A stretch of 64,000 nucleotides of DNA from Tubiluchus corallicola. Lineage: Eukaryota > Priapulida > Priapulimorpha > Priapulimorphida > Tubiluchidae. Both the position numbers and the translations under genes were made by a program. Positions 1-64,000 of the stretch are shown piece by piece (the stretch's first letter is position 1; each line of letters opens with the position of its first letter). Location of the stretch: NCBI GenBank assembly GCA_030141605.1, contig JAQGDQ010000080.1, positions 310,001 to 374,000 of the forward strand, given 5' to 3'. The notes under the pieces were generated by a model. It saw only the letters and a program-made list of their open reading frames with translations, was not told where the DNA came from and searched no databases.

Positions 1-2745
1 AATAATAATTGTTAATTTTAACTTTATTGCAAAAAAACTTTTATAAATGCACATTCTTCAGATAGTAACTTTGTCAACAATTAAGTCAAACACAAAAATT
101 GATAACCCCTTACGAAAAAATTCTGCAACAATACAGTTTTATTTACACTGTATTTTAACTTTAAATAAGCTTGATCCAGTACATAATTATCACGCTTATA
201 CTTACCTACTGTTTAAAGGCTGACTGGTATGTTATCGTTGCAGAAGGCTGTCTTTTATTCGAACTTCTTTCACGAGCGTTAGAATGGCTGCAGATCGAGG
301 TCTTTTAAATTTGTAATGGACATTAATTGTCACGAAATTACAATGTTTTCTTTTAGACGATCACAGCGATTTTTCTTTGGACCGAATCTCAGACAATTCG
401 CGAATAATACTGTTTTTGCTAACCTATTTCTAAACATGGGAATAATACAAAACGTCATATCGAATTTTCATCGATACACAAAACACTGTTTTCGTACGTG
501 TTTGTCTGCATCTGTGTTTTCGCTAAATCAGCAAGTTGTTTTAACACAAGAAAGTTCTTAATAAATGAAAAAATTCTTACAAATAGAGTTACATTCTTAT
601 AGGTTTCCAGTTCCTACAATTTCACAGTTTTTAAGCAAACATTTAAACATGTGCTAGAAGGAAATGTAAGAAGCATTTTTGTCTTTTGAATTACACCTGC
701 TCTGCTTTAGTTAGACACTTGATGAGATAGATTGTTTAATGCGATCAGTTCTTTCTTGTCTATGCAGAGTTATATCAACTCGATAAACATATAAAAAATT
801 TGATGTGAATCATGTGATAACATGTAAATTATTTCTTGATCATGTATTAAATTGAGTTGTTAAAATTGCTGTAAATAAATGAGAGCTGATAAAATTCTCA
901 CGCAAAAGACGCGAATCGTAAATTAATGACAAGTTCCTGATTAAACTGCTATGGCATCACATGCATGTGATAAATAGTGCAATAAAATTTTCAAATAAAA
1001 ACGCCTAGCGATTCTACGTCAAGGCAGATAGCAATAATAAAAGAAGAGAGAGGCACTCAACTGTTAGACCACAGCACACATATACAAAAATAAATTTAAT
1101 CGCGCAACGATTTACATGAACCGAGAACAGTTAAATCTCTGGACGAATTACTTTCAATTTATATTCAACTTCAATTAAGGGGCGTAACAATTTCTTAATG
1201 TGATTTGAACGTGTAGGCAGCCGCACATTACCGTAAACCATCAGCCAATTTTACAGCGGGCTTTCAAACAGGACCCTAATGTCAAAAATATTATTGAGGG
1301 CCTAAAGTTACAATTATTCAAATTTTGATACCAAATTTGAAAGACAGGAAATGTGAAATACAGCCTAGATTAGAATTAGGAGCCTCCTTATGAAGCGTCA
1401 CTTTATAGGCCAATCAGCCATTATTCTAAAATTTGGCTAATTTACAAATTAATCATAAAATAATGTATTATTGTAATGCAACAGTCATATAAAATTTACT
1501 GTAAGAATTATTGGATTCAATGAATTCCAGGTAGCAATTGATGCTATATTTATAAAAAATTGTTTTGTATTATTATAATGTAGAAAAGGTTTAATTAACA
1601 AACTCTTAATGTGAATTTAATTTTAATTACAGATTTGTCAGTTAAGAATGGTTTAGAATGATTGAACCAAAGCGTTCTGTTTTAAATACACCTAAAAAAT
1701 TAATCAGTGGCGTCACCTATTCAGGGATGTACCTCGGGCAGAAAAATTGTGGAGATTAGATTCAGAGAACACGTCGATCCTCTTGAGAACCGAAATGAGA
1801 ATCCCACAGGAATGAATCAGTAGACGATCAAATATTTTTAATTTTTTGCGGTGAATAACGACTCCAAACAATATTAATTTCATGCTATTTTATATGGTAT
1901 ACTACAAAATGAAGAAAAAACACAGCTAACAATATTATCAGATACATCTGAATATATAAGAAAATTCCTAAGTGCAGGCATCAGTTGAATTTCCTCCTGA
2001 CATCTTTATTTTTTACAGTCTAACTCCAATTTTAGTATAGTAAACGCAAGCCCTCTTTCTGAACTGTAGCCCAGTACGTACATGTTGTCATAGCAGCGCA
2101 TTGCCTCTGTGCATTTAGGATTTCACATGTATATGTGATGTGTTGCCCTGATTTCGAAGACAGTATTCATATTGTCGTGTAGGCAATTATAGGTACGATC
2201 TAAAACCACTATTATGCAGCTCCCCAGTTTGATACCTAATGGATATTATATTCTTAACTCGATAAAAAATTACCAGTAGAACATATTAAAGAAGTTTGGA
2301 GATCTATCACATCAAAGAAGCAATTTATTGAAGCACGTGTACACTTAATACATCAAGAGTGCTTTAGAAGAACATAAATGAGCAATAAAAACTGAAAAAA
2401 ATTGAGCCAGTATCACACAAATTTGAATTCTTTTTTCTTACTTTAAAGATACTGCTGCTAATTGACACTGAATTAACAGTGCAGAAAACAAGCAAGCATA
2501 CTTAAATTACAGTCTTATAATCCAAAATGTATAATCTTAAATTGCATGGCTGCACTTTATCAAATGTCAAACTGTAAAGAGCTAACAAAGAAGGATTGTC
2601 AGTACAAGATTAATAACCGGCCAATTAGAAAAATACATGCAAACAGCTTATCCTTAAACATAGCCTCTTATTTATAACAAAATTATACAAGAAAATATGT
2701 TTGCATACATTTATGTCTGACTTTTGGCACATATAATATTGATTC
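1..2745. other. Intergenic region, no supported gene
   Basis: The stretch is AT-rich with frequent stops in all frames. The longest open frame (316-561, plus) has no recognisable domain and its codon use looks like background. The only structured content I can support is the decayed PDCD2L exon copy at about 1805-2065, listed separately. No promoter or RNA gene is visible. Confidence 0.6.
1805..2065 (-). pseudogene. Decayed duplicate of PDCD2L exon 5 and its 3' intron
   Basis: About 200 bases here align, with many substitutions and small indels, to 3297-3570, which spans the end of PDCD2L exon 5 and the following intron. On the minus strand the copy still reads EIQLMPAL followed by NFL, as in the real exon (EIQLMPALVNFL). 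The upstream half is scrambled, and the splice donor that is G|GTAATA in the gene reads GATAATA here, so it could not be used. It lies about 700 bases beyond the PDCD2L stop in the same orientation, as expected for an old partial tandem duplication. I see no copy of the last exon beside it. Confidence 0.7.
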
Positions 2746-2751
2746 TTTATT
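2746..2751 (-). terminator. Likely PDCD2L polyadenylation signal (AATAAA)
   Basis: A canonical AATAAA hexamer on the minus strand lies 27 bases after the PDCD2L stop codon, the first such site downstream. This gives a very short 3' UTR. Assignment is by position only. Confidence 0.5.
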
Positions 2752-2777
2752 GTGGTATAAAAAATAATAATAAATGG

Positions 2778-5700
2778 TCATGCAGTAATATTTGAAAGGA
2801 GCTTGTCATAAGGATCAGGTTGTAAGATAATGTGTTCTTCCTTGTAACAGTCATTCTCAGTCCAGCAGCTGCTTATACAAGTCAGTATCATCACAGTTCC
2901 AAATTCTATGGGCGTTCCTAAATAATGACAAAAAATTGTATAATAATAACATTATTGTGCATTTGAAACATAAAATTACTGAGCATTTTAAAAAACTTTT
3001 GGAAATAATGACAGTGTCGATATTTGGAATTAGGACTGAACTGGACATGGTATTCTATTTTGGTGGGTCCTTTTCAACTTGCTTTGCTTTGAGATGCTTG
3101 CTTTGAAAGAAAGGCATGTTGCAGTCATAGTTTGTACATGAAGGCAGGATAAGAATGATGTTTTTATGGTTGTTGAACTAGCAAAGTAGGACATTGTCAT
3201 TGTTTGTGAACTGCCTAAGTAACTGGTCACAGCAGTTGTATAGATGATTATTACAATTATATTTATATATCTTATGTCATTGCAGAACTATGAATTAGTA
3301 GACAATCAGAGGTTTATTCAATTTTTTGCAGTGAATAATGGCAGCAAACAATATTAATTTCTTCTCTATTTATGCCCAATATTACAAAATAAACATAGCT
3401 AATAATATTACCAGACACATCTGGATATTTAAGAAAATTCACAAGTGCAGGCATCAATTGAATTTCCACTTGGCACTTTGATCCGCAGCTATCACATACA
3501 GCAGCAAGCTTCTCAGAATCTTCTTTATTTGGATCACATATGAAGAGTGGATTTCCTTTCCAACTGTATCTGTGAACGTTGATCAAGACATTACATTCAA
3601 AAACCACATTGACTACAGCAAACAACAAATTTTTAAGCCTAGGAGAAAATTAAGTCATTTTACTAAAAATCTGATTTACTCTCAGAAAGATTGTCACATC
3701 TGCATAACTTGGATTAGATTAACATTTCTATTAACTCACATGAGTTAAGTATAAGGAAAATATGAGTGCCAGTACACAATAAAAGTTATAAGACTTGTAC
3801 TGACGTCCATCAACAGAGATAGTAGATAGGAGTGAAGTACAATTGACTACACACTATACACATTGACTATACTGCAACAAGCACAGTGAGCCGCATAAAT
3901 TTAAATACATTCTAAAACTTACTCTAGTATGATAATGTACCACTGCAGTTATGCAGATACATGTATATATAAAAACAAGAAATGACAAGTAAATAGTCAT
4001 TCAAAGTCATTCAAGGAGAGCACCCAGTCAAGCATCCACCATAATAAAATCTCCACCCACAGACTGATTTAGATCATGAAGTGGTCTAAAGATTATTAAA
4101 AGTCTTAAGGATGTTACTTCAGTTTTGTTAACACATGATGCAACATCCAGGAAAGAGAATAATAATAATGGCGCCATGTAATAATTTAGGTTGAAATAAA
4201 GTATGTTTTAATCTTTAAATGTGAAAGCAACCCTGCTGGCTGCTTACTTAACATCGAATCTTACATAATGAGTATTATAGTAGAGAATTTGTGTGTTGTT
4301 TATTGAACTTTCAAGTTTTTGGATGTGCTACTTTAGCAGAATTAGCATCAACAAAGCACCAAGGAAAATTGTGTCCACTCAGTGTATTCTAACTTAATAG
4401 CAGATTACTATAAATGATTATAGATTTTAGGTGTTTAGCATTTTTCGTGAGTATTTCATACCAGAGTATTTAGGATCAAAGACACAAACTTTGGTCAGTT
4501 TGCCTCAATATCAAAGACCTTATATTTTGAACCAGAGCTACTTTATAGCAAAACACCAAGTGAGGATCAGAGTGCATACTAGTAGAAGCAAACAACCGAC
4601 AGTGAATTATTGCTTACGCACGTGATATGGAATTCCTAATAAATGGCACAGTTCCCATCGAGAGCACATAGTGATCAAATAGAGATAATCATGTGCTGTT
4701 TACCAATAGCTAATGGATGGATCAGTTGCACACAAAAATGCGAATTTCAGCTAGTGAGTTCTAAACTTATAAAATTTCATACAACAGGATGTGTAATTCA
4801 GTAGACGATTACATGAATGTAAATGTTCCGGAGTATTATAAATTAAAGATAATTAGTCTTTATTACAAGTTCCTAATCCTAGTTGGCCGTAAATTCAATT
4901 AATTAGCGATCGCTATAACAAGCACCTATAGCTGAAATGAATAGTGGTAATCTGTAATTTCACAACTCATCGAAGAAACACTGTAATGGCACTCAGTAGG
5001 TATACACCACCAAAATAGGATAAGGCATCTTGTGGAGTAGGTCTAAAAAATAGGTTGGTGTAATTTTTATCAGCGAGCATCGCAGGTGTAAAATAACCGA
5101 TACACTGATTTCTTATTACTCCCAATATATGCTTATGTTAAGCATCAAGTTTCCTTAGTCATCCACTTTCAATTCATGTTAATTTGGAAACACGGAATGC
5201 TAAAATCATCAACCACTAATGCTACACTCACCAATGATCAATGGTGCACACAATTTCCACATAGTATTTTTACAGTTTGATGCAGAAATCCAGCACTTGC
5301 CATTATTATCACCAGTCTGATCATTTTTGATAACTTATGAAACAACGGCTTTGGCAAAGATCCAAAAATTTTAACATGACAGGAGAGAAACACGTGTAGT
5401 AAGATAACACATCTTAAATGCAGAAATAAAAAAATATTCTTGAGGTACAATATGGAATATGTGTAATAAAGATGCAGGTGGCTTATAATCATTATGCGTA
5501 AGAAAAAAAGTTGAAATTGATACCTAATGCACTGCTCAGAACAAAGCCGTATTCTTTTGAAAAATCTATGGGTGCTTCTGTCTTCATGCCTTGCTTGACC
5601 GGATTCATATAATTCAGCAGGGTTATCAGTTTTACTAAAACAAAATAAATGGAAATCTTCATAATTTCATTATTCAATGTTAAAATAAATTAGGGAAAAT

Positions 5701-8190
5701 AATATTGCATGTATGTCAATTTAAATTTTATTATTTAACTTGACAGTCAGTCATGATATTTTACATCAATATTGTACCTGAATGTGTCTAAAAATACTGA
5801 CAGATCTGTTTCTTCTTCTTTTTCATAAACCGTCAGAAGCTGTCTGATATGACTACCTTCATTCTTATTGACTTCTCTTTTTTCTGTAGGCTCTTCAATC
5901 ACAGTAACATGATAAGCTTGTAAGTATGAGCAACCAGACAACAAAGGTGTGGAATTAAGTTCTGATAAAAGCCCTGAATGTGGCACACTTTCTGGAATTA
6001 TATTTTTCTTTCTTGTGTGAGAAATGCTAGCCTCAGGACATTCTTCAACAATATTATTTTGCACATTTGCTGATGCACATTTCTTAACATGACAACTGTT
6101 GCTATGGTCTACAGACAAATCATTTAAATTGCAACAAAGTGCATTTGACATATATTCAGCTAATGGTTCGACACTGGAAGTGTCATCAGGAACACCCCAA
6201 TCATCAGCATTATCGATCCAATCTGATACTGCTTCAGAATCCACAGAAGCAAATGCACCGACTCCTAAAGAAGTCTGATTGGATGGGTTATCTAAACATT
6301 GACAACGAATAGCCTTCCACCTAAAAAAAATAAAACCCAAGACTTTAGCATAGAGTGGATAATTCGTGGCTTTTTGTAGTTATTTTCTTTCTGTCAGTAG
6401 CAGTTTTCTCTGTTCTATTTTGGCTGATAAACTACAAGTGACCTTTAAGAACAAGCTCAGTTATAGTCTGCTCAGATACTGATACAAGTTAAGCTGAAAT
6501 GTGATGGTAATACTTATATTTCAACATATATGTGCTGAATATGTTAATGGCATACACGCATGTCATCAATGGTATTGGATATGATTGTTACAACTACTAA
6601 CCTGCTAACATAAATAAGTTAAATTGCTTGAAACATTTAAGTAACCAAATTTTTCCAAAGCTACAAGGACTTCAAGATACTTATGGATGAAATTTAGTTT
6701 GACCACCATCTCGTCATATTCAGCATTGTCAAGATCAACATTATCAAGCCACAATGATATTCCATTAATTATAAACATAGTTCTTGAAGGCTAAATGATA
6801 AAAGACTGTTTTTTGCAGCACTTTGTTGCTGAAGAATGAACTGGGGATGGGCAAAATTTATTCACAGCAAATTTGGCCTAAAATATGTTTGTGTAACAGT
6901 ATAAAACAGACAATTTTTGTTTCAATGAACTACACAAATGCCCAGTAAAAATGCAAATTCACGTTGGTGCCAATTAAAAGTTAAAGAATTCATATTTACT
7001 ATAAAATCTTACCCTTGAGCATTCTTGTGGCAAGACTGAGACATACAAGCAAAGATGTATATAGTTCGATGATAATCAGAACCCTCTAATGGACAATAAA
7101 TTTGCACAACCAGTAGCAAAGGCTTGTTACAAAGAGGACAAATTGTCGTTACTGAATTAGACATCCATGCCTAAAGCATCACAAAAATGACTGAATTACG
7201 ATAGTTTTTCCATTTTGCAACCAGTTAACAAGTTCACTCATGTTTTTAATACTTTCATAATCAGCATAAACAAGAATATGAATGTGGAATTTCAAGACCG
7301 ACAAGAGGTCCAACAACACTTAGCCATGAAACAACATAGTTTTTTGTACTTTGTATAAGTACTTTTCCCATAAATTCGGCAGTATGACAAGGATGAATTT
7401 GGTAAAATGGCTTCAACAGGAATGGATGCTCTTGTTGTGTAACAAAAGAATGTTTATCAATCAAAGTAGATGAATTGGAAAACTGCCAAACATCAGCCAA
7501 AGGTAGCAAACTGCCATTTTGCTTCCATATATTAAAGTATAATACAGGCACATTGTAGCTCATACTGTATATTACATGATAATCAAATGTCAACATGGTT
7601 TGGTCAGTGCTCCTACAAAACACACTCAAATCTTCTTCATCAGAGAAGTCTTCTAACACAATGTCAGCTGCATTGTTACTTTGCACATTAAAACTTCTAC
7701 GAATTCTTTTGCTTATGAATCCAGCTGTGCCTCCAATTGTTTCCCACTTCCAAAAATCTGAAACCTTATTTGAATGACCAATTAATTCAAAACAATTCTG
7801 ACAGAATTCTTCCGATGTTAAAGTTGATGTCTTAGTGGTTAATGAAGCCATGATCGCAATAATCTTACAACAATCACCATACTAGCAAATTAAACAGTTT
7901 GAATGGCACATCTATTAACAGCTTCTAACAAATGTCACTTTCATCAAAAGAGTTTGCCACCAGAAGACACGCGGCGCACAAGAAATCTAAGCTGAATATA
8001 CAAACAAATAACTATCCATGATTTAACTCGCACTGCGAAAAAAGCACAGATTATTAAATTCGCACCTCTGTTTCAAGCAATACACATTTTTACTTACTGG
8101 ATTTCCTCCTATCTGATTTGTAGTGAAAGTAATACTTTCAAGCTCTGAAGTCGATATTTCGACGTCAGCCAAGCCAAGTAATTCAGACAT
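2778..8190 (-). CDS. PDCD2L: PDCD2L (programmed cell death 2-like), six exons
   Basis: The family acts as a chaperone/adaptor for 40S ribosomal protein uS5 and shuttles through CRM1 in late 40S export. Exons on the minus strand: 8190-8098, 7170-7013, 6320-5778, 5634-5524, 3569-3412, 2917-2778. All introns are GT-AG, phases agree, and the product is 400 residues (human about 358). Seen in the protein: N-terminal LLGL...IGGNP (res 5-31); the zinc-binding CPLC...VQIYCPLEGS...FAC segment (about 42-75) joining to GWKAIRCQCL; a long acidic low-complexity middle (about 95-250); then YSWKGNPLF (303-311), CDSCGS, QLMPALVNFL and EFGTVMILTC in the C-terminal PDCD2_C domain. Intron 1 holds the complete ATG10 gene. 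The start is the only ATG in frame before the conserved LLGL. Homology is clear; the middle exon is poorly conserved. Confidence 0.93.
7261..7851 (-). CDS. ATG10: ATG10, E2-like enzyme for ATG12-ATG5 conjugation, intronless
   Basis: ATG10 receives ATG12 from the E1-like ATG7 and transfers it to ATG5, a cytosolic step needed for autophagosome formation. The single open frame codes for 196 residues (human 220). Diagnostic motifs are FDYHVIYSMSYNVPVLYFN (res 89-107), the catalytic motif HPCHTAEFM with Cys155 as the predicted thioester cysteine, and SWLSVVGPLVGLEIP near the C-terminus. The N-terminal FWKWE segment (33-37) is also family-typical. The gene lies on the same strand as PDCD2L, wholly inside its intron 1: it starts 247 bases after the exon 1 donor and ends about 90 bases before exon 2. 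No intron, poly-A tract or target duplication is visible, so retrocopy origin is only a possibility. The frame is intact and all key residues are present, so it is probably functional. Confidence 0.92.
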   Translation of the reverse strand: MASLTTKTSTLTSEEFCQNCFELIGHSNKVSDFWKWETIGGTAGFISKRIRRSFNVQSNNAADIVLEDFSDEEDLSVFCRSTDQTMLTFDYHVIYSMSYNVPVLYFNIWKQNGSLLPLADVWQFSNSSTLIDKHSFVTQQEHPFLLKPFYQIHPCHTAEFMGKVLIQSTKNYVVSWLSVVGPLVGLEIPHSYSCLC

Positions 8191-8979
8191 TCTAACTTCT
8201 CGCGTATGTCTTATTCCTTCCGCAAAACTTGTGGCTGCTTAAATATTCATAATCAATAATGAATATCGAAGAACTCTGCACATTTGATAGTGTGGCCTTG
8301 CTAAATTGACTTGTTATAAAATCATCATTAGGGTGTCCATTACGTCTGCTGTAAACATTGAGCGGAGAGAATTCTAATATAAACGAAATCTGCAAAGAAT
8401 TATAAAATCACTGTAACAATAACATATACGTATATCATCATCATCGTAAGCCCATTAAGTCTATTGTAATATGTTATCGTTCTTACAAGCATAAGCGGAG
8501 ATCTTTGGGTAAGCGAATAATTGTCATTGAACCGCAGCACAGATTGTTGCAGTGACTACTTTATACAGTGAAACGTGTCTGCGGAAAATAAAATAAAAAA
8601 ATTTATAAACCTATATAAAAAAATAAAAGAACCTTGGACAAGAAAAATAAAAAGACGCCGTTTAAGATGGATCGGGTATGTGCTTTGACCTGATGACAGT
8701 GAAGATAAGTCTTCAACAAACCCATATAATCAGGCAAAAAACCTGCAGGAGGACAAAATTTAATGTTTACATAATGTTTGAACGAAAAAATGTAAATATT
8801 TCAGCACTGATCCTTTGCGATAAATGCACTTGTGACAATACAATAGTATTGGCATAGGGAAGTGAACAGAATCATATCCCTAGACCTATGATTCATTGGA
8901 TGATGATAGTGATGATGATGTAGCCAATCACTCAATGGTCTGAAGTCGAATAATTGTAATCACGCAGAGATGCAGAGAT
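8191..8979. other. PDCD2L upstream region, no gene seen
   Basis: This holds the presumed PDCD2L promoter, which would also serve ATG10 if the two are co-transcribed. I see no clear TATA box or initiator, and no coding frame with recognisable features. A short ATGATG-type low-complexity run lies near 8900-8920. Confidence 0.4.
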
Positions 8980-9383
8980 TAGGGGTGAGCATTGAATGTT
9001 CGAGTTCGAACGAGTTTTTTAGTTCGAATTCGATTCGAACCTAAAATTATAGATTCGAATAATTCAGCACTTCAGCCACAGGCATTTTTATCATTAAAAT
9101 GTTTGAAACGGCATGCAATTAGTACAATTTAGCTGCAGTTTCTCTGCAAATTTTTTAACAAACTAATAATGGTTTTACTGCAGAACAAAATCAAGTGATG
9201 TGCATAACTTTGTAAGACCACTCTTTACTACTGGTTCGAAAACTTGTTCGAAAATCTTTCAAACTCAATTAGAATTTGATTCGGATTCGATATACCGATA
9301 TTCGGTTTGATTCAAATTCGAAAGTCACAAATTCGATTCGATTCGATTCGAATTCGCTTTTTAATAGAGAATGCTCACCCCTA
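8980..9383. mobile_element. Non-autonomous hAT-type MITE, copy 1
   Basis: The element begins TAGGGGTGAGCATT and ends AATGCTCACCCCTA, perfect 14-base terminal inverted repeats. It is flanked by an 8-base target duplication that matches at 7 of 8 positions (gcagagat at 8972-8979, tcagagat at 9384-9391). TIR sequence and 8-bp duplication fit the hAT superfamily. Both ends carry ATTCGA-rich subterminal arrays, and the middle has no transposase frame. Related copies lie at 11210-11593 and about 49620-49882. Confidence 0.85.
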
Positions 9384-9391
9384 TCAGAGAT

Positions 9392-11209
9392 AGATTCAAG
9401 AACAAAACACAAAAACAAAAAGTTCAAAAAATGTAAAACCTATGATAACCAATGTTTTATTGTTCATTGTTTATACTGTTTATGGACAGTATGTTGTCCA
9501 TTCTGACATTAATACACCAATGAGAAAGTTCTGTCAGTTTGGAGTTCCATACAATAACTAACTGGGAGTGCATGGTCATGCACACACAACCACGCATGTT
9601 CAGCACACATCAGTACATCTCCTTCTCTATACAAGTTATATTTCACATAGTAACTACTATATATAATTAACTATGCAGTTATGCTACTTGAATTGCAAGA
9701 CATTGCCAGAAGGATATTTCTACAAAGTGTAAGTAACTTATGCACTAATAAAATAATGCACTGGAATCATAATAACAAATGCACATAAAATTCTTATTTT
9801 ACATGTGATCAGTCTTGCATATTTCTTGCAGCTTTCTGGTTTCTGCAAGTCAACGTCCAGTTAGGGGGTACGATATCTTTTGTTGTTGCATTACTTTTCT
9901 TTTGCTTTGGCTCGTGATGACGTACACATAGTAGAGTACAAAAGTGCTATGTAGATCAAACAGCTAGGGGTAAATAAGAAGGAAGTTTATTGAAGAGGAG
10001 ATCAAGAAAGCAATTTGATGATATAATGGGACACATCAGTATACATCTAAAATCAGCATAACCATCATAATCATTGTTTTGCATTCGAGAGCTAGTTAAT
10101 TATTACTTCTGCAATAATACTGTATACACGCCATGAGCTGCTATTTGAAATCTTTAGTGTTTATCAGCTTAAAGATTATAGTTTAAATCATGAGTACAAG
10201 TCATAGAGTTTTCACAGAGGTATCACAAATAAAAAGCTATGTAACCTGCTAAACATTCGTCGGCGAGCTCCATTGCTGTTCTTGATAATGTATTAGTGTT
10301 CCCATTAGACCAAAGCATCACAGAATCACTTGACAATCTATTAGGCTTTCAATATTATTTAAGTGTAGAAGGCCCGCACGTATTGCTCATAAGTCTGCAG
10401 TCTTGAGAGATATATGATCAAAGTCTCGAAAGAGTCAAACTCAAGTTCCGTTGACACATCTTGCAGATGTTTCACAAGCTTATACCTTTTGAATCCTGAT
10501 CATAGGTTTGTTACTGGATCATCTTAGTCTCTATTCTGTCATCCAGGATATAGCTTCCAATGTGTTAGCCACTAAGTCTGCGATATTGAAATCTGGTGAA
10601 TTTCCAAGCTATTAGATTTGCATTAAAATTGATGTGTGAAACGCATAAAGTTTGCACGCTAAAATTAACATTATGATACATTAATAATATTGGAATTTTA
10701 AAATAATTGTTTCTGCAATTCTTTAATGTAATAATAATTATTGTTCAAGTACTGTTGCACTTTGTATCTGTCTCCTCTAGCAAAATAAAATTATGTTTCA
10801 CCATTTATTGTAGATAATGATGGAGACGGCAGAAGGAAAGAAAATGCAGCAGGTATCACATGCTCATTTTCATTATCTTAATTACAAAAACATTTAATAG
10901 TGTATGTTTTTTCGCAAAAACGGTTCATTCTTAGTAAGAAGGAATTTCATTGTAGGTACTATAATGATTCTAATGTTTTCCGAGTACTGATTATGTGCAA
11001 AAGACGTGACTGATTAAGTCTTACAGCCAATGTAAATATCGAACAACCTATTGTCTTTTTTCCCACTACTTCCATTAACACATCCATCTTCCTTTCCTGC
11101 ATCATCTGTCTTTTCACCATGTTCTTTTTTGGTTCACATATTAGTGGGCGTATACAAGCTTTTGTTTTTTTACCACACTGCAGTACAATTTTTCTTTTAT
11201 GGTAACAAT
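9392..11209. other. Intergenic region, nothing supported
   Basis: AT-rich sequence without a recognisable gene. A short segment at 10815-10850 is bounded by AG and GT and could be a small exon, but nothing links it to a gene. The minus-strand open frame near 10959-11228 runs into the hAT end and shows no known domain. Confidence 0.4.
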
Positions 11210-11593
11210 TAGGGGTAAGCACCAACATCCGAATTTTTTCATAGTTCGATTTCGATTAGAACCTAAAATTATAGATGCGAATAATCTAGCACTTCAATTG
11301 TATATGTTCTTTCAGTATCATTGAAACATTTGAAGCGTCATGCAAGCGTAATTTACCTGCTATTGCTGTGCAATTTTTTTAAGCAAATTATTAGTGTTTT
11401 TATTGCAGAATAAAATCAAGGAATGTGTATGACCTTTGTGAAACTTCTTTTTACTAACAGTTTGAAAATTTATTCCAAAATCTTTAAAACTGAATTCGAT
11501 TTTCATTCAAAATCTCGAAATTCGGTATGATTCCAGCTTGAAAATCGCAAATTCGATACGAATTTACTTTCTGGCTGAAAATGCTCACCCCCA
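11210..11593. mobile_element. Non-autonomous hAT-type MITE, copy 2
   Basis: This is clearly related to the copy at 8980-9383 along its whole length, including the internal blocks beginning ACCTAAAATTATAGAT and ATTGCAGAATAAAATCAAG. Its ends are degraded (TAGGGGTAAGCA and TGCTCACCCCCA), and the flanking 8-mers gtaacaat and gtaatgag agree only partly. It is older than copy 1 and carries no coding capacity. Confidence 0.75.
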
Positions 11594-11739
11594 GTAATGA
11601 GAGTGTATCATAATTTTAATTATGATGTACATAATAATATATGTAACTTGTTACAATGTATTGAATATTACTATTGCATTGACTGTGATAAAAATAAAAT
11701 TTCTTCTATATTTGTGCAACTTCTTCTTCTTTTGTTGTT

Positions 11740-11984
11740 CTAAACATCCATTGTAGGCAATGAGTCTCCATCCTGTATTAGAGCGCCCAATGTTTCTTGC
11801 CTGTAGCTGTGTAGCTAAATACCTGTGATGCTATTATTATGTTTTGACTCAGCTGTTGTAAATCTTTACTAATTCTTGATATCCAGGTTTTTTGGTTTGC
11901 TGGAGGTCCTTTAGCAAGTTTCAGTGCCTCGTTTAATGCATGCTGGTGTTGCAGCTGCTGTTTCTTAGTTATTTGTGCACGCAT
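11740..11984 (-). CDS. Possible small two-exon gene of unknown function
   Basis: Exon 1 (11984-11823) encodes 54 residues rich in Gln, Lys and Leu, including KKQQLQHQHALNEALKLAK and TWISRISKDLQQLSQNI, which look helical. It ends CAG|GTATTT. A 50-base intron (11822-11773) closes with TACAG, and exon 2 (11772-11740) adds DGDSLPTMDV and a stop, for 64 residues in all. An in-frame TGA lies just before the ATG. The frame-preserving short intron and non-random composition argue for a real gene, but I recognise no family. It could equally be the 3' part of a larger gene or chance. Confidence 0.4.
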
Positions 11985-12951
11985 TGTGTAAATAATTCAC
12001 GTCTTGAGGAATTACAGGTTAACATTGTCGTCTAGATTATAGATGTTCTAGACCTCCACCGAAGGTTTGCCGTACTGTTAATACTTCGCTCTTTACTTTC
12101 TTCACTGTTTTTCTTTCATTTTTATCATTTATTTTATTGCTGTTTGAAAGATCATATTATGTAGAACATTAAAACTTTGAGAGAAACTTCGAACAGAAAA
12201 CGCACTTTGTAACTGCGGTTTAAAATTAGTTCCTGAAAAACGTTGTGAGCCTGTGACCTTTTGTTTTTGAGTTTCGACTCGAGTCATAACGCCTAGGGTG
12301 ACCGGTAAGTGAGTCATACTAGCTAAAGACGCTTGCTTAGACCGATGTCAAGATGCATAAGTGACTCATAGTTAAATTCTTAACATTGTTTATACCATAG
12401 ACTGGCTTATACAGTGCCATTTTTACCCTGCCAACCATTTGAGGTAAAAATGAGTGGGAAAAATAGACAGCCCGAAGATCGTCTCGCCCCTGGCAGGGGG
12501 TCAAGGGGGCAAATTATGCCCTAGAAAATTTTGCTTGTTTGGGTATCAAAATTAAATTATCAAAAAATTAAGGTGCGAATAACACAATATAATGTTGAGA
12601 GTTGACTGGTCTTTTAGTAGTTGATTGATGTCTGACATTGAACTTAAAATTTGTTTTATAAATTATTTCCTTAATTTAATCCATATTTGAGTCTTGGATT
12701 GAGTAATGAATGCTTCTAAAATGGTCTGTACTGCACTTTATCGTAGTTTCTCCCAAACACATTTATTTGACCCTAGGCCCAGTGTCATACAATTTAGGGA
12801 TGCATGAATATACAAATATTTGCTGTATATGTTTACTGAACTTCAGTTGATTAGCTGTCTTCAGACTTTAAACGGTTATTACATGTCTAAGAGATATTAT
12901 ATATCTCGATCTTGAGTAAAGACGGTTGCTTTTCAAAATCTGAGTCACAAA
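11985..12951. other. Intergenic region, nothing supported
   Basis: No known domain on either strand. A minus-strand frame (12317-12129) and a Lys-rich minus-strand frame near 12060-12160 could be 5' exons of the small gene downstream, but I could not join them in phase. Confidence 0.35.
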
Positions 12952-14879
12952 TGTGACCGTGCATAGCAAAGCTGTCCATAGTGCACTAGGTATCAATTTT
13001 TAGTTATATGCATATTCTTATTCTCCTGTTCATGCTGATTATTTTGGTACCAGTTTCAGCTCTCTAGGTAGTTTCTGAGTGAAGATATTGGCATTTATAG
13101 TTGAGCGGATAGCAAAAAAATCAAAATTAAAATTGGGATAAAATGGCTTTCAAAGTTTGTGTTACAATTTTCAGTAAATTTACATAGCAACTGAGTAAGG
13201 TGTTGGTTGCTATGGGGTTTGGGAGAGTACTATTAAGTATAATTTCCTTTCTGGCAGTTTGTATGCAAGTATATCCATTGTACCTCTATTTGATGAATTT
13301 TGAATACCTTTGTTATTTACCTGTGCTACCTGTGTTAATTTAATTAAAGGTAAGTTATAGTAATTAATTTTATCACACGAGAGTTTAAAATTTTTTGTGT
13401 TACCAATGATATGTTTGTTTTCTTGTCTTTTTAAAAATTTTGTATAACTTATGAACAAATATACCAGCAGAGTATCTTTGGAGTGTTTGTGTTTGCCAGG
13501 TAAAGAAAATTAATTACAGGTGAGACAACTAAAAGCGTTGGTCTATACTGCTAATAAAACTGAAAATAACTATGCCCATTTTATAAATAATCTGCTATTT
13601 AAGTACATTGTTGTAAACATGCTCCAGGTTATCATTTCCAGGTATACTAACAAATCAAGATAATTACAGGTGATACAAATCCAACATTTTCAACTTTAAT
13701 GTCACAATTACATAGTTATTTTTGATTTTTGTATACAGTTTAGATAGTTGTAAACTGATGAGAAATTAAATAGACTTAAACACTTTTGATATTATAAAAT
13801 TTGTTTTAAACAGGTAAATTATTAACAGGTATCAGTTTTACCTGCTGAGATACTTGTTATGACTATGTTATGCTTAGCTTTATAATTATAAGTGACAAGT
13901 AAAATGTTAGCATTCCCTTGATGGTACTTGTACTGTATAAAGGCAGTTTTCAGAATTCAGTGTCATTTCAGATACCCACCACAAATGATTGCAGGTATAA
14001 CATCACGTAGGCAGAAAATTTATTACCACTTTCTCACGCATATACAGACATCAGGTTTTTGTGTATGTAGCTATAGTACCTATACTGTAACTGCACATGT
14101 TTGTCATGTAGTCCCGCCCACAATTACTGTATGTTAGTGTCATTTCAGCTAAATCAGTCACCAAAATTACAGATGTGATAATTATTATTACAAGTTGGGA
14201 AAGACACTGTCTTTGATATCTGACAAAATTAAATAGTTAACTCATAGAAAAAATTATCACAAAAAATATACATAACAAAATGATAAAAACTGAAGACAAG
14301 GTTTTGTACAACAATTTTTATTTTTGCTACAACACTTTTTATTTATCATTATTACTAAGATTTACTGACGACTACGTCGCGCGACGTTAATGACTCTGAT
14401 TGGCTAAAAGTGACATAACCCGCGATCTCACAATTCTTATCGGGTAAAAATGACAGAGATGCTTGCAACAGCAAAATTTAAGGCATTTGTTTACGCATTT
14501 TCTACAGCATTTCTGCAAAAAACAGTAGTTTACAAACTAGTCCGATAGAGGACTCGGGTTGCCTGCAGCATGCCGATCATAATAAAAAAACCACGTTTGA
14601 CATCATGATCGGCATGCAGAGTTATAACAGGTTTAGTAAGGTAATTTTTTCCTGCAGTACAAGCATCCAAAATGGTAAGGGTTTAATTTTTTATCAATTT
14701 TTCTAATAAAAACTAATATTTTAGGCAAAATAACAGAACAGCATGATAGCAAAATAGTCTTAGATTAGAAAAAAAACAAAATCTGAAAATTGATAAAAAT
14801 TGACTGTTCTGACTTTTTTGACCTCTAGCTCCATAATTAAAGTAGTGCACTATGGACGGTTTTGCTATGCATGGTCACA
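12952..14879. mobile_element. 1.93 kb element with 37-bp terminal inverted repeats
   Basis: Inverted copies of a 37-base sequence lie at 12952-12988 and 14843-14879 (outer part TGTGACC[G/A]TGCATAGC, inner end CATAGTGCACTA), matching at 34 of 37 positions. The interior has no long coding frame but carries repeats of AATTACAGGTGA-like motifs (13512, 13662, with weaker ones near 13826 and 13990) and a 13-bp hairpin stem at 14568-14617. This is the structure of a non-autonomous DNA transposon. I see no convincing target duplication, so the superfamily is undetermined. It ends about 480 bases before the cyclin Y start codon. Confidence 0.75.
14568..14617. repeat. 13-bp perfect hairpin inside the inverted-repeat element
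   Basis: GCATGCCGATCAT at 14568-14580 is repeated as its exact reverse complement at 14605-14617, with a 24-base loop. It may be a transposase-binding or structural element of the surrounding transposon. Confidence 0.6.
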
Positions 14880-15257
14880 GATGTTTTTCTGCAAGACTTA
14901 ATTATAGGCTTCTGCACAGTCTTAGTTATATACTCGGTCTCTATGCTTTTGGCCTAACCATCCAAAACATGATGTTACACATAGATTTAAATTAAGCATA
15001 TAAGTAATTGCATTATTAACTTACAATGCTTTGTTATTTTAAAACACAGTATTTGCAAATATTATGACACAAGAAAAGCTCTGCTTTTGTTTAATGTGCG
15101 ATAATATATATAATGAAGTAATGAATTGATGGTTTTGTGAGCTTGTGAATCTGTATATCTAACTCAAGACATGCAGTATGTGCATTTTTATCTGTCATTC
15201 TTAACAGCAATAATTTTTATTCTAAACAATTTCATTTTTATTTTTATTTTAATTTAG

Positions 15258-15362
15258 ATGCTGAGTGGGTTTCTGCAACCATGAATGTTGCTTCATGAGA
15301 AGTTGTTTTATCTGACCAAGACTTCTTGCTGCTGAGTCGTTTTTTGTCATCAGCTCACCAAA
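15258..15362 (+). other. CCNY: Probable 5' UTR exon portion of cyclin Y
   Basis: A pyrimidine/T-rich tract ending in TTTAG at 15257 directly precedes about 105 non-coding bases before the cyclin Y ATG. This suggests the start codon lies in a second exon, with the transcription start further upstream. The upstream donor was not identified. Confidence 0.4.
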
Positions 15363-18300
15363 ATGGGAAGTAAACTTTCTTGCTGCGTAGCATCAACTAA
15401 CAGTCCGAGATCAAATCAGAGGCGAAAGGAAGAAAGCTATCAAGTAGGTGACACAATTGATAAAGCAATCAGAGAGGATATTCAACCTAGCTTACAACAT
15501 ATCAGTGACAGAGAACCAGAAGGTAATATTGTTCTATGACTTTGAGTTTTGTCATTAGAGTTTGACTATCAGATCACTAGTATAATAGTTTTATGACAGT
15601 AATAGATAATTTAATGAATACTAAATTTATTCACTAGCGCAAGCTGCATGCATGTGAGACTATGTATCCATATGCTGATTTTTTTCACTATTATTTTAGG
15701 CATCCAGTTTTCTTAGGGATCTACTATGTTAACTTTCAAATGCAGAGGAATATAGTCACAAAAATTGCAAGGTAGAGACACCTGGGGTAGAGGCGGTAAA
15801 AGTGGTATGGTGATTAGTTTCCTTTGTCATAGGGTTAAGGACAATGGAAATCGTTTGCCATTCCAACTATTCCTAAAGCTTTGATCAAAACTCTTTTTTA
15901 TTAAGTATTTAGGTATGGGGCAAATGTATGGCCCTAAAACGGACCTAGACAAGAGCTAAAATGTGAAAATTAGGGCAGACAGCATGTAGAGGTCAAGGGT
16001 CACAAAACATTCGGGTCATGGACAGTGTGGTAAACAGTGACCTCGATCAGACGGTCATGGACACATAGGAAATAGATCACTTCATAACACTCAAACACTC
16101 CAAAATTGTAGTACATAGAATCGCAAAACTTGCAAAGGCAATATCTGGCATAGGGAGCTTTCAAAATGCTATGGCGACCTGGGATTTTGATCTAAGGGTC
16201 AAGGACACTATTATTGTCCAACTCATCCTAGGACTTTGAGTTAAGCGATATTTTTAGTGAGCATTAGAGGTACTATGATGTAGGTGTGCGCTGCTTTTAA
16301 AAAGTTGTGATTCTTTTAAAAACCAAAATTAGGGCATGTCTCTCAGTCAAACATGAGTAATCCACATTGGACCAGACACAGCAAAGGTATAATTAATCAC
16401 AAGCACTGTGCACACTGGTTAATCACACTTGATCACAATAATCTACAGGTGTAGACATGACTTAACCATTTTGTCCAGTCTGTAAAAGTGTTGTGTTTTG
16501 TATGCCACAGTGGGGGAGAAAAGTATTTGTGGAATTTTTATTAATAATATTCTGTATTTATATAGAGAATTTTTATAGAGCATTTTGTTTGGTAAGACAT
16601 TATTTCTTAAATAAAAAAAATTATTCCGTACATCTATTTCAAAATTTGCTCCTGGGTAGGCCTAAATCTTACTGTTAACTTAATTTACTTATTATAGATA
16701 GTGATCGGGACCCGTCAACCCATCCAACTGCTGGGCCATTGTTCTTGGATAGGTCTAGTTCTAGCGGAAATAAGCGTAAGCAAATATTTGATTTGTTATG
16801 CTTTTCTTTGTAATTTTTTGGTAAGTTAAATGAGTAAGCTTGTTAATATATTTTATGTGTAGAAATTAATATTAAATGTAAACTGGATGATGATAACCTT
16901 CAGCAAGGCTTCATTGAGCAGGTTTTCTGCTAGTGTGTAACAAAGGCAGATGCATGATGTTACACTTCCTTATAAAACTGTTATATAAAACTTCCTTATA
17001 TACACCTCTGCTGGTCTGCTGGTGAAGTAGGCTCTGCCTTTGAGCACTGCCATAGCACAGGTGCCAGGTACTAACTTTTAATTTGACAGAGTAGGATAGG
17101 AAATTCAGCTCACAATCTACAAAATTTCTACTTTGGTTCTTTCTCCAGCATTAGTGACACATTACATCCTGATAATTTGACAACATCAAACAAAATTAAG
17201 TTCGCTTGTTGAAAGTTTTGCTTCTGATAAGTACATGAACATTACATTTTATTGTTAGAAATTACTTTGTATCTGGTGTGATTTCAGATTCCCGAGATCG
17301 GAGTAGATCAAGCCACAGTAGTGTATGTATTTTTGTGTTATAAAATCTATTATTTAGTTTGGGATCGATCTTTTTGAACCTTTTCTTTGGGCTGTTACTT
17401 CAGTGATATGACTGGTTTTGTAGGTTTCACTATAGTAAAAGGTATAGTCAATTATCATATGTATTATTTGTAAATATTCATAGAATTGCAACACTGTTTT
17501 TTGAAATGTGCCGCCAGTCAGTTTTTCAAGGATGTGAAAGTATGTATACAGCATAATTCATCAAAAATTAAGTGTTCTTATGGTGTATCTTAAGGCCCAA
17601 CATAAAAAATGTTTAGATTAGGGTAATACTAAAAACAGAATGAACTGGTAGGTAAGCTTTTTGTTTTTTATTTTTTTAAATAATAGTGAACCTTGTATTT
17701 TATTAAACTCACTGTATAACTTGTTTGATTAAAACGTCAAATGGAAATGTTGATTTTTAAAAGTGAGTCTCTAAAAATTTTTGTATCAGAATTCATTACT
17801 TATTCAGTGTGACATGATGCAAGAATTCCTCATGTTTCTGAAAGCCTTGCATAAAAAATAACTACTGCTTCTGACTAGCAGAGCTGTGCATAACTACAAA
17901 ATGTAAGGATGGTCTAGTTAAGTTACGCATTAGCCCAATACTGAATTTGAATTTTGAATGTAAAATTTGCTGAATACTGTATTTTTGTGTGTGGCACAGC
18001 AGCATAATACAGCAACTTTCATGTTCCCAAGCATGCAGTATGTGCAAAGAGTATTCCTGCTGTTAGAAAATTGTAGCCAACAGTGGGTATTGTTGCTGGC
18101 TGTGCTATAAAGACATTTTAGCAGTTACTTGGTCAATGCTGTAAATGTTTTTCTTTATGACAAGTGCTGTAATTTCGAGAGATTTATTTATTTGTATCAT
18201 TACTTAATACATTTCACATCAAACTAGATATTTTTTTCACTGGTGGTTTAGCTTACTTCCGATACAAATATGCAAGTAATATATAAAGACAGAACTTGGA

Positions 18301-21300
18301 ATTCTGTCAGCGATATTAAAACATGCACTATACTTGCCAAGCATGTATTAGGATGATTTTTGTATACACTTTGGTAAGCTGTAGGCTTGAACTTGACACA
18401 CATTCAGAATTAATTGGTAATGTCTAGTGGTTGTGGCAGACATGGTAACTAGTTAATTATTAAAGGCGTGATACTGAACTCGGTTTTCAGATGTGTATGC
18501 AACTTCTCTCAACGAAAGAAACAGTTGGCACATCATCAAAGTTAAAATTTGATGCCCTGCCTTCACAATATGTGATGATACTATAATAATTAGAGTAACA
18601 ACATGTGTTAGTGGAGACTCTTCTCTTATAGTTTTACCTGAACATGAAATCAAAACACTCTGTAGCATTAGATCCAAAATAGCAGTTTTCGAGAATTTTG
18701 TAAATCTGTTGTGTTTGCACACACCGTAACATTATTATTTGCTGATTTGTCTGAGAGCTTTTCTACTGTAATGAAAGACATTAATTATAGGTGTCACTTC
18801 ATTTTGTCTTTGTTTTGCTACAGGGTGCAGAGAAAAGTACGCCTTTAAAGAAGTGCAGTTCTTGTTCTACGATATTCTTAGATGATAGCACAGTGAGCCA
18901 GCCTAACTTGAAAAATACTATCAAATGTGTAGCACTAGCAGTTTATTATCACATTAAGAATAGGAGTCGAGCAGACGGACCAAATCATTTGTTGGAGATA
19001 TTTGATGAAAAATTACATCCATTATCGGTAAAGAGATTTATAGTCATGTTATATAAATTTGTACTGTAAAAAGTAATTTCTTATTTAGCCGAAGGGATTT
19101 AAAAAGTAACATTTATCTAATCATTTTGGAAACATGACTTTGTGTATCAATTTCTTTATCAGCTGTTGTGATGTTTTTGCTTTGGTAGCAGTTATTATTA
19201 GGATTTTTTAATCATTTTTATTTAGTTATTTCTGATTTGCCATTTCATTTCATTGTTTCATATTATTAGTCAAAATTGGTATTATTGGTTGTACAGTTTT
19301 TTCTTTAATTGTATGTTACAGTTATTAATTCTTTAAATTAGAAATCTGAATAATGATTGTGATGTATTTGTGAACTAGAAAGATCTAGTTCCAGCAGATT
19401 ATGCTACAAGAGATCCCGAGCACAGGCACATATATAAGTTTGTCCGGACACTGTTTACTGCTGCCCAGCTTACATCTGAATGTGCTATCATAACACTTGT
19501 AAGTAATAAAACATAGGCAGTAATTATGTGCACTATTATAATATTAGTACAGTAATACATGATATCAGACAGCTATTTCAGTGTTAATAAGATATAAAAT
19601 ATAAGATATGCTACTGGACTATTAATAGTAATTATTTGCATGCATTATTATTATAGTTAGCTGTAGAATCGGGTTGTGTTAGTTATCTAAATGCGATGCT
19701 GTTTAGAATTGGGTAGTGAAAAATCAGTTACGCCAAACAGTTATGTTCATTTAGTACACTTTAGCTTTGTGAGGCAGCTAAAAATACTTAATAAAGAGAG
19801 AAAAAATTTTGAGTCTATCCAGAAAGCTTAGTTAATAGTTAGGTACTAGCTACGGTAAATGAGTATAGTTTACTGAGTTTCTGCAATTGTAAGGTCAAAT
19901 TTGCAAATAAATTAATGCGTCATGAGGATATACACAAAGTAATCATTTATCCTGTTCATTTTGAAAGGCCAATATACCATTACATTTAACTTGTTTTGAA
20001 TAGCAAAAATAGCAGGTTTATAGAACTGTGACAAACAAGTTTTAGTATAGGATTGATTCTTTGGTGCGTGTTATTATTTTTTCAAAGTTTTCAATGTTAA
20101 CTAAATATTTTGTTATTCTAATATTCTTATTTTTTCTGTAGGTGTATATTGAAAGGCTACTCACTTATGCCGAGATTGAAATTTCTCCTAGTACATGGAA
20201 ACGAATAGTGTTAGGAGCCATACTCTTGTCCTCAAAAGTCTGGGATGATCAGGCAGTCTGGAATGTTGACTATTGTCAAATATTAAAAGAAGTCTCTGTT
20301 GAAGACATGTAAGCTTCTAAAATTTTCACTGTAAACTTCCATGAAGTGCAGTTCTTTAGTTGTTAATTATTAATTATTTGCAATGACTAGTCATGATTAA
20401 AAGCCTTGAAAATGGAAATTATCATGAAGTTGGCTGTTTCTGTTGACTTACATACATGTTAAAATTGCAGTACACCAAAATTTCAATTAAGTGGTTAACT
20501 TGTAAGACACAAAACACAAGAAAAAAGTGTTAAGTGTGTCCAATAGTCCAATATAAAAGAAGTAATTTTGTTTCTATTTCAAAGATGTTAATGCTGAGTA
20601 GAATTATCGAAGACCTCTATGTTGGTGCTTATAATGGATGTTTATAAAAAAACATCACTGTCGAAATTTTAGGTGCATGTTGATATCTTTAAGTTTATAT
20701 TCATATGTATATTCACATGTGTTTAAAATGGATGCATACTGTACTATTTAAAAGATTTTCCATACTCATGTTGCTTTTGTTTCAGGAATGAATTGGAGAG
20801 GCAATTTTTGGAATACTTGCAGTTCAACATTAATGTGCCATCGAGTGTATATGCTAAATATTATTTTACTTTGCGGGTGTTAGCTGACAAAAATGACTTT
20901 GTATTTCCAAGTGAATTACTTACAAGAGACAGAGCTATTAAGTTGGAGGTGAAATTTTCGTGCCATTTACTGATTGTTATTTTATAATGTTGCTTAGTCA
21001 TTAGTGCTTTTAGACTTCCAGAAAATATGCAAGATATTTCGAATGTGCCGTGCCTAAGATGCTTCAAATACTATCATTCTCTGGTTTTGCATTATAAAAT
21101 GCAAAACTGAGTTTACTGATGTTGTATGTCTCATTGCACACTCGCCTTATAGGCATGTGCATGTTAAATGCATTATACAAATTTTTTGTACTGCTGATTT
21201 TCTCACTGCGTTAATTGTATGCTTGGAATGCTTTTTGTCAATACGAATAAATAAATGCGTTTCTTTTCAGGCAATGTCTCGAATTACAGAGTCGCATTTA

Positions 21301-21384
21301 ACTGAAATGTCAAAAGGAAGTATACGAAAGACCAGCAGCATGAATAATATTGCTTCAAGGAGAAGTGCAGCTGTATTATCCTAG
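15363..21384 (+). CDS. CCNY: Cyclin Y (membrane-anchored CDK14/CDK16 activator), eight exons
   Basis: Cyclin Y binds CDK14 and CDK16 at the plasma membrane and supports LRP6 phosphorylation in Wnt signalling. Exons: 15363-15522, 16698-16775, 17288-17322, 18824-19027, 19379-19498, 20142-20308, 20786-20948, 21271-21384; all GT-AG, phases agree, 346 residues (human 341). It starts MGSKLSCC, giving an N-myristoylation glycine and a Cys pair for palmitoylation, as in the family. Then follow [28 protein letters not shown] (a serine region that binds 14-3-3 in homologs), and the cyclin fold with [35 protein letters not shown]-like [27 protein letters not shown] and [16 protein letters not shown]. 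Exon 3 is only 35 bases. The N-terminal linker (exons 2-3) diverges from human. Identity is certain. Confidence 0.96.
15746..16290. repeat. Two diverged tandem copies of a ~365-bp unit in cyclin Y intron 1
   Basis: Sequence near 15750-15900 (TTGCAAGG, GGTTAAGGACA, CCAACT, CCTAAAGCTTTGA) recurs in the same order about 365 bases later at 16115-16260 (TTGCAAAGG, GGGTCAAGGACA, CCAACTCATCCTAGGACTTTGA). The copies are substantially diverged. The type is unknown. Confidence 0.5.
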
Positions 21385-23290
21385 CATTTGATTTTTAAAA
21401 TAACCATTGTACATTATATTAATTATGAAGTGATATTGCTTTAGACTACTAAACAGTAACTTTTCATCATCATAGCTTGCACTTAAAAGTCACATTATTT
21501 TTATGTTGACATATTATGAATGTCATATTTATGTAATATAGTATATCAAATGTAAAAGTGCCTTACAGGTTATTTTAACAATTGTGTCAAAGTAATTATA
21601 ATATTTTGGTTTAGTTTAGGATTTTGCACTCGTATATTTTGGTTTTATTGCAGATCTATTTTTCTTGTTCCCTGTCTCAGTTTTACATACACTTGTTGAT
21701 GAAACAGTTCAATAAAAATTTCTCTTCCAGTAGTTATTATAACAATGCTAAAATAATTAACATTTTGTATAGCAGTGTTCATTTTATTATTATTTTGTAC
21801 ATAGTTGGCGATTTAATGAATGTATATCAGTTAATAACATCACAAAAAGTCACAGACAGAACTTGTATTGTATGGATACTAATAATCAGTGAACAAGTGT
21901 ATGCACAATGATCATGGTTGTCGCAAAGTACCTGTGTTTTTTCATGTTATAAAGTTGTTAATATAAATGAAGACTTGACAGATGACAGGCTTGTAAAAGC
22001 TTGAGCATTTCTTGGACTGCTATCAAATTAGTTTCTTTCTCTCCTAGAATAGCTGAATGCTGGTCATTGTTTTTAGAGCGTGTGTGTGTGTATATATATA
22101 TATGTATGTATATATACATGCATACATATGTACACATGTATACGGATTGTCTGGCAAAGGTAGTGCTTTTGATCTGGCAACACTTTTGTCCATACCTTGT
22201 GTAACTGTAGTAAAAAATAAAAGCAACTAAGCTGTTGTCACTTATGAAGAAACTTACGAATTACATATGTAATTTTCAGACAAAGAAGGAGTAAAAGCCC
22301 AAACAATATACGAGGCCAAAGTCCAGTGAAGATTGATAAGAGTCCACATGATTTGCATTTTATAGTGAAATGCATATGCCACATAATTTTTCACCAGACA
22401 GACAATTTATATGTATGTGTATATGTCGTCAGCTGACTTTGTTGCATTTTTTTGTAACAACAATGAACCTTACAGATATAGGGTCCTGGGACATCTAACA
22501 TATATCTCTAATTTGGCTTTTTGAGAAAATAATGACACCAATAAATTCTGTAAAGCAGTGCATGTAAACACAATTCTAGTTTATGCAATATACGTTGTAA
22601 TTTGTAAAACTGCTTTAAGGTTGGCTTACTCTGTAATTGTATTTTTAGATTTTTCATGGTTTTATGTTGGATAGGGGGCTTTGTTTCTCAGCTTTCTTGA
22701 GCAAGTTGTGTTACAGTAATTGGTGTGCTAAATTAGTAACTTATAGTTAAGTAATACATAGTTTAGCTAAATCTGTTCCTGTTACCAGTATATTGATAGT
22801 TGTCTTTTGTTGCAGTTCCAGTGTATCAGTGTATAAGATGTGGTTAAAATGGCAAATGGCTATTATCAGGAGTTCACCCAGAAATTGTACATTGAACTGA
22901 TACATTGTTGGCAAAAGGTCTTTGTCCAAATGACACACCAGTTCTATCAATGTGAACAATAATATATTTTGTTTCTCACTAAAAGCACTTTTTTGCAAAG
23001 CTGAGAAATTTGATGAAGAATATAAACATTCTATTTTTTTCACATCAGTTGTTACATTTCTGTCAATTGCTTAAGAATAATATAACTTTTATTTGTTGTT
23101 GTAACTATTAGAAACTTTCAGAGAACAACTAAATTACATTATTTATTTCTTGTATTTTAGTGTTAAATCTGAATTATTCCATCCAATGATGGAACTGTCT
23201 GCTGCTGTCATCTGACAATTATTAGCATAGACAGTGTTACACTGGCTCTAGTCATTTGCTTCTCAATAAACTGTTGATGTTGTTTAAACA
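21385..23290 (+). other. CCNY: Cyclin Y 3' UTR region with two candidate poly-A sites
   Basis: AATAAA hexamers occur at 21711-21716 (short 3' UTR of about 330 bases) and at 23265-23270, the latter followed by GT-rich TGTTGATGTTGTT typical of a cleavage site, giving a 3' UTR of about 1.9 kb. Both may be used. No coding frame here has recognisable content. A TG/TA microsatellite lies at about 22079-22142. Confidence 0.5.
22079..22142. repeat. (TG)n/(TA)n microsatellite
   Basis: Alternating purine-pyrimidine run of TGTGTG, TATATA and ATGTATG units. The open frames on both strands here are translations of this repeat. Confidence 0.85.
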
Positions 23291-24199
23291 AAATGTGCAA
23301 GTCTAGTTTTTTTTGCTTTATTTAAGTGTTTATATTTGAGGCTTGTGCACAGCAGCTCAAAATTGTTAATCTGTAGGATTATGACATCTGCGCACACTAC
23401 CTAAATTATTGCTGATTTAAGAAATCTTAAAGTGTAAATTATTCGTATAAGTGGAATTAGTTTGGAATGCGAAGAACTGGGTTACTCGCACGCACCACGT
23501 GTGAACATGCATTTTCTCCTTCCACGTAAAATGTACAAGATACCCTTCTGTCGGTTCTGCTAAGTCATCCAATTATGTTTTCGGGTGATGCCCTTTTGTT
23601 TGCTCCTTTAAGTCATTCAATAACGAAGTAGCCAAAACGAAATCGAGCACAACGACAACATGATGGTGAAACAGACCTCTTTATAGGTTACTTCACAAGC
23701 GTTACCTGATCTTTTTGCAAACGTGTGACGGTTATTATAGTAAAAGGCGTCTTACTAATGGTGTCTAGTAAGTCTGTAGGTGCTACTAGGAAAAATATTG
23801 CGATCATAGAATATATAGTCACTTTGTTGGTTGCTGTCTCTAATTTGATGAGCCGCTGAAGGCCTTATTTACATAGAAACTGTAGAATATAATATGCATA
23901 ATACAATTAACCTTCCTCTTCGAGACCGACAACCAAAATTAGTATAGCAAATGAAAGCACCCAGAGCAAGAATTAAACCAGTTCACCCTCCCGCTCACTG
24001 ACTCGATTCAGTGCCATTTTTGAACTTGGACGCTATATGTCTTAATCACCAGACATTACTTTTATATACTTACTTTTATATAATTCGGAATACTTATAAT
24101 GTAAGCATTTAACAGCAAGCTTTATCCAAACTAGACAGCGTGATCAGACCAGAACTGATCCATTAATCCTACCCCTACAAGATAAACAGCAAGAATCAG

Positions 24200-24268
24200 C
24201 AATTGGTTTGAACCTACTCAGGGTGTGAATCGAAGTGGCTCAACCATCCATTAACTGGTCAGCAGCAC
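24200..24268 (-). mobile_element. Degenerate tRNA-derived SINE head (Pol III boxes)
   Basis: On the minus strand an A-box-like TGACCAGTTAATGG (24261-24248) is followed 33 bases later by a B-box-like GGTTCAAACC (24214-24205), the spacing found in tRNA genes and SINE heads. The flanks do not fold into a clean tRNA acceptor stem, so I call it a SINE relic rather than a functional tRNA. Confidence 0.35.
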
Positions 24269-25059
24269 CGTTCTTAACTTCCTTTGCGAAACATATGACG
24301 CCTTAACTACCCAACCTCATATCAATATAAATGTGTAAAAATTATTGTGATATTTAGTTTTATTCGCAACGAATATATGTTTATGACAGATTTAAATAAT
24401 TGCTTAAATGGCAGATTATTTTTTCATTTTCATCATTTTGTGTCAAATTGTGTAGATTAGGTTAATTACTAGATTGGTTTAGTAAAATGTGTTCATTTGC
24501 TTACATAGTTCAAAAATATTGGCGTGATTTTAGTTGGTTTTTCAAAATCTGACACAATTAGTGTTTTGGACAAGGATGGCTTAAGTTGGTGATCAATACA
24601 CACTGAGCATAACGTATTTATTGTTTTCTTGGAAGGTCTCAGAATATCTTGGAAACCATAGAAGATAATTGAATGTTGCACTTTGTAAAAGGTAGAATAC
24701 CAATTATACGTATGCGTGAGCTTATACTGCCTCAAGGTTGGTAAGCAGCTTAGCTTCTGACACTAAAAAGAAATTTGTTAAAAACTCTGCTTAAAAAGCA
24801 GACAGGGTATTTTGCTTATTCTAGTAACCTTTCCATCTAGCCTGCGGTGTGATCGTGTCGCCATGTGATGAATCACTGGTGTTGAAAGCATGTGAAAGTA
24901 GATGTCCCATATTTGCGTACAATGTGCCTATTAATTTCTGTGTCTCAGTTAATGTTTTTGTATATATTGTCTAAATAAACAATATGTGCTGAGAAGTGGT
25001 GTGACAAGACATTGGCATAGCAGTGTCTAACTTTTTGCTGGATTGCTGCCGTGTTTAGA

Positions 25060-25240
25060 TTACCCTAGATCGACAGAGCGAATCCTAAGCTTTTTGGCAC
25101 TTTATTAGAATCCAGGTCCCGGTCAATTTTCGCCGAGCGATAACCTATTCGATATGATTGCTTACCGCGATATGACGATCTATGCTGCTCTCGCGATTAC
25201 TCGCGGACCGTCAGTGTTTCTATGCCCAGTACGTTTGTGT
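25060..25240. promoter_or_regulatory. CpG-dense patch of unknown role
   Basis: CG dinucleotides are concentrated here (CGCCGAGCG, CCGCG, CTCGCG, CTCGCGGACCG) while surrounding sequence has few. It could be a promoter-like unmethylated island or a young repeat. No adjacent coding start is seen. Confidence 0.25.
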
Positions 25241-25621
25241 ATAGAATTCTGTGAAAATGTACATTAATTATTATTTATTTAATGTTATATAATATTAATA
25301 ATTGAGATTAACGCTGAAACAATAACAATGCTGAATATGACTTTACTGAGTCGAAACGTTAGTTCATTTGACTGAATTAATGATCGAATGCACCAAATTT
25401 GCGGAAAATTTCAATTTTTTGTTTTTTATAAAAGCAAATGGGAAACTTATTGGACTTTATATTCTATTAATAGTATTATTTCATTAACTTATTCCACCAC
25501 GTGAAACTCAGGGGCTGATCGCAACTATTGTGTCATATGTGCAGCACGGTCCGTCATAATGCACCAAGCAACCATATCAAAATAGGCAATCGCTTGGTGA
25601 AAATCGAGCAGGACCTGTATG

Positions 25622-26470
25622 CTAATAGAGTACCAGCTTTTTGCACATAGTTGTCTCTCTTGTCAAGTCTCTGCTAACTGTTTTACCACACGTTTTTTCT
25701 CTCGCATTATGTATTTGTGTTATCTCACTAAAGTTGTCTCTCAAAGTGGAAGTGCCGCCTAGCATGTCTTGGTATGGTGAAGAAGCAAGGTCAATGCTGG
25801 TATGGGAATGGGTCAGATGTGTTAGTTTATGATAAACTGAAATGGTGTTGCGGAAGGGTTGGAATCCATATAGGTGAAATAGTACCTTATTATCCATAAT
25901 CGTTTCCTAGCTCGTTTGGATATTTCGTCAATGTGCTCATGTAAGAGACTGGTCAGTTAAAACACCCAAGTCTTTCTGTTTTGTTACTGCTATTATTGGA
26001 ACTGACTGATTTGTATCATTGTGCATATAGTAGCCAAGAGTTACATATACATCTTTCTCAAGATGTAGAACCTTTAACTTTTCCATGTTGAAGAGCACTT
26101 ACCATGTTTGTGACCATGAGTCTAATAAGTTAAGATCATTTGGAGTCTATGGTAGTCAATATTTGACTTCAGATCCTGTAGATTTTTGTATCATCAGCAA
26201 ACATTTTCACTGATGAATTTAAATTGTCTGATAGGGAGTTGATGAGCATAAGGAATGATATAGGCCTTAATACACTTCCCTGTGGCATTCCACTCCTGAC
26301 GGGTCTCCATGAAGATTTTTTAGAGTTGATTCGAACGTCTTTAAGAAAGTCTTCTATCCAGTGGTAGATGTTGCCAGAGATCCCATGTGCAGTAAGTTTT
26401 AACACAAGTTTTAACATGAGTTTTTTATGTGGAACTTTATTGAAAGCCTGCAAATACTTCAATAGAAGAC
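25622..26470 (-). mobile_element. LINE reverse-transcriptase fragment (broken)
   Basis: The minus-strand frame 26462-26169 encodes a non-LTR retrotransposon RT core: FNKVPHKKLMLKL, HGISGN, SSWRPVRSGMPQGSVL (fingers/palm) and the active-site FADDTK, the family form of YADD. Further down the same strand, frames interrupted by stops carry a piece reading KVLHL and KDLGVL, typical of the thumb region, to about 25930. The 25897-25622 frame may be its decayed tail. Clade is most like CR1/L2-type elements, by motif style only. Frameshifts and stops show it is dead. Confidence 0.85.
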
Positions 26471-27215
26471 TTCTTGCCGGTCATTTAAAGACTCGAGTAG
26501 GTGTAAAATGAGTGATGCTTACCCTGTCTTGAGGGCAGATTTCGTTTTTTAGAGTCTGTCTGCTTAAAGTCTACAGTAGACTTAACGTAGGCATGATGAT
26601 GATTTTATGTTTAGTTGCTTACCTTATAAATCTCTCTTAACTTCTGATGCCAGGTTTCTTTTTTTAGCATTCTGCCTGCCCATTGTCTGCAACAGATGTA
26701 GTGGGCATTTGATCGTGGTTTTTATACTCTTTAAATGTTTATAGCATACTACTAAGTACTATTACCGGTAAAGACAGTATTACTATTAAGCAGTAACTAA
26801 ATCCCTATAAGGCTTTCTATTTCGCACTTATATAATGCTGGGGACGCTGTGCATTGTACTAGAAATAGTCACTTAAGATACCAGATAGGGAAATCAAAGT
26901 TGAAGCGCTTAAATTAAAATGTATTATTTTTATTTGATTACTTCAAATACAAAATTGTGCAAGAGTGTTACGAATCGACAAATATGTAGATTTGTAAATT
27001 TAGATATCAAATGGTGTGGGTAGATTACGGCTTAGGTGACGTAAGAAATAAACAACCCAGGGGAAATAATGGCAATGTGCACAGAGAAGATAGACTGGAG
27101 AAAACGAACCAGTGTAAGGCTTTTTATTGAAAGGAGTCAGCCAATTGAAAGAAAATATGACAGCTTTGAATGAATTAGAAGTTGAGAAAAAATTGTAAAT
27201 TTCAAGTTAAATCAA

Positions 27216-27470
27216 TTGTCAAGAAAAGTAAAAAAATCACTGAAAATTAATAGAAGAAACAAACATACTAAAACAAAGACTAAAGCATTCAGAGTTGGTT
27301 TTCAGAATGTAAGAGGACTGACAAATTTAAGTAAACAATTAAAGATTCTTACTTGGCTGAACAAGGAAAACTATGATATATTTTTTATTGAAACTTGGCT
27401 GAGAAGTGATAATACAGTAGAATGCTATAATGAATATGTATCTATAAATTTTTCATCAAAAAGGTGATGC
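27216..27470 (+). mobile_element. LINE endonuclease N-terminal fragment
   Basis: The 83-residue frame contains VGFQNVRGL followed by LKILTWLNKENYDIFFIETW, matching the start of the apurinic/apyrimidinic-like endonuclease of non-LTR retrotransposons (N of QN and E of ETW are catalytic positions). It breaks off after about 80 residues, so it is a truncated remnant. It may belong to the same family as the 30.2-31.8 kb and 41.9-43.3 kb fragments on this strand. Confidence 0.75.
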
Positions 27471-27803
27471 TGGAGAAAAGAGCGGGCATCAGTGGCATAG
27501 CTAAGGGGACTGTCTGCTCCTGGTGGCATTTTTCAGTAGGCAGCATTTTGATCAAGTACAACAAAAAAGTTGATTCTTTCAGAACAGTATAAAAGCAAAA
27601 TACATGGCAATTTAATTTTCCAGAAAATGCTGGTTACAGTGTTTGTGAAGATGATAATTAGTAATTTAATATTGCTGTAATATTTGCAACATAGTTTTTT
27701 TTGCTTTAAAAGTGTCTGCACCATTCACATTTTGAGCTAACTGTAGAATACATGTATAGTTGCACTTGTAGCTGTAAACTTATCACACATTATTTACATA
27801 AAG

Positions 27804-28302
27804 CAGGGGTGTGCAAATTATCTGACTAGCCGGGCCACATTAAACTTTCCCGCAATTCCTGCGGGCCACAGGCAGTTTGATTAAGGAGCCAAGTACAGAA
27901 AGGCCTAATAACGATTTTTTTGCATCCGACCTGCATACATCATTACTACTACACTCAAGAAACTATTTTAGAAGTTATTAAAATTTATATTACAAACCAT
28001 ATATTTCTACTTCCAGGACAGATAGTGGTAATTTCATTACAATGTATATTAGTAATGTGTATCACACACTCTGTGTAGTACAGTGCCATAAGCTACAACC
28101 GTCTTGTAAGGGTTAATGGCATCCGATCTAGTAGAAAAAAATACCCGCACTATCTTTGGGATCCTGGCACGGACTTCAGCTGGATACACTCAATTAATCG
28201 CCCGGGTCGCACTTTCATTAGGTTGACAAATCTCTTCGCGGGCTGCACAAATTCTCTCGGCGGGCCGCAAGTGACCCGCGGGCCGCAATTTGCACACCCC
28301 TG
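27804..28302. mobile_element. Non-autonomous hAT element, 499 bp, perfect 8-bp TSD
   Basis: It begins CAGGGGTGTGCAAATT and ends AATTTGCACACCCCTG, perfect 16-base inverted repeats. It is flanked on both sides by acataaag (27796-27803 and 28303-28310). Subterminal GGGCCAC/GGGCCGC blocks are also inverted between ends. TIR and 8-bp duplication identify a hAT MITE of a family distinct from the AT-rich one elsewhere in the window. Intact duplications suggest fairly recent insertion. Confidence 0.93.
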
Positions 28303-28310
28303 ACATAAAG

Positions 28311-30260
28311 TATTGTGTGCTGTTTAACGATGCATTTGTCACTGGCATTTGTTTCTATAACATTGATATCATTGCAATTACATTGTTATTATATACACAA
28401 TAATGATTGGGATTCATTGGCTCACCAACATAGTTTAAGAATTTTTGAATATCTCAGTCACAATGTGAATTAAAATATCTTTGTTTGGCATAATTAGTTG
28501 TGGATCTCTTAATTAGTAATTATTTTCAAACACTAATCTTAACTTTATCATAGGAATATCTTGTCAACAGTAAACTTTTGCTTTATGTCAAGTAACTGTT
28601 AAAGATTTTCAGAATTTCCCATTACATGCAGTGACATCTTAGAAGTTACTCCAGAAAGTACTTCAACTACCATTATAATGCTCTTTTCTGTGTTAACACT
28701 TGAAGAAGTCTTTGAGCATCGTAACTTTCGAGTTATGAAGCATAATTGGGTGAATTTATTTCATCAATTTATAGCAACTGGGATGTAGCACTGTTGAATT
28801 TTACAAAACGAATAAACATTTCCATTGTGGGGCAGCGCCAAATTGGGCACCACAGGCACTAGCTATGCTACTGGGAGGTGTGACAGCCCTATACAATAGT
28901 GCTCTCATTTTATCGTACAAATTACATTTATACAATTAGGTTTGCTAAGTTAAGCGAAGTAGCGCCAATGAGCTTAATTTTGTAGTGCTAAGTGGAAAGT
29001 TTATTTTGTTTATCTATGTAATTATTATCTCTCAGGCTAGTATAGTAGTGCCATCTACTGTCAATTTTGTTTATCAAAGGAAGAAACCAGGGACATGAAC
29101 TTGACAGGTGTGCTTCCTTATTTGGCAAGTTTGATCAGCAATCCTGAGTGATGATAAATAGGACATTCACAGCTGCTACTCTTTATAACCTGTTTGATTG
29201 GTCAGATTTAAGTGATGAACCAACCTTTACATGTTATACAGCCATTCAGCTTAGAGCAAACAGGTTTTACCTGGAAAAACGAGGCCACAGAGGAGGGTGT
29301 GAAAAGTGTGGCTTTGCAATATGGTTGATCTACTTGTTTTATCAATTCTTGGTTTAAAGGATAATATTGCATTTATTAATGGCATTTCCTCAGCAGAAAC
29401 AGAGTACTTTTACAATGGTTATACTCAGTCTTTGTGATCCTGGGCTGTCCATTATTTAGGAAGCCCCTAGAGACTTTGTTGTTTATGTTGGAGGACACCA
29501 GGTCGTGAAATGGACTATTGGTAGTTCTCAGAGAACCAGCCTGTAGTCGGTCTTCCTGTCAGTGTCTTCAGATACACCGGACTTGATACAGTGCATTCCT
29601 CAGTTGATGGAGTTAATGCCACGCCTGATGTCACCTAATTGTCTGACCCTGAAGTTACCATTTGGGAAGCCTGCCGTCAGACTGTTCCAGTACATGCCTC
29701 CGTCGACAGCGACAGTGACGAGGTTAAGCTAGCTAGCCAGCGTGTGCCCAGAGACTCACGATAAGTACAGTTGATGGCGTTTTGTGGTACATTTAAAAAT
29801 CTCGGGTAAAATTAAAAACAGTAGCTAAATTGTAATTTGTAGTATATCTTTGTTAATTATTTCTCAAATGTGTTTTTCTTATGTTAAATAATATTGAGCT
29901 TATAGCTAATTGGTTGTTTGTCTGTTCTGATAATGTTAGATTCTCACGTTAAGGAAGTTCGACAGGGACTCATAGCCTTAGATCAAATAAAGCTTGCTGT
30001 TTCTTTAAGTATTTATGGTGTGTTAGCACCAGTGTTCTAGTGATAATCTTGCCATTCTGACATAAACACATTTACAGCATTTTAGGCCAAACGGGTTATC
30101 ACAGAAGGCATAATAGTGGACAAATAAGTAGACAAATTACCTTAAGTGTAAACTGATAGCTGCTTACCACAATTGATAAAAATAAAAACTGTAAAAGGAA
30201 AATCTGGTAAAAGGCATGTACCATGGTTTGATTATATTTATTAGAAGAGGGGTTCTAAGA
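28311..30260. other. Repeat-derived intergenic sequence, unassigned
   Basis: No gene supported. The plus-strand frame ending at 29357 has a basic Cys/Gly-rich patch (RGHRGGCEKCG) and is followed by a GC-richer stretch at 29440-29770. This could be the 5' part of the LINE lying downstream, but no domain confirms it. Confidence 0.35.
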
Positions 30261-31810
30261 AAATAAAGGCGGTTGAGTAGAAGATTGGATACTAGTGGAG
30301 AAAAAATTTTAATATATCAAACACGTAAGTATCATGTGCAAACTTCAGTAGCATATAAAAGACCAAAATGGGCCAAGAAGTGGGCTGAGGAAGTCAAGAA
30401 TGACGACAAAAATAAGAAGAAATTGTGGAAGCATTTTAAATCCATTGCTCATAGAAAGAAATTTGTTGTTAGTAGTAAGGTATTCATGTTATATGAGAAT
30501 GGTGAAAGAACAGATAATAAAGGTGTAACAGGTAATGATTTGTTACGAGTTTGGTTTGTCTGTTTGAATGGCTACTAGATAGTTTTCATTTAATGCAAGA
30601 AATTTCTAAAAATGAACAAGAAAATAATTTGAAAGGAATTAAAAAAGGTAAATCATAGTTAGTGATCAAATTACTTTCAGATGTTGACGTTTCCAGTGGT
30701 GATGAAGGTGAGAGGTTTAAGTCAAGTGGTTTCAGGTGAAGAAGTCAGGTAAATGGAAATATTTAAGCCTGCTATTTAGAGAAAGTGAAAATGAAAATAG
30801 TTGGAAAGAAAGGATTCCAGACTTGAGGAAAGCTATTGGTGCATTAAAGTATACGGCTATGTCTTCAGATTCAAAAATTGAAGTGGGCAGAACTGGATGG
30901 AAGTCTGTAATTGTACCTAAAATAATGTTTGGTTGTGTTGGTAGGATATTTTATCAAAAAGAGATAAACTTGTGATAGTATGCTGAATGAACTTGCAAGA
31001 TGGATGTGGAAAACAAAAGGGTGTAGTGGAGCTGCTGTGAGAGGAGAGGTTGCTTTTTCGTCATTTGAGGAGAGAGAAGCAAAAGCATGTTTAAAGTATT
31101 TGAATAGAATTATATTTACAGATAATGACAGACTGGTTAAAAGAGTTATATCCTTTGCAGTGTATAGTAAGATAGTGTCTAAGCGAGTTAGAAAATTAAC
31201 TTTGGAAAGTTATTTTGAAAGTCTTTGAAAACTAGGAGAACTTCCACAGGATGGGTTGAAGAAAACAGCTGATGTAAATTTTAGTGTAAAAGGTTGGAAT
31301 TGAAAAAAGTTGAGGGAAAAGGGTTTACGATTATGGGAGAATAAACTTGAAGCACATTCTTCTGCTAATATGTATTTGAACAACAAGCCTTCTTTTGAAA
31401 GCTGGATGAATGATAATGTGTAATACTGAGTTGCTGGTGAGAGCAAGAATTGGTGCATTCGAAATGAATAGAAATCCACTATTTAGATGGAAGACAGCTG
31501 AATGTGACAGACTTTGTAAGTGTGATTTAAACTTGGAGAATTTACTTCATGTTTTACTGTATTGTCCATATTATGAAAATGAAGGAAGTATGGTTCTTTG
31601 GGAAGGAGTTTCAGATGAAGCTTGTGTGAGTTGCATGTTATTCCAAAATATTGATTATGGGAAAAAAATCTTCTTAGTAATATAATGAAGAAACGTCCCG
31701 AGACAGGAATTGCAAGCCTTGTCTAAGTTTTTTTTTATTTTCAGCCGAGTAGCAGTTTGGACAGCTAGCCTTGATACAGAAAGGTGTAGACATTGAACTG
31801 AACTGAAATG
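30260..31810 (+). mobile_element. LINE 3' portion lacking the RT core
   Basis: Successive plus-strand frames read as a non-LTR element with a central deletion. 30273-30578 has the spacer before RT (KKLWKHFKSIAH, ENGERTDNKG). 30736-31228 resumes after the RT catalytic core (RKAIGALKYTAM, VPKIMFGC, NELARWMWKTKGCSGAAVRG). 31410-31685 ends with a Cys/His tail (C-x2-C-x-C... LLHVLLYCPYYENE) usual at the C-terminus of such ORFs. The 3' end carries CTGAACTGAAATGAA-type short repeats near 31795. Several stops separate the frames. The remnant ends about 175 bases before the GALNT start codon. Confidence 0.8.
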
Positions 31811-31983
31811 AACTTGTTATTAGGACAAACAAATGCAGTGACAGTGAAATTATGACTCAGTGTGCCTATGAGTTCATACTTCATAATGGTTGCACAAGCA
31901 CTTGGATCTTCATGCCTTTTCCTGTCATCGTGAATATGTAACGTAAACTGTAAAGTTATCATTGTGCAAGTGGTGACTCCAAA

Positions 31984-34900
31984 ATGGTTTCTGCAGCATG
32001 TTGTGCTCGCTTTGGGTTGAAGTCATTTTGTTGTGGTGTTTTTCTTACGTCAATTACATGGATATTATTACTATATCGATATAATGATCAGTTAAATGAT
32101 ATGTCTCATAAATTTTCTGCATATCCCAGTGCAGACCGAAAGCTTCGACTTCAGCCGAGGCATCACATAAGTTTGGAAAAGGAGAAATCTCAGAATGAAG
32201 TTTTTAGTGACTTTGATGATAATGAAGTTGAGATAAATAATGTGAACAACATTGGTTATAGAAATGCCATTTCAGATGAGAAAGTTGATAAAGAACTAAA
32301 GTTATTTCATAGAGAACTACCGTCATATTCTAAGCAAAACAAAGACTTCAATAAATCAAAATATGTTATAGAAGATATTGGTATGATAAATAATCAACAA
32401 GATGCAGAAATTAGAGAAAGAGGCTATAAATTCTACGCTTTCAATAATTTAGTTAGTGAACGAATTGGCTATTTGCGTGATATACCTGACACACGCAATC
32501 ATTTGTAAGTTGCTGCTTTTCTGTTGTAACACACAAAAGGTTTAGTTAAGGGTGTTACATTCAGAAGTAATTTAAAAAAGTAGGCATCGTAACCTACTTA
32601 GTATTGTTATATATGTTTTTCGTTTTCTTAGTATGACATATTGCTTAGTCTTACTTGCCATACTTATGTAATTTAAAAAATACATGCTGTATTACAGATA
32701 TGTACAATACATGTATTTAGGTGCAAGAACAAGACATATGCAGAAGATCTTCCGCCTGTCAGTGTTGTGATCTGTTTCTACAATGAGGCCGTTTCTGCCC
32801 TGCTCAGAACTGTTTCTAGTGTACTGCATCACACTCCTATGCAGTTACTGCATGAAATTATACTGGTGGACGACAGTAGTGACACTTGTATGTATGTTCT
32901 TGAATATGGAGGGAAAATTTAATTGTTTCAATGCAGATAGTCATCGACTTATGACCGATGCAACTTATTACTGTTTTACTTTGCAACCCAACCACAACTT
33001 AATTAATTAATTGCACAAAACTAATAATAACTCATTTCCTTCTTCTTTTTAAGCAAATTAATTTTAAATCACTATTTGTTGGGACAGATTCATCTGTAGG
33101 CGCCACCATACTTAGTGTGCTTAAGCGTACATCTTACACATAGGGGTGCACCACTTGAACATACAAGTCCAACTTGCGTCCAACTTGACGAATTCACCGA
33201 AACCAATTGCGATCATAAGTAGGCAACTACCTCTCTATTCTTTTTTTGGTTTCGTTTATTCATATTATTTTTTTAAATAACAGGAGCTAATAGATACTGG
33301 AGGCACCGGTATCTCTGATTTTCTGAAAGCCCTCAGTCAGCATTTTTTCTCTTGCTATAAACCTTTTTTTGAACTAATATTTTTGTAAAATTTCTTATTT
33401 CAGGTGCATTACTGTATTTTCATACACTTGTCATTGTTGAAATCAATAAAAGAAATAATTTTTCTCTAGCAGACACAAATGATGACTTACAGAAAACTAT
33501 TGACAAACATTTTTCTGGAAAAGTTAAGCTTTTTAAAACTGCTCAGAGAGAAGGCTTGATCAGAGCAAGAATGTTTGGAGCTGACAAAGCTACTGGAGAG
33601 GTATTCTTTAGTAATGTTAATCTGCTTAAAGATATTTAACTGTTACTATTCAAGAAAAATGAAAATGCCACGATGTTCTTGTTTTGTCATTAAAATGAAA
33701 CATCTTTGTAATTTAAACGATATTTTCTTAACACAGTTTAAAGGACTTGGGACTATATCAATTGATTATTATAAGCATTCAGGACTACTGATTGGGTTTC
33801 TTGTGCCCAGTTTGAGTCTGCTCTCTGTGACCACTGATTTTTAAGCTTATTTTTAAGATCAATAAAATATATGTATCATTTTAAATTTAAGCTCAGTGAT
33901 TATTTGTTAAAACAATGTGTGTTAGCCTTTAACTGATATATTTTTTGCTTAGGTTTTAGTGTTTCTTGATAGCCATTGCGAAGTAAATGTTCGTTGGCTT
34001 GAGCCATTGGTGGATCCTATTGCCAAGGATCATACTATTGTAACTATACCGATTATTGACATAATAGACTCGGACACATTTAAATATACTGCTTCTCCAC
34101 TTGTTCGAGGTGGTTTTAACTGGGGCATGCATTTCTCCTGGGAACACCTGCCATCTAGCTATTTTGCAGCTGGGACTGATTACACCAGACCTGTCAGGTA
34201 CAGTACCCATTATAAAGTGCACAGCATGCTTGTAAAATTGTTTATAGTAAAATAAACAGTGGATACACTGTTAATTTTAAAAACTCATCAATAGTGATTG
34301 CATTTACAATGTTGTACAATTTGCCTTCTTGTTGCAGTATCTTTCTTAAGTCAGAGCTAAAGTGTCAATGTTAATAATGTTTTTTAATAATGACTTGCAT
34401 TCAAAAAGCCAAATTGTGTCAGTTTTAATCTTACACACTTCCAACTATACATTTAAGGCAACAATGCTTCTCTGTAATGTGCTGCTAACTGTGACAAAAG
34501 TAGTATGGTATTAGTACGTGGAATTAGGCATTAACTTAGCCATAATGTGAACTTAAAATGTACTTTTTAGTGTTTTTTTGTGTTTCATTTTTATTGTAAT
34601 GCATCAGCTGTGTATTGCAATTTTCACATTAGCAAATTTGAACATCACACAGAAGATTCCTGTAGTTGGAAAATTTTACTTAAATGGGATATCATTGCAA
34701 AGTGGGCCATTAATTAAATTCCAAAACTAACAACAATGTCCTGCTTTAAATGTAAAGCAGTTAGATATAAGCCAACACTTACAGTATATTGTTCTTTTTA
34801 AGAAAAGTACACAAATGATGTAATATTTTTGTGTTTCCTTTTAGGTCACCAACTATGGCAGGAGGATTGTTTGCTATGAATAGAAAGTATTTCTTTAATA

Positions 34901-37900
34901 TGGGCGGTTATGACCGAGGAATGGATGTGTGGGGAGGTGAAAATCTGGAAATGTCATTCCGGGTAATTATTACAAATTATTTCTTATTTGCCACCTCTCT
35001 GAGACTTGTAGTAGTAACAAAATATTAAAATTGTTACCATGTTAATTTATATTGATATAAGACGAAGTCAATGCTAATGTCATCGACAACTAATGTAAAC
35101 TCATGTAAATTTTTCAATGTAATTATCATACTATTATTATTGCAGCTAACTGTAAATGTCAAAAGTTAAAATGTGCTATATTAACCTGTTTTAATATCGG
35201 TTAGATTTACTGAATTTAAATCTAGAGGGAAAACATTTTAACAAGATGTCCTGTTACATCTGATATGATAAACATCATTTGTTAGATTTAATGTAATTAA
35301 AAAAAATCACAGTTTTAGTTTATTACAACTTATTTTAAATGCTTTTGATTTGATCAGATATGGCAATGTGGTGGATCGTTGCACATTATACCTTGTTCTC
35401 GTGTTGGACACGTTTTTAGAAAACGTCGGCCTTATGGGTCAACAACAGGAGAAGATACTCAGGCAAAAAATTCTTTGCGTGTTGCTCATGTTTGGATGGA
35501 TGATTACAAGGTTTCTAACAGACTTTATTTGAGAATTTAATGTACTGTCGTCTATCAATGAAAGCTAAATTTAAAAACAAAGGGATAAACTTGAAAAAAA
35601 CTAGTGATGTGCTGATTACTCTCATTTATGTTAGGAAGTACCACATGTTTTGGAGTCGAGTTTGTGTAAGTTGATAATGGTATAAACCATTTTTTTTAAT
35701 TTAGTGAAGTGTTATCTTTTTTGTGTAATTGATTTTGTATTAAATAAAACAGTTTTAAGTGTTCAACACATTGAAAAAGTTGTTCTTGAAGTTTTAATTT
35801 GACTTCTGGTTTAAATTATGAAAGCAGATTTCGCATAATAGCATAAAAAATAGCACGTATCTTCTTCCAAATGGATGTAGCAATCTGTATCAGAATAAAG
35901 TTTTAGAAATGAGTTTTTGTTGTTGGTTAAAATTAAAGTGAACTCGGCTTTATAGTTTGTAGCGCTCCTAGTAAATATCAATATTCTTTGTATACTTATA
36001 CATGAGCACACCTTGTCTTTAAATGTTTAGTAATTTTTTAGAGATTGAAGCTACTTTGCTTACCCTTCTGCATTTATTGTCTGTCAAGTTATGTTAAATT
36101 CTTCTCATTTTTTTAGAAGTACTATTTTCAAGTACGTCCCGATGTAGCTACTGTGAGGTACGGAGACATCAGCGAACGACTGTCGTTAAGGCAAATGCTC
36201 AATTGTAAGTCTTTCAAGTGGTATTTAGAAAATGTGTTTCCTGAAAGAAGTTTACCTGATGCACAACAGCCACCACAGCCACCATTTCGAAATAATTTCA
36301 ATGCTGTGCAAAACCAGAAACAGAAGCGAGGACATAGTCAAGTAAGTATATCACATTTACTTTCACATGTATGATATAGTGAATCAGAAGGTAGTACTCC
36401 TTTATGTCGAAATCAGTTTTAGTTTGCCAGGCTTCATCTCGGTCACTCATATACATTTAAAAACACGCACTAATCTGTTTTTCTTTGTATGTGAAATGGC
36501 AGATGCTTTCGTCCATTACCAATTTTACAAAACGTAAATTAAAGGAAAATGATTACAAAGGTACGGGAAGTAGCCAAAGTATGCAATTGTTACTGAGGCT
36601 GCATTGTCCGTTTTCTCTTTGCAGCTGATTTGTATCTATGGTTGAGAATTAATATATTGTTCAGTAAAATTTACAATCATGTACGGTTAAACTTTATGCA
36701 TGTAATAAATTCCATATACGGTTTAGTTAGGTGCACATGGCACAGCATAAGTTATGAATATCTGGTGTGTAGTTCTTTTTAACATAGCTGATTTATAGTT
36801 ATAAGTGAAGCACTTGGTTTTGACATTTATTGATTAAATTTGATTATTGATTTGAATTTTTAGATACACTACATAAAATTTGTGTTTATACTGCTATATA
36901 TGTCCTTTTGCACATGTTTAGTTGTCACAGTTTTAATTAAAACAATGGGTTTGTTAATCTGTCATTTTTTTTTTATTTCAGATAATACACATATCCAGCG
37001 GTAAGTGTGTCGTGGCAAAAAGTGGCAGTACAAGTAAAGCATCTGCACTTACCCTAGCAGAGTGTCAACCAAATAATAAAGAACAGGTAGAGTTACAGTC
37101 TTTGTGGAAGACTGAAACTTTTTAAAGCTCATCTAGTTTGTCTTTGTCATTGTTACTGAAATACAGCTATACGTGGCTCTACCATTGCTTGTTTCCTCGT
37201 ACTGCAAACTTAATTTTATTGCATTGTTGCAAATATATGCGCTAGCTTGAATAAGTTACTGTATGTAAGAGCCCTGTTCAATTCTGCTTAACTCATATTT
37301 CAAGGTTGAAGAAATTGCTTTGAAGTATATGAAATATTAGTTATGTTGATGTTTGTGTAAATTTGTGTAAACCTATATAACACCAGATAAATAGAAAATA
37401 GTGTTAATTAGATGCATGGTTAGCAGAGGTGATTGCTGTCAACCTAAGCAACACCAAGTCTTGTTGAAAAGATCTTCCCAGAAGAAACTTGTATTGTAAT
37501 GGTAACATTTTTCATTAGTCAACCCCACTTTTACTACTTCTATGGTGAATTCTACTTGACTGGAAAATGTTGACTAAGCATGCCATAATTTTTTGCCACA
37601 TGTACTAAATATAAAGTTACCTAATAGCTAATAATTCTCTTAAAAATGTTACAGCTGTGGACAGTTAGAGGACAAGAGCTCATTTTAGCAAACTTGCTTT
37701 GCATGGATGCCACAAAAAATGTATGTATAATGAAATGTCATGAACAAGGAAATCATCAAGACTGGACAAGAATTGGAAAGGTACTGCTTCTTGTGTAAAG
37801 TTGTTTTCATTTCTTTTAAGGACAGTAGTTTAAACAGTGAAAGCAAATTTTGTTCTGTAATTATTTTTTCAACATTTCCTGTAATGTTGTTCATAAGCTT

Positions 37901-39156
37901 TCAAAAATGTCCCGGACTGGATAAATGGCCTGTTGCTATTTTGCATATCCTACATTCAGCTATTAGATTCATACCTATTGAAAGTATTCCTACCCTGTTC
38001 TTACTAAACAAAAAGAAGACATTACATTGTGGGAAATGCAAATAAAGAGTGGACTAAACCCAAAAGTGATATACATGTATTCTCTCTCTCTTTTTAACTT
38101 GAGCTATTAAGAAAAACCTGTAAGTTTGTGGTTGTACATAACAACTTTTTTTGACTAAAAATGGATGTGCAGAAATCGGTTGTATTATATTAGTACAGTG
38201 TAATCCACTTATATTGGGGCCTGTTATAACGAGCTTCTGTCTATTACGAGTAAACTTCAAAGTCTGATCTACTCTTAGGCTTAAATAAAATATTTAAACC
38301 TTGCTTACAGCGAACTCGGATTTTACGAGATATTGCTTATTACTAAGGAATTTTACCATCCTATGATTGTACTTTCCTATATTTAATGAGTATGAGCTCT
38401 AAAGAGCACTTGGGCACCATTCATCAAAGTCAAAAAGGTAGACTTAGTTATTAGCTGACGTGCACCATGTTGAAATGCTCATAATCATGAATGATATTGC
38501 ACCTGCACAGCTGTTTAATAAAAACAGGATTTTTGTATCCTTGTTAAAAAATAGTAACATGCTTAAATTGATAAAAACCAGCTGTTTTCCACCCGTGCCG
38601 GCATCCAGGCCTTGTTCAGGCAGTTGTACTGTAACACTCTGTCAGCAGACATCTAACAGTAGCGGTAACTTAGAAAGCAACTTGCACGGTCATTTTTGCA
38701 CAAATTTATTGCTTAAAATCCTGGTTTAATCCTAGAAATAACAGAATTTAAACACTATAAGTTTACTCTTGTGTCATAAAACAGTTACTGAACAGTGGCA
38801 TTCATTAAACTGTTATTCTTGTGTCAATCTCAAAAGAAAGTGCTCTTTTCGTTGTTGCATCGTCCGTCTTATAGGCTTCATTTGTTACGTGTACATACAC
38901 TCAAACAGAGAGCAAATTTTCATGGTTATAATCTGCTTAACTCATTATAAGCAGAGTGTAATGTATTGTAATTGACTATTGAAAACATAACTAGATCTTT
39001 GGAAATGAGATTAAATTACTTTTTCAGGAGAAACTGCAACTTTATAATCAAGCAGCTGGCATGTGTCTTACAGCAAATCATAAAGGATATGTCTTCATGT
39101 CTATTTGTAAGCAGTTTGATCGCTTTCAAGAGTTTAGTATGGAGATAGATTTTTAA
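31984..39156 (+). CDS. GALNT11: GALNT11-like polypeptide N-acetylgalactosaminyltransferase, ten exons
   Basis: A Golgi type II enzyme that transfers GalNAc from UDP-GalNAc to Ser/Thr, starting mucin-type O-glycans. Exons: 31984-32504, 32721-32887, 33470-33600, 33953-34197, 34845-34962, 35358-35510, 36117-36341, 36982-37086, 37655-37780, 39028-39156. This gives 639 residues (human GALNT11 608). Seen: a membrane anchor at about 15-31, a stem to about 150, [26 protein letters not shown], the metal-binding DSH (279-281), [25 protein letters not shown] (384-388), [11 protein letters not shown] (His412), then a C-terminal ricin-type lectin domain with three QxW-like sites (EQLW, HQDW, RFQEF). The stem-to-catalytic junction (YLRD.PDTRN) favours the GALNT11/pgant35A subgroup over others. 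The exon 2 donor is uncertain; GTAGTG 14 bases earlier is an alternative. Confidence 0.93.
38196..38963. mobile_element. Possible Tc/mariner (pogo/Tigger-like) MITE in GALNT intron 9
   Basis: The left end reads TA-CAGTGTAATCCACTTATA followed by GTTATAACGAG. The right end, reverse-complemented, reads TA-CATTACACTCTGCTTATAATGAG followed by GATTATAACC. Termini and spacing are alike and TA lies at each flank, as expected for a TA-targeting element. The repeats are diverged and no transposase is recognisable. Confidence 0.4.
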
Positions 39157-41042
39157 AGTACTACAGCTAACCTAGGTTGTTTTACACATCTTTGTTGGTG
39201 CCACAGACTGTAGAAACTTGCTTTAGGTAAAAACATAAGTGAATCGTTTGTTTTGTTAAGCTTGTAAGGTGAAATGCGTGAAAAATGAATTGTTGATTTT
39301 TTTGTTAATTAGAACAAAATAAAGTAACTAATTTGATTTAATTTCATAAGTTACATAAATAAAATACATTCACAAATGCATTTGTAACTAGTCAGCGGAA
39401 CTAATGTAAAACGCAACTGTGGTCAGAAAATGTCACACTTAAGAATGCAGAGCTAGAAGTTCAATACTGGTTGTATGTGAATGTGTACATTTTGTGTATG
39501 TATCTAATGTCAATTTGATGATCACTGGCAGGTTCAACAGACCTGACACTCAATGCAGTTGGTACGGTGCACCTGGTGGGAACTCTCAAGGAAAAACTAT
39601 AATCTAATTAGTACAGTCTCCCTGTCTTTAAATTTTGTCCTTTTTCTTCTGCCTGTGGAACTATGTAAATATTACTGATAAGCTAAGGCATGGCCTCCCT
39701 TTGGGATAATTGCAAATTGGGGTCAGTCTGTATAAAATGAACACTCCACTAGTTCGAAGGTCAATGTTTGAAAATATTTATTTTTAAAACAGCGTAAGAC
39801 AGATACATCCATATGGCATATATATTGGTGGTTTCCATTAGTCACAGCACATTTCACCTTGGTTTATAGTTCGTGGTTAAACTCAGCATTGGAATTTTTT
39901 TAAAAACTCATTACAGATGTCAAAATGCTGCGTAATAGACACAACATTCAGTTGGTGGTTTTTGTTCTAATGTGAAACGTTTGCTTCGTGAAACATTTCA
40001 GAAAATCCCATAACGTGACCATTTGCAGTAAAAGTGTTAGTTCCCTTACACTGTACTCACATTAGATCAGTCCTTGGAGGGTGAAATATCTGCATGTAAC
40101 TATAATATTAACACTTAATTTATATAGTCAAGATTAGTTTAACAAAATAGCAATATTGTGGTTCATATTTCGTTTACATTCAGACTGTGGTATTGTACTT
40201 ACACAGGTTTTGTTTTTGTAAATATCATAAATATTATTATATTGATTTTGTCGTAAACTGTATTTCTAGATACATATGTATACAGAGATATACATGTGTA
40301 TATATATTTACACTCTTGTTACAAGATAAAGCACTACCATGTAATTATGCATGAACTGAAAAATATAAAAATAAAAAATTTCTGTTTTTATTTTCTTCAA
40401 AACTTAATAAATATAGTTTATTATTTATTGCGACATTGATTGATTATCATAAAATAAGTGTTATTATACTCAGGATGAACAAACGAATATTACACAAGTC
40501 GACAATTAATTTAATGTCGTATATTGCTTGTGATTCGGCATATGAAAAAACTAAGACAGACCATCTCGTCACTTTTGAGTACAGTTATATTACATTTAGT
40601 CTTGTTTATTATTATACAAAAATATCATCAAAGACTCAATCAACTTTTAACCAAATTTCTATTTCTTGCTTTTGTTCAGCAAAAACTTAGATGGAAGACA
40701 CAATTATTACCAGTCAGCTGAAATTTCAAAGCAAATGCAAGTTGAATTTTAGTTTTAGTATTTACATTTAGTATTCACTTTGAGCAAGCAAATGAAGATC
40801 TAGGTACGCTGTGCTAATGTTGCGATTTGTTCGATCAATGAAGTTAAAATCACACAACAAAAAATAATTGAATAAATAAAAGATCTATGAAGTATCCTTG
40901 CTAAATTTCAGACAGTAAGTGCTCAGTTGATTTGCACTGTTCCAGTGTGTAATGCAATCATGACTTGTGAGTTGAGTTTGCAAGCAAAAATACGATATTG
41001 AGTGCTATAAGGTGCTATTTGTCCCAATGTGCATCACCTCAC
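39157..41042. other. Convergent 3' flanks of GALNT and DCAF4
   Basis: A plus-strand AATAAA at 39318-39323, 162 bases after the GALNT stop, is the likely poly-A signal. The rest is AT-rich with a short TATATA run near 40265-40310. The DCAF4 3' UTR must lie at the right side on the minus strand. No other gene is seen. Confidence 0.45.
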
Positions 41043-44000
41043 TTACGGATCAGCAAGAGAGTCTACAAATAAAAACACATTTTATCATATGCACTCGGAC
41101 ACTAAGACAATACAAAGAAATGTAGCTTTTACTTATCAACAAGAAAATACAAAAAATACCTGGTCTGACTAAATAGGAATACACCACTGGCAAATTATCT
41201 ACATTCATTGCAAACAGAAATCCAGCATTGCCATTAGCACCACCCCAATGTGTTGAATAAAGAACCTAAATGAAAAACAGTAACAAAGTCGATATCCGCA
41301 GAAATTAAAAAAAAACTGCTTAACATTCTACTAATTCTAGATAAGAATGAATAAGGTATTAAAAATATTCATTATGTTACTTAACAAATGCAATGGTTAT
41401 TATAGTATCGATAACTAGCACACAGTTTATGCACACACTGTGCAAGAAAAAAACGTGCATTATGAAAGAAAGAATTAAGCAGGTATCAAGTCATAATAGC
41501 ACAAATTTTGTTAAATTTTAGTGATTGTTTGGAGTTACTTAAATCGAACAGCCCAAAGGTGCAAGCTAAAAATCTCATTTAGTTTGCATTAACATCAAAC
41601 ACTAAATCTCTGTAAATTGGGTAATGAGACTATTAAAACAATCTTGTTTTTGTTACAGCATAAATGAAATGGTTAAATGAGAACACATAATCAAATGAAT
41701 CCATTTTAAACATCACAATGTTTATGTAACTGATACACTAAATTTACAATATAAATTATATATTGATTTATTTTAGCACCCATGCTTAATTAAGGGCCTA
41801 TGCGAATAACGCTCAACAAAAAAAATGAAAATGACAGTAAGGGCCACGTGTTTGAACTTCGGGTGCAGGTCGATATACTAATGATTGGCTTGCAAAATAT
41901 TAGATAATTCTGCAGTTATGACAAATTTGTATAGCAAAAATTTAGTTATGAATTTAAATGTAATAAGTAAATTTGAAATTGTAGAAAAAAACTCAAAAAT
42001 TAAATCACAACATACAAAAAATGATGTAAATTGGGAAGACATAGATGGGCTAAGAAATAGATTACAGAAATTAATGAGAAAATGTAGCTATAGCTTCATT
42101 GTTTAATCACCGCATGAACAGAAGACGTACTCGATGGGATAGTTTATTGGTGGAAATAGACTTAAAAGTGGGAGGGGCGTACCAGCGAAAAATTATTAAA
42201 TATTTGCCACAAATAGAAGAATTAATTAAACATTTTCAAATGATTGGTGATTCAGAAAACAAAGGGCCAGATGATGATTTGAAAAGTTTAGAAATCGATG
42301 TAGAGATCTGTGTTTAGATGCACCTTTTAGTGATGAAAATGAAGTGTGGGAAGCAGTGAGTGAAATGAAAAACCAAGGTTATGGACTTACCTCGTGTGGC
42401 GCTAACGTGTGTTAGTGACATAGCGTTACTGTTTCTCGTGATGATCTTAATTGCTACATTTATTGATATCTATCTGTTTAAGAAAATCTTTATTGTTTCC
42501 TATAAAGCATATAACTATAGATGAATTCAAATGATGAAACTGTTGGTTATTTGTATGATAAAATATTAGCAGCTCATTTTTTATTGCGGATGCCTGTATC
42601 TACTGCGTAGTCCACTTACCAAAAATGTCATAGTTGCTTTGATCATGTGTTTATTTTATTTATTAAGTCAGCAATTGAAAAAAGACTAAATGTTATTTTT
42701 AGCTTTTGTTTACTTAGAAAAGGCAATCGATAAAGTACCAGGAATGCTTTATTAAAATGTCTAATAATATTAGGAATTGGTAAAGTGTTTTTAACACTTT
42801 AGTGGAGATGTACTTTTATCACAAATTGCACAGTAAGTTTCATAATGGGGAATGGGGAGTAAGTTTGGGGAAAGTCTCCAAAATATTCTAAATTAAATCT
42901 GGTATAAGACAAGGAGCATCGATATCTGCTGTCTTAATTATAGTGTTCATTGATAAATTGATGAGTATAAATTGATAATAATTCTGAATCAAAAACTAAT
43001 GTTTATAAGATACATTGTGTATTGTATGCGGCAATAGCGTAATATTATCAACTAAAAGAGATATGTTTATCAAAAGAGAACAAAATGAAAGTTAACTGGT
43101 GGTCAAAGTCTGATTTTATAGTATGTAATGGAAAATTTGACAGTGACAAAGACTCCAATGTACTATAATCAGGAATTGTAAAAGTTTAATCAAATGTGTG
43201 ATGTATTTAGGTGTGTTGATTACTGATGAAGGTGATATAGATGGTGATGCTGTTCTAGCGAGCTGGTAGGAAATATGGTAACTAATTTCACCTGAGGCAC
43301 TTGAAGATGTGATGTCACTGGAACAGGTGCAGGAAGTTCACACAAGCTTTTGCCATCTTTTAGGTTCCATACCCTGGTATAACCATCTTTGCCTGCTATA
43401 AAATCAGAGAAAAACTCCAGTACAGTGGGTTAGCATAATAAGGGTCCAACGCATTCTAGCTACTTTGATAAAATCCCCCAAAAAAATTTTCAAGCAATTT
43501 TGAATGATGCTTGCATTGTATTAATCAAAGAAAAGCTCTGATCACTGTTAATATAAAAACATAGTGTATAACCAGCTGTCATATGGCTTTTATAATAAAT
43601 GTTTCCTAACTAGAGTGGAATTAATTATTTTTCAAATGAAACCTTTTTGCATAACACATTTATTAGTGTTACTCAGATTCTATTTGCATAATACCTTCTT
43701 ATTGCACAGCACTACCTTACCGATCTACGTTCTACTGGCCTTTTATTATTTTCTTACAGGCCTATAGATTAAAAAGACTATTTTTATTTTTACTTCTATA
43801 ATGTTATTAATGATTTATAATGCTTATTTTTGTCAAATGTTAGGGAATAGCATTATTTTTAGGATAATGCTCTACTGAGATGCAGAGACCTATTAACTTT
43901 GTAAAAATAATTATAATGAAACTTTTTAGTTAGTATAGTAAGTAGCAAGTAACAATAGCTGCTTCATACATGTCACTTATTTCCTCATTTTCTCATTATA

Positions 44001-46829
44001 GACTTCAATTTTCATTAAATGACATCTTTTTGTGTGAAAAACCATCATAGAGTGTGACTTCTTTTTACACAATGCTTTCATTACCATATACTTAATGGAA
44101 CAGCTCCTTTTCATATGCCTTTTTAGCGTCACCTTTGGAAAATGCTTTATAAAGCCTTTTCTTTAAGTATTTTTATCTACCACTTACTGGGAATATAGAG
44201 CTTGACAGAATGCATTAAACAATAATTCAAAATAGATAAAATTTCACAATACACACATTGCACTAACCCTAGCCACAGATACAAAGAACACCAAATATTA
44301 CACAGATCGGCAGCGTGAGTTAAGCCTCGCCTATGCTATTCATGCATAAAATTTATTAGCTGCGCTAGTCAAATTTTCCTTAATAAAGTTATTAAATTTA
44401 TACCAGCATATATTATGTTGGCTTCTTCATTAATGTGGAAGGGGTAGCAGTGGTGATCATTTTTATGCCCATAAATAGGATGAACAGCTTTTCTCATTCG
44501 GAGATCCCAAAGTAGTAACTGTAAAATAAAGATTTTAATCAATTTTGTTTTCATCTAGGAATATGACATGTTTATTCTCACTCAGTCAATAGATGTCGGT
44601 TATGATGATGTTACATCAATGTGCTAAATTCTACTAAGATAAATACAAGAATATAAGCAAAAATAAATAAATTTTCCAGTGCAGGTTGGTTAGTTAAAAG
44701 CAGCTATGTATTCTTACTCGACCATCTATATCCCCAGACAAAAGGTAATTTTCATCGCTTAGTAGTCTCATACATGAAAGACAAGATTCAGCATCCCTGA
44801 ATTTGCGTAAAGAAAACAGAGGTTGACGTAAATCATCAAGTGTGTTCGTGCAAATAATTCGACCATCCTTCAGTCCATGAAACAATAACTTTCCATCCTG
44901 TAATGAACAAAAAATACAACTCTGCTACTTTTGTATAATATGTTTGTAACATATGGTGTTTGCAAATTTTTGTTCTGCAATAACTCTTAAATGCATTTTA
45001 CAATAGAAATGAGTCTGTTCCAGGCTGGATACAGAATGTCTCACCAGTCCAAATAAGCATCACATAAAAGACGTCTTGCAGAACAAGAAGACAGTGCCAA
45101 GTTCTGCTAATGATACTATAATACATGACAACTTGCATATTCAATAACATTTGGACAAAGTAGGCCATCTTATAAAATAAATTAATTTTGCTGTCTCTTA
45201 TTTGCTAGAACTATAGAACTCAGCAATGCAGTAAAACTTAACTGGTCCTTATATACTCACTTAAAATCACTCCTACTCGATCTGATGTGACAAAATGAAG
45301 AGGGATGCAGGACTTATCTAAAGAGAGAAAGGTGTGGACTTTTACTACTCATTTTTATAGTCTTCTGGACGTATTTTGCAAGCATGAGATCCGTACCAAT
45401 TTTTTCTGTTTCTAACATCAAGGACTAATTAGTGAGTTCATAACAACTGTGGATAAATTATAAAGGTATTATTTGAGGTTTACACATGCTTTTATAAGTC
45501 AAATTGTATTATCTCGATTGGACTGTAATAATTTTACTGCAATATTTAATATTAAGCTAAAGCCCTACCTGACTGAAAAGCTGTGTAAGGACCGATCTTC
45601 CTCTTAAAGCTTCAACTTTCCACTTTTTGTTATTAATGACATCATAAATATCCACAGGATTTTTCATTGTAGTTTCCCATGCTGCAGCAATCAGTGGTCG
45701 GCCTCCTCTCCAAATTCCGGTCAATGACTGTATGAAAGCACGTACACTGACAGAACTTGTCCAGTCCAATTTATCTCGGCTTTGTGTAGTGAAATCCCAA
45801 AGGCTAAGATTCGTCGTCAAACAAGATTTAGCTGTCCATGCATATGTCACATAACTAGGCCCAAAAGGAGAATCAGATACACTCAGAAAATGCAGTTGAG
45901 AAATCCATATACCTCTAGCCCAAGCAAAAATATCAACACCTGGATTTTCTAGTAACAGCCAATTTTTAGGACTCAAATCATAATAAGAAAATAATAATGG
46001 GTTGTTAAAAGCAACTGCGAGTTTATTATCATCGGGACTTACAGCTATTTTATACAGTTCACATAAACCATAGATATCCAATAATGGTGATTTCACTTTT
46101 CTTGTCACTTTATCTGGTGGACTAAGAAGACCTAAACATGACTTATGCACAAGTGTTGTAAAACTCTGTACTGCTAGACTGCCAAAGCGATTGTTCAAAT
46201 GCAAACATGTTATGTTTTTATTGAATTTCTCCAGTCTATTACTAAAATTACATTTCAAGTGATGACTAGATTCATCTTTATAAAAATTGGCCGTTTGTAG
46301 AGCTTTTTGTCGTTTTCTTTCTTCTTCCTTTTCTTTGATGGACTGAAATGTTAGAGGGTTATAATTGTTATGACCAGATTCTATTCTGAAGTATCGTCTG
46401 CGAGCTGTGTCAAAGTAGAAACCAGGTAAATCTAAAACAAACAAAAGCATTGCATTTATCACATAAGGCTATAAGAGAGTTTGCAGCGTGATTGATAATT
46501 ATAAATTTCTGATGACATGATATGACTGACACGATATGACGGTATGATAATTTGATTTCATATACCACAATTTGATTTGACAATTTAATATTATATAAAG
46601 TAAACAATTCCTGAATATAATTCATGTAGTAATTTAGGTAATTATTTTAGAAAATTTACAAATTTTTGTAAAATGAAGTTCTGGCTAAATTAGGTACTGA
46701 GCCGAGGTATTTAAAGGCCTGATTTTGTATTTACTTTATTTGTTTAACTTTAGGCTGCTTGCAAAATTGTTCAAAAGTTTTACCAGATGAGAATGTATGT
46801 GCGGAACTGCTGGCCAAATTCTGAGACAT
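41043..46829 (-). CDS. DCAF4: DCAF4 (WDR21), DDB1- and CUL4-associated factor, seven exons
   Basis: A WD-repeat protein thought to be a substrate receptor of CUL4-DDB1 ubiquitin ligases. Exons: 46829-46784, 46431-45569, 44897-44718, 44518-44404, 43392-43292, 41265-41160, 41062-41043. This gives 476 residues (human 495), and all phases agree. The signature LPGFYFDTARRRYFRI and GHNNYNPLT follow a short Ser-rich first exon (MSQNLASSS...). WD-type segments include DGKLLFHGLKDGRI, DENYLLSGDIDGRVR-like end, LLLWDLRMRKAV, GKDGYTRVWNLKDGK and VLYSTHWGGANGNAGFLFA at the C-terminus. Two WDxR-like motifs (WDLR, VWNLK) fit DDB1-binding DCAF boxes. The first (46 bp) and last (20 bp) coding exons are very short. 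The intron between 43291 and 41266 contains LINE debris. Confidence 0.92.
41885..43263 (+). mobile_element. LINE fragment, pre-RT and RT region, inside a DCAF4 intron
   Basis: On the plus strand, antisense to DCAF4, frames with intervening stops show a basic Lys/Arg-rich spacer (41885-42317) and LDAPFSDENEVWEAVSEMK. From about 42690 come RT motifs: YLEKAIDKVP, LGIGKVF, KSGIRQGASIS and FIDKLM, then MYLGVLITDEG near 43200. This order matches the region before and through the RT of a non-LTR retrotransposon and complements the parts missing from the 30.3-31.8 kb copy. It ends about 30 bases from the donor side of DCAF4 exon 5. Confidence 0.8.
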
Positions 46830-47831
46830 CACTGGTTCAGCACTGAATATGACTAGAAATCTTAAAGCTGAAAAAATAAATGACAGTGAAAATTTTCCAT
46901 GTAAAAGCTCTGCTTGTTATTACAGTATGCACCATTTATTAAACTCAAGGTTAATAGAATCAATCGCTTAATTGACTCAAAAATACCTGCTCCTATTCAA
47001 ATGTATATAAAAAGCGCCCGCAATTGACCCTCATAACTACTCATAATTGACTCAATATGTTTTTAACTACCTAGATGGCAGAGAAAAAAATCACTCCATA
47101 GGATCTCTAACTTAACTTATGCACTGTCTCCATGGTGTTGCTAGAAGCAACAGCAGGACATTGCACTCAGCAGGCTGCATATTATGCACACCATGGCAAC
47201 CCAGTATTGTTCCAGCTAAGCTGCGGCTTGCTGCTGAGGGAATCTTTACACAATTTTTTTTTACAAATATCAATGCATAGAAAGTTCATTTTTAACTTTT
47301 GCATGAATACCATATTCTGGTTGGATATTTCATTAGATATGGATGTTGGATATGTACAAAATAGCATAAAAAGATTACTAAATTTACTCAACACACAAAA
47401 CCCAAAAAATCCTGACAGAAAATGTAATCATTACAAAGCTTAAGAACCCCTGTTAAAAGATATATTGGCTTTTCTTGCCTGAAAATACTCTTTGTAATAC
47501 TGAATAATGAAACTAATGAATACAGTGTAAAAAGTGAAATTTCTTAAGAAGGCCAGCAAGTCAATCAAATGCAACAGTGAATCTTGTAATTGCACTATTT
47601 GCAGTTTTATGTTGATGTCAAATATCTTTATAATTGCAATTTTAAACAAACTTCATTTAAAAAAAGCTAATAGGTATACACAGACCAGTCAACTCCAATC
47701 ATTTTCCACAATGCACTCAAATCACTATACTGGAAACATTAGTCAAAATTTTTTACCTCCTACTCTGACCAGTGTCTGCAATTTGCAGCTTAGGAATCTC
47801 AAAAACAGTTGTCAGGCTACAAAAAACTTCA
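46830..47831. other. Spacer between DCAF4 and NFKBIL1
   Basis: About 1 kb holding the presumed DCAF4 promoter and the NFKBIL1 3' end. Open frames on both strands (47132-47443, 47182-47394, 47534-47845) have no recognisable domains and overlap each other, as chance frames do. Confidence 0.4.
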
Positions 47832-48899
47832 TCAGTCTTTTTTAACAGCAACATTTAAAGCTTGTGAAATGTTTTTAACATGTTCCATAACTTTTTTAAA
47901 TTCAAAGTTAGCTATTCGTCTACCACACTTTTGAGTAAACTTGTCTGGATGCCAGCAAACCTGCTGCTCTCTAAGATAGTTCTTCTTGAGCTCGAGAGAA
48001 TCAATATTACATGTAAGAATTTCACTAATCTTATTCAGTTCACTACTATCCTGTAAAGGCAAGTCTTTTATGGTCACATTTGCATTTGAGTTAGGATCAA
48101 ATACTTTAGCACAGGCAGATGTGTATTGTAATTTCTTGCTTAATAAGCAATTTCTTTTTCTTAATAAAGTCATTCTTAACTGATACTCATCATGTTCTTT
48201 CTTCGACCTCGTCTGAAATTTCTCATAATTTTTTGTTTTTGCCTTCTTTGCTTCGAATTCACTTTCATCGTATTCAAATTTTCTTTTCTGACTATGTTTC
48301 TCACAATATTCATGACATATTCTATCTGCCCATTCGTCGTAAGTTTCAGCTGTGGATCCAGTGTTACCATGGAAATACTCATGAAAACAACTGCCCATTA
48401 TTTCACTGCTTTCATATGTTGCTTCACTCCACAGTTTTTCATGCCAGTTAGCATCAAAACCATCTGCAGTAGGAACTCTACAGGCACTGCTATCATAACT
48501 TCCTTCAAAAATTTTATTTCCAAATGGTTTGATCAACTGTCGTGGCGTTTCCCCATCATTATTTACACAATCAAGTAAATCTCTCGAAGCTATGAGCAGC
48601 AGCTTTACAACAGGAATGCCATTACTACTGGAATTTCCACCCAAGTTAGCTAAGTATTTTAAAGCTAAATGAAGGGCTATATTATGATTAGTATCACATT
48701 TGCTTGGATCTACGCCCACACTCAAAAAATACTCAGTACAATATTCACTGCCAGATCTTGCAGCTACATGCAGAACTGTTTCCTTGAATTTAAAACGCGC
48801 TGTGGGTAAATCTATTTTGTGTTTGGCAATATGTTGTTTCACTTTACAAAACTCGTCAGATTCGATGTATTTTTGTAGTTTTTTAAGCACTGACCTCAT
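47832..48899 (-). CDS. NFKBIL1: NFKBIL1 (NF-kappa-B inhibitor-like 1), intronless
   Basis: A nuclear ankyrin protein linked to NF-kB signalling and to mRNA processing in vertebrates. Single frame of 355 residues (human 381); an in-frame TGA four codons upstream fixes the ATG. Ankyrin-like repeats cover about 36-125 (TVLHVAARSG, DTNHNIALHLALKYL, NDGETPRQL). A divergent middle follows, then a charged, Lys/Glu-rich helical segment (about 200-260) with nuclear-localisation-like KRK and KKAK. The C-terminal signature is LREQQVCWHPDKFTQKCG (309-326), matching the family LRxxQxRWHPDKF, a J-domain-like HPDK. It lies upstream of DCAF4 in the same direction. Human NFKBIL1 has introns while this copy has none, yet it has no poly-A tail or decay. 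Confidence 0.92.
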   Translation of the reverse strand: MRSVLKKLQKYIESDEFCKVKQHIAKHKIDLPTARFKFKETVLHVAARSGSEYCTEYFLSVGVDPSKCDTNHNIALHLALKYLANLGGNSSSNGIPVVKLLLIASRDLLDCVNNDGETPRQLIKPFGNKIFEGSYDSSACRVPTADGFDANWHEKLWSEATYESSEIMGSCFHEYFHGNTGSTAETYDEWADRICHEYCEKHSQKRKFEYDESEFEAKKAKTKNYEKFQTRSKKEHDEYQLRMTLLRKRNCLLSKKLQYTSACAKVFDPNSNANVTIKDLPLQDSSELNKISEILTCNIDSLELKKNYLREQQVCWHPDKFTQKCGRRIANFEFKKVMEHVKNISQALNVAVKKD

Positions 48900-49619
48900 G
48901 TCTATGAATCAATATTAAAGTCAAAATTAGACGACCCTTTTTCAACATGGGAACCATACAGAGGTAATAACAGTTTGGAACTTGAGCGAGTGCAGTGTAG
49001 ATTAGCAGAATTTGAGTGTAATATATATAATAGAGATGCTAGCGTAACATCTACGTTAGGTTCTCTCGAGTGGCCAAGCTTAGAACAGCGACGTACTTAA
49101 AAAATGACTCAAATCACAAAACTCACAGAGGAAAAATGTCGCGGAAACGCGGAAAATCTTTACTTATTTGGTTCGGATAACTTTTATTTTTGTACTACAT
49201 TTGTTGCCAAAGAGCTACGATGTAGTAGTAAAAATTTTATTTGTTGTCGAAATATTTCGAAACACAACGTTAGCTGATGGTTATTTTCTGGCTGATAAAA
49301 AATAAAACGAAATAAAAAAAATATTGCTGCAGAGTTTCATTAACCTTTGGTAATCCTAAAAATGACACACAATCACAACTCAAGAAAAAAGTCGCGGAAA
49401 CTCGGAAAATCTTTACTTTGGGTGTACAATATATCCTGCAGGGATCATTTTTGTATGTTCAAATTCATTTGGAATGCTCGATGCTCACCTCTACTGTATG
49501 TATAAAAAGTTATCGGATTCTAACCTCTTCAACTATATGTACACTCTCTATATACTTACATAATTACATGCTCTATACATATATACGTATGCCTTCTCTA
49601 TATGATAGTATAACAGGAT
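48900..49619. other. NFKBIL1 upstream region with a ~65-bp direct repeat
   Basis: No gene supported. A block at 49097-49171 (GTCGCGGAAACGCGGAAAAT core) recurs at 49356-49421 (GTCGCGGAAACTCGGAAAAT core). The segment at 49478-49492 (GATGCTCACCTCTA) resembles a hAT MITE end and may be part of a broken copy. Confidence 0.5.
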
Positions 49620-49882
49620 TATAACGTTTGAAGCATCATACAATCAGCACAATTTAACTGTGATTTGTGTGTGCAATTTTTAAACAAATTATTAGAGTCT
49701 TTACAGCAGAACACAGTCAAGTAATATTTATGATCTTTGCGAAACTGTTATGATTCAAAAATCTTTAAAACTGAATTCGAATTCGATTCAGATTCAAAAT
49801 CTTTAAATTCGAATGGATTCGAGTTTAAGTCACAAATTCGATTCGAATTCGCTTTCTGATAAAGAATTCATGTTCACTCCTA
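49620..49882. mobile_element. Non-autonomous hAT-type MITE, copy 3 (5' truncated)
   Basis: From the block GTTTGAAGCATCAT on, it follows the copy at 8980-9383 in order: GCACAATTTAACTG, ACAGCAGAACACAGTCAAG, an ATTCGA-rich array and a degraded right end GTTCACTCCTA. The left ~120 bases of the element are absent or replaced by unrelated sequence. Confidence 0.7.
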
Positions 49883-52800
49883 ATATACAGCTACTATAAA
49901 GACATGTAAAATATCTTAATTATTTTTTAAAAAAAACTTTATTAGCACCAACTCACAAGCCCATAATAATTATACAGCTATGCAGATGCATAAAAAATTT
50001 AAAAAAGTTGCTCAGTTGATCACTTTTTGATTTAATTGCATTTGAGCGGCTCCTACCGTATTTTTCATTTTACAATACGTTAATTAATATCAGTAAGTCA
50101 ATTATTTAACAAAAAGTCGCTATCTAATTTATTAATAACTTAACTTTGTATATCAAACAGCAACATGTTTATGACAACGTTTTAAATATATGAGTATAAC
50201 GGCCATAACTATTGTAGCATTGATTACGATAAGCATATGTAGCATAAGTTTAGCTAATTGTAGGAGAACAGGTACGCTATGCTCTGCACGATCACGTAAT
50301 CACTTTTTGTTATACTTAAATTAAGTATAGTACAGTTTGAAAACTCTTTATCTCACTAAAGACGAAGATGAAATTATTGTATTCCTAATTTAGCATTGTG
50401 TCTTTAGGAGAATTTAATTAGTATAACATAACATAATTTATTAAAATATATTAGTATCAGCTATATAAATTATATACATACATACAAATACATGTATGCA
50501 AATGTATATAGTATTTGCCTTTCAGTAGCAACGTAACGTAGGCTAACATTTACGAATTCACGAAACCAATGCAGAGTTTAACTTAAACCTCTACATATCG
50601 CTTACTTTGGGACTGCAAGAAAAATTGGTATTAACTGAGTTTGGCTTTATAATGAGGTAAAAAAATTTTATATCGCAAAAACGTTATAACTTCACAAGAA
50701 TGTAACATATTCACATACACACATTCATACACGTCCATACACACATATCATGGCAAAAGTGGCACAGAAAAATGGTAGAAATGAAAAAACACGAAAAAAT
50801 GGCACACTGATAAAATATGAGTTTAGAGTTAGGTTACCGTGGGGATAATTATTTTAGTTATGCTCCAACGTTGTTTGTTTGTTTGTTTATAGCAGTAAGC
50901 GCATTACACAAAATCTGTGAATCTTTGTGAAAACTACCCAAATGGGCATTTTTTGACCGTTCTATTTTCACAAAACTTGACAAACTACCAAGTACAAAAA
51001 AAAATTGTTAAGCACTTCTAAGAAGTATCAGATGGAGAGCCATAGCACTTTGGAAAAAGGAGGGCTTGGCTACAAGATAGGGTAATTAATTCTTTTTATT
51101 ATCTCAACCGAGCTAATTCCAGAAATTCTCATCTGGAAAACTATGTGATTATACATGTATGTATATAGCCTTATAAGCTGACTTCGTATGTAAATATGTA
51201 TATCAGTCAGTCTATTATACCATTGTCAAAGGCTAAAGAAATGTAGATGAACACTATGTGGAATATAATTATAATTCCATTCAATGAACAAAACATTTTG
51301 AGTCTTTTGCAATGCCATTTTTACTTACACATACAAATGTGGCAGTATCAATGCAAGTGTATATCATTTATAAAAAATATATACAGATTTTAAACACACG
51401 CATATGCACATGTACACACACACACACATACATCAATTGACATAAAACAGGTGCCGAAGTTTTGGTCATGGTGTTACAAGATGACAATAACGGAGTCACT
51501 AGAAAGTTATCATACCGATGTTACAGACACTTCTGTATAATTACCAAAAATTTTAGGTCATTATTCTAGATATTCCCAACTTTTCAACCAGTAAGTCAAA
51601 AAATGAATGCCAGAAAAAATTTTGTATGTCACTATCGTATGTTGTTGTATTCATATATCCTCTCTTTAATGTAATTCCAGACATAATAGTCCAGAGGATT
51701 AAATCCCTTTTTTCTTGGCGACAAATTTTTATCAATGCTTTATTTTCTGTGGTGAAGACCATGATGTAAACTATTTGATTCCTGTATTATTTTGCTGCCA
51801 TGTATTGAGTGCCTTATTTGGCTGTTTTTCAATTGATGATTAGCTGACATTGTTCTTAGCTTTTTGGCCATAACTTAACAACTACTAAAGCTATAAACTT
51901 ATAACACTCTCAGCCAAAAGTCATTTGAACATTGAAGGGTACTACTACCTTCTAATGTTATTGTATGCTAAGTTTTTTCTGTACCACCCAATATTATTTT
52001 TTTGCAGTACTTTTGCAAAAGGACACTCATTCGAATTCTTTATACAACCACATTGTCATTAAAAATATACTTCAATATGAACAATACAGATTCCAAAAAA
52101 ACTGTTTAGAGATTCTACATCTTTACTGGTACTGTTTTCTTCTTAAAAGCACACGTACCAACTTCCTTTAGTTAAATAATAATTTTAGTAGATAGCAACA
52201 CTACACTATTAACAATTAGTTAATACTGTTGGCATAATGTTGCCATAGGAGGGGGAAGGCCTTTGAAATGGACCCTTTCAAGCCTCAAGTAGTTAAGCCC
52301 TTACAACTTGCGAAAGGACCTATATCCTAGGACTTCACTGGTACTGGTACTCTTCAAGAAAGCTATGTTTCTGTAGTTGATCGAATACCGTGTTTATTAT
52401 CATAAAAGAGTCACTTAATGTTAAAAGAACTATATATTAGTTAAACTATAGTGCTACCAATAATTTTGCTCAGTTTTGATAGGTTTGCTTATACTGTAAT
52501 TGTAGCTTTGTAACATACATGTTTAACTGTTCTTAACAACAATTTTAGTTACTCATCATTAATTAATTTACATTATTTACTTTAATTTAAAGTTATGTAA
52601 AATTATTCTAAAAATGACTGCTGAAAACACTGTGCTGTTTATACTTAAAAACTGAATTGAGATTTAAGTTACAAAGTGTAATACTGGCACTAAAAGAGTA
52701 GCATCTATATCAATGTAAACTAGTTATTGGGCAAAGCCTTTAGTGTTTTCTTTTAGTTATATGCAACATTGCCAGCTTTTTTTTGCATTGTTAGTGAGTT

Positions 52801-53171
52801 TTAACTATATAGTTTTTTATAGCAAAAACACATTGCTATGAATAAATAGGCTCATTGACACCCATTGATCTTCAGAAGAAACCATTTTTGCATCGTTGAT
52901 TTGAACTGGAATAGTTAGCTGTATACTGTACATGCATTAATAAGCATGCCATCAGCACCTCAGAAACGGAAAAAATACATGAAATATTTTTACTTTACAG
53001 TGACTTAACTGTTATAATACTGATGTTTCCTGATTATGTGACAAATTGTGAAGTTACATTACATTCAGCAACTTCAGACATGATTTTGACATCTAATCCA
53101 TAGGCTACAAAAAAATAATTCATCTGACATAACATCGTTAGCATGCTGCACTTGTTCAAATACATAAAAAA
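49883..53171. other. Repeat-rich intergenic region
   Basis: No coding frame with recognisable content. It includes a (CA)n run near 51415-51430 and one arm of a dispersed inverted repeat at 51480-51995. The DNA downstream of the epimerase stop (52600-53171) is its presumed 3' UTR, without a clear AATAAA close by. Confidence 0.45.
51480..51995 (+). repeat. Dispersed ~520-bp repeat, copy A
   Basis: It aligns in opposite orientation to 60095-60650. Shared blocks in order include CTTTATTTTCTGTGGTGAA, TTTTGCTGCCATGTATTGAG, AGTGCCTTAT, TTTTCAATTGATGATTA and CTATAAACTTATA, then TAATGTTATTGTA and ACCACCCAATA. Copies are diverged by substitutions and small indels. No coding potential is recognised. 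Confidence 0.7.
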
Positions 53172-54380
53172 TTAAGCATTTTTAGCATTGTGCAGTTCAG
53201 TTTCTGTTAATAATGGTAAGACAGCCAACAATTCAGATATCCCATCATGTATGGTGAGAGTTGACCTAAAACCTAACTTTTGTATCGCTGCATAACAAAC
53301 CTCATAATTACGTTTATCTTTATCCTCTCCATGGTCTGACTCATTAATAACACACTGTGGCACCATTTCCTGGATGATACATGCCACCTCATATTTGGTC
53401 ATGTTCAGACGCTCATCTCCCACATTAAATGACCTTCCCGCCATCTGTGAGTAATTTTGCAATGCAAAGACAAATGCTCTTGCAGCATCTTTGACGTGCA
53501 AGAATGTACGCCGAAATCCCCCTTCATATATATCAAAATGTTTTGCAGTCAAAGCTTTATACGTTAAATCATTGACCAAAAGATCCAGCCGAAGACGGGG
53601 CGACAGTCCAAATACAGTTGCCAATCGAAGTGCTACTCCTCCGTGAGCCAGCACATTCTTTTCTGCATTAGCTTTTGTCTTCCCATACAAAGTTAATGGG
53701 CATATTTCAGTTTGCTCAGTGCAAATTCCTGACACAGAACCATAACACGATCCAGTGGATGCATACACAAGTGCTTGGTCAGGCTTCATGTTTTCAATTA
53801 AAATCCCTGTACCTTGTTCGTTAACCTGTTTAGCTCGTTCAGGGTTGATTTCACAGGCAGGAAAACCAACAACTGCAGCCAAGTGAATTACCGCATCACA
53901 GTTAAAAAGTATATTTCCTAACTGTTTCGCATTACATATATCTCCTTTAACTAAATGAAGTCTTGGATGATTGCTTATATGCAGCAGTGATGATATTCCA
54001 TACAAGAACAAATCATACACAGTAACTTTATATCCTATATCGAGGAGCATTGGAACTAAAGTAGATCCTAGATATCCAGCACCTCCAGTTACTAAAACAT
54101 GAACAGGAGCTATAACCTTATCCCTTGTATGATAAGAACTTGACAGAATTCCAGTTTTTTTTTGACAAGTTTCACTATTTGTTGTGCAATTACAATAATT
54201 TGCACAATTACTAACACAGTTAACATAATAACCACCATTGCAGAGAATTTCCCTATCACTGCTATCAATACAGCTTGTGTTATCCCAATCAGTCATTTTT
54301 TCTTTACGATGCATATGATTATTATGACTAGTTTTAGGTATTGAGCAATAGAATCTACCCGGCTTTGCAAAGTAGTCCAT
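53172..54380 (-). CDS. NAD-dependent epimerase/dehydratase (extended SDR), intronless, Cys-rich N-terminus
   Basis: An extended short-chain dehydrogenase acting on nucleotide-sugar-type substrates; the exact substrate is unknown. The 402-residue frame has the Rossmann motif TGGAGYLG (98-105), KGDI (145-148), the HLAAVVG strand (166-172), catalytic ASTG (207-210) and YGKTK (Tyr232, Lys236), [14 protein letters not shown] and FNVGDE (318-323). These active-site elements are complete, so activity is likely. The [13 protein letters not shown] pattern is closest in style to bacterial and archaeal WcaG-type epimerases. Residues 1-90 precede the fold and carry clustered cysteines (47, 55, 59, 63, 65, 72) that the family lacks. 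A CAG acceptor-like site sits 5 bases before the ATG, allowing a 5' UTR intron. Met29 is an alternative start. There are no coding introns, unlike most neighbours. Confidence 0.88.
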
Positions 54381-54710
54381 CTAACTGCAAACACAAACAA
54401 GAGATGTATAACTGATCAGATATAAACTGCAGAGTTTAATAAATTATATCAAAAGTATAACGTAATTTAATTAGCATTTAACAAGTTAATAACAATAACT
54501 GGAAGCGCGCAAAATAGTGAGTTGCTGTACAGTCTAACAATTGAAGCTTCGAAAATTCTCTTTTAACAGAAGAGAAGTAAATTATAGGTAACAGAAGCAA
54601 AGCCAAAAGAAAGAACTATGAAGTCAACCTAGTAAGAAACATATAATCAGAGTGACAAGAATGACAAAAATTTTCTTTGATAATATTCTATATTAGGATT
54701 AACAATACTA

Positions 54711-54714
<4 letters not shown>

Positions 54715-54760
<46 letters not shown>
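54715..54760. repeat. (AT)n microsatellite
   Basis: An uninterrupted run of about 23 TA units. Confidence 0.95.
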
Positions 54761-54769
<9 letters not shown>

Positions 54770-56553
54770 TATGACTTTTCATCGTCTTTACCAAGCACAT
54801 AAGTGTCACCTGGTGGTGAATGTCAGGAAATTGATCAGTTTTTGAATGCTAATCAGTTTTTGCTTATTATTTATAAAGCACAGTTAGTCTGGGGAAACAC
54901 ACTACTTCTAATTGCGCACCAACATAAGTGCTAATAATTAATATAATACATAAATAGACAATTTCTAGAATCAACATTCATGTTATCCTATCGCGTTTTG
55001 AAGGACCCGACTGTGATGTTTGAGAGACTAAATACATTGTCATTAATAACATTATAGTTTATACATAAAGTTTTGTGTAAATTAAATAAATTTCGGATCT
55101 CACATTTTTGCAGCTATCCGAACTTCATATGACTAAATTCTACTGAAACCAGCAAAGAGCGAAACCAGCAGTTAAAAATTTTAAAACACTACTACAAAAA
55201 ATGAAGTACTCTGTACTAGAACTGAATTCTGAAACACGAAACCACGAGACAAACTGTCACTGGTCTCTAAAAACCGGTTTGATTAATGTGCAAAATCTTA
55301 GCAGAATTGCTCTTGGTAGTTCTTGTTCTTGGCAAAATCCTTTAAAGTAGGGTGCACTCCGTTATATGTCATCGTTACGCGCAGCTCTCCACGGAGTAGT
55401 ACTAGCGCTACTTTTGCTAGAGTAATAAATAATTTTTAGCATTACTATCGCGGGCATGATTTTTTGCCACTTCTCTGCTTAATATTAACGGAAAACAGAA
55501 TGATTTTTCTAGATCCTACACTAGAATTTTGAAATGTGATTGTAAAAAAGACCTTACTAGTTTCAATATTAAAGAAACCTTTTTCTGCTGCTACACATCA
55601 GAGAATGTAATATCCACTACGTCACATGCAAATATTTTTAATTTTATATATGTTTGTCTTAAAAAGATTAGTACCAGTAGCATCAGTGTTAGTAATTAGA
55701 GTTTAATTTTTTAGAAATAGAAGCGCTGATAGGAAAAATTTAAACTGCTCATGATTGTCACTCTGTCTTGTTTGTCAGATCTTGAATGCCTGCCCATCAG
55801 GTGTCGAACATGTTATCTTCCTAGGGAATTTTCTAATATTATTTAGATTGGCATTTTCGTACATCCTGGTGCCAATGCTACAGTTTCTCAAAATAAATCA
55901 GATTATTATAGTTAGTTATTAAATGCGGGAATACATATCCGGAATTAGTATCTGGAATACATATCTATAAGAATCAACTATTAAACCTATTGAAAGTGAT
56001 GTGCATAAAACAATTTTAATTTAAATGTTAACAAAACTAATGAGATTATTGGGGATTTCAGGACTCATATTATTAATAACGCCATGATTGAGGAGGGGAA
56101 TTATTTCAAATTCTCAGGAATACATAACTATTATCAGATCTAAAATGGTCTATGCATGTTGGCAAAATTGCTTGAAAAGAGCTCAGCAATATTTGTACTT
56201 CTTTGAAATGACTCAGCTCGTTTGGCATGCATTCTAGTATATAATGTGATTATATTGACTGTAAAATTGTTAATTACTGCCAGAAGATTTACTGAACATG
56301 ATCGTACTATTTCCTCCTTGGAATATGAATTCTAAAATTTGCGATATTTCAAAAGATTCAAACCACCTTGCATTTGATGTGTTTCAAAGCTTCCATCTAG
56401 TAGAAGGTGTCTCAGTATGAGCAGTATCATAGTTTAAATAGCTTTTCCCATCAGCTTTACATCTAAACTCCAATTAACAATGGTAATGGTACTGTTGCTA
56501 ATCTGTTTTATGAATGCCAAAACAAGACATATCAAGTTTTGGTATATATTCAT

Positions 56554-56623
56554 GTGCATACGACTAACAAAATATCTGAATCTGCTTCGTGCATACGACT
56601 AACAAAATATCTGAATCTGCTTC
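56554..56623. repeat. Exact 35-bp tandem duplication
   Basis: A 35-base unit beginning GTGCATACGACTAAC and ending CTGAATCTGCTTC occurs twice with no mismatch (56554-56588, 56589-56623). The absence of differences indicates a recent duplication or an assembly artefact. Confidence 0.95.
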
Positions 56624-57117
56624 AGTATGAAGTGCTGGATTTAGCAACAAGGACCGCATAGATTTGGCAAAGAGTAAAGTGAGTATCCATCAACCAAACG
56701 TTGGGCATGCATTTGCTCTAAATTCCGGGCATGCATGCATTTGTTTTTGTTTGCTGCACTACAATCTTTTCCCTTTTAAATTTTGTATTTTCCTTATTCA
56801 AAACTTATGTGAATTCTAACAAAACTTTAGCAACTTAAACTAAATCTCAGATTATAGTTGCACCTGCTAACCTTATTAATATAATTTTTAAACAGGATTT
56901 ACAGACAAGTAAGAATTCCAAGTGAAGAACTTCTAGATACAACTACTGCAATTAAACTTAACCTCTTACACTACAAATTACTTGAATTAGGTCAGAATCA
57001 AACAGTATGGGCTACTGAACTTTGAAACAATATATAGAATGCGTAAACAAAACTGAGCCAACTTTGCACAGTTAGAAGAATACACAAAAATTAATTCAGT
57101 CCAGAAAATATTAAAGT

Positions 57118-57261
57118 CTATAAATCCATTCTTTGCACTGGTTTCCACTGCCTCAATGGATATTTTCTCTTTTGAGCTGAATCAGGCTCATCAGGCAGTG
57201 TTTCGGGTTTTTGTGGTAAATCGGCAACTATCTCAGGTCTAATTAACCTCGTTAAGTTCAT
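57118..57261 (-). CDS. Short ORF, 47 residues, unknown function
   Basis: The frame begins MNLTRLIRPEI and ends KYPLRQWKPVQRMDL, with an acidic Pro-rich middle (PQKPETLPDEPDS). Composition looks protein-like rather than random, and an in-frame stop lies just upstream of the ATG. About 170 bases upstream on the same strand, a frame reading SAWFDTLLQVVDGLNCRLKL sits between an AG (CTTATTACAG) and a GT (TTGCAG|GTGAAT) and could be an earlier exon, but I could not join the two in phase. No family recognised. Confidence 0.35.
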   Translation of the reverse strand: MNLTRLIRPEIVADLPQKPETLPDEPDSAQKRKYPLRQWKPVQRMDL

Positions 57262-57744
57262 TTGTATTTTTTAAAGTTAATACTTTTTTATCTAGCTTGC
57301 AAGGTCGTACATTGAACTTAACTGTGCATTTCATTCATAGCAAAATCAATAACTCTTAGACGCAAGCGCTGCGCAGTTCTGTCTATAAAACGAAATTATA
57401 CTATGTATTTCCACTAATTCACCTGCAATTTTAATCGACAATTCAGACCATCGACAACCTGTAATAAGGTGTCAAACCAGGCTGATTTCTCTCCCGCAAA
57501 TTTATGAAAAGTTGAGCATTTTTATAAGAATATAACATATACCGACAATACATAGAGTTCTTGTCCCGAAAGACGAGGTGAAGACGAGGTCTGTGGGCGT
57601 GTGAAAAATATGCACACTGATTGGACAGTCAGCAGAGCTTGACTGAGAATGATTGACATTTTGTTTGACGTCAATTCCATAACATGCCACAATTAAACAA
57701 GATGTGTCGCCGAACACTACAGCCTTCTTCATCTTCTCCATTTC

Positions 57745-57757
57745 TGTCTCCTCCCCC

Positions 57758-57796
<39 letters not shown>

Positions 57797-57797
57797 A
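57745..57797. repeat. (CT)n microsatellite
   Basis: A polypyrimidine tract of CT units with a few interruptions. Confidence 0.9.
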
Positions 57798-58062
57798 TTC
57801 TCTTACTGGCGCATCCTGAGTCTCTGTTGAGGGCGTAGCCTTCTGGACTCCCATGCCATTACGCAACTGGAAGCTCTCCCCAAAGCAATATTACTAAATG
57901 TTCTCCAAAAAAGGACACGATTACGGTGGAAAAAGACGACTAATACATCGAAGTGTTTTGCTTAAATAGAAATGTAGTCCATTTTAACAGGTGACAATAA
58001 TTACACGACTGTCAATTGAAAGACACAATATATATAGCTATCTTGTGTACATTATGATAATT

Positions 58063-58100
58063 ATGATATGATATGATGTGATATGATATGATATGATGTA
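58063..58100. repeat. ATGAT pentamer-like repeat
   Basis: Consecutive ATGAT/ATGTGAT units, with related sequence continuing more loosely to about 58145. Confidence 0.8.
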
Positions 58101-59136
58101 CCATACGATACCATATACAATATGATATGGTACAATATGATAATTATGGTCATTCTAGGTTTATAATTTTAAAGTACTTTGAAATCTACGTTAGTGGCGT
58201 AGTTAGATTCGGATCACAATCAACTCCGGGCTTTTGGACCATTTATTAAAAAACAAAATAAGAAAGTTACTGAAATAGCATACTTGTCGCTGCAAAGTGT
58301 TATAGCTAATGTATTAAAAACAACGACAACTATGACATGCCAAAGTTGAAATCTAACCATTGACTTAAATAATTATAATCTGCCAATATATATATAAGAC
58401 ATTGCCATAGGCCTATATTATAAGATTCGAAGGATGAATTACCAACACAGCTCATAAGGCAAGATTACGTAACCACGGAGAGTCAAATCTGAAGACGCCA
58501 TAATAAAAAAGAAGTAGCCAGCAGCTGCATATAATACACATACATCTCAATAATCACGCGCATAATATCATATCGACATGCGGCCTTTGCCTGCGCATAT
58601 GCGCCTGCCCTAAAGCCACTATTTTAATCGAAATTCAATCTAACTGGCTTGCTAAAGTTGTGTGTTGAGGAAAGAAAGAAACCGCGAATGGCTTATATAA
58701 TATATTTTTACACATATAGTGAGTTTTACGACCATGGAATTAAAATTCGAGAGCCGAAGTTCGAGGAACGGCAATGCGACTTGTGTTGAATGGGATGAGC
58801 GTATTGTAACCCGTTGTAAAAATTTCATGTATAAAATCAAAACTACAAGAGTAGTACTGAAACTGCTTCCTCGTGGGTTACTGTTATACAGGAGATCTAC
58901 AAAGCCTTCTTGCATTTAGGCCTAATAAGCGAAAAGGCCTATAATTGATATAAGGCAGGTATACCACGACCCATATACGCTGCAGCGCGCAGCCTCTGCA
59001 AAAAAACTGGGTTAGTAAAAGTGTTGTTATTACTGAGCTTTTGAATATCTGTAGCATAGTTATCAAGTCAAACATATTAACAATAGCTGATAATCAATGT
59101 AATCATCACATTGAACTACGCAATTATACTGCACTA

Positions 59137-59215
59137 GGCATTGTTGTTGTTGTTCTTATTGTTGCTGTTGTTGCTGGCGGTTGTTGCGTTGCTGTTGCTG
59201 TCGTTGTTGTTGCTG
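59137..59215. repeat. TTG/CTG trinucleotide-rich microsatellite
   Basis: Interrupted TTG and CTG units. The minus-strand poly-Gln frame ending here is a translation of this repeat. Confidence 0.85.
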
Positions 59216-59322
59216 TCTTGATATTACTGTTATGCGTTGTGTAAAACATGCCCTGTGATACTTCGAAAAAGTAATGAGAATACACAATTTAGGTCTACAA
59301 CTTTTTGGTGAGAAGTGGACAA

Positions 59323-62300
59323 ATGTTGGCGAAGGCACTACTATTAGCTGTATTTGAAATATTTGCACCAATTTTGGCGATTCTTGGAAATAACTATGCA
59401 GGTAAGACCACATGCATAATAAAAGTAATGATCTTTCGAAAACAGGTAAAATTTCCCCGTAAATGCGGAAACCTCGAAACATGTTTGGACACAAAAATTC
59501 TAACAAAATTGAGGAGTTCACAATTCCCACACAATTTAAATACTCTAACCATAACTAACTAATCCTAATCCTAACGCTAATCCTAATCCGCTAATCCGAA
59601 ATAATATGTTGTGTGTGGACTGTACACTTCAGCCGAAAATTGTAAACTTGGACATAGTTTTGGATGCCGGATAGCCTGGACATAGATCAAAATGGATATA
59701 ATCACGTGTTTAAGGGGTATTTTACAGGCCAAAAATAATAGGCGCAATTTTAACACACACTGTACTGTACAAACAAACATGTATAATGCTACCTCTGACA
59801 CAAGATACTGTTTATTTTACGAATCTTGTTTAAGTTTCTTCGCCTAGCAAACCTTTTCAAGTTGTTTTGATTACAATAGTGTGTAGATGATAGTATTCCT
59901 AACGTATTTTTTATATTACCGCAGTTGAAACTAATCACCTACACTGTAATTAGAAATTTGAAGTTTTTTTACCAATTTTATTCTGTCTACAGAAACATCT
60001 TGTTGTTCAACTGCTTTGACTTCATTTCTGCTATAGCACATTACCGAAACTAGTCCACACTTTTTTGTTCAAAAAATTTTTGTAACAAAGGCTGCAACAC
60101 GAATGTATCGGGTGGCGCTGAAAAATGCCTCGAAGTTTAGAGTACAATAACATTAGTACAAAGAAGTGTTTTACAAATTTGAAATTTTACAGCAAATAAT
60201 TCGATAACTTTTGTTGCTAAAGCTACAAGTTTATAGGTTTAGCAGTTTTTAAGTAACGGCACCATGTCAGGTAATCATAAATTGAAAATTAGCCACGTTG
60301 ACATATATAAGGCACTCAATACACGGCAGCAAAACAATAAGGAAGTCACCTTTTATAATCATCGTTTTCACTACAGAAAATAAAGTATAAATTATAGATT
60401 AATTCCCAGGGAAACGCCTTCGTCTAGTTTGCAGTGAAAATGGTGGGTACATAGAACATGCACTTGCTGTAGATTTTGACAATAGTGTCACAAAACTTTT
60501 TTGGCCGATAATTTTTTGACTTTTTGTTTTGAAACTTTCAATCTTTGGAAAATCTAAGGGAATAACTTGAAATTTTTGGCGTTTACACATAAGTGTTTGT
60601 AACAGCAGTGTTGTAATTTTCAAGCGATTATATTACTTTATTCTTATGATAGTAGTAGTGATTATTTTGTTGTTATAGTATAGTGATAAAAACATTATTT
60701 GCGCCATCTATATATACATTTTAGACGGAAGACTTGGTTTGCCAGCACCTAATTTGCCAAAAGTTTGTATCGAAAACTATCCAAATTACCTATAAGGGCA
60801 AATTTGCGTGTCTGTGTCTGCATGTGTCCAAACGACCTATATTTGCCCATGTTAATCGTTTATAAATTAATTGCCCAAACAGTCCGTGTTAAAGTCTTCT
60901 ATATAAAATCTATATATATCTACTCGTGTGTTCAATTTATCTCTGATCGCTATGACTACGGCTAGTACGACGTACAAGGTGTTAGAGTTATTACAAATCG
61001 TTGAATTTTGCGAACAACTCTTTAGAAGTACTGTCCATGACAGTTATTATTTTCTAAACGTCTTTTTACTCACAAACATTACAACTTCGGAATAAAAACA
61101 AGTACATCAATAGATTGTAAGAGCACAACAATGGGAAACTATGGGAAAAACTTAACTTGCAACGTTATGCACCTATACTATAATAACAGTAATTTGTACA
61201 CTACGATACAGGATTTGAAAAATGCTTGCTGGTCATGACTGTTTTACCGAAGGATACTAAAGTTTGCACCACTGTGTGAGTATTTATTGCAGTTGTATAT
61301 AATGCAAATTGCGTGATTGTGGTTACTGTAATTTGTGAGCTATTGGCTATTATAGGAAAAACTGACCAACGTTAATTGACTTTGACCCTTTGGTTGAGGT
61401 GACATGCGCTAGATAAGTCTTCGAGCTATTTCAGGTTCCTGCAAAACAAGTTTTTATTATTCGAGTTGGTATACGTTCTCAGTTATTGACATGGACTTAC
61501 TTTTTTACTTTCGTCTATGTCACGTTTCAAAAGTGCTTAGGACACATCTGCACAATTCTATAAGAGGAGTTGAGTGATCAAAACATTTTCCTTCATTTTG
61601 ACATTTAGACCCAATCACGTAACCTAGCCATGCCAACTCCTTTAAAACTTAGTACATATCTACTCCTATCACATAGCTCCATTATGCGAAAAAAAAATAG
61701 GAGAAATCCTTAGTCCGGCAACAATCTTAATTTGTCAAATGTTAGTGGCGGTCATTTTGAAATCCAACATGGCAGTTGAAGATGACCATGAAAAACTGGT
61801 ACCTATATTTTTTGAATTCAGCATCCCCAAATTAACTTAAATGATTGTTAAAATCAATTTTGGCACAAAAATTTAGCTCGCCCCAAATTTCTGACATAGC
61901 GCACTGTACTAACATTGATACGTAGGCCTGTAAATAAATTCGTCGATATTCAGTGAAATATATGATGATTAATATCTAGTGAATTGTGTTAATATTTTAG
62001 ATCAGGAGATCAACATAGCAAAGCCTATCGCTGACATCATTGCAAGTCTACGCTGGGGTGCTGTTTCTTTAATCTCTCAAAAAGAGCATGGTAGGTTACG
62101 TAAGACTAAGCCCAAAAACATAGTTTAGCTTGCATTAAGATTTTTGTAATAGTGCGATAATATTAACTACGTCGCGAAACCACACATATTGTTAAAACAA
62201 AACAAAAAAAGAACACTAGTTAATAATCTGATACAAAAAAGTGTTTTATATTGCAAATCAATGAATTAAAGTCAGCGAATGCGCAAGTACAGTGTTAGTT

Positions 62301-63693
62301 GCTAGCGTCCAATGTTAGTGTTTATGTTTGTTAAAAACAACGCACAAAATTTACAGGTCAACAAAATTTAACAGTTTTCTCTTTGTTTACCAGTTACTTT
62401 CGCCACATATTTAACAACACTGCTGTTCCAAGAAAATGTTACTGCCACTAATCTAAATGTAGACGTTGTTTGCAAGAGTGTCAGCCAAGCAGCTTGCAGA
62501 AACATCACATTTCCAGAAAGTACTCACGATTATGTAGCTCAAAATTTTGTCTTTTTTGGAAATGGTACTGAGGTCAACCAGATGCTGGAGATGGTGAGTT
62601 AAGTATATATTCTCACGTTCCCTAAAATAAAATTGACACTATATAAAATATTTAGAAAAATCACTATTTGTTTTATTTCTACATTAACTAAAATTTATTC
62701 AGCATGCTATAAAATGCCTAGAAAAATAAAAGTACAACAGTTACCTAAGAATTATGCAGTATACACACGTTGCCTAGACAAACTTTTGCACTATGTAATG
62801 CCGAGGAAGCGTGCTGCAGAAGAAATTATCTTAAATACTTTGGCTGGTTTGTTTTGTCCACTCCATAAAATGCCCTCCATAAAAGGATCCATTACACCTA
62901 TAGACTGCCCGATTTCGCACTTTACCTGTAATTTCACACTTTGCATGTAACATATGTACAATACAACAGTAGAAAATTTTAAAGTATCAAAATGTATAAA
63001 CTTAACGACTGTTCATCGTCCTAACTTTTCAGTCTTTCCAAATGTTCTTGGTTTCTGTTTCTTGAGACCAGCAGCATGGTATGGTAGACCTAAACTCTGT
63101 GAGACGTAAATGTTTGGCCATTGTGTGAGTGAAACCTTATTTGTGGTAATCTTCTTCTTTTGATTTGCTGCATATAAGAAGTGGACAATCTGGATTATCC
63201 AATCGCATCTTCTCTCTGCTAATTTCAGACATCCAAGACATGACGTTTCCATCCAATCCATTACATCTGTAGACAATTTCCTTCGCTATCTTCCTCTTCC
63301 ACGCGTTCCACGGATGGTACCTTCCAACATAAGTATTTGTATTCCCACTATGTATCCAGACTGGTACCAACTAGGCGGTTAAAATATTGAATTTTGCGAT
63401 GTTTAATTGTAGAAATTAGTGATCTGCTTTCAACAACCATCTTCAAAACTCCTTCATTGCTGTCTTCATAAGAGATACGAAACATTCTTCTGTAGATCCA
63501 CATTTGAAAAACTAGTAATATATCATAAAGAATATGTGCAAATTGTATTTCATTTTAGGCTATTATTCAAGGTGTTGTCCATGCAGAGACGTCCATTATT
63601 ATATATTCAGAGGATGTGAATGTAACTGAAATTGGAGAATTGCTGAAACCAGCTGACAATGTTGCTATAATAAAAGCAATTTGTGATTATTGT
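59323..63693 (+). CDS. 5' part of a secreted/receptor protein with a ligand-binding-fold-like segment (partial, runs off the window)
   Basis: Exons: 59323-59401, 62001-62090, 62394-62593, 63559-63693; all GT-AG with consistent phases, 168 residues so far, and the last exon ends at a good GTAAGT donor, so the gene continues rightward. Exon 1 is a signal peptide (MLAKALLLAVFEIFAPILAI). Exon 2 has IADIIASLRWGAVSLISQKE, resembling the helix-plus-strand (W..V.LI) of ANF/periplasmic-binding-like domains in ionotropic glutamate, class C GPCR and guanylate cyclase receptors. Exon 3 has three N-glycosylation sequons (NVT, NIT, NGT) and exon 4 reads ETSIIIYSE, again like an alternating strand of that fold. 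Extra exons may lie in the 2.6 kb first intron. The family is inferred, not proven. Confidence 0.55.
60095..60650 (-). repeat. Dispersed ~520-bp repeat, copy B (inverted relative to 51480-51995)
   Basis: The reverse complement aligns along its length with 51480-51995, including CTTTATTTTCTGTAGTGAA, TTTTGCTGCCGTGTATTGAG and AAGTTATCG-type blocks. It lies inside intron 1 of the receptor-like gene. No terminal inverted repeats or coding frame define its class. Confidence 0.7.
63013..63370 (-). mobile_element. Possible C-terminal scrap of a LINE ORF2
   Basis: On the minus strand, RRKLSTDVMDWMETSCLGC, KLAERRCDWIIQIVHFLY and nearby basic residues match the pattern at the very end of many non-LTR ORF2 proteins (basic stretch, DW, then a leucine/alanine helix with ER..W and V). 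Frames are broken. It lies in an intron of the receptor-like gene. Confidence 0.3.
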
Positions 63694-64000
63694 GTAAGTA
63701 TAAATCACATATCTAAATAAAATCAGATGTTTAGGCAGCTGAAGCCAGGCAACGGAGATTGCATTTCATGTTCTCTCAGCACGTTAATTACCAACTTATT
63801 AGCCCTTCAATCCTCTTGAATAGAACCTGGATTTTTCAACTTCTAGCACTGTAATCTGTATTTAAGACTGCACATACACTACTTTAAAATATATTTGGCA
63901 CGCCTTTTCATAAGATTATTACTGTTGAAATTCTCCAGAGAAGCCGGACTTCCGACCTTCAACCATTTCTACTTTTAAGTTGGATCATAAAACTCCACCT
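63694..64000. other. Intron of the receptor-like gene, cut by the window end
   Basis: It starts with a GTAAGT donor. I see no further exon before base 64000. Confidence 0.5.

Follow-up and report, generated by a model that had tools for sequence, protein, structure and literature searches.

A complete, single-exon ATG10 gene nested on the same strand within the first intron of PDCD2L in the priapulid Tubiluchus corallicola

The host gene and its guest

In the genome of Tubiluchus corallicola, intron 1 of a complete PDCD2L gene houses an intact and intronless ATG10, the only one found in the assembly. Both lie on the minus strand of the 64,000-nucleotide stretch of contig JAQGDQ010000080.1 analysed here (hereafter the window, to which positions refer), and the interval that the original prediction had placed between the first two exons of PDCD2L, 7171-8097, equals intron 1 base for base. 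Exon reconstruction gives PDCD2L six coding exons separated by introns of 927, 692, 143, 1954 and 494 nt, all of them GT-AG, and the joined frame runs for 400 amino acids without an internal stop. The two genes are laid out as follows:

8190-8098, minus: PDCD2L exon 1 (residues 1-31), with the ATG at 8190 and the donor CCA/gtaagt
8097-7171, minus: PDCD2L intron 1, the host intron, 927 nt, with the acceptor ctttag/GCA, followed by exon 2 at 7170
7851-7261, minus: ATG10 single-exon coding sequence, 196 amino acids, with the ATG at 7851 and TGA at 7263-7261 (PF03987 match)
7389-7387, minus: codon of the catalytic Cys155 of ATG10 (HPC motif), from alignment with PDB chains
7170-7013, minus: PDCD2L exon 2 (gene reconstruction and genome protein search)
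6320-5778, minus: PDCD2L exon 3 (gene reconstruction and genome protein search)
5634-5524, minus: PDCD2L exon 4 (gene reconstruction and genome protein search)
3569-3412, minus: PDCD2L exon 5 (PF04194 profile match, reconstruction and genome protein search)
2917-2778, minus: PDCD2L exon 6 with the stop (gene reconstruction and genome protein search)

By itself the exon 5 frame matches the PDCD2_C profile (PF04194) with 44.5 bits, whereas the joined PDCD2L reaches 90 bits and covers 110 of 111 positions. The junction of exons 1 and 2 reads GGNP/AW and aligns with GGKPAW of PDCD2, a paralogue encoded without interruption on contig C698, and the BLASTP alignment of the two proteins (24% identity, E 4e-22) begins at residue 25, within exon 1, and runs across this junction; thus, exon 1 belongs to PDCD2L, and the suspicion that it might come from another gene can be laid aside. 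The PDCD2_C domain, the GGxPxW start motif (here GGNPAW) and the presence of a separate PDCD2 on C698 together identify the gene as PDCD2L. PDCD2 carries an extra zinc finger that is absent from PDCD2L. When the protein was compared with the whole genome at E<=1, nine matches came back, namely the six exons of the gene itself, two places in PDCD2 and one decayed copy of exon 5, and so no second PDCD2L was found at this threshold; nor did the protein have a PDB sequence match at E<=1. The PDCD2 paralogue (C698:423956-424273 and around) is a single uninterrupted frame of 368 codons as against the six exons of PDCD2L. The decayed copy is a partial duplicate of the end of exon 5 and the downstream intron, in which window positions 1837-2009 correspond to 3317-3482 (83% over 95 nt and 75% over 77 nt) with a stop inside its protein match.

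The guest frame matches PF03987, the catalytic profile common to ATG3 and ATG10, at E 6e-39, far beyond chance, and across profile positions 1-192 of 193. It thus possesses an Autophagy_act_C domain with the catalytic HPC cysteine, and this motif, named in the original prediction, is borne out by the alignment of Cys155 with the PDB chains of ATG10 (4gsk_Y) and ATG3. The PDB sequence scores fail to separate the two families (best ATG3 22.4 bits, ATG10 20.4 bits). Contig C138 has a separate, multi-exon ATG3 whose exon text agrees with chain 8fkm_A of ATG3 in the PDB and contains an acidic insert that the nested protein lacks; by elimination, therefore, the nested frame is ATG10. Its C-terminus, NYVVSWLS...GPLVGL, is likewise one that we take to be ATG10-like. 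The earlier description of a full-length fold holds as far as profile coverage goes, whereas a single-sequence AlphaFold prediction of the frame (mean pLDDT 34.0, pTM 0.30) is unusable and lends it no support.

ATG10 (7851-7261) thus lies wholly within PDCD2L intron 1 (8097-7171) on the same strand, with 246 nt of intron before its ATG and 90 nt from its stop to exon 2, and both members of the pair are intact, with frames of 196 and 400 amino acids that lack internal stops and match their domains. The profile matches and the gene reconstruction thereby agree with the predicted identities, strand, completeness and intronlessness of the two genes. To have called same-strand nesting unusual was an overstatement: the same-strand share of simple nested pairs is given as 76 of 296 in human and 55 of 248 in mouse (PMC8467205), and in Drosophila as 727 of 1,651 nested genes (PMC3890989). 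It is a minority but common arrangement, to which the PDCD2L/ATG10 pair adds a real case of a known type.

Copy number, function and origin of the nested ATG10

The genome searched is a draft assembly of 343.5 Mb in 2344 contigs, and the searches proceeded exon by exon, such that short exons could be missed. With the ATG10 protein as the query (E<=10), the assembly yielded one match from one candidate, the nested copy itself, and with the PF03987 profile five places from seven candidates, namely the nested ATG10 and four pieces of the ATG3 on C138. Hence, neither the protein search with E up to 10 nor the Pfam profile search of the whole assembly found a second ATG10, intron-bearing or otherwise; the profile search was sensitive enough to recover ATG3 pieces of 29-50 profile positions. 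Of the partner genes, ATG12 is present (profile positions 2-49 of 87, its last exons being read by eye), with CFGSDGRLVLHYCKSQAWG as the last residues before its stop, and ATG5 is represented by profile positions 46-81 of 81. The C-terminal glycine of ATG12 is kept, from which covalent conjugation is still to be expected, and this glycine, together with the presence of ATG5, the intact frame of the nested ATG10 and its being the sole copy found, suggests that it is probably a working enzyme, i.e., a predicted E2 that transfers ATG12 to ATG5.

These observations bear on the reading that the nested ATG10 is silent or dead, with the real gene elsewhere or in unassembled DNA, or that an assembly artefact has joined two genes. 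It draws on the short exons that an exon-by-exon search may miss and on the draft state of an assembly in 2344 contigs. Against it stand the intact frame with its near-complete domain, the absence of any other ATG10 from searches that did recover short ATG3 pieces, the retention of ATG12 and ATG5, and a CpG depletion in ATG10 that equals that of the host body (see below). The window is also devoid of N, which speaks against the assembly error considered at the outset. We regard this reading as very improbable.

As to how the gene came to lie in the intron, an ATG10 cDNA would have been retroposed into PDCD2L long ago and the parent gene later lost, i.e., a retrogene would have replaced its own source. 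Retroposition is attractive in that it explains both the move of ATG10 and its lack of introns, and what is found is indeed an intronless sole copy, with the proviso that short exons of a second one could be missed. The hallmarks of the process were sought around the gene: no target-site duplication was found, the longest word common to the flanks being 8 nt, a length reached by 84 of 200 shuffles, and no poly(A) tract was found, A runs in the 3' part reaching 5 at most. Target-site repeats and poly(A) tracts are erased in old insertions. Other uninterrupted genes, i.e., PDCD2 and two further frames in the window, make intronlessness by itself weak evidence for retroposition. The original suggestion of retroposition thus keeps its footing in the intronless, solitary state of the gene and lacks these two hallmarks; retroposition with parent loss is plausible but unproven, and we class ATG10 as a possible retrogene, no more.

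The two further frames, both on the minus strand, are one of 358 amino acids at 47832-48908 with ankyrin-repeat matches, presumably NFKBIL1, and one of 402 amino acids at 53172-54380 for an NAD-dependent epimerase (PF01370, E 8.8e-33). A reverse transcriptase fragment (RVT_1, E 2e-11) at 26169-26480 on the minus strand indicates that retroelements occur near the PDCD2L/ATG10 locus. A 404-bp element (8980-9383), some 0.8 kb 5' of PDCD2L exon 1, has TAGGGGTGAGCATT as its inverted ends and is flanked by 8-bp words that agree at seven of eight bases; we take it to be a hAT-type MITE-like element, and a related copy lies at ~11210-11591. In the genome at large, telomere-like arrays were counted as 63 forward and 45 reverse for TTAGGG (control 0/0) and as 74 and 196 for TTAGG (control 38/79), while a search for COX1 gave no match.

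Transcription of two genes from one strand

The sequence around ATG10 offers several candidate regulatory features:

7852-8450, minus: CpG-retaining zone (CpG observed/expected 1.06) spanning the PDCD2L 5' end, exon 1 and the ATG10 5' flank; putative shared promoter zone
7852-8097, minus: ATG10 5' flank, 246 nt (CpG observed/expected 1.01); putative promoter or 5' UTR
7991-8033, minus: two acceptor-like sites 5' of ATG10, the first bases after the AG being 8032 and 7991
7863-7868, minus: donor-like GTAAGA with a poor exon side (GTT), 12-17 nt before the ATG10 start
7245-7250, minus: ATTAAA just 3' of the ATG10 stop, a candidate poly(A) signal for ATG10

The CpG observed/expected ratio is 0.86 in exon 1 and 1.24 at 8191-8450; the two gene bodies are lower, the ATG10 frame standing at 0.22-0.23 and PDCD2L exons 2-6 at 0.32. 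TpG plus CpA is raised in both bodies (1.5 in ATG10, 1.4 in PDCD2L) and already stands at 1.27 in the ATG10 5' flank. This pattern points to one promoter-like zone for both genes, whose bodies would both be methylated in the germline. The contrast is in itself unexceptional: of 1269 windows, 74 reach the CpG level of 7852-8450 and 132 fall to that of the ATG10 frame. Moreover, since the CpG-rich state continues further upstream (1.17 at 8451-9400), it may mark just the edge of gene-body methylation.

From this anatomy a mechanism can be proposed in which the point where transcription starts would select the protein. One open promoter zone, ~7852-8450, would serve both PDCD2L and ATG10. A transcript starting upstream of exon 1 would carry the gtaagt donor of that exon, and U1 bound there would silence the intronic ATG10 poly(A) signal, such that the 927-nt intron, ATG10 included, would be spliced out to give the PDCD2L mRNA. 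A transcript starting within the 246 nt of intron that precede the ATG10 frame would be without the exon 1 donor and would use the poly(A) signal that follows the ATG10 stop, yielding a short, unspliced ATG10 mRNA. The position of the start site relative to base 8097 would thus decide which protein is made. There are descriptions in the literature of intronic poly(A) sites being silenced in a U1-dependent manner, and the report on same-strand nested pairs in Drosophila describes a nested poly(A) signal that is ignored by the host transcript and used by the nested one, and whose use is restored when the 5' splice site is deleted (PMC3890989). At the present locus, the candidate ATTAAA has an estimated chance expectation of ~0.2 and is weak by itself in such AT-rich DNA. 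The donor-like GTAAGA at 7868 counts against the mechanism, for transcripts started in the intron would then not be free of donor-like words, and this one would have to stay unused. Taken together with an origin of ATG10 by retrogene replacement, this choice of start site is the best explanation of the locus, and we hold the combination with about even confidence.

The two acceptor-like sites would fit a different arrangement, of the CPNE1/RBM12 type, in which every transcript comes from a single promoter lying 5' of exon 1. PDCD2L would result when exon 1 is joined to exon 2, and the ATG10 mRNA when exon 1 is spliced to the acceptor at 8032 or 7991, or else when the intron is retained, with cleavage after ATG10. 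On a rough matrix, the site at 8032 ranks in the top 1.05% and that at 7991 in the top 1.6% of the AGs in the window, and they outscore four and three of the five PDCD2L acceptors, respectively. Of the 13 AGs in the ATG10 flank, 5 were scored. The weight of these ranks is lessened by the roughness of the matrix and by the sites having been picked after the fact. Same-strand pairs with common 5' exons do exist (PMC2568002), and transcripts of TXNDC12 are reported to use acceptors upstream of the nested KTI12; yet the same source treats such junction products as by-products of interference (PMC3192792). By that example, exon 1-acceptor junctions may occur in RNA without being a productive route to ATG10. 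A further difficulty is that the PDCD2L start codon lies in exon 1, so that ATG10 would be preceded by 37 or 46 codons of an upstream frame. This sharing of the first exon is the main rival to the proposed mechanism, and in our estimation a rather unlikely one. Fusion of exon 1 to ATG10 was also considered and discarded as a candidate: among the five scored acceptors only that at 7881 is in frame (giving 237 amino acids), and it is equalled or bettered by 17.6% of the AGs in the window.

The same flank sites might also be accommodated by an operon-like unit with read-through, in which ATG10 and PDCD2L exons 2-6 additionally share one transcript and ATG10 is either freed by trans-splicing to a 5' flank acceptor or is the first frame to be translated from a bicistronic mRNA. 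Were the animal to have spliced-leader trans-splicing, the acceptor-like sites would need no upstream donor, and there are just 90 nt between the ATG10 stop and PDCD2L exon 2. However, read-through from the intron would omit exon 1, which PDCD2L needs for its GGNP motif, and we consider such a unit improbable. Lastly, the pair may be conceived as one regulated switch, in which a common promoter zone feeds the production of a factor for ribosome assembly as well as an enzyme of autophagy, and falling U1 or splicing capacity, e.g., under starvation, shifts the balance from ribosome production to autophagy. Its lever would be exon 1-exon 2 splicing set against 3' end formation within the intron, in which an in-frame fusion of exon 1 to ATG10 via 7881 might also take part. 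We deem this switch decidedly improbable.

Parallels in other genomes and significance

No report of the PDCD2L-ATG10 nesting was found in the full-text literature, nor any of ATG10 as a retrogene, among the matches listed, and those on ATG10 gene structure are by title plant studies. A single paper was found to contain the names of both PDCD2L and ATG10. The VAChT and ChAT genes of the cholinergic locus lie on the same strand. A parallel may be struck with this classic precedent, in which intron 1 of ChAT contains the entire VAChT coding sequence as a single exon; however, those genes serve one pathway and their nesting is described as conserved in nematode, fly and mammals, whereas ATG10 and PDCD2L are without an obvious joint function (PMC3053374). 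Closest to the proposed mechanism are the Drosophila pairs ytr-eIF6 and xl6-nop5, where the guest likewise sits in a host intron and the host must ignore the guest poly(A) signal that the guest itself uses. These are other genes in another animal, and there the mechanism is shown by RNA data, while for the PDCD2L/ATG10 pair it is proposed from anatomy (PMC3890989). CPNE1 and RBM12 resemble the pair in being same-strand genes for unrelated proteins with starts close together, but they have common non-coding 5' exons, whereas PDCD2L exon 1 is coding and its sharing with ATG10 just a candidate (PMC2568002).

Further host-guest pairs illustrate what such an arrangement can entail: in TXNDC12/KTI12 (PMC3192792) and H13/Mcts2 (PMC13309782), interference via exonization, intron retention or intronic polyadenylation is reported. 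KTI12 is similarly a single-exon gene in tandem with its host, although it sits in intron 2 (PMC3192792), and Mcts2 differs in being imprinted (PMC13309782). In those two systems the consequences have been measured. With regard to origin, the nearest likeness is the retrogene replacement of SYCP1 in amphioxus, where a single-coding-exon gene is again the only copy left. AmphiSYCP1 is not intronic but neighbours another gene and draws on that gene's bidirectional promoter, and the loss of its parent rests on comparison with other animals, while that of an ATG10 parent is a supposition from one genome (PMC5803294).

Should expression be confirmed, the pair would offer a small natural system in which to examine how two housekeeping genes share a strand, and it would allow the start site relative to a single 5' splice site to be tested as the selector of the protein that is made. 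If relatives of this priapulid have an intron-bearing ATG10 elsewhere, then the locus would represent a core autophagy gene that has been replaced by its own retrocopy.
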